Assembly (NCBI GenBank): GCA_029210875.1
Contig: JARGFJ010000026.1
Location: 1 to 33,404, forward strand
Origin: Gammaproteobacteria bacterium
Lineage (GTDB): Bacteria > Pseudomonadota > Gammaproteobacteria > Nitrosococcales > Methylophagaceae
Reading direction: 5' to 3'
DNA length: 33,404 nucleotides
Below the pieces are notes generated by a model. It was given only the letters and a program-made list of their open reading frames with translations, ran no database searches and was not told where the DNA came from. The position numbers and the translations under genes were made by a program. Positions 1 through 33,404 of the stretch are shown piece after piece. Position 1 is the first letter of the stretch, and each line of letters starts with the position of its first letter.

Positions 1-146
1 TCATCAAAATCTTTTGTGGTAAAAGATCTGATCGGTTAACAGGCTTTTAGTTCCCTTCTTATCCCGAGCTGAGGTTACTTAATAGTCAAAATGATTTGGA
101 TCAATTTGGTGCATAACTTTTGATTATCAATAAAATCAATTGACAA

Positions 147-1019
147 TTAACCTTCTCTAGCAAGTGGCAATTGCTGATTGTCATGTTCTTCGTCTTCTAG
201 GCCTGTTGGCGCTTGACGTTGTAATTCTAAGTCTTTGAAATTGAATAAGGTAGGGTCAGCAAGTTGTGATGGCGAAACATTTTGTAGACTACGGAAAATA
301 TTTTCCAGACGACCTGGATGTTGTTTTTCCCAACCTTGCAGCATTTCTTTGATAACTTGACGCTGCATATTTTCTTGTGAACCACATAAGTTACACGGAA
401 TGATCGGAAATTGTTGATGTTCAGCGTAGCGAATAATATCTGCTTCTTTGCTGTAGCAAAGTGGGCGGATTAAGATATTGGTTTTATCATCACTCAATAG
501 TTTGGGGGGCATGGCTTTAATTTTGCTGCCATAAAACATATTTAAAAATGCTGTTTCGATAATGTCATCGCGATGATGACCCAAGGCAATTTTTGTTATG
601 CCATTTTGCCTTGCATAACCATAGAGTGAGCCACGACGTAAACGCGAGCAAATGCCACAGGTGGTTTTACCTTCAGGTACTACTTCTTTTACGATACTGT
701 AGGTATCTTTCTCAATAATATGAAAAGCTACGCCAATTGAGCTTAAGTAGCCAGGTAATACATCTTCAGGAAAACCGGGTTGTTTTTGGTCAAGATTGAC
801 AGCAATTAAATCAAACTGAATAGGTGCGTGCTTTTGCAAGTTCAGCAAAATATCAAGCATGGTATAACTGTCTTTTCCACCAGATAGACAGACCATGACT
901 TTGTCGCCATCCTGAATCATATTATAGTCAGCAATAGCCTGACCTACCTGACGACGAAGACGTTTACGCAGTTTATTAAACTCGGTTATTTGTTTTGCAG
1001 GTGTAGCAGTATCGGACAT
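147..1019 (-). CDS. ttcA: tRNA 2-thiocytidine(32) synthetase TtcA
   Basis: ATP-dependent enzyme that thiolates cytidine 32 of certain tRNAs in the cytoplasm, using an iron-sulfur cluster. Seen in the 290-residue product: the PP-loop SGGKDS near residue 47, the CGIC pair near 121-124 and a second CNLCGS pair near 210, which are the cluster cysteines of the family. Length fits TtcA. The ATG lies directly next to the moeA stop codon with no gap, so it is the last gene of a mobAB-moeA-ttcA operon. The link to molybdenum cofactor genes is probably only positional, although both pathways draw on sulfur-transfer chemistry (inference). Very sure of family. Confidence 0.96.
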
Positions 1020-2279
1020 TTAAATAAGACCTGAAAAAGGTTGAACAGAGACCAGTGTATTTGGCTCAATACCATCGCAGTGTTCGTCTAATAAAATAAA
1101 ACAATTGGCAATACTCATTGAACGTAAAATGCCTGATCCTTGTTCGCCAGTGGTTTTTACTGCTAATTCGCCATTGTTATTGTTAAATAAAATACCGCGT
1201 TGAAATTCAAAGCGACCAGCACGTTTTTTGATTGCACTGATGCAATTAACGCGAACTAGGTGTGATATCTGTTCCGTTTGTCCTGATAACGCTGCCAATG
1301 CTGGTTTTACAAACTGATAAAACGTCACCATTACCGAAACGGGATTGCCAGGAAGACCGAAGAACAAGGCATCATTAACTTGTCCAAACGCTAATGGCCG
1401 ACCCGGTTTCATCGCTATTTTCCAGAAGTCAACTTGACCGAGTTCATCTAGCATTTCTTTAACATAATCGGCATCACCGACTGACACGCCGCCAGATGTA
1501 ATCACTACATCAGCTTGCTCGGAAGCCAAGATTAAGGCATCACGTAAAGCCTGTTTTTCATCTGCTATTACGCCCATATCAATGATATCGACATCACATT
1601 TTTTTAACATGCCATAGAGAGTATAGCGATTGCTGTCATAAATTTGTCCGGGTTCTAATGGCTCGCCAATCGAACGTAGTTCATCACCTGTCGAAAAAAA
1701 AGCAACGCGAAGTTGTCGTTTAACGGTGACTTCAGCAATGCCTAATGATGCAATCAAACCAAGATCTGCGGCTGTGATGCGATGGCCTTCAGCTAACACT
1801 GTTTGACCAATTGTTAAGTCTTCGCCAGCAAAGCGTACATTTTGCCCCTTTTTATGTTGTCCATGAAGCGTGATCATGGATCCATTGACTTCAACATGTT
1901 CTTGCATGACCACCGTGTCACACTGCTTAGGCATCATTGCCCCTGTCATGATTCGCACACATTCGCCACGTTGAACGTCACCGTGATAAGGATGACCGGC
2001 AAAGGCAGTACCAACTTGTTTGAGATTTACTGGGCTATCGGATAAATCATCGCCATAAATAGCATAACCATCCATTGCTGAATTATTATAGGCTGGCACC
2101 TGAATTGGTGACGTGATTTCACTATGTAATACGCGATCCAGCGCATCACGCAATGCACATTTCTGCCATGACGTAACAGGCTTAATCAAATGTGCAATTC
2201 GTTGTCTTGCTTGATCGACACTTAAAGAAGCGGTTTCTTGGGGATCGGCACAACTTGCTTGAGGTGTAAATTTGACCAT
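1020..2279 (-). CDS. moeA: Molybdopterin molybdenumtransferase MoeA
   Basis: Inserts molybdate into adenylylated molybdopterin, the last general step of molybdenum cofactor synthesis, in the cytoplasm. Seen: NSAMDGYA in the N-terminal part, TGAMMP, the SGGVSVGD motif of the MogA-like domain, and GLPGNPVSV near the C-terminus. I start at the ATG giving MVKFTPQ (419 aa). The frame stays open 18 codons further upstream, but that would run into the mobAB coding end. The chosen ATG lies 1 bp after the mobAB stop, which implies translational coupling. Length is normal for MoeA (about 400-420). Confidence 0.96.
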   Translation of the reverse strand: MVKFTPQASCADPQETASLSVDQARQRIAHLIKPVTSWQKCALRDALDRVLHSEITSPIQVPAYNNSAMDGYAIYGDDLSDSPVNLKQVGTAFAGHPYHGDVQRGECVRIMTGAMMPKQCDTVVMQEHVEVNGSMITLHGQHKKGQNVRFAGEDLTIGQTVLAEGHRITAADLGLIASLGIAEVTVKRQLRVAFFSTGDELRSIGEPLEPGQIYDSNRYTLYGMLKKCDVDIIDMGVIADEKQALRDALILASEQADVVITSGGVSVGDADYVKEMLDELGQVDFWKIAMKPGRPLAFGQVNDALFFGLPGNPVSVMVTFYQFVKPALAALSGQTEQISHLVRVNCISAIKKRAGRFEFQRGILFNNNNGELAVKTTGEQGSGILRSMSIANCFILLDEHCDGIEPNTLVSVQPFSGLI

Positions 2280-2280
2280 G

Positions 2281-3396
2281 TTATTTAGTCCAGCTTTGAG
2301 CAAAATGTTGAATAAAATCAGCAATTTTATCAACTTTATTTAAATCAAGTTGCGCTATCGTGACATCATCAATTGTTTTATCGCTAGCAATGGCAATAAT
2401 AGTGTTATCGTCAAGATAGAGTAACGGCTTGCCTAAACTAGGCCGATGCAATTCAATTTTTGCAATAGTTTCATGTTTGAAACCTTCAACCAATATCAGA
2501 TCAAGCAAATCTGTATCCAGTCGCGGAATCAGTTCAGCCAGACTTGGTTCTTTAAGTTCAGGCGGTTGTGTTTCCATTAATGCCATTAATCGACTGGACG
2601 AGACCAATACCTGTTGTGCTCCAGCTTGACGTATTTCATAGCTGTCTTTTCCCGGGACATCGATATCAAAATTATGATGAGCATGTTTAATGACCGCTAC
2701 CTCTAAACCACGTGCTCGTAATTCGGGAATAAGTTGACGTAATAAGGTCGTTTTACCAGTGCCACTAAATGCCGCAAAACCAATCATTGGAACGGGTGAG
2801 AAGACTTTTATTGCAGGTATTGATAAATCTTCAGGCCGATTGACGTTAACAAATGTATCAGGTTGATCTGAGAAATTGACTAAAGCCAATTTATGGCGTG
2901 CTAACCAAAGATCGATTTTACGATCACCATTTGCCAAAAAATCGGCTAAATCATCTTTGAGTGAGGTTGGAATTAAGCAAAATACAGGTTGTAAACGTTC
3001 ACCATCATGCGCAACAGCGATATCTGCGTGTTGTAATAATAATGTTTCCATCATTCGTTGCCGCAGTTGCAAAGAGATTTTTGGCGAATCACAAGGAGCA
3101 GTGAGAATATAGTCGCTTTTAACGGTTTGCATGGTACTTAACATGCCAGCAAGTGGGCCACAAAAACCAGTGATACTATCTTCAATGACGGGATAGCCAA
3201 AGGCTTCATAACTGTCCAAATTACGATTAGCATTAATCACGAGCTGATCAACTTGGGGTGAGAGGGCTTTTATCGCATAACTAATCAAGGGTTTATGATT
3301 GAATAGGATTAAGCCTTTATCATGGCCACCCATACGTTGCGCACGACCGCCAGCTAATATGACACCAGTAACGGATGGTAAAGAAGATGTTTTCAT
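2281..3396 (-). CDS. mobA: MobA-MobB fusion: molybdenum cofactor guanylyltransferase with MobB GTPase domain
   Basis: Residues about 10-195 are MobA: the nucleotide-binding LAGGRAQRMGG with the lysine of HDKGL, and PCDSP near 101-105 holding the metal-binding aspartate. MobA joins GMP to Mo-molybdopterin to make Mo-MGD. Residues about 203-371 are MobB, with the P-loop GFAAFSGTGKTT at 206-217 and LVEGFKH near 302-308. MobB binds GTP and helps MobA. In E. coli these are two genes; here one 371-residue chain carries both. The gene is first in the operon before moeA and ttcA, and its product implies use of Mo-bisMGD enzymes such as formate dehydrogenase or nitrate reductase. Those enzymes are inferred, not present here. 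Confidence 0.95.
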   Translation of the reverse strand: MKTSSLPSVTGVILAGGRAQRMGGHDKGLILFNHKPLISYAIKALSPQVDQLVINANRNLDSYEAFGYPVIEDSITGFCGPLAGMLSTMQTVKSDYILTAPCDSPKISLQLRQRMMETLLLQHADIAVAHDGERLQPVFCLIPTSLKDDLADFLANGDRKIDLWLARHKLALVNFSDQPDTFVNVNRPEDLSIPAIKVFSPVPMIGFAAFSGTGKTTLLRQLIPELRARGLEVAVIKHAHHNFDIDVPGKDSYEIRQAGAQQVLVSSSRLMALMETQPPELKEPSLAELIPRLDTDLLDLILVEGFKHETIAKIELHRPSLGKPLLYLDDNTIIAIASDKTIDDVTIAQLDLNKVDKIADFIQHFAQSWTK

Positions 3397-3449
3397 TTGT
3401 ATTCGCTGTTATTCTGTCGTAGAAATATGGACTAGAAAGGTTGATTTAT

Positions 3450-4094
3450 ATGATTAAATCTTGGTTCTTGGCAGCTATTATACTGTTAAATGTTCAAACC
3501 GTATGGTCTGATGAGTTACAGATTGTGGTTGTTGGGTTATTTGCAGATCATGCTGTGGTCGAAATCAATAATAAACAACGCATTTTGAGCGTGGGTAAGA
3601 CTAGTCCTGAAGGGGTTAAACTTATTTCTGCCACCAGCCAGAAAGCAGTATTAGAGATTAAAGGGAAGCAGTCCGACTATGTTTTAGGATCGCATATTGG
3701 TGCTCATTACACACCACCTGTAGCGCAACCTGTCGTTAATATATGGCCAACAAATGGCATGTATCTTACTGCGGGAAGTATTAATGGATATAGCGTTAAC
3801 TTTATCGTCGATACAGGTGCATCAAGCATAGCGTTAAATGCTGACACTGCGAAACGTTTAGGTCTGGAGTATTTAAAAGCACCACAGATAGCAGTGAAAA
3901 CAGCATCAAAAGTTGAGATTGCCTACCAAGTAAAATTAGAGCAAGTACAGGTCGGTACTATCACGCTTTATAACGTTGATGGACTAGTGATTGATGGTTC
4001 TGAGCCTAGTGTCGCATTATTGGGCATGAGCTTTTTGGGGCAACTTGATATGCAACGTACAGATAACAAATTGCAATTGAAAAAGAAATTTTAA
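3450..4094 (+). CDS. Exported retropepsin-like (clan AA) aspartic protease
   Basis: A 214-residue protein with a signal peptide (hydrophobic stretch 5-18, likely cut after VWS at 20). The C-terminal half is a single-lobe aspartic protease: FIVDTGASS with catalytic D121, and the hydrophobic-Gly pattern LLGMSFLGQLD near 190-200. Such proteases need a dimer to form the active site. The N-terminal region 24-80 looks like the small beta domain of GspC/PilP-type proteins (VVGLFADHAVVEIN, then LSVGKTSPEG); this is my reading and unproven. Start: an upstream in-frame TTG exists, but AAAGG at 3436-3440 suits the ATG at 3450. Divergent from mobAB; it ends at a strong terminator. Substrate unknown; periplasmic by inference. 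Confidence 0.85.
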   Translation: MIKSWFLAAIILLNVQTVWSDELQIVVVGLFADHAVVEINNKQRILSVGKTSPEGVKLISATSQKAVLEIKGKQSDYVLGSHIGAHYTPPVAQPVVNIWPTNGMYLTAGSINGYSVNFIVDTGASSIALNADTAKRLGLEYLKAPQIAVKTASKVEIAYQVKLEQVQVGTITLYNVDGLVIDGSEPSVALLGMSFLGQLDMQRTDNKLQLKKKF

Positions 4095-4113
4095 AACGCA
4101 ATAATGGATACAA

Positions 4114-4148
4114 AAAAGCCCCTGTTAGTTTAGCTGGCAGGGGCTTTG
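4114..4148. terminator. Bidirectional rho-independent terminator
   Basis: A perfect 9-bp stem AAGCCCCTG (4116-4124) and CAGGGGCTT (4138-4146) with a 13-nt loop. Six A lie on the left side, so the minus strand reads through the stem into a run of T, and the plus strand ends in TTTGTGTG. It sits between the convergent protease gene and folE2 and can stop both transcripts. The minus-strand T run is the better one. Confidence 0.9.
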
Positions 4149-4165
4149 TGTGTTGCTAATAGTTG

Positions 4166-4972
4166 TTAGAAACCGTTAGTAATCAATGCATATGCCGAGT
4201 GGTTATGAATTGATTCAAAGTTTTCTGATTCAACCGTGTAAGCATTAATGCGTTTGTCATCATTAAGACGAGCGGCAATATCACGGACGATATCTTCAAC
4301 AAATTTAGGATTATCATAAGCACGTTCAGTGACATATTTCTCGTCTGGACGTTTTAATAAACCAAAAATTTCACATGATGCTTCTTGTTCAACCATATCG
4401 ATAATGTCTTCTATCCAAATGAAGCGATCAGCACGGACAGTGACGGTTACATGTGAACGTTGGTTATGTGCACCGTAGTCAGAAATGTTTTTAGAACATG
4501 GGCAAAGACTGGTTACAGGCACAACTACTTTAACCATAACGTCAGTTTTATCACCTGTAATTTCACCGATAAAGCTGACTTGATAATCCATCAAGCTTTT
4601 AACTTTACTGATAGGCGCTTCTTTATTCACAAAATAAGGAAATGCCATTTCAATGTAGCCAGATTCAGCTTGCAGACGCTCAGTCATTTCACTCAACATT
4701 TCGCGGAATGATTTAACCGTGATCTCATGTTCATGTTTGTTCAAAATCTCAACAAAGCGTGACATGTGAGTGCCTTTGAACTGATGAGGCAAATTCACAT
4801 ACATATTAAAATGAGCGATGGTATGTTGTTCACCACTGGTACGATCACTTACTTTTACAGGGTGTTGGATATCTTTGATACCGACTTTGTCGATTGCAAT
4901 ATGACGTTTATCAGCAATATTCTGAACATCTTCAATTTCATCACAGCAATCTGGTTTGATATCTGTTGTCAT
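4166..4972 (-). CDS. folE2: GTP cyclohydrolase FolE2 (type IB)
   Basis: Converts GTP to 7,8-dihydroneopterin triphosphate, the entry to folate and to queuosine (preQ0) synthesis. Seen in 268 residues: the signature [19 protein letters not shown], with the probable catalytic C157 and H169, plus [11 protein letters not shown] near 68-77 and [14 protein letters not shown] near the C-terminus. FolE2 is the cyclohydrolase form that does not depend strictly on zinc, unlike FolE. It lies 6 bp after queD, whose product uses dihydroneopterin triphosphate, so the pair makes sense as a pathway unit. I saw no clear Zur-box near it. It is probably the last gene of the xseB-ispA-dxs-queD-folE2 run, before the terminator. 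Confidence 0.96.
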
Positions 4973-4978
4973 TTTTTA

Positions 4979-5359
4979 TTAGTCCTCGCTATAACGAACA
5001 CATGCACGATCCGTTTCCCAAAGGGTAACGCCTGATACTGTTGCGATATCGTTATTTAGGGTTATACTCAATTTTTGATAGAAATATTGAGCAATATTTT
5101 CTGCTGTCGGGTTAATGACATCGAATGGTGGTATATCGTTCAGATAACGATGGTCCAATGTTTTTGCCAATTCTCGGGTAGCAGTTTTAATGGTTTTAAA
5201 GTCCATACCCATGCCATGATCATTAAGTGCAGTGGCAGTGACTTCAACTTCCAATTTCCAATTGTGACCATGCATACGGCTACAATCCCCTGGATAGTCT
5301 CTTAGGGTATGTGCAGAAGCAAAATCAGCTAAAATTTTTAAGGTATAGGTCGCGCTCAT
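4979..5359 (-). CDS. queD: 6-carboxytetrahydropterin synthase QueD
   Basis: Converts dihydroneopterin triphosphate to 6-carboxy-5,6,7,8-tetrahydropterin in preQ0/queuosine synthesis. The 126-residue protein has the zinc ligands H17 and the HGH motif (H30, H32), the catalytic Cys in GDCSRMHGHN (C26), LDHRYLND in the middle and the pterin-anchoring glutamate in LWETDRA near the end. Length is typical. Adjacent folE2 supplies its substrate. The 42-bp gap to the dxs stop upstream shows no terminator, so cotranscription with dxs is likely. A eukaryote-type pyruvoyl-tetrahydropterin synthase role is a less likely alternative. Confidence 0.93.
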   Translation of the reverse strand: MSATYTLKILADFASAHTLRDYPGDCSRMHGHNWKLEVEVTATALNDHGMGMDFKTIKTATRELAKTLDHRYLNDIPPFDVINPTAENIAQYFYQKLSITLNNDIATVSGVTLWETDRACVRYSED

Positions 5360-5401
5360 AGTTGACTATTATACTCAGGTATTACTGTCGAGAACAGAAC
5401 A

Positions 5402-7240
5402 TTATGCCGGAAAATGCTGTTTAACGGTATCAATAATACCGTTTGCATCAAGGCCGCAGTCTGCTAATTGTTGTTTATGTTCGCCATGATCAATGAAGTG
5501 ATCGGGTAATCCCATAATTGATATCGCGGTCTGACTGCCTATCGATAACAGATATTCTGCGACGGCTGAACCCGCGCCACCCAAGCGTGCATTTTCTTCT
5601 ATAGTAATAATCAAATCATGCGATTCCGCGATATTTTTGATTAAATTCTGATCAAGCGGTTTAATAAATCGCATGTTTACGACCGTTGCATTAAGCTGCT
5701 GTGCGGCATCTAATGCCGGTTGTACCATGGTGCCAAAGGCTAAAAACGCAATTTTTTGGCCTTGACGTTTTAGTTGTGCCTTACCAATTTCAAGCGCGGT
5801 TAATTCAGGTTCTATCTGGGTGCCAATGCCAGCACCTCGAGGATAGCGAACAGCAGCGGGACCATTATGGTAGTAGCCGGTGGTTAACATTTGACGACAT
5901 TCATTCTCATCAGCTGGTGCCATAACAATCAAATTGGGGATACAGCGCAAATAACTCAGATCAAAACTTCCGGCATGGGTTGCACCATCCGCACCAACTA
6001 ATCCACCACGATCGATTGCAAATAATACGGGTAGATTTTGTAATGCAACATCATGAATCAATTGATCATAAGCGCGCTGTAAGAAAGTGGAATAAATGGC
6101 AACAACGGGCTTTTTACCTTCACATGCCATACCGGCAGCCAGCGTTACCGAATGTTGTTCTGCGATGCCAACATCAAAATAGCGATCGGGAAATTGTTCT
6201 GAGAATGCATTAAGACCTGAACCATCACACATGGCTGGCGTTATACCGATCAGATCCTTAGACTCCTTGGCCATATCACATAACCATTGACCAAAGACTT
6301 GGGTATAAGTAGGGCCTGACGGTTTACTGTTGGCAGGGCTGACACCATGAAATTTGCCCGGTTGCAGTTCCGCAGGCTCATAACCTTTACCTTTTTTGGT
6401 GACGATATGAAGAAATTGAGGCCCTTTACGGTCGCGAAGATTTGTTAGGGTTGCAATTAAGGTATCAAGATCATGGCCATCAATTGGCCCGATGTAATTG
6501 AAACCCATTTCTTCGAATAATGTACCGGGAATCATCATGCCTTTAACATGTTCTTCTGCTCTACGAGCAAATTCCCAGGCAGAAGGTAACTTTTCTAATA
6601 CCTTTTTACTGCCTTCACGGGCAGAAGCATAAAAACTACCAGATAATAATTTAGCCAGATAATTAGACATACCACCGACATTTTTAGATATCGACATTTC
6701 ATTATCATTGAGGATAACTAATACGTTAGCTTCCAAATCACCAGCATGTGCCAATGCTTCATACGCTTGTCCTGCCGTTAATGCGCCATCACCAATGATC
6801 GCGATAGAATGACGAGGGTCATTGTTGTGCTGAGAGGCAATTGCCATACCTAAAGCGGCACTAATCGATGTACTGGAATGCCCAACACCAAAGGCATCAT
6901 AGTCACTTTCACTACGTTTAGGAAAACCAGATAAGCCACCTGCTTGACGCATGGTGTGCATTTGATTGCGACGACCGGTAAGAATTTTATGAACATAGCT
7001 TTGATGACCGACATCCCATACCAGACGGTCATTAGGCGTATCAAATACATAATGTAAGGCTAATGTCAACTCAATCACACCAAGGTTAGATGAAATATGC
7101 CCGCCCGTTTGTTGGACACTATTTACAATCAGAGATCTGATTTCTTCAGCTAATTTGGGTAGCTGTTTCTTATCCAATTGCCGTAAATCTTCAGGACTAT
7201 TAATCTGGGCAAGGGTGGCATTATCCATATCATTTTTCAT
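5402..7240 (-). CDS. dxs: 1-deoxy-D-xylulose-5-phosphate synthase
   Basis: First step of the MEP isoprenoid pathway: condenses pyruvate with glyceraldehyde 3-phosphate using thiamine diphosphate. The 612-residue product has [11 protein letters not shown] near 46-56, the thiamine-binding [14 protein letters not shown] to NDNEMSIS region (about 150-185), and the transketolase pyrimidine-binding segment with [10 protein letters not shown] near 360-370. Length is normal (about 620). A second in-frame ATG lies four codons later, and neither start has a strong ribosome site. It starts 4 bp after the ispA stop, so coupling within xseB-ispA-dxs is likely. This order is classical in gammaproteobacteria. 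Confidence 0.97.
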
Positions 7241-7244
7241 AATG

Positions 7245-8150
7245 TTAGTGGCTACGTTTTACAACAAATTGCGCTAAGGCTGCAAGAATATGTGTGTCAA
7301 AGGCTAAGTCATCAAGCTCGGCAAGTGCGCTATTTATTAAATCAATTGCTTTTTGTTGTGCCACATCAAGTCCTAATAATGCAGGGTAGGTCGGTTTATT
7401 TAAACTAATATCTGCGCCTTGTGTTTTGCCCAATGTTTCAGTATCTGCAATCACATCGAGCACATCATCTTGTACTTGAAATGCTAAGCCGATGGCTTGC
7501 GCGTAATTATCTAATTTAGCCAAAGTATGTAGATCGGTATATTCTGAGGCTAAGGCACCTAGTCGTACACTTGCACGAATTAACGCACCTGTTTTTAATT
7601 CATGCATTTTTTGTAATGCATCTAAACTCAGTTGCTGACCGACAGATTCTAAATCAATCGCTTGCCCACCTGCCATACCAAAAACACCAGACTGCACCGC
7701 TAAGGTTTTAACCATGTTACTTTGTTGGAGCGGAGATAACTGCTTAGAACACAATACATCAAACGCTAAAGATTGTAATGCATCGCCAACTAATAAAGCC
7801 GTTGCCTCGTTATAGGCTTTATGACAGGTTGGGCGGCCGCGGCGTAAATCATCATCATCCATGATCGGCATATCATCATGTACTAAGGAATAAGCATGAA
7901 TCATTTCAACGGCAGAAGCGGGTGGATCAAGTAAGCTTAAATCGGCATTTAACGCTTCACCAGTAGCGTAGACTAATAAGGCGCGTAGACGTTTGCCACC
8001 GCCTAAAGTTGAATAGCGCATCGCTTCAAGTAATTGAGATGATGTCTTATTCGTCGTATCGCTGCTTTCAGGAATGTGTTTAGAAAGTATGTTTTCAATA
8101 CGTTGTTGGCGCTGTTGCATCCAGGCCGTAAGGCTAAAACCAGTTATCAC
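7245..8150 (-). CDS. ispA: (2E,6E)-farnesyl diphosphate synthase
   Basis: Prenyltransferase that builds farnesyl diphosphate from dimethylallyl/geranyl diphosphate and isopentenyl diphosphate, feeding undecaprenyl phosphate and ubiquinone synthesis. Seen: the first aspartate-rich motif [12 protein letters not shown] near 99-110 and the second one VQDDVLD near 229-235. The 301-residue length fits IspA rather than the longer octaprenyl synthases. The start codon is GTG, and it overlaps the xseB stop as GTGA, the usual sign of translational coupling. Confidence 0.96.
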
Positions 8151-8392
8151 GATTCAGATGTATTGGGGTCAAAATCCACCAAGCTTGATCGGCCGGATTG
8201 CTGTATTAACATTTGAACTTTCTGCTCTGCTGATTGCAAGGTTTCTTGGCAATCACGCGTTAGCAAAACGCCACTTTCATAGAGTTTAAGTGATTCTTCA
8301 AGGCTGATATCACCTTGTTCAAGACGCTCTACTAACGATTCCAGCTCTGCGACAGCTGCTTCATAATCGAGTTTTTTCTTTTTTGCCACCAT
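8147..8392 (-). CDS. xseB: Exodeoxyribonuclease VII small subunit
   Basis: Small subunit of the single-strand-specific exonuclease VII. The 81-residue, two-helix protein shows the family pattern YEAAVAELESLVERLEQGD followed by LEESLKLYESGV and LTRDCQETL. It is first in the xseB-ispA-dxs run, as in E. coli and Pseudomonas. The ATG is preceded by AGAGACAG at a reasonable distance. The large subunit gene xseA is not in this window. Confidence 0.95.
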   Translation of the reverse strand: MVAKKKKLDYEAAVAELESLVERLEQGDISLEESLKLYESGVLLTRDCQETLQSAEQKVQMLIQQSGRSSLVDFDPNTSES

Positions 8393-8425
8393 GACTGTCT
8401 CTAACCAAAAATCGAGTTAGTGCCT

Positions 8426-8431
8426 ATTATA
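8426..8431 (-). promoter_or_regulatory. Possible -10 element for xseB operon
   Basis: The minus strand reads TATAAT, a perfect -10 hexamer, 34 bp before the xseB ATG. No good -35 hexamer lies at 16-18 bp (the 17-bp position reads AGGCAA). It is in the 125-bp divergent gap between xseB and ribF. Weak evidence. Confidence 0.3.
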
Positions 8432-8517
8432 GGTTAATCGTCGTATTATTGCCTGCTGGATTGTTTGTGGCATAAGCTTTAGGCTGTTACCGTTTTATTA
8501 GCGATTTTAAAATCAAT

Positions 8518-9453
8518 ATGCAAAGAATTATTCGAGGTTTACACAATTTACCATCACAGCCAATCACTGGCTGTGTTGCCACTATTGGTAATTTTGATGG
8601 GATCCACCTTGGACATCAGGCGGTATTAAGCCAATTGGCGATGAAAGCTGATACGCTTGGATTGCCAGCAGTAATTATTACATTTGAACCTCAACCGAAT
8701 GAGTTTTTTGCGCCTGATAAAGCGCCAGCACGATTATGTCGTTTTCGTGAAAAAGTGGAAGCACTGCGTTGTTATTCAATTCAACAGCTCTGTGTTTTAC
8801 GTTTTGATAAAAAACTGGCCAATATGACCGCTGACACGTTTATTGAGCGTTTGTTAGTTCAAGGTTTAAATGTGCGTTATTTAGTGGTGGGTGACGATTT
8901 TAAGTTTGGTAAAGACCGACAAGGCGACTTTGTGTTACTACAGCAAGCTGGCAAACAGCACGGTTTTCAAGTGGTTAATATGCATACCTTTGCCATTGAA
9001 CAAAAACGTGTTAGCAGTACTCGTATTCGTAAAGCCTTGGAAGCGGGTGATTTAATTATGGCAGAAAAATTACTTGGTCGTCCGTTTCGTATGAGTGGTC
9101 GCGTTGCGCATGGCGATAAACGTGGTCGCACCATGGGCTTTCCTACTGCGAACATTCATTTACATCGCCACAAAGTACCTTTGAACGGGGTTTATGCGGT
9201 TCAACTGTTTGGTATCGAAGGCGAACCGATTCAAGGTGTGGCTAATATTGGAGTAAGACCAACCGTGGGTGCTGAAAAAGCATTATTAGAAGTGCATCTA
9301 TTCGATTTTAACCGGGAAATCTATGGCGAACATGTGCAAGTACATTTCTTACATAAATTACGAGATGAAACCAAATTTGATAGTTTGGAATCATTGATTA
9401 CGCAAATAAAACTAGACTGCCAGCAAGCAAAACGCTTTTTCGTTACTAGTTAA
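8518..9453 (+). CDS. ribF: Bifunctional riboflavin kinase / FAD synthetase
   Basis: Makes FMN from riboflavin and FAD from FMN. The N-terminal nucleotidyltransferase half carries TIGNFDGIHLGHQ near 23-35 and SSTRIRKAL near 162-170. The C-terminal kinase half begins at GRPFRMSGRVAHGDKRGR, with GFPTANI near 207-213 binding flavin and ATP. The 311-residue length is typical. There is no strong Shine-Dalgarno before the ATG at 8518 and no better alternative start. In many relatives ileS and lspA follow ribF; here the next genes encode an interrupted lipoprotein and cytochromes instead. No FMN riboswitch-like leader is visible. Confidence 0.96.
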   Translation: MQRIIRGLHNLPSQPITGCVATIGNFDGIHLGHQAVLSQLAMKADTLGLPAVIITFEPQPNEFFAPDKAPARLCRFREKVEALRCYSIQQLCVLRFDKKLANMTADTFIERLLVQGLNVRYLVVGDDFKFGKDRQGDFVLLQQAGKQHGFQVVNMHTFAIEQKRVSSTRIRKALEAGDLIMAEKLLGRPFRMSGRVAHGDKRGRTMGFPTANIHLHRHKVPLNGVYAVQLFGIEGEPIQGVANIGVRPTVGAEKALLEVHLFDFNREIYGEHVQVHFLHKLRDETKFDSLESLITQIKLDCQQAKRFFVTS

Positions 9454-9456
9454 ATG

Positions 9457-9480
9457 GATCAATAGTGTCATCGATTGATC
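9457..9480. repeat. Inverted repeat between ribF and the lipoprotein gene
   Basis: Perfect 7-bp arms GATCAAT (9457-9463) and ATTGATC (9474-9480) with a 10-nt spacer, starting three bases after the ribF stop codon and ending 21 bp before the next ATG. No T run follows on either strand, so it is not a standard terminator. It could be an operator or a mRNA hairpin; function not shown. Confidence 0.4.
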
Positions 9481-9501
9481 AAAGAATATCAGGGAGTAGT
9501 T

Positions 9502-9954
9502 ATGTTGCAACATCATCATGTTCTGTCGTTATTGTTAGTTAATTTTTTGCTGATAGCCTCGCTAAGTTCCTGCGACTAGGGAGAGGATATTCGGCAAACG
9601 CTCTCTACTCAGCCAAGCGATACAAAAGAGATTCCTTTGTGGCTGGATGGCAAGGTCGACATGTCACCTCAGAAAGGGCTGGTTAAACGTAGTCGTGCAG
9701 AAGTAATTGATGAGGATGCTGAAATTGCACGTACCGCTGAATTACTGATTATTACAGCTGATAGATTTGATGAAAGTCATCGGATGATCGCCAATCGTGT
9801 CGCCCAACTCGAAGATATGCTGCTAGAACATCGTATTAGTGAAACAGCAGTTGACCGATTAGAATGGTTTACCAAGCTGCCATCATTACAAGCCCCGCAC
9901 AGTTTCTCAGCACTTTGTCAGTACTATTACAATCTGCGCACTCAGGTTAATTAA
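9502..9954 (+). pseudogene. Lipoprotein gene interrupted by an in-frame amber codon after the lipobox
   Basis: From the ATG at 9502 (good ribosome site AGGGAG at 9491-9496) the frame encodes a classic lipoprotein signal: a hydrophobic stretch with lipobox LSSC (C24), then D25, then TAG at 9577-9579. The same frame then runs open to a TAA at 9952-9954, giving 124 more codons. The downstream part is unrecognised: helical and charged, with EDAEIARTAELL and RMIANRVAQLEDMLLEH and no heme motif. Explanations: a nonsense mutation (CAG to TAG would restore Gln), a sequence error, or a restart at the ATG at 9661. That ATG has AAGG just upstream and would give a cytosolic 97-residue protein. The gene precedes two exported cytochromes, so an envelope role for the intact form is likely. 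Confidence 0.6.
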
Positions 9955-10112
9955 TAGAATGAGATACACGTCTTTGACCAGATTTTAATTTTTTGTAACA
10001 AAGCTTGCCCAGGCTCGTCTCATTTTTAGCCTTACGCTAAATTGTTTGGCTATAAAAATAACGAGAACAGTTTTGCAGAACCCAGATGTAATTATTATTA
10101 GGAGAGAGAGCA

Positions 10113-10694
10113 ATGATCAACAGCATACCGAAATACCGTAAAGTAATGTTGGTCGCTACCCTGGTAGCGACAGGCGTCGTTTTGGCGTCTTGTGAAAACA
10201 TGCAAAGCAAGTCTTCCGCTGCGCCTGCGGCGGGGAAAATGTCGATCCAGGCTATGACTGAAATGGCAATGGGCAATATGAAAAAAATCATGATGCTCTC
10301 GTCTCAGGATCGTCAAGCCTATGTAATGAAAACGCAGCAGGATTCGATGAAACATGGTGAATCATTATTTGCCAGCGCAAGTCTTGGCAGCAATGGTTTT
10401 ACTTGTTCCACCTGTCACCCTGGTGGCAAAACAACAGGTGGTAAGGTCCCGATGGGTAAAATGGAAATGGCTATTCCCTCTCTGGTTGGTGTAGCAGCTA
10501 CATTCCCCAAATTCAAACCAGGTAATGATGCGGTTATCACTTTGGCAGAGATGAACAATAATTGTGTTGTTATGTTCATGAAAGGACAGCCTATTCCTCT
10601 TGGTAGTTCAAACGCTCGTGATTTGGCTTTCTTTATCACTAATCTGAGCAAGAATGTGCCATTGACACCTGGCAAGCAAAGTATGGAAATGTAA
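10113..10694 (+). CDS. Methionine-rich lipoprotein cytochrome c (monoheme)
   Basis: A 193-residue lipoprotein: signal peptide with lipobox LASC (C27), then a Ser/Ala linker, then a methionine-rich helix (about 43-80). One heme site, CSTCH at 98-102, follows. After it come IPSLVG and a C-terminal part EMNNNCVVMFMKGQPIPL (146-163) ending in a helix of the type that closes class I cytochromes. About 20 residues are Met. The NNNC (C151) and nearby Met are candidates for the distal heme ligand; TsdA and SoxA cytochromes use Cys at this position, but I cannot assign this protein to them. A strong ribosome site (AGGAGAGAGAG) precedes the ATG. It probably sits on a membrane facing the periplasm and passes electrons to the diheme protein encoded next. 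Confidence 0.8.
   Translation: MINSIPKYRKVMLVATLVATGVVLASCENMQSKSSAAPAAGKMSIQAMTEMAMGNMKKIMMLSSQDRQAYVMKTQQDSMKHGESLFASASLGSNGFTCSTCHPGGKTTGGKVPMGKMEMAIPSLVGVAATFPKFKPGNDAVITLAEMNNNCVVMFMKGQPIPLGSSNARDLAFFITNLSKNVPLTPGKQSMEM
10152..10171. repeat. Perfect 9-bp inverted repeat inside the cytochrome signal sequence
   Basis: Arms GTCGCTACC (10152-10160) and GGTAGCGAC (10163-10171) are separated by only CT, so as RNA it would fold with the innermost pair open. It lies in codons for VATLVAT, about 40 nt after the start codon. A strong hairpin here could pause translation during export, or it may simply reflect repeated Val-Ala-Thr codons. Confidence 0.5.
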
Positions 10695-10751
10695 GCAGCC
10701 TAATAGTTTAAGGCTGTTTTAACAGGCGTTTACAACAACGAGGTTTTGACT

Positions 10752-11387
10752 ATGCAGTTAATTTTCTTTACGACATCCCTGCGAACACTCCCTGCTTTTT
10801 ACATTAAATGGTTTGTGGGGTTGTCGTTTTTTTTGCTGACGATTTGTGCTCAGGCTGAAACGACTTCGGTCGCTTCAGGTCTTAAGTTAGTTCAGCAGTT
10901 TGCCTGTCAGAGTTGTCATACCATAGGTGATCAGGGTGGTATAGTCGGTCCTAATCTCAATCAGGTCACCATCCGCCGTGACAAGCAATGGCTGATGGAC
11001 TGGTTAAAGGATCCGGCAACCATCAAACAGGGAACGTTGATGCCTAAATTTGACTGGAAGCCAGGTGATCGCGAAGCTGTGATTGACTATCTCGCCAGTT
11101 TTGCAACACAGGTAGACGGTGATGCCATTATTGCTCAGAAAGGCAAGGATGAAAATGCTGGTAAAGCCTTGATACAAGCTTACCAATGTGCCGCTTGTCA
11201 CAAGGTGGCTGGCGAACCGGGACGGATGTTGTTTCCTGATTTGACTACTGTCAAGGAACGCCGTACGCCAGAATGGGAACGTAATTGGCTCAAAGATCCA
11301 CAAGCTATCAAGCCAGGTACGTTCATGCCCAACTTCCATTTAAGTGATGACGAAATTCAGGCTATTACCAGCTATTTGTATCGATAG
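10752..11387 (+). CDS. Periplasmic diheme cytochrome c with duplicated halves
   Basis: A 211-residue protein with a signal peptide cut after AQA (residue 35). Two class I cytochrome domains follow: CQSCH at 52-56 with axial Met in LMPKF (M97), and CAACH at 146-150 with FMPNF (M192). The halves match each other (WLKDPATIKQGTLMP against WLKDPQAIKPGTFMP), a clear internal duplication. The frame is open to a TTG six bases upstream, but GAGG at 10740-10743 fits the ATG at 10752. It resembles soluble cytochrome c4-like electron carriers, although spacing and sequence are not those of textbook c4 (inference). It follows the lipoprotein cytochrome by 57 bp and is closed by a terminator. Confidence 0.85.
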   Translation: MQLIFFTTSLRTLPAFYIKWFVGLSFFLLTICAQAETTSVASGLKLVQQFACQSCHTIGDQGGIVGPNLNQVTIRRDKQWLMDWLKDPATIKQGTLMPKFDWKPGDREAVIDYLASFATQVDGDAIIAQKGKDENAGKALIQAYQCAACHKVAGEPGRMLFPDLTTVKERRTPEWERNWLKDPQAIKPGTFMPNFHLSDDEIQAITSYLYR

Positions 11388-11413
11388 CTATTCAATTTAC
11401 TAAAGGAGTTTTG

Positions 11414-11446
11414 CAGCCCCCTAATTCAACGGGGGGGCTGTTTATC
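11414..11446 (+). terminator. Rho-independent terminator after the cytochrome genes
   Basis: GC-rich stem CAGCCCCC (11414-11421) with GGGGGCTG (11433-11440) and an 11-nt loop, followed by TTTATCTTCT. It lies 27 bp after the diheme cytochrome stop. The minus-strand side has no T run, so it serves the plus-strand transcript. Confidence 0.9.
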
Positions 11447-11521
11447 TTCTGCTTTTATACTCTTGGTCATTGGATTTGCTGGTTATTCTTATCCAGTTTT
11501 CAGGTTATTTACTCATTCAAA

Positions 11522-12049
11522 TCATTGGCGACAATGCCATGTTGGCAATTGTTTAATATCAATAATATGGTGTGATTGTAGCCATTGTCGGGCATCATCA
11601 GCATCGTGTTCAAACCATGCTTTGGCACTGCCTAGTCTGAAGGTGTAACCCCAGCGATCCATATCAATCATCATCCGTTCTCTACCGAGGTTGGGTAGAA
11701 AGTCAGCAAGTAGAATTTGTAAATAGCAGACACCATTTTCTTCGTCATAATCACCTTCGGCATCGGTATCGAGTTTGGCACGACGTTGTGGATCCATACA
11801 AATATAGTGACAGGCTTCATGCAAGGCCGAGTGAATAGGCGTGTCGTGGCGAAGATAGAGTAAGTTGCCAATCAAACCTGCTTCACGTTCACCAAAAAAA
11901 CTACCGGGAATGCTATCTTCATCTGCAACAAATTGTATTTCTAATCCATAGGGTTTAAGTAAGCCTGCTAATTGTTGTTGGCGCATCGCATTGCAGTTTA
12001 AAACATTGGTTGGATCTGCTGTGACAGCGGGATTAGACACGTCGAGCAT
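11522..12049 (-). CDS. Uncharacterised protein with HExxH zinc-protease motif
   Basis: I do not recognise the family by name. The 175-residue product carries HEACH at 77-81 inside SALHEACHYICMD, matching the HExxH zinc site of metallopeptidases, with acidic residues DEEN near 102-105 that could give a third ligand. The C-terminal third is rich in Trp, Asp and Arg (MDRWGYTFRLG, AWFEHDADDARQWL). No signal peptide or membrane helix, so cytoplasmic. The reading frame extends three codons to a TTG; I prefer the ATG at 12049. It overlaps the 3' end of tcdA by 17 bp, so the two are cotranscribed. Whether it cleaves anything is unknown. Confidence 0.75.
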   Translation of the reverse strand: MLDVSNPAVTADPTNVLNCNAMRQQQLAGLLKPYGLEIQFVADEDSIPGSFFGEREAGLIGNLLYLRHDTPIHSALHEACHYICMDPQRRAKLDTDAEGDYDEENGVCYLQILLADFLPNLGRERMMIDMDRWGYTFRLGSAKAWFEHDADDARQWLQSHHIIDIKQLPTWHCRQ

Positions 12050-12770
12050 CACCCACAATGTGGTTAATCACCATGCCCGCTAAGGTAAGACCAAAGATAG
12101 AAGGCATATAGCTAACGGTGCCATTAACAGCTCGGGGGCGACCACGACCGACGGCTTCTGGTGGTAATGGTGGTAAAGGTGATTCAAGTGAATACACCGT
12201 TTGAATACCTCGACCAACACCACGTCTACGTAAATGACCACGTAATTGTTTAGCCAATTTACAGATTGAAGTATCTAATAAATCCCCCGTTCTGACTTGG
12301 GTCGGATCAAGTTTGCCACCAGCACCCATGCTTGAGAACGTTGCTTGTTTATTTCGCCAAGCTGTTTCAATTAAGGTGGTTTTGCTACTCATGCTATCAA
12401 TGGCATCAATCACTGCATCATAAGGATGATCAAGTAAGTCTGGGATCGTGTCAGGTGTAAGAAACTCTTTGATAATAGTAATGTGGCAATCAGGATTGAT
12501 ATCACGAATGCGTTCTGCCATGACCTCTGCTTTTGACATACCAACGGTTGAGTTTAATGCGACTAATTGACGATTAGTATTCGAGCCTGAAACTACATCG
12601 TGATCGACTAATGTCATTTGACCAACGCCCATTCTTGCCAGTGCTTCAGCGGTAAATGAGCCAACACCACCGATACCCGCCAGGAAGACATGACTGTTTT
12701 GCAGGCGTGCAATGCCTTGGTCACCTAATAAGATGTGAGTACGTTCAAACAGCGAATTAATTTTAGTCAT
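12033..12770 (-). CDS. tcdA: tRNA threonylcarbamoyladenosine dehydratase TcdA
   Basis: E1-like (ThiF/MoeB fold) enzyme that uses ATP to cyclise t6A37 of tRNA to ct6A. Seen: the nucleotide-binding GIGGVGSFTAEALARMG near 32-48, VDHDVVSGSNTNRQ near 55-68 and the AIDSMSSKT segment. The start is the ATG giving MTKINSLFERT (245 aa); a TTG five codons upstream is less likely. Length is a little shorter than the E. coli protein (268). The sulfur-transfer partners CsdA and CsdE found beside it in E. coli are absent here. Confidence 0.95.
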   Translation of the reverse strand: MTKINSLFERTHILLGDQGIARLQNSHVFLAGIGGVGSFTAEALARMGVGQMTLVDHDVVSGSNTNRQLVALNSTVGMSKAEVMAERIRDINPDCHITIIKEFLTPDTIPDLLDHPYDAVIDAIDSMSSKTTLIETAWRNKQATFSSMGAGGKLDPTQVRTGDLLDTSICKLAKQLRGHLRRRGVGRGIQTVYSLESPLPPLPPEAVGRGRPRAVNGTVSYMPSIFGLTLAGMVINHIVGDARRV

Positions 12771-12847
12771 AACTCTGTCATTCAAGCAATTGATTTAAAC
12801 CGCGTATTTTAGCTTATTAGCTAATCTAAAGACACGTTTCTATTGAG

Positions 12848-14836
12848 TCAGTTTGACGGTGTAAATTTGAATTGTTTGATTGCAAAGCGTAGGTCTGACA
12901 TCGAGACTGTTTGTTTACCAAAGTGGAGATTGATGTAAAGCTCGGTAATATGATCAATCTGCTGACTAAGGTGTGGATAACCTTGTTTTAATGCCCTGGC
13001 AAAATCAAGCGGGCCTTGTTGTTTGGGTCTGACACAGCCAGCACGTGCCGCTTTTTTACAAAAAGTAGAATAGAGTTGTGATACCGGATCATAACGTGGG
13101 CGATGATAAAACAAATAAAAACTAATCAGTAAAGACACTAATACGAAGCCCATTGCCAGCCATAAAGCCATGGTTTGCCAATCAGGTTTAGTCATACCGA
13201 GTTTCTGTAGAACTTCTTTTTGAAGTTCAGGGCCATAGGCCAAAATCCATTGGTTCCATGCATTATCAAGTGCATCCCAATTAGTACGGATAGTGTGCCA
13301 GAGATCGATAAGTTGCCGACTGCTTGCCATCAATAGTGGTGTGTTAAATCCCTCTGGCATGATCGTGCTGATACCCTGGTCAATACGCTGTGGTGATACT
13401 GCTGAGGTTGGATCAATGCGGATCCAGCCTTGATCCTCTAACCAGACTTCAACCCAGGCATGGGCATCGCGTTGACGAACGACTAAAAAGCCATCAACAG
13501 GATTTATTTCTCCACCGAGATAACCTGTAACAATACGTGCTGGCACACCTGCAGCACGCATCAACACTGTAAAACTGGCAGCATAATGTTCACAAAATCC
13601 ACGTCGACTTTCAAATAAAAAGCGGTCAATGGTATCTCCCGTTAATACAGGTGGGGTGAGCGTGTAATAAAAGTCATTTTGGTTAAAATAAGCGAGTGCT
13701 TTGTTGATAAGTTCGGTTGGCTGTGAACTTTGTTGCTGCCAGGTTTGAGCAAGCTGTCTGGTTCTTGGGTGTAACTTGTCTGGCAGTTGCAGTGCATTGT
13801 TAATAACGTCATCTTGTTTAGGGTTTAAGCTAAATTGAGAATAAGATCTTAAACGAATCTGCTGGCGTTGATTGATTGGTTTGATGCTACGTAATTGACC
13901 ATCATAGGTGTAGTGGCTAGCAGGTGTTAGTGGCGGTTCGCTTGGAAAATCAAGTGCAAATAACCAGCGTTTATTATGAGGTTCAAGTGTTATGGTGTAG
14001 GCGTACTCGTTTCCACTAGTGGTGAAATCGGGGCGGTGCGACATGACGTGGCGCTTATTCAACTCTGTCCATGTGATGCCATCTGTTTGCCATAATACAG
14101 GACCTCGCCAGTATAGCTGTGATTGAGCAGGGATTTGATCTTTAAATCTCACGCGAAAGGCAATTTCATCCGATAAAATCAGTTGGCTGATTTTGCCCAG
14201 AGTCATGCTGTCATCGATGCCCGATTTGCCAGAATGAGCATCTTGCGGTAACCCCCAGAGTGGCCCAGCGATACGAGGGAATAAAACAAATAGCAACAGC
14301 ATTAAAGGTATAGCTTGTAATAACATCGAACTAGCCAATTTGATTAGTCCTTTATTGGATAAAGACTTTTTGCTGTCGTTTAAGCTGATCAAGCTGGCGG
14401 TCATAATGATCACAACAATAAACATCAATAATGCTGTTGGAATATTTTGTGAATAAAAGAAGTTGGTTACGACCAAAAAATAGCCAAGAAAACAGCTGAT
14501 GTAATAATCACGGTGATTTCGAATTTCGACTACTTTTAAGCTAAGCATTACGGTGAGCAAGGCGACACCTGCATCACGACCGATTAAGTTGCCATAACTG
14601 ATAAACAGCAATACGAATGCGATGCCAGCGATGGCAAGATGAATTAGTTTGAACGATGAAATCTGCTTTGTTGGCAATGGCCAGAAATGCCGAATTGCCA
14701 TTATCCGCCAAAAAATCATGGCAATGAAAATGATGGCAACCCAAATGGGTTGATAGATAAAATGAGGTAAAGCACCGAGACTCAAACCTGCCATTAACCA
14801 TAATAAAGATGTATTGGATGGTTGAGGCTTATTCAT
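12848..14836 (-). CDS. tgpA: TgpA-type membrane transglutaminase-like protein
   Basis: A 662-residue membrane protein. The N-terminal third holds several transmembrane segments (about 10-50, 65-85, 90-100, 113-150, 170-188). A periplasmic transglutaminase-fold domain follows, with the triad in RRGFCEHYAASF (C415), DAHAWVEV (H459) and RIDPT (D475). One more transmembrane helix lies near 555-575, with a cytoplasmic C-terminal tail (DUF4129-like region). This is the domain plan of Pseudomonas TgpA. The ATG at 14836 overlaps the DUF58 gene stop by 8 bp; the longer frame begins with a TTG. With the DUF58 and moxR genes it forms a conserved trio of unclear but envelope-related function. Confidence 0.93.
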   Translation of the reverse strand: MNKPQPSNTSLLWLMAGLSLGALPHFIYQPIWVAIIFIAMIFWRIMAIRHFWPLPTKQISSFKLIHLAIAGIAFVLLFISYGNLIGRDAGVALLTVMLSLKVVEIRNHRDYYISCFLGYFLVVTNFFYSQNIPTALLMFIVVIIMTASLISLNDSKKSLSNKGLIKLASSMLLQAIPLMLLLFVLFPRIAGPLWGLPQDAHSGKSGIDDSMTLGKISQLILSDEIAFRVRFKDQIPAQSQLYWRGPVLWQTDGITWTELNKRHVMSHRPDFTTSGNEYAYTITLEPHNKRWLFALDFPSEPPLTPASHYTYDGQLRSIKPINQRQQIRLRSYSQFSLNPKQDDVINNALQLPDKLHPRTRQLAQTWQQQSSQPTELINKALAYFNQNDFYYTLTPPVLTGDTIDRFLFESRRGFCEHYAASFTVLMRAAGVPARIVTGYLGGEINPVDGFLVVRQRDAHAWVEVWLEDQGWIRIDPTSAVSPQRIDQGISTIMPEGFNTPLLMASSRQLIDLWHTIRTNWDALDNAWNQWILAYGPELQKEVLQKLGMTKPDWQTMALWLAMGFVLVSLLISFYLFYHRPRYDPVSQLYSTFCKKAARAGCVRPKQQGPLDFARALKQGYPHLSQQIDHITELYINLHFGKQTVSMSDLRFAIKQFKFTPSN

Positions 14837-15800
14837 TATCAAATAATGCCAAAGCAGTTAGACAATGATGACGATGGACATCGCCATAACCATAATTTAT
14901 AAAGCGATTGGGCAAGTTTAGACCATAATCAATTCCTGCTTCATCGGCTTGCAAAATCCATTTGCATAGTTGTGATAATCGGGCTTCATGATCGGCAACT
15001 TGAGCAACAGCATCCCAAGATAACATCAACTGACCGCCTTGGTAGCCGGTAAATTGTTTAATTCGGAACACATCATCGCGAGCTAATGCCTTCCAAGCAA
15101 TGGCACGAAGTGGATCGCCAGCTCGATAGGTATTTAAACCTGAAAAATCATCATTACCTTTTTGAGTTGGATCTGTTATCTGATCACCAGAATCTTTTGA
15201 TAGAGGTAAGGCTAATGCCCCCAAAGGTTGTGGATAAACCAGCACTTTGGTATCGCTAGTGAAGTAACTCCATGTGTGATATAAGCCCAATGGAAACTGA
15301 CTTGCAATACGGATTTGTCCTAATGATTGATAACCACGTCGTAGGCTTGGAACAGGATAATGCACAGTGATTGTGTCACCCGCTTTTAACTGTGTAATTG
15401 TATAATTATGGGCAAAACCACCTAAACGCTCGAACGGGTTCCATGAACGTGATTTAGACTGTTTACTGGTGAGTTCTATTTGATAGCTGGTGCGATGGCA
15501 ACGATTTTCAAACAGTAGATTAAACTTGATGGCTTGACCCGCAAACACGGGGTTGGCATAAGCATTAATGAATTCGATTTTTGCGACATTACGATAACTG
15601 TGATGCATGGCAACCCAGCCCATACTCACGAGTAAAAAACACAGAACATGACCAAGACTATTACTGTAGTTAATTGCACCTAATAAAATCAGGATCAGAA
15701 AGCCGGCATAAATAAAGCCAAATCGCGTTGGAATAATAAATACCCGACGGCCACGAACAGCATTTAGTCGTTGATAAAGTTGGCTAAGATACTGCGTCAT
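14829..15800 (-). CDS. DUF58-domain membrane protein
   Basis: A 323-residue protein with two close transmembrane segments (about 29-45 and 49-65), a periplasmic beta-type stretch, then the DUF58 signature DFSGLNTYRAGDPLRAIAWK near 220-240 and LMLSWDAV, the start of a von Willebrand-A-like fold. Members of this family are always found beside MoxR-type ATPases and are thought to work with them, perhaps as clients or adaptors (known association, mechanism unsure). It lies 15 bp after the moxR stop and overlaps tgpA. Confidence 0.92.
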   Translation of the reverse strand: MTQYLSQLYQRLNAVRGRRVFIIPTRFGFIYAGFLILILLGAINYSNSLGHVLCFLLVSMGWVAMHHSYRNVAKIEFINAYANPVFAGQAIKFNLLFENRCHRTSYQIELTSKQSKSRSWNPFERLGGFAHNYTITQLKAGDTITVHYPVPSLRRGYQSLGQIRIASQFPLGLYHTWSYFTSDTKVLVYPQPLGALALPLSKDSGDQITDPTQKGNDDFSGLNTYRAGDPLRAIAWKALARDDVFRIKQFTGYQGGQLMLSWDAVAQVADHEARLSQLCKWILQADEAGIDYGLNLPNRFINYGYGDVHRHHCLTALALFDNE

Positions 15801-15815
15801 AATAGTTAACCTTAG

Positions 15816-16727
15816 TTATGGAATGGCAATAGCATTAATGAGGTCAGTTATAAAATCACTAGTCGCATTTTGTGCCCGAAGAGGGAGGCGATGAGCGATC
15901 ACATTGGGTAAAACGGCTTGTACATCTTCTGGTAATACCTGCTGATGTTGTGCAATTAATGCCCATGCTTGCGCTGCTCGTAATAAGGCAATGCCTGCAC
16001 GTGGTGATAAGCCATAGACAAACTGACCCGAATCACGAGTGTAGGCTAAGATCTTTTGAATATAATCAATCAAGGCGGATGAAACATGTACTTTGCTAAC
16101 GGCATCTTGTAAGACGTTTAATTGATCTGAATTGATGACGGCGGTGAGATCATGCACTAATTGCCGACGGTCTTGCCCTAATAATAAGTCACGTTCTGCT
16201 TGTGCGTTCGGATAGCCCAATTCAATTCGCATTAAGAAGCGATCAAGTTGTGATTCTGGTAGTGGAAACGTTCCAATTTGATTGGACGGGTTTTGGGTGG
16301 CGATGATGAAAAAGGGCTCGGGTAAATCATAGGTTTGGTTTTCGATAGTGATTTGATGTTCTTCCATTGCCTCTAATAAGGCACTTTGGGTGCGTGGCGT
16401 GGCACGATTAACCTCGTCAGCCAAAATCAATTGGGTAAATATTGGGCCTTTATGAAGGCTGAATTCCTGGGTGTCACGATTAAAAATGGCCACACCTAAA
16501 ATATCAGCCGGCAACATATCACTGGTGAATTGTATACGTTGAAAACTCAAACCAAGTGTTTTGGCCAAGGTATGAGCCAAGGTTGTTTTACCTACACCGG
16601 GCAGATCTTCAATTAATAAATGGCCACCTGCCAATAAACAGCTCAAAGCAAGTTTCACAGGCTTGTTTTTTCCGACAATAACAGCATTGATCGCGTTTAA
16701 AATATGTTCGATGTCGTTGTGCGGCAT
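15816..16727 (-). CDS. MoxR-family AAA+ ATPase
   Basis: Cytoplasmic AAA+ ATPase, chaperone-like. In the 303-residue product: Walker A DLPGVGKTT at 41-49, Walker B ILADE at 101-105, sensor 1 IIATQNP at 141-147, the arginine-finger region PLPESQLDRFLMRI near 156-168 and SPRAGIALLRAAQAWA in the lid. The frame extends 39 codons upstream into the tatD end, but the true start is the ATG at 16727, which has AAAGGAAAG just before it. It is followed by DUF58 and tgpA genes. A role in maturation of methanol dehydrogenase (as in the name MoxR) is possible in a methylotroph but not implied here, because this subgroup is common in non-methylotrophs. Confidence 0.94.
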   Translation of the reverse strand: MPHNDIEHILNAINAVIVGKNKPVKLALSCLLAGGHLLIEDLPGVGKTTLAHTLAKTLGLSFQRIQFTSDMLPADILGVAIFNRDTQEFSLHKGPIFTQLILADEVNRATPRTQSALLEAMEEHQITIENQTYDLPEPFFIIATQNPSNQIGTFPLPESQLDRFLMRIELGYPNAQAERDLLLGQDRRQLVHDLTAVINSDQLNVLQDAVSKVHVSSALIDYIQKILAYTRDSGQFVYGLSPRAGIALLRAAQAWALIAQHQQVLPEDVQAVLPNVIAHRLPLRAQNATSDFITDLINAIAIP

Positions 16728-16761
16728 GCAGCTTTCCTTTATGAATGAGCATTCCATTAAG

Positions 16762-17523
16762 TTAAATATTGAATAATTTCTTACAGTTTTCAGTGGTGAT
16801 TTTAGCAATGTCTTTGACTTTTTGCTGACGCAGATCGGCAACAATATTGGCTATGACAGCAATAGACTCTGGTGAGTTGCGTTGGCCTTGTTTGCCTTCT
16901 AATGGCATATCAGGGGCATCGGTTTCTAGCACGATACTGGAAAGAGGTAATTGTTTAATTAAATTATGTAGTCGTGTTGCCCATTGATAACTATAAGCAC
17001 CACCAATGCCAAATAACAGGCCTTGTTTTATGTAATTTTGTGCCTGTTGTTCGCTGCCACTAAATGCATGAACAACGCCGCCTTTTACCGGGTATTGTTT
17101 TAATAATGCGATCATTTGGTCATGCGCTTTTCGCACATGTAAAATCACGGGCAGGTCTGCCTGTTGCGCCAGTTTTAATTGTGCTGTCACGAGTTTGATT
17201 TGTGCGTCTTTATCATGATCTTTACTATAAAAATCGAGTCCAATTTCACCGATGGCGACCACGTTTTTTTGAGATAAATACAGTTCTAATGTTTTAAGAT
17301 CATCAGCCTGATGCTGTTGCATAAACATCGGATGTAAGCCAAGTGCAGGATGCAACATAGCATTGTGTTCACACAGTTCAAACATGCGAGGCCACTGTTG
17401 GGCTGTTACGCCAGGAATAACGATATGACTAATACCGAGTTGTTGACAGCGTTTTAAGATCTGCCAACGATCCAGATCAAATTGTTCAAAATCAAGGTGG
17501 CAATGACTGTCAATTAAGTGCAT
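16762..17523 (-). CDS. tatD: TatD-family metal-dependent DNase / hydrolase
   Basis: A 253-residue TIM-barrel hydrolase. Metal ligands of the family are visible: DSHCHLD at the N-terminus (H7, H9), GEIGLDFY near 92-99, VILHVRKAHD near 125, HAFSG near 152 and ETDAPDMPL near 199-207. TatD-type enzymes remove nucleotides from DNA ends or hydrolyse related substrates; YcfH, TatD and YjjV are paralogs and I cannot separate them here with certainty. First gene of the tatD-moxR-DUF58-tgpA-tcdA run. Confidence 0.92.
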   Translation of the reverse strand: MHLIDSHCHLDFEQFDLDRWQILKRCQQLGISHIVIPGVTAQQWPRMFELCEHNAMLHPALGLHPMFMQQHQADDLKTLELYLSQKNVVAIGEIGLDFYSKDHDKDAQIKLVTAQLKLAQQADLPVILHVRKAHDQMIALLKQYPVKGGVVHAFSGSEQQAQNYIKQGLLFGIGGAYSYQWATRLHNLIKQLPLSSIVLETDAPDMPLEGKQGQRNSPESIAVIANIVADLRQQKVKDIAKITTENCKKLFNI

Positions 17524-17559
17524 TATTAAATACTAATATAGATAGTGGTGTTTAACAAA

Positions 17560-18009
17560 ATGAAAAAAACAATTCGCCAAGCTGCGTCAGCGCATGAAAT
17601 GTTGATGATGAATTTGGCTATCTTCCATTTATTATTACCTGTTGCAGCATTGAGTAGTGGTTATATGACCATTGTGCTAACCATATCATTAATCGGTTCT
17701 TTATTAATGATGTTTTACATCAATTATCGTTCACGAAAAGGCCATGAAGATGATTTTGTTGATTTGAATTGGAAGCTGGCGTGGAAACGTTGTCATTTGT
17801 TGTTAATTAGTTACGCGATTGCGGCTTTGATCATGTTATTGGGACTGGTGTTAGCGCTTATTCAGCCAGATCACGTTATGTATACTATTGTTTTAGTTGT
17901 ATTCAGTCGTATCGCAGCGGCGCCAATCGTATTGATGGTATTAGCTTTATTTGTAATGGCAACTACTGATTTATCACAAGCGCGTCGGGGTGTAATGGCA
18001 AAACCGTAA
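17560..18009 (+). CDS. Small four-helix integral membrane protein
   Basis: A 149-residue protein, unrecognised by name. Four hydrophobic segments: about 20-33, 38-55, 84-105 and 115-135, with a charged loop RSRKGHEDDFVDLN between the second and third. No enzymatic motif is visible. Start: two upstream GTG codons are in frame, and the ATG at 17560 has AGTGGTG upstream. Its 3' end overlaps the convergent ggt gene by 47 bp. Topology suggests an inner-membrane protein. Confidence 0.7.
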   Translation: MKKTIRQAASAHEMLMMNLAIFHLLLPVAALSSGYMTIVLTISLIGSLLMMFYINYRSRKGHEDDFVDLNWKLAWKRCHLLLISYAIAALIMLLGLVLALIQPDHVMYTIVLVVFSRIAAAPIVLMVLALFVMATTDLSQARRGVMAKP

Positions 18010-19678
18010 TGTGTCTTATTCCTGCTTCGCCTTCACCACGAGGATCACTTACAGCTGATAATTGCTGGGTAGTTTTATCAAAAATAATGACCTGCATATT
18101 GCCATACTGACGATCCAATTGTTTTATGTCATGACCATAACGTTTAAGTTGGTTTAATTCATCATCAGAAAATCCGCTCGATTCAACTTGAATAGAATTC
18201 GGTGAGTATTGATGGTGGAAGCGAGGAGAGCTAACAATTTCCTGTGCCGATTTATCATCAATAAAATCCAGTATACCCAGTAAAACCATTGTAATTATAC
18301 GACTGCCGCCCGGTGTGCCAATGATCATAAGCTGTTTATCATTTTCGACAAATGTTGGGGTCATACTGGACAAAGGCCGTTTATTGGCTGTAATAGCATT
18401 AGCGGAAGTACCAAGTAAACCATAAACATTTTCAGTCCCGGTTTTGGCAGAAAAATCATCCATTTCATCATTGAGTAACACACCGGTTCCGGCAGGTACA
18501 AAGCCTGAACCAAATGGATAATTAATACTCAAAGTAGCTGAAACACGATTGCCATAGTGATCAATGACGGAAAAATGGGTGGTATCTTCACCTTTATTTT
18601 GATCGAGCCGCTGTGCAAATGAGCTAAAGTCACTGGCATGGTCCAAATCAATTGAAGAAGCCAGTTGTTGACTATAACTTTTTGAAATCAGCTTTTTGGT
18701 AGGGACTGAAACAAAGTCCACATCCCCCAAATAACGACTACGATCATAATAGGCGCGTCGCATCACTTCACTAATAAGATGTTTTCGTTGTACCGAATCA
18801 GCTTCAGTCAGGGGTAGTTGTTCGAGTTGATTCAGCATAGACAGTAATGCAATACCACCCGACGATGGTAACGCTGACGAGGTAATGGTGTAACCTAGGT
18901 AACTGCCTTTAATAGGTTGGCGGAGTTTGATTGTGTAATTAGCAAGATCATCCAGCGTCCAAATGCCGCCGTGTTTTTGCACATCGGTGACTAATTTCTC
19001 GGCAATATCACCCTGATAAAAACCATCACGCCCAGATTGAGCCAGTTGGCGTAAGGTGTTTGCCAAATCAGTTTGAATAAGCAGGCTATTCACGTCAGGT
19101 ACGTGATTACTGTTCAAGAATATAGTCGTACCAGCAGGTGAATCGATGAGTGCATTTAATCTGAACTGAGCGAGTTTGCGATAGTGTTCGCCAATTTTAA
19201 AGCCTGTTTCAGCATAATGAATGGCGGGTGCTAAACTTGTTTTCAGGGGTAGTTTGCCATAATTGTTAGCTAGATAATCAAGTGCAGCAGGTACCCCGGG
19301 AATCGCGGCAGCCAGTGGACCATTGAGTGATTTATGCTTATCAAATTGTCCATGCTGATCAAGATACATAAAACGGTGGGCTTGTGATGGTGCGGTTTCG
19401 CGGCCATCGAGCATGACTTCAAAACCATCGTGAGCACGATGTAATAACCAAAATCCACCACCACCTAAGCCAGACCCTGTTGGTTCAACTACTGCTAATG
19501 CTGCACTGATGGCAACGGCGGCATCAAAGGCATTACCGCCCTGGTTCAATATGTCAAAACCAGCTTGTGTTGCGAGTGGATGTGCTGTTGCTATGGCGGC
19601 TTGATGTTGTTGTGCATAACTAGTCGGGCAGATTAAGCTTGCCGTTATTAACAACAATGTCCAAATGAATTTCAACAT
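17963..19678 (-). CDS. ggt: Gamma-glutamyltransferase (glutathione hydrolase)
   Basis: Periplasmic Ntn hydrolase that cleaves the gamma-glutamyl bond of glutathione and autoprocesses into two chains. The 571-residue precursor has a signal peptide ending TSYA (residue 22). It shows GGNAFDAAVA (48-57), EPTGSGLGGGGFW, and the cut site GEDTTHFSV, where T366 should be the new N-terminal nucleophile of the small subunit. Oxyanion and substrate parts SSMTPT (437-442) and GTPGGSR (454-460) are present. Length matches E. coli Ggt (580). Only 9 bp separate it from the trhO stop upstream, so they are probably cotranscribed. Confidence 0.96.
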   Translation of the reverse strand: MLKFIWTLLLITASLICPTSYAQQHQAAIATAHPLATQAGFDILNQGGNAFDAAVAISAALAVVEPTGSGLGGGGFWLLHRAHDGFEVMLDGRETAPSQAHRFMYLDQHGQFDKHKSLNGPLAAAIPGVPAALDYLANNYGKLPLKTSLAPAIHYAETGFKIGEHYRKLAQFRLNALIDSPAGTTIFLNSNHVPDVNSLLIQTDLANTLRQLAQSGRDGFYQGDIAEKLVTDVQKHGGIWTLDDLANYTIKLRQPIKGSYLGYTITSSALPSSGGIALLSMLNQLEQLPLTEADSVQRKHLISEVMRRAYYDRSRYLGDVDFVSVPTKKLISKSYSQQLASSIDLDHASDFSSFAQRLDQNKGEDTTHFSVIDHYGNRVSATLSINYPFGSGFVPAGTGVLLNDEMDDFSAKTGTENVYGLLGTSANAITANKRPLSSMTPTFVENDKQLMIIGTPGGSRIITMVLLGILDFIDDKSAQEIVSSPRFHHQYSPNSIQVESSGFSDDELNQLKRYGHDIKQLDRQYGNMQVIIFDKTTQQLSAVSDPRGEGEAGIRHITVLPLHPDALVINQ

Positions 19679-19687
19679 CGTAAAGGC

Positions 19688-20686
19688 TTATTTATGGCGT
19701 TTTTTAAGTGAGGCTTGGCGCATGTTTTCCCTAATTTGTTGTTTTTTAGCGCGATGCGTCGCAATGGTAATGGCGGTGTCAGCGCCAATGTGAGCTTCAC
19801 CGCGTTGTTGAGCTAGTAACATTTGCTTTTCACGCTCTTTAAAACGTGCTTTTTGCTCATCGGTAGATGTGTTATAACAATGTGGACAACTGACGCCGTG
19901 CTGATAATGTTCGCTCAGTTTATCTTGCTCAGTGATGGGCATGCGACAAGCATTACATTGGTCATAGTTACCTTTTTCCAGACTATGATTAACGGTGACA
20001 CGTTCATCAAACACAAAACACTCACCTTGCCACAGTGTTTGTTGTTCTGGCACCTCCTCAAGGTACTTTAAAATACCACCTTCAAGATGATAGACCTCCT
20101 CAAAGCCTTGCTGTTTTAAGTAGGCTGTTGATTTTTCACAGCGAATACCGCCCGTGCAAAACATAGCTACTTTTTTATTCTTTTTAGGGTCGAGATGTTG
20201 TTTTACATAGTGAGGAAACTCACGAAAACTTTCTGTTTGAGGGTTTATCGCATTTTTAAATGTACCGACTTGTACTTCATAATCATTGCGGGTATCGACC
20301 AGAATTACATCGGGATCACTAATTAAAGCATTCCAATCTTTGGGTTTAACGTAGGTACCTACAACCCGTTTGGGATCAATCCCTTCAACCCCCATGGTGA
20401 CGATTTCTTTTTTTAACTTGACGCGAGTACGCAGGAAAGGCATATCGTCAGTATAGGACTCTTTGTAGCTGAGTTCAGCTAGTCTTTCATCTTTACGCAG
20501 ATACATTAACAAAGCATCAATACTTTCACGACAACCCGCAACTGTGCCATTGATACCTTCCTGGGCAAGCAATAATGTGCCTCGCACATGATTATCCAGC
20601 ATAAAATCAAGTAATGGCTGCTTTATTTCCTGGAAGTTATCCAAGCTGACAAATTTATATAAAGCGCATACAACAAACTTAGCCAT
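19688..20686 (-). CDS. trhO: tRNA uridine(34) hydroxylase TrhO (rhodanese fold)
   Basis: Oxygen-dependent enzyme that forms 5-hydroxyuridine at the wobble base of tRNA (known for E. coli TrhO/YceA). The 332-residue product has the N-terminal UPF0176 domain ([10 protein letters not shown] near 43-52), then a rhodanese domain with active-site loop [12 protein letters not shown] near 175-186. A C-terminal zinc-binding-like part follows (CNACRMP, CPHC) and a lysine/arginine-rich tail. A divergent neighbour shares its 5' gap of about 180 bp. Confidence 0.93.
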
Positions 20687-20754
20687 GGTGGGTCCTGAAC
20701 ATAAAAATTAATGGATGGTATTTTACGTTGAATTTCGGTACTTGTCCTAACGCA

Positions 20755-20783
20755 TTGGTAACTATCTATCTGGAAAATATAAT
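20755..20783 (+). promoter_or_regulatory. Predicted sigma-70 promoter for the coiled-coil protein gene
   Basis: TTGGTA (20755-20760, four of six match to TTGACA), a 17-bp spacer and a perfect TATAAT (20778-20783). It is the best sigma-70 promoter I can see in the window, in the 179-bp gap between trhO and the next plus-strand gene. It predicts a leader of roughly 75 nt before the ATG at 20866. Confidence 0.55.
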
Positions 20784-20865
20784 GAAACTGTTAACTGAGT
20801 TATATTTAACTTACTTTTATAGTGGTACAGTGAACAGTCACGTATTTTCATTAGTGGAGGTTTTT

Positions 20866-21288
20866 ATGATCGACGCTGACATATCAATACACGAAAATAA
20901 GCAGTGGCACCGTGATCATGCCTTATGGTCGGAAGAGGTTCGGTTCTGGCAACATGAAACTGAACGCTTGGTTGCCATGTTGTACCTCATTGAACGTGCT
21001 ATACCGGATCATTCTTCTTTATTGGATCAGCATAAATCCATGGTTGATCAGCATGAGCAACGAATTATCAGTTATGAGTGCGGTATTGATCGATATTGCC
21101 TAGAGACGTGGCCTGATTATAAAACGCTTAAGCAACAACTTTGTTGTCATGACCAACTATCAAAAGTGCATGAACAAATGAGGCTTGAACATCAAAAAAT
21201 CAAGGGACTTTACAGTAGTGAAATGAAAAGGTTTAGAACCTTATTATTAAAATTACTGGAGGAGTCTGAGTCATTATTTAATGACTAA
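20866..21288 (+). CDS. Uncharacterised helical (coiled-coil) cytoplasmic protein
   Basis: A 140-residue protein, unrecognised by name. It is almost entirely helical, rich in His, Glu and Gln, with segments HRDHALWSEEVRFWQHE, HKSMVDQHEQRI and HEQMRLEHQKIKGLY that look like a four-helix or coiled-coil fold. No signal peptide. The frame is open 46 codons upstream, but that part is low-quality and the ATG at 20866 has AGTGGAGG five bases before it. A good promoter lies upstream and it stands alone. Its stop is one base from the convergent mepK stop. Histidines could bind metal; that is only a guess. Confidence 0.7.
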   Translation: MIDADISIHENKQWHRDHALWSEEVRFWQHETERLVAMLYLIERAIPDHSSLLDQHKSMVDQHEQRIISYECGIDRYCLETWPDYKTLKQQLCCHDQLSKVHEQMRLEHQKIKGLYSSEMKRFRTLLLKLLEESESLFND

Positions 21289-21289
21289 A

Positions 21290-21871
21290 TCAACTACCCC
21301 AATGTCGAACACGACCAGTGTCGAGATGGACAAAATCCGATTTGGAATAATAGCCAACACCACCTGCATGAAGGTTTAGTGCCGCTTTTCGTAAATCAGA
21401 TAAATGTCTTCCTGGTAAACGGATATCTATGGCTTTACCTTGCATGTGCAAGCTTTTCTTGGCAACACCTGAACTTTGTTGATTGAGCATGGCATTGGTT
21501 TTGGGTGAGCGGTATCCAGAAATAACATGGAAAGGTTGTTTGCCATTCATTTTGTGATGAAGAATATTGAGTAAATCAATTAAGTCTTTATCAATTGGCG
21601 TAACATCACCAGTGCGATGATCGCGTAAAACACGATTAATGGCATGTAATTCACTGGCTTGATAGTGACCTTCAGCCCAATAGGTTGAATTGAGACTTTC
21701 GCCAGTATGTAAATTGATTAATGATAATTTTCGTTCAGGTTGCTTAAATGCGGTGGCAAATGCATTTGGCATTACCAGACCGGTAGTTAAACCCAGACTC
21801 ATTTTAAGAAATTGACGGCGGGTATTGTGTTGTTGCGTATGTTGTTGCAGTTGCTCACGTTTAAATTGCAT
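21290..21871 (-). CDS. mepK: MepK-type DD/LD-endopeptidase (DUF882, peptidase M15)
   Basis: A 193-residue exported peptidoglycan endopeptidase. The N-terminus has a Tat signal with TRRQFLKM and a hydrophobic stretch ending near AFA. The catalytic part shows HVISGYRSPKTNAML (about 109-123), the zinc motif SLHMQGKAIDIRLPG (His and Asp ligands) and FVHLDTG near the end. In E. coli MepK cleaves L,D- (mDAP-mDAP) crosslinks. Its neighbour is an L,D-transpeptidase that makes those crosslinks, as in E. coli ycbB-ycbK. The gene order supports the assignment. Confidence 0.93.
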   Translation of the reverse strand: MQFKREQLQQHTQQHNTRRQFLKMSLGLTTGLVMPNAFATAFKQPERKLSLINLHTGESLNSTYWAEGHYQASELHAINRVLRDHRTGDVTPIDKDLIDLLNILHHKMNGKQPFHVISGYRSPKTNAMLNQQSSGVAKKSLHMQGKAIDIRLPGRHLSDLRKAALNLHAGGVGYYSKSDFVHLDTGRVRHWGS

Positions 21872-21930
21872 GCATTTTACCCGTTAAATTTAGTTTAATC
21901 TTATGAATTATATATAGAATTTAATTGTTA

Positions 21931-23493
21931 TTACAACATACTAGCGATCTGTTTGTCACGATGATAGATGTCTGGAGAGAAATATAGTTCACCTTCTATC
22001 ACTGATGCTGTGATATAGACCACATAAATTTTTAATGGTTGAGCTAATTTTTGTCCACGATTTTGATTGCTTGCAATCGTATCTAAAACAGTTCGATCTG
22101 AATCAGATTTATCTAAGGTAAAGTTTGCCAGAGCGATAGGATCCTGTACTCGAATACAGCCAGAACTGAATGAACGATTAACTTCACTGAATAATTCTTT
22201 ATGCGGCGTGTCATGTAAGTAGATATTCCACTGATTATGAAACATAAATTTCAATTTACCTAATGCGTTATGCTCACCAGGATCTTGTCGTAATGTATAG
22301 GGAAAATGTCGCTTATCCATCGCATGCCAATCTATAGAGTAGGGGTCGTGTTCAATACGTTGACCATCTTCAGTTGAAAAAACACGAATATCATGTTGAT
22401 AGAAATAATTCAGATCCTTTTTCTGTTTTGGCAATAAATCCAAACGTGCCAACTTTCTGGGTACATTCCAATAGGGATTAAAGACTAATCGATCAATATC
22501 ACTACTAAAACTGGGTGTTTGACGTGTGGTTTGACCAACTATTACTGGCATTTCCAGCTTTTCTTGGCCTTGTTTTACTGCTGTCAGTGAATAATTTGCC
22601 AAATTAACCAAGACATAACGTTCTCCTAAATTTTTGGGTAACCAGCGATGGCGCTCGAGGGCTACTTTTATTTGGTTGAGGCGTTCTGTGACGGATACAT
22701 TCATTTCACGACGTGTTTCAGAGCCAATAATGCCGTCAACTTTCAAGTTGTATTTTTTTTGAAAGCGTTTAACGGCTTGTTCCAGTAATGGGGCATAAAC
22801 ATCGGTGGATAATGGCTGAGTTAATGTCAAATGCTCATCTTCAAATGCTAAACGTTGCTGAATTAAAGCAACATTTGGATGAGTGTCACCAGGTTTTAAT
22901 AATGGTGTATCGGGTATTTCAGACCAACCACCTCGCTCAACATAACGTTGATAACGTGTCAGAGCCTGACTTAACAAACGATATTGTTCTGAATCAGGGA
23001 CTACTTTATTCAGTTCTGATTTAAGGTGAGGTTGTAGTATGGCTTGTTGTAAAAATTCAAGATTATTAAATTTGGGCTGTTCTATAAACCAGCTAGAATC
23101 GGCTGATTTAGCATGTAATTTTCCATGTTGAAGATGATCAATTAGTTTTAACAGGCCATCTGATAGCACTAAATCAAAGAGTTGGGCTGTCTCTGTGTTA
23201 ATTGAGGGATTTAACTTTTGCAGTTCAGTCCAATGGTAATCATCTCGTCTCAAACCATGTTGTGTTGCGGCTGCGATAAAATCAAGGGCATCATGGGCAT
23301 GAGAACCAAGTTGATTTTTACTAAGCCAGAGATAATGTTGATCGCGATAAAGTGCTTTTAATATAGGTAAATTCAATTCAAGGTGTGAGCTGGGTGTGAT
23401 CTCATCAAGCCAGTGATTGTTATCAGCAAAAGTTGGCAAACTGATAGTAAATATCAGTAACAATGCCAAAACCATTATCCTGCTCTGTTTCAC
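21931..23493 (-). CDS. ldtD: L,D-transpeptidase of the LdtD (YcbB) family
   Basis: A periplasmic enzyme that forms 3-3 crosslinks in peptidoglycan. The 520-residue protein has a signal peptide (MKQSR then a hydrophobic stretch, cut after TFA). A scaffold domain follows, then a peptidoglycan-binding type 1 segment near 205-270 (FQKKYNLKVDGIIGSETRREM) and a YkuD catalytic domain with YLHDTP and SFSSGCIRV (the cysteine nucleophile, near residue 450). The start codon is GTG; an ATG six codons in would lose the positive N-region of the signal, so I keep GTG. It lies 59 bp upstream of mepK and is probably cotranscribed. Confidence 0.94.
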   Translation of the reverse strand: MKQSRIMVLALLLIFTISLPTFADNNHWLDEITPSSHLELNLPILKALYRDQHYLWLSKNQLGSHAHDALDFIAAATQHGLRRDDYHWTELQKLNPSINTETAQLFDLVLSDGLLKLIDHLQHGKLHAKSADSSWFIEQPKFNNLEFLQQAILQPHLKSELNKVVPDSEQYRLLSQALTRYQRYVERGGWSEIPDTPLLKPGDTHPNVALIQQRLAFEDEHLTLTQPLSTDVYAPLLEQAVKRFQKKYNLKVDGIIGSETRREMNVSVTERLNQIKVALERHRWLPKNLGERYVLVNLANYSLTAVKQGQEKLEMPVIVGQTTRQTPSFSSDIDRLVFNPYWNVPRKLARLDLLPKQKKDLNYFYQHDIRVFSTEDGQRIEHDPYSIDWHAMDKRHFPYTLRQDPGEHNALGKLKFMFHNQWNIYLHDTPHKELFSEVNRSFSSGCIRVQDPIALANFTLDKSDSDRTVLDTIASNQNRGQKLAQPLKIYVVYITASVIEGELYFSPDIYHRDKQIASML

Positions 23494-23549
23494 AGACTAC
23501 GCTCAGTAACTAAGTTAATTGTTATCTTCACACTTTGAACTGGCTACGG

Positions 23550-24515
23550 TCAAGCAGCATTTAGTCGAGATTTAACTAATAACCATAAAAAGAATGGACC
23601 ACCTAATAAGGTAGTAATGACACCAACAGGAATTTCAGCTGGTGCAATAATAGTGCGTGCCAGCGTGTCACAGACAATTAAGAAGCTGCCTCCGAATAAT
23701 AATGTTGCTGGCGTTAACCAGCGATGATCACTGCCGATAAGTAATCGGCAGATATGCGGTACCATCATTCCAATAAAACCAATAGGCCCACATAATGCAA
23801 CGATAGCGCCGACACATAAGGAAGTGACAAAAAATAATAGGTAGCGAACCTGTTTAACAGCAACACCGCGACTTAGTGCAATATCATCACCTGCCATTAA
23901 TAGATTAAGTTCACGCCTTAACCAAAGAATTGTGACAATACACACACTAACAAAGGGCAGTAATTGCAACATGTCGTGATAGCCAACACTATTGATGCTA
24001 CCCATCAGCCAACGTATGATTCTGAAAGAGTCGGAGATATTGCTGAGATATTGAATAAATAAAATCAGGCTTGAGAAAAAGAAGTTGATGGCAACACCGC
24101 TTAATAATAAGGTTTCTGGTGAAAAACCACTACGAAAACGACTGATTGCAAATACAATTGAAATCGCAACTAATGCGCCACTAAATGCCGCCAAACTACT
24201 ACCATCAATACCCAATACACTGAAGCTTAAACCTAAAAAAACATAGCTTGCCGCCCCAAGTGAGGCACCACTGGCAACACCTAAAGTGAATGGTGTTGCC
24301 AGAGGGTTATGAAACATGGCTTGAAACACCATGCCACAGACGGCCAGCCCTGCACCGACTATAAATGCAAGCAATACGCGCGGTAATCGGATTTGCATCA
24401 AAATTTGATTGTAGAGTTCACTATTATCGAAATGAATTTGTCCGATATAGGGACTGACACCAAGAGTGAAAAGCGATATTAAAGTAATCGTTATTAAGAC
24501 GGGTTTTGGGGTCAT
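23550..24515 (-). CDS. btuC: FecCD/BtuC-family ABC transporter permease
   Basis: A 321-residue membrane protein of the BtuC/FecCD family with about nine or ten transmembrane segments. Characteristic parts are seen: IRLPRVLLAFIVGAGLAVCG near 42-61, NPLATPFTLGVASGASLGA near 70-88, and GPIGFIGMMVPHICRLL near 243-259, which contacts the ATPase. The ATG overlaps the ATPase stop as ATGA. Substrate is probably cobalamin, judging from the binding protein; a siderophore or heme cannot be excluded. No TonB receptor gene is next to it. Confidence 0.9.
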   Translation of the reverse strand: MTPKPVLITITLISLFTLGVSPYIGQIHFDNSELYNQILMQIRLPRVLLAFIVGAGLAVCGMVFQAMFHNPLATPFTLGVASGASLGAASYVFLGLSFSVLGIDGSSLAAFSGALVAISIVFAISRFRSGFSPETLLLSGVAINFFFSSLILFIQYLSNISDSFRIIRWLMGSINSVGYHDMLQLLPFVSVCIVTILWLRRELNLLMAGDDIALSRGVAVKQVRYLLFFVTSLCVGAIVALCGPIGFIGMMVPHICRLLIGSDHRWLTPATLLFGGSFLIVCDTLARTIIAPAEIPVGVITTLLGGPFFLWLLVKSRLNAA

Positions 24516-25297
24516 TTGAATTCACTCGTCAAAGCCACTTTTGCACCTGTCTGTGGATGAGTGGCAAAGACAAATTGTTGATCATAAAGCTGGTTTAATT
24601 GTTGTGTATTCATAAACTCGCTTGAATTGCCATACCACAAGGTTTTACCCTGTTTTAGTGCCAGAATATGTTGGCTATGCTGACAGGCATGATTAAGATC
24701 ATGACTGACTTCGATCACACTGATATTGTGCTGTTGATTGAGATCTCGTATCAAATTATGTACTTCAACCTGGTGATGGGGATCGAGAAAACTGGTAGGT
24801 TCATCCAATAATAATAGTGGTGTTTGTTGGCACAATGCAGCCGCAATCATAACTCGCTGTATTTCGCCACCACTTAAGGTTTGCATTTGTCTTTCAAGAA
24901 ATGATGTGATGTCAGTGATCGTAACGGCACGATCAAAAGCCTGTTGATCTTTGTGTGACCAGTCCGAAAATGGGGAGTGATAGGGATAACGTGCCATTTT
25001 GATAAACTCATTCACTTTGAACAATAAACTATGGCCATGAGCCTGGGGCACGTAACTGATATGTTGGGCTAATGATTTTTGCTTGAGTTGCGATAGCAGT
25101 AATTGATTGAGTTTTATCGAACCTGAACTAAGAGGGACTATCGACATGATCGCTTTTAGTAAGGTACTTTTACCGGCACCATTAGATCCGATCACACATA
25201 GATAATCGCCTTTTGCCATAGCAAAACTAATATCATAAAGCAGTGTTTTATTGGCAATAGTAACGACCAGGTTATCAATTGTGAAAAACGCTGTCAT
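24512..25297 (-). CDS. btuD: BtuD-like ABC transporter ATPase
   Basis: A 261-residue ABC ATPase. Walker A GSNGAGKST and LSGGEIQRVMIAAAL with LLLLDEPTSFLDPHH (Walker B) are visible, as is the His switch VIEVSHDLNHA. It powers the neighbouring permease. The start is the ATG at 25297; the open frame extends six codons further to a TTG. That ATG overlaps the stop of the substrate-binding gene as ATGA, so all three genes are chained by overlaps. The family includes BtuD, FecE and FhuC; assignment rests on the binding protein. Confidence 0.9.
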   Translation of the reverse strand: MTAFFTIDNLVVTIANKTLLYDISFAMAKGDYLCVIGSNGAGKSTLLKAIMSIVPLSSGSIKLNQLLLSQLKQKSLAQHISYVPQAHGHSLLFKVNEFIKMARYPYHSPFSDWSHKDQQAFDRAVTITDITSFLERQMQTLSGGEIQRVMIAAALCQQTPLLLLDEPTSFLDPHHQVEVHNLIRDLNQQHNISVIEVSHDLNHACQHSQHILALKQGKTLWYGNSSEFMNTQQLNQLYDQQFVFATHPQTGAKVALTSEFK

Positions 25298-26205
25298 GGC
25301 TTTAGATCTGTCCAATCAATTTCGGGGTGAATAATCTGAGCAAACTGATCTAATAACAACATAATTCGTGGGCCAGGAATGGTAGCGTAACTTTGTTCGA
25401 TAATATGGACGCGGTTCTGTTGTATAGCATTAATATAACCTAGACTCTGCCATTGTTGTTTAACCTTAGTGAGATCGGAATTATGATCATCAGCTTCTGG
25501 AAAAATATCAATAATAACGTCTGGATTAAGTGTTAATAGACCTTCGAGCGATAGTGAGGGTACTTTAGGTGTGCTCTTAGAATACACATTTTGACCACCG
25601 GCTAAAGTAATCAGATCGTTATAAAAGTCGTGTTGGCCTGAAATATAGATTGTTTTGACCTGTTGTTCAGCCAAACTATGACCAATAGTAACCATAACCT
25701 TAGGGCGATTTAAGCCTTTAATTTTGCCGTTGATAAAGGCTATTTTTTGATCCATTTCAGTCATAATTTTCTGGGCTTGTTTTAAATGATCTGTTTGTTG
25801 TCCGATCCTGATAAGTGTATTTTTGATCGTTGCCAAGGTTTCATTACGCACGGTCAGTGTTTTAATATTAAGCTGTTTGAGTTGTTCGACTGCACGGGTT
25901 TGATTTTCCAGCAAAATCACTAAATCAGGTTGCAGTGCCAGAATAGCCTCAAGGTTTGGATCGAGAAAACCACCGACTTTTGGTAGTGTCGCAACCTGAC
26001 TTGGATAATCACAATAATCAGACACCGCGATGACCCGATCTCCGACGCCCAAAGCAAATAAACTTTCAGTAATGCTTGGTGCGATAGAAATGATGCGCTG
26101 TGGTGATGTTGGCTCGACAGTTGTTATCGGCATTTCATCTTTTGCCTGTATTACGATAAAAATAAAAATCGCAATAAATAATAATAGCGGCCAAAAATGG
26201 CGCAT
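25294..26205 (-). CDS. btuF: BtuF-like cobalamin-binding periplasmic protein
   Basis: A 303-residue binding protein of cluster A-II type. It begins MRHFWPLLLFIAI, a signal peptide or anchor. The mature part has RIISIAPSITESLFALGVGDRV then VSDYCDYP, which is the BtuF-type signature of two loops flanking the ligand cleft. Later come KVGGFLDPNLEAILALQPDLV and LNPDVIIDIF. A more upstream in-frame ATG at 26235 exists; AGGGA seven bases before the ATG at 26205 and the position of a possible promoter favour 26205. No cobalamin riboswitch fits in the short 5' gap. Ligand cobalamin likely, not proven. Confidence 0.87.
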   Translation of the reverse strand: MRHFWPLLLFIAIFIFIVIQAKDEMPITTVEPTSPQRIISIAPSITESLFALGVGDRVIAVSDYCDYPSQVATLPKVGGFLDPNLEAILALQPDLVILLENQTRAVEQLKQLNIKTLTVRNETLATIKNTLIRIGQQTDHLKQAQKIMTEMDQKIAFINGKIKGLNRPKVMVTIGHSLAEQQVKTIYISGQHDFYNDLITLAGGQNVYSKSTPKVPSLSLEGLLTLNPDVIIDIFPEADDHNSDLTKVKQQWQSLGYINAIQQNRVHIIEQSYATIPGPRIMLLLDQFAQIIHPEIDWTDLKP

Positions 26206-26232
26206 TTTTAGTCCCTGAATAATCGAAATTGA

Positions 26233-26242
26233 CATTATAATG
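26233..26242. promoter_or_regulatory. Palindromic -10 element between btuF and hpt
   Basis: CATTATAATG is a perfect palindrome, so TATAAT is read on both strands in the gap between divergent btuF and hpt. It would place transcription starts a few bases inside the gap on each side, with leaders of roughly 23-25 nt. No strong -35 matches (plus-strand position at 17 bp reads CCCTGA; minus-strand TTGTTG lies at 15 bp). A dual promoter is a guess. Confidence 0.35.
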
Positions 26243-26270
26243 CCTAATTTGCTTCAACAACGAGAAATCA

Positions 26271-26810
26271 ATGAAACAACTTCAACACGTCTTCGATAAT
26301 GCCGACCTTTTGTATAACCTGACCGAAATTGATCAAGCCCTAGTGCAATTATCAGAACAATTAAGTTCAGAGTATTCACAGTTAAATCCGTTATTACTCT
26401 GTGTAATGACTGGGTCAGTGATAACAGCAGGGCAATTATTACCTAAATTGGTTTTTCCACTGGAATTGGACTATATCCATGTCACACGTTATGGCGATAA
26501 AACCGTTGGCGGTGACTTAAACTGGTTACATCGTCCTGTAAGCGATTTAGCTAATCGTCATGTTATTTTAATTGAAGACATTTATGATGAAGGTGTGACC
26601 TTGCATACCTTGCGTGATTATTGTGAAAAAGCAGGGGCTGCCAGCGTTAAATGTGTTTGTCTGATTGATAAAAATCATAATAATAAAGTGGGAAAACTCC
26701 CTGAGTTTATAGGACTTACTGTGCCTGATCGCTATGTGTTTGGATTTGGTATGGATTACAAAGGCTATTGGCGTAATGCACCAGGTATCTATGCCGTGAA
26801 GGAGTCTTAA
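26271..26810 (+). CDS. hpt: Hypoxanthine(-guanine) phosphoribosyltransferase
   Basis: Adds phosphoribosyl to hypoxanthine (and perhaps guanine) to give IMP. The 179-residue product has the PRPP-binding loop VILIEDIYDEGVTLHTL near 97-113, VMTGSVITAGQLL near 45-57 and a C-terminal GFGMDYKGYWRNAPGI, close to the HGPRT pattern for purine stacking. It is one base before mtnP and cotranscribed. Together they recycle the base of methylthioinosine: mtnP frees hypoxanthine and Hpt returns it to IMP. Confidence 0.93.
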   Translation: MKQLQHVFDNADLLYNLTEIDQALVQLSEQLSSEYSQLNPLLLCVMTGSVITAGQLLPKLVFPLELDYIHVTRYGDKTVGGDLNWLHRPVSDLANRHVILIEDIYDEGVTLHTLRDYCEKAGAASVKCVCLIDKNHNNKVGKLPEFIGLTVPDRYVFGFGMDYKGYWRNAPGIYAVKES

Positions 26811-26811
26811 T

Positions 26812-27552
26812 ATGACTGTATTGGCGATTATCGGTGGTACGGGTTTGAGTGAGCTTGATGATCTCGTTATTCACGGATATAAGCAGGTCGATACCCCGTT
26901 TGGTCAAACGTCATCTGATATTTTGATCGGGGACTTGGCGGGGCAATCTGTTTTGTTTTTACCAAGACATGGTCAAAATCACACTATTCCGCCACACAAG
27001 ATTAATTATCGTGCGAATATTTGGGCCTTACATAGTTTGGGTGTCGCATCAATTATTGCTGTTGCTGCAGTAGGTGGTATCCGTGACGATATGGCACCTG
27101 GTGTAATAGCGGTACCAGATCAAATTATTGACTACACCTATGGCCGTGAGCATAGTTTTTTTAGTGAAAATTTTTGTTCAGATAATCATATTGATTTTAC
27201 CTATCCATACGATCAGGTTTTGCGCCAGCAATTACTTGCTGCTGGTGAACAACGCAACATTAACATGATTGATGGTGGCACCTATGGCGCAACGCAAGGT
27301 CCACGATTAGAGACGGCTGCAGAAATCAACAGAATGGCACAAGATGGTTGTGCAATGGTCGGTATGACGGGTATGCCTGAAGCAGGTTTAGCGAGAGAGT
27401 TAAACATGGCTTATGCCACTTGTGCGGTAATGGCTAACTGGGCAGCGGGTTTAAGCGATGGTGTGATTAGTATGACAGCGATCGAACACACCCTTAATTT
27501 AGGAATGAAGCATGTCAAACAGATCGTTAGCCAGCTTATTCTGACACAGTAG
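26812..27552 (+). CDS. mtnP: S-methyl-5'-thioinosine phosphorylase (MTAP family)
   Basis: A purine nucleoside phosphorylase of 246 residues. GGTGLSELDD near 8-17 binds phosphate, FLPRHGQNHTIPPHKINYRAN is the ribose/phosphate region, and VGMTGMPEAGLARELNM follows near 182-198. MTAP-family members act on methylthioadenosine or methylthioinosine. The adjacent hypoxanthine phosphoribosyltransferase favours methylthioinosine, as in Pseudomonas (inference from context). That route needs an MTA deaminase gene elsewhere. Its end overlaps the convergent csiV end by 17 bp. Confidence 0.9.
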   Translation: MTVLAIIGGTGLSELDDLVIHGYKQVDTPFGQTSSDILIGDLAGQSVLFLPRHGQNHTIPPHKINYRANIWALHSLGVASIIAVAAVGGIRDDMAPGVIAVPDQIIDYTYGREHSFFSENFCSDNHIDFTYPYDQVLRQQLLAAGEQRNINMIDGGTYGATQGPRLETAAEINRMAQDGCAMVGMTGMPEAGLARELNMAYATCAVMANWAAGLSDGVISMTAIEHTLNLGMKHVKQIVSQLILTQ

Positions 27553-28198
27553 GTGCGGCTTCTGTTGGCAATGAAAATGATTTCAGTTGATTAATGCCAA
27601 CTTGTGCAGCTTCAGGTGTTGCGACTGGCGTTAATTCCAGCAAGGCTCCGAATTTGGGATGATCAAACAAATAGACTTTTCTTGATCGAATACGTTGAGA
27701 TTGTTCAAGATGAGGATTGCGAGAGGCATTAATATCAGCACCATCAGGTGTGACATCGGACCAACTGTTAACATTTATCTGGTTTTCCATCATCCATAAG
27801 TCTAATTTGGCGTGAAGATAGGTCGCTTTATAAAGTTGTATCGAACCTGAAATAAAACCATCATTTGATTTAACTTCAATGGTTTGTGATCGCCCTTTGC
27901 TTAACATGGATTGTTGCCATGCCTGATAATAATGCACGCGGTATCCTGCCGAGCGATTCAGATTTCCTACGATATTGGTCAATGAGTGTGTTTGTGCCGG
28001 TTGGATGTATGCATTTGCCATTGTCGGGTTGAGAACTGCTTCAGCAATTTTAGTCAATGGCCATTGTTCATCGCTATAGCTATTAAGTTGTTCAAACACA
28101 AGCAATTCAACTTGATACCATTGTTCGGCACGTGCTTGTGTGGTTACAAATAAAGCGAATAGTGTGAAGATAATGTGTGTGAAATGATATGATTTCAT
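27536..28198 (-). CDS. csiV: CsiV-like periplasmic protein
   Basis: A 220-residue exported protein: signal peptide cut near ARA at 24, then EQWYQVELLVFEQL, the opening typical of CsiV, and a C-terminal FDHPKFGALLELTPV. CsiV was described in Shewanella/Vibrio-type bacteria as a cell-wall-associated partner protein (peptidoglycan-binding, cold-shock related naming varies). In other gammaproteobacteria it adjoins mfd; mfd is not here. I am fairly sure of the family, not of the role. Confidence 0.8.
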   Translation of the reverse strand: MKSYHFTHIIFTLFALFVTTQARAEQWYQVELLVFEQLNSYSDEQWPLTKIAEAVLNPTMANAYIQPAQTHSLTNIVGNLNRSAGYRVHYYQAWQQSMLSKGRSQTIEVKSNDGFISGSIQLYKATYLHAKLDLWMMENQINVNSWSDVTPDGADINASRNPHLEQSQRIRSRKVYLFDHPKFGALLELTPVATPEAAQVGINQLKSFSLPTEAAPTVSE

Positions 28199-28329
28199 GG
28201 TAGGTCTGAATTCAAAATAGTATGACTATTGTGCTGTTTCATGTTGAAAAAGTCCAAGATTTATCTTGAACATTATTTTTACTGTTATTATTTGGTTTGT
28301 CATTTTATCTATTTATCCGGAGAACAAAA

Positions 28330-29250
28330 ATGGAAGGTTTCTCAGCATTTGTACTTTTTTTCCTTGTCCTTGCAATTGTCATTGTTCTTATGGGCGTTAA
28401 GTCGGTGCAACAGGGGCGCGAATTCACTGTTGAACGATTTGGCCGTTATACACGCACCTTGCGTCCAGGTCTTAATTTGATCGTACCTGTAGTCGACACT
28501 ATTGGCGCCAAGATCAATATGATGGAACAGGTGTTAGATGTACCCTCACAAGAGATCATTACTAAAGATAATGCGATGGTACAAGTGGATGGCGTCGTGT
28601 TTTTCCAAGCGATTGATGCAGCCAAAGCAGCCTATGAAGTCAATAATCTTCATAATGCAATTCTAAATTTAGTCATGACCAATATTCGTACGGTTATGGG
28701 GTCGATGGATTTAGACGAATTATTATCAAAACGTGATGAAATCAATGCGCGCTTGCTTCATGTTGTTGATGATGCAACCACGCCTTGGGGCGTTAAAGTG
28801 ACGCGTATCGAGATTAAAGATATTGCACCACCTGCTGATTTGGTTGAAGCGATGGGGCGTCAAATGAAGGCTGAGCGGGTTAAACGTGCCAATATTCTGG
28901 AAGCAGAAGGGTTGAGACAATCTGAAATCTTACGAGCAGAAGGTGAAAAACAAGCAGCAGTATTAGAAGCAGAAGGTCGACGTGAGGCAGCATTTAGAGA
29001 TGCTGAAGCGCGCGAACGGTTAGCACAGGCTGAAGCTGCAGCGACTACCATGGTGTCTGAAGCGATTGCAAAAGGTGATATTCAGGCAATTAATTATTTT
29101 GTCGCTCAAAAATATGTTGAGGCAATGAAAGATATGGCGAGTGCTGACAATCATAAAGTTGTGTTTATGCCACTGGAAGCTAGTGCTGTAATTGGTTCCT
29201 TAGGTGGTCTTGCAGAATTAGCAAAAGATACCTTCAAGAAGGAAGTGTAA
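28330..29250 (+). CDS. qmcA: SPFH/stomatin-family membrane protein QmcA
   Basis: A 306-residue stomatin-like protein. One N-terminal transmembrane segment (about 5-22), then the SPFH domain ([31 protein letters not shown]), then a long alanine/glutamate-rich coiled coil ([27 protein letters not shown] and so on, about 175-240). It organises large membrane assemblies and pairs with NfeD-type proteins. The frame is open upstream to another ATG, but GGAG seven bases before the ATG at 28330 fixes the start. It is followed 2 bp later by the NfeD gene, the classical partner. Confidence 0.94.
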
Positions 29251-29252
29251 GG

Positions 29253-29705
29253 ATGGATGCCTTGATACCCTTTGTACCTGACTTTTGGCATTGGTGGATA
29301 GTTGCGGTTGTTTTGGTCATCATTGAAATTTTAGCACCGACCTTTTTTGCAATGTGGATGGCGATTGCCGCGTTTTTGACTGGGGTAGCGTTGTATTTAA
29401 TGCCTGATATGACATGGGAGTATCAGGTGTTGATGTTTGCGTTATTGTCGGTGATAAGTATCGTGCTATGGCGTAATTATTATTCAAAAAATCCGATAGC
29501 GACTGATGAACCTTTACTTAATCGCCGTGGAGAACAATATGTTGGCCGTGTTATTACCTTGAAAACGCCGATTGTTGATGGTCAAGGCAAAATTCAAATT
29601 GATGATTCAACATGGAAAATTGAAGGCGAAGACTGCCCAGAAGGCACCAAAGTTAAAATTACCAGTGTTAACAATGTGGTTTTTACGGTTGAGATACAGC
29701 ACTAA
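29253..29705 (+). CDS. NfeD-like membrane protein (partner of QmcA)
   Basis: A 150-residue protein with hydrophobic segments at about 10-30, 31-50 and 55-72, then a cytoplasmic OB-fold-like beta domain (GEQYVGRVITLKTPIVDG, then DDSTWKIEG). This is the short NfeD1b/YbbK type, which associates with stomatin-like proteins. It starts 2 bp after qmcA and sits 6 bp before roxA. No protease domain is present, unlike long NfeD. Confidence 0.92.
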   Translation: MDALIPFVPDFWHWWIVAVVLVIIEILAPTFFAMWMAIAAFLTGVALYLMPDMTWEYQVLMFALLSVISIVLWRNYYSKNPIATDEPLLNRRGEQYVGRVITLKTPIVDGQGKIQIDDSTWKIEGEDCPEGTKVKITSVNNVVFTVEIQH

Positions 29706-29711
29706 TTATTT

Positions 29712-30887
29712 ATGGCTGAATTTTTCAACACAGGCTTAAGCCAGCAAGATTTTTTAGAACAATATTGGCAGAAAAAACCACTTGTTATTCGTCAAGCACT
29801 TAAGCAGTTCAAATCGCCCATTTCACCAGAGGATCTAGCGGGACTGGCGTGTGAACCTGATATTGAATCTCGCTTGATCCAAGAGTTTGGTAGTCAAGGT
29901 TCATGGCAAGTCCGGCATGGGCCATTTTCAGAACAGGATTTTGAGACCTTACCTGCTACACATTGGACCTTATTGGTTCAAGATGTTGATAAACATGTCC
30001 CAGATACACAAGCTATTCTTGATCCATTCCGATTTATACCCGATTGGCGTCGAGATGACTTAATGATTAGCTATGCACCTGAGCATGGCACGGTAGGCCC
30101 TCATACTGATGGTTATGATGTGTTTTTATTACAAGCTATGGGAACACGACGCTGGCAAATAAGTGATCAGCCCTTAATTAAACCTGATTTATTAAAGGGA
30201 TTAGATCTACAAATCCTGGCTGAATTTGATCCGGATCATACTTGGGATTTGCACGCAGGCGATATCTTGTATTTACCGCCATATTTTGCTCATCATGGTG
30301 TGGCACTAAATGACTGTATGACTTTTTCGGTAGGTTTTAGAGCGCCAAGTCAGACCGATATGTTGGATGCTGTCATTAACAGTTTGTTAGAACATAATTT
30401 GGCTACTGGTCGCTATCATGATCCTGATTTGCTGGTGGCAGCGCATCAATCAGAGATTGATCCAGCAACAATAGCACGTTTAAAACAGTTATTACATCAA
30501 ACGATAGAGCAAGCCGAACCTGTGTTGGCGGAAGCCTTGGGCAACTATGTCAGTGAAACAAAATCAAGCCTGGCAATCCTGGCTGAAGAAGCTATAACTG
30601 ATACCCCTGGCATTGATGATATTAGCCAGGAATTTGAGCTGGGGCATACTTTAAAACGTAATTTATATTACCGCTTTGCCTGGACTGCGTATGATGATTA
30701 TGCTCAGTTATTTTTAGCTGGTGTCAGTTATCGTGTTGATAAAAAAGATGCTCAATTTTTACCGATGCTGACTGAAAATCCAGTCATTACTCACCATGAC
30801 TGGCAACACATTATAACTGGCTCATCATTAGCTGAACTGTTATGCCAACTTATCGCAGAAGGAGGGTGGTACTGGCAAGAAAGTTAA
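29712..30887 (+). CDS. roxA: Ribosomal protein uL16 3-hydroxylase RoxA (JmjC oxygenase)
   Basis: Fe(II)/2-oxoglutarate oxygenase that hydroxylates an arginine of ribosomal protein uL16 (known for E. coli YcfD). The 391-residue protein has the iron triad HTD in TVGPHTDGYDVF (first His and Asp) and the distal His in YLPPYFAHHGVA, with SVGFRAPS after it, and a C-terminal winged-helix domain. Length is close to YcfD (373). No Shine-Dalgarno is seen, so it may be translationally coupled to the NfeD gene. Its stop lies 8 bp from the convergent zinc-ribbon gene. Confidence 0.94.
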   Translation: MAEFFNTGLSQQDFLEQYWQKKPLVIRQALKQFKSPISPEDLAGLACEPDIESRLIQEFGSQGSWQVRHGPFSEQDFETLPATHWTLLVQDVDKHVPDTQAILDPFRFIPDWRRDDLMISYAPEHGTVGPHTDGYDVFLLQAMGTRRWQISDQPLIKPDLLKGLDLQILAEFDPDHTWDLHAGDILYLPPYFAHHGVALNDCMTFSVGFRAPSQTDMLDAVINSLLEHNLATGRYHDPDLLVAAHQSEIDPATIARLKQLLHQTIEQAEPVLAEALGNYVSETKSSLAILAEEAITDTPGIDDISQEFELGHTLKRNLYYRFAWTAYDDYAQLFLAGVSYRVDKKDAQFLPMLTENPVITHHDWQHIITGSSLAELLCQLIAEGGWYWQES

Positions 30888-30895
30888 ATACTGTG

Positions 30896-31411
30896 TTATT
30901 TGCGTCGTGTCCGTTTGAATGTTGTTTTATGACATTTAGGGCAAGGTGGAATACGACTGGTTTTGTTAAAATGGATCAGAGTGTCACATTCCAGACAGGC
31001 TAGCGTACCGATGCTGGTAATTTCGCCAGTGTGATATTCTTGGGCTCGTCTTGCCTGTTGTGCCAATTTAGTCAATTCTAATCGTGTTTTATCTGCGACT
31101 TTAGCAAATAGTTCCAAGGCACGATCTTCAATTAATTCGATATCAAAACGAAACCAACTCGACAGTTGTTCACCTGAATGTTCAAGATGTTCAGCAGCAT
31201 CATGTAGATCACGTAATAAATAATTTCCGAGTTTTTCCGCTTCTTCCTGGGTCAGCTCTTTTAGATCTATGGCCTGTTGTTTAGCTTTTTCAATATTCTT
31301 CTGGAGCGCCGGTAGCGCTTGATGTTCAGCTTTACTGAGTAATTCATCAACACGTTGCATCATGTTGTCATATGCTGCAATCAATTTTTGCTCTAAATTT
31401 TGTTCGTTCAT
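30896..31411 (-). CDS. Zinc-ribbon protein (DUF1451/YbeL-like)
   Basis: A 171-residue protein with long amphipathic helices for most of its length (about 1-130, coiled-coil like) and a C-terminal four-cysteine zinc ribbon: ACLECDTL and PPCPKCHKT, then a basic tail RTRRK. This is the layout of the DUF1451/YbeL family, whose function is unknown. A strong site (AAGGAG eight bases before) marks the ATG. It is divergent from dsbB with a 68-bp gap. Confidence 0.88.
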   Translation of the reverse strand: MNEQNLEQKLIAAYDNMMQRVDELLSKAEHQALPALQKNIEKAKQQAIDLKELTQEEAEKLGNYLLRDLHDAAEHLEHSGEQLSSWFRFDIELIEDRALELFAKVADKTRLELTKLAQQARRAQEYHTGEITSIGTLACLECDTLIHFNKTSRIPPCPKCHKTTFKRTRRK

Positions 31412-31480
31412 ACTGATTACTCCTTTATACCTGAACTATATTACTGTAAGTTAGCACACTATTATTGTTTGGAGGTAGTG

Positions 31481-31969
31481 ATGTTATCTACACGAAGTAT
31501 ATTTGGTTTGGGTTTTGTATTTTGTAGTGTGATGTTAGCGATAGCGGGATATTTCCAGATGGTCGAACAGTTAGAGCCATGCCCATTATGTATTTTGCAG
31601 CGCGTATTGACCTTGTTTGTTGGTGTGGTATTGCTTATTGCTATTTTACATAATCCTAAACAACTTGGAATGCGCATTTACGGCAGTATTGCGGGATTGT
31701 TCGCATTGATAGGTGCGGGCATTTCTGCTCGCCATGTTTGGCTACAAAGTTTGCCTGAAGATCAGGTACCGAGCTGCGGTCCTGGCTTAAACTTCATGTT
31801 AGAAAATTTTGCATTGAACGACACGATTAATATGGTGTTACGTGGTTCTGGTGAATGTGCTGAAGTAGTGTGGACCTTTATGGGTATTAGTATTCCAGGG
31901 TGGACTTTACTCGCATTTGTATTGTTATTTGTGGCAACAATGAGCCAGGTATTTAGAAAATCACCTTAA
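31481..31969 (+). CDS. dsbB: Disulfide bond formation protein B
   Basis: Inner-membrane quinone reductase that reoxidises DsbA. The 162-residue product has four transmembrane segments and the two cysteine pairs: C34-C37 in EPCPLCILQR and C99/C126 in the periplasmic loop (SCGPGLNF, SGECAEV). GGAGG five bases before the ATG at 31481 sets the start; the frame is open 27 codons upstream. It ends 3 bp from the convergent mshK stop. It may help fold the exported cytochromes and pilins encoded elsewhere in the window (inference). Confidence 0.96.
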   Translation: MLSTRSIFGLGFVFCSVMLAIAGYFQMVEQLEPCPLCILQRVLTLFVGVVLLIAILHNPKQLGMRIYGSIAGLFALIGAGISARHVWLQSLPEDQVPSCGPGLNFMLENFALNDTINMVLRGSGECAEVVWTFMGISIPGWTLLAFVLLFVATMSQVFRKSP

Positions 31970-31972
31970 GAT

Positions 31973-32338
31973 TTATGGTACTTGGCTTTGAAAGCGGCTA
32001 ATCATTGGTTTATCGAGTGATAATTCGATCCGTTTATTGTCTGCGAGTAATTCAACTTTTTGATGGCTAATTGTCATAATGGTGGCGCCATTGATTTCAT
32101 CACCAATCTGAACTTGTTTACCATTGATCACGGCTATTTGTTTATATGAATCAACTACGGTACTGTTTAATACCCATTCAGGTTTGTTCAGGGTTTGTGT
32201 TATCAAGATATTAGGTTCAGTTGAGTTAGCTAAATAGTCTGGTGGCATAGTTGGATCTGTCAATTGAGCAGAAAATGCAGATATAGTGGGGAGTATCAGC
32301 AGATTAAATAGTAAAAAGTTAGCTTTCACGTTAGTCAT
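31973..32338 (-). CDS. mshK: MSHA pilus biogenesis protein MshK (PilP-like)
   Basis: A 121-residue exported protein: signal peptide to SAFS, then QLTDPTMPPD and a small beta domain with VINGKQVQIGDEI and TISHQKVELL. The short PilP-like form after MshJ and the gene order make MshK the best name, linking the inner-membrane alignment complex to the secretin. Starts directly after the mshJ stop. It is the last gene before a convergent dsbB; the secretin gene mshL, which normally follows, is not present. Confidence 0.8.
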   Translation of the reverse strand: MTNVKANFLLFNLLILPTISAFSAQLTDPTMPPDYLANSTEPNILITQTLNKPEWVLNSTVVDSYKQIAVINGKQVQIGDEINGATIMTISHQKVELLADNKRIELSLDKPMISRFQSQVP

Positions 32339-33019
32339 TTATAAACCAATCCAATATTCATTGCTGCTTAGCGTATGAACGCGCAGTTCGATTTCAGCAT
32401 TTGGGTAGTTTGTCACTTTATAGTCTAATTGATCCCAAAATAATTGCCATGGTGATTGCTCTAACATCGTTATATATTGATAGAGTTGTTGGTAAGTCCC
32501 CGCCAGTTTAACCGTCGCAGCATGTTGATATAAAACAGCATCATCATTTTCGGATGTTGTGTTTGTATTAGTGAGTTCATTGAGTGAAATTGACTCGACA
32601 GGCTCATTATTAAGCGATACTAATTGTAATCCATTGTCTTGTTCGAGCAATAGGCTACGTAACAACGTTGTGATTTGCGTTGGGGGAACCAGCTTTTGAA
32701 GATAATCCGTAAGGAGTTGATCTTGTTGTAGTAACTGGTGTTGAGTTAATTCTATGTTTTGCTTGAGTTGCTGCTGTTTTATATTTTGTTCGCTTAATTG
32801 AGCACCAATTTCAATAATAGCCAGATCGTTATCTTGTTGTTGTTGGGACAGTTGTTGTAATTGAACGAGTTGTTGTTTGTATGTCTGTTCTTGTTTGCTC
32901 AAGATGAGACTATCGGCTACAAGATAAATAAGCGTGCATATAACACCTGTCAACAGAATTCTTTCACGGACTGTAACAGAATGAATATAGTTAATAAGGG
33001 CTTTGATAGAAATAGACAT
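32339..33019 (-). CDS. mshJ: MSHA pilus biogenesis protein MshJ (PilO-like)
   Basis: A 226-residue protein with one transmembrane helix (about 19-38), a glutamine-rich coiled coil (about 42-105) and a C-terminal ferredoxin-like domain (AATVKLAGTYQQLYQYITMLEQ). This is the PilO/MshJ plan: part of the inner-membrane alignment subcomplex of a type IV pilus. The ATG overlaps the previous gene's stop as TAATG. Confidence 0.85.
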   Translation of the reverse strand: MSISIKALINYIHSVTVRERILLTGVICTLIYLVADSLILSKQEQTYKQQLVQLQQLSQQQQDNDLAIIEIGAQLSEQNIKQQQLKQNIELTQHQLLQQDQLLTDYLQKLVPPTQITTLLRSLLLEQDNGLQLVSLNNEPVESISLNELTNTNTTSENDDAVLYQHAATVKLAGTYQQLYQYITMLEQSPWQLFWDQLDYKVTNYPNAEIELRVHTLSSNEYWIGL

Positions 33020-33404
33020 TAGCGAACAGCCTTGTCTGAATAAGCTGTATGCAACTTAAAGTGATAGTTCTGTAATGTATCTGTCGGTTTTTGCACTTCA
33101 AATACCGAGAATTGTTGGCCTTTGAATTGGGTCGATTGTGCCAGACTATCGATATACTCAGGAATAAGATCAGGTTGTATTGTATTACCATGCAATGCGA
33201 CGTTTTTACCTGCATCTAATAAAGAAAACTCGGTTAACCAGACATTATCTATTCGTTGTTGACTTAAACCTTCTAATAAAAATGAAAATCCATCACGATT
33301 TCCAAAGTGATAACTTGATAAATAATCATATACCCGTGATCAATGAAAATGCTTGATTATTTCCATAATGAGATCATGATACCCAGATGCTAACGACTTC
33401 ACTC
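33019..33404 (-). CDS. PilN-domain (MshI-type) protein, 3' part, frame interrupted
   Basis: Minus-strand frame ending at TAA (33019-33021), which overlaps the mshJ ATG. From 33339 down it gives 106 residues that look like the C-terminal half of PilN: GFSFLLEGLSQQ, DNVWLTEFSLLDAGKNVALHG, then LIPEYIDSLAQ, FKGQQFSVFEVQKP. An in-frame TGA lies at 33340-33342. Above it the frame is open again, and between 33329 and 33373 a second frame is open (NNQAFSLITG). A one-base loss followed by a one-base gain would join them. The window edge may be a poor-quality end, or the gene is truly broken. No start codon is visible. Confidence 0.6.

Follow-up and report, generated by a model that had tools for sequence, protein, structure and literature searches.

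A broken MxaH-like lipoprotein gene, very probably a decayed duplicate, in an accessory insert downstream of ribF

In the mxa (methanol dehydrogenase) cluster of M. extorquens, published tables place mxaH in the order D-E-H-B (PMC6414531), and mxaH is co-regulated with the other mxa genes both in M. extorquens and in Methylocella (PMC6414531, PMC9291206). The order D-E-H-B was also found in Methylobacterium bullatum, where a distant homologue of the lipoprotein gene studied here occupies the mxaH place in the series mxaS-A-C-K-L-D-E-H-B, between mxaE and mxaB. Another distant homologue, from Methylocystis iwaonis, directly follows mxaFJGIRSACKL and an SRPBCC-type gene that was taken as mxaD. 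The lipoprotein itself matched no family model in Pfam or NCBIfam searches. A profile built from 18 intact homologues, all from the bacterial family of the studied genome and including that genome's own intact copy, matched M. bullatum MxaH with an E-value of 4e-25. Homologues with 71-78% identity to this intact copy were found in named Methylophaga genomes, and a match to the gene was present in 21 of the 57 genomes of the taxonomic family. Because homologues lie in mxa clusters and the close Methylophaga homologues lie outside them, the family was named MxaH-like. Some Methylophaga genomes carry an additional, more distant MxaH-type gene; in one genome (G060) the distant gene lies in the mxa cluster, as does the only MxaH-type gene found in another genome (G018) of the genus studied here. 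Intact family members are secreted and lipid-anchored and, judged from gene neighborhood, probably accessory to periplasmic methanol oxidation. A structure prediction for the M. muralis homologue, made from 4 sequences, yielded no usable model (mean pLDDT 45) and at most suggests that the protein is mostly helical.

The window, which is the whole stretch of 33,404 nucleotides that was analyzed, contains a broken frame of this type at 9502-9954 on the plus strand. Translation of 9502-9957 gave MLQHHHVLSLLLVNFLLIASLSSCD, a stop, GEDIRQ...NLRTQVN and two further stops, and it confirmed the layout that the first-pass annotation had described. A purine-rich AGGGAG stands directly 5' of the ATG at 9502, and the ribosome site with this start codon (9484-9504, plus strand; AGGGAGTAGTTATG) is retained and could be aligned with AGAGAGCAGTTATG of the intact copy. 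The signal peptide, the lipobox L-S-S-C24 and Asp25 (9502-9576, plus strand) aligned with MLKRYCVRLLLLVDFLLIVSLSACD of the same copy. The amber codon TAG (9577-9579, plus strand) follows as codon 26, two codons after the lipobox Cys; beyond it the frame remains open for 124 codons, to codon 150, and is closed by the two stops TAA (9952) and TAG (9955).

The intact copy was recovered when the assembly that contains the window (2.44 Mb in 93 contigs) was searched at the DNA level; a region of contig 35 showed 87% identity to the window DNA over 475 nt (E = 2e-166). This second copy (G000:C35:20406-20891, minus strand) is a complete frame for a lipoprotein of 162 aa. The alignment of the two copies begins at the ribosome site and finishes near the stop codon; with homology to an intact gene of the same genome extending over the ribosome site and the full frame, the window frame cannot be attributed to chance. 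The protein tree joined the window copy to the contig-35 copy, itself a member of the profile, as its sister with support of 100/100, which places the window sequence among the homologues of MxaH. The contig-35 copy (L021:8404-8892) adjoins mxaRSACKL and is arranged tail to tail with mxaL, so that the two are convergent. Since its nearest Methylophaga relatives are unlinked to mxa, this place beside mxaL may reflect a relocation into the cluster.

At the position of the amber codon the contig-35 copy has CAG. The first-pass annotation had suggested that a lipoprotein gene was broken here by a single C-to-T change from CAG, and had proposed that the codon at 9577-9579 be compared among relatives. 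This comparison bore the suggestion out: 8 of the 18 intact homologues have Gln (CAA or CAG) at this position, 5 have Glu, the rest have Asn, Asp, Gly or Ala, and none has a stop. With CAG in the own-genome paralogue and Gln in 8 of 18 homologues, a C-to-T change from CAG is the simplest origin of the TAG, and we infer that it arose in this way.

The amber codon is not the only lesion. At 9952-9957 (plus strand), translation and alignment with the intact copy showed that TAA-TAG ends the frame early, 14 codons short of the end of the intact protein, and a deletion of 12-13 nt lies 3' of it, at ~9966 (plus strand). The window copy deviates at three of the 37 alignment columns in which the intact homologues do not vary, with the changes W59G, A85T and G149V; GGG (Gly59; 9676-9678, plus strand) replaces a Trp that is present in all 18 intact homologues, and ACA (Thr85; 9754-9756, plus strand) replaces an Ala that is likewise present in all of them. 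Compared with an intact homologue, the window copy thus carries multiple disabling changes. It lacks the uninterrupted, lipobox-bearing frame with a full C-terminus, and because of the TAG at codon 26 and the TAA at codon 151 it was classified as a family pseudogene and not as a member. In the protein tree its end branch was 0.19, compared with 0.057 for the contig-35 copy. The break had been called fresh, a view that does not agree with several further lesions and a branch about three times as long as that of its sister. We consider it very likely that the window frame is a broken MxaH-like lipoprotein pseudogene, an ordinary decayed duplicate; its several lesions and longer branch would make it a decaying duplicate rather than a gene with one fresh break.

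The state of the domain core counts against this reading. The core (codons 43-148; 9628-9945, plus strand) is 96% identical in DNA to that of the intact copy, which, together with the 124 open codons, exceeds what would be left by long neutral decay alone. The core contains 12 differences in 318 nt, whereas codons 1-42 contain 42 in 126 nt (67% identity), and third positions differ between the two copies by 40% in codons 1-42 versus 8% in the core (p = 1.5e-5). This uneven divergence suggests a possible partial gene conversion of the core, but does no more than suggest it, since a similar contrast was seen in one orthologous pair. The high core identity fits a recent duplication or a partial gene conversion.

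It could be argued, from the same 96% core identity and from the possibility of a single-base error at the TAG, that the stop is a sequencing or assembly error in an intact and functional gene. We regard this as very unlikely, since correction of the one base would still leave a gene that lacks 14 codons at its C-terminal end and has lost the invariant Trp59, with the 3' deletion in place, and both flanks are contiguous in a relative's genome, so that the surroundings are not chimeric. Equally little room is left for a restart of translation at the ATG at 9661, proposed in the first-pass annotation, which would yield a cytoplasmic protein of ~97 residues. The core is well conserved and an AAGG does stand a few bases 5' of this ATG, but the stretch at 9652-9663 consists of ordinary codons of the conserved LDGKVDM motif. 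Since the AAGG-ATG is identical in the intact copy, where it encodes GKVDM, it lends no special support to a restart. Moreover, close homologues have an internal Met at this place and all of them start at a signal sequence, and the invariant Trp six residues beyond the ATG is lost.

Amber readthrough or suppression, also raised in the first-pass annotation, would turn the 124 codons that are open past the TAG into a near full-length lipoprotein, an outcome to which we give almost no credence. Neither a suppressor tRNA nor altered termination, as would mark an amber-recoded gene, was detected: among the 38 tRNA genes found, all of which were typed, none had a CUA anticodon, the PylS model did not pass its cut-off, RF1 is present in the genome, and TAG is a normal terminator in the window, where it ends 3 of the 37 genes. 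Readthrough would also leave the further lesions unexplained. Some lipoprotein signal fragments are pheromones in Gram-positive bacteria; that a secreted, lipidated stub is still made here, and that its Cys-Asp lipodipeptide or the signal peptide released by cleavage plays a role of its own, has practically no probability, as nothing supports such a role.

The pseudogene lies outside the mxa cluster, with ribF on one side and a gene at 11522 on the other, in an accessory insert of 2.06 kb (9454-11516) that comprises the pseudogene and two cytochrome genes. The insert is absent from the nearest relative (G004), which shows 92-94% DNA identity on both sides and in which window position 9453 is joined to 11517 with 6 bases between. 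In another relative of the genus (G016) the same site holds, as judged by eye, a YbaK-like and a ferritin-like gene. The lipoprotein gene was seen at this site in the window's genome only, the site being empty in the former and occupied by other genes in the latter, and the site downstream of ribF is a variable spot. An insertion may have occurred here, which is a simpler reading than a deletion in the nearest relative. No clear direct repeats flanking the insert were found. A weak 21-nt inverted pair (81%; 9438-9458 and 11335-11355) lies near the insert ends and may be due to chance.

The two neighboring genes are separate from the pseudogene. The first (10113-10694, plus strand) encodes a cytochrome c lipoprotein of the SoxA/TsdA type (Pfam PF21342, E = 1.4e-9) and the second (10746-11387, plus strand) a SoxX-like dihaem cytochrome c, which scored above the cut-off of TIGR04485. 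Close relatives of this pair (10113-11387) were found in none of the other genomes of the family, and plasmid records contained no relative of the first cytochrome. The same pair occurs in one other of 369 sampled genomes of the class, a gammaproteobacterium (G194, L134:6205-7542), with 58% identity for the first cytochrome; the two genes are side by side there, without the lipoprotein gene. The broken gene had been assigned to an envelope electron-transfer module. As it is MxaH-like and the cytochrome pair is found elsewhere without it, this module is a neighbor of the gene and not its context.

In the history that we propose, a duplication, or a transfer, would have brought a second MxaH-like copy, as part of the accessory insert, to the place downstream of ribF. 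This copy would then have lost its function, while the genome kept its intact copy next to the mxa cluster, and this redundancy may have relaxed selection on the window copy. Translation of the window copy, if there is any, would end after a mature stub of two residues, Cys-Asp. The locus shows cleanly how a redundant copy of a gene can decay within an accessory insert, which in itself carries little weight. The comparison also ties an unnamed Methylophaga-type lipoprotein to the MxaH family, and this may aid annotation.

Compared with described systems, the family resembles the MxaH of Methylobacterium and Methylocystis (mxaFJGIRSACKLDEHB) in having a signal peptide with a lipobox, in its similar length and in the common motifs P-x-WL, RM-ANR-QL--ML and CQ-YYN-R-G, and the intact copy of this genome resembles it further in adjoining mxaRSACKL. 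It differs in that identity is only ~30%, and the window copy differs in being broken and unlinked to mxa. The MxaH-like lipoprotein of M. muralis (L017:4932-5462), which is of the Methylophaga type, is closer, with identity to the intact copy in the 71-78% range, and most lipoproteins of this type have Gln two residues past the lipobox Cys, where the window copy has its amber codon. In contrast to the window copy, the Methylophaga gene is intact, has kept the C-terminal end GKTEDEIIQNLLRI and has different gene neighbors.
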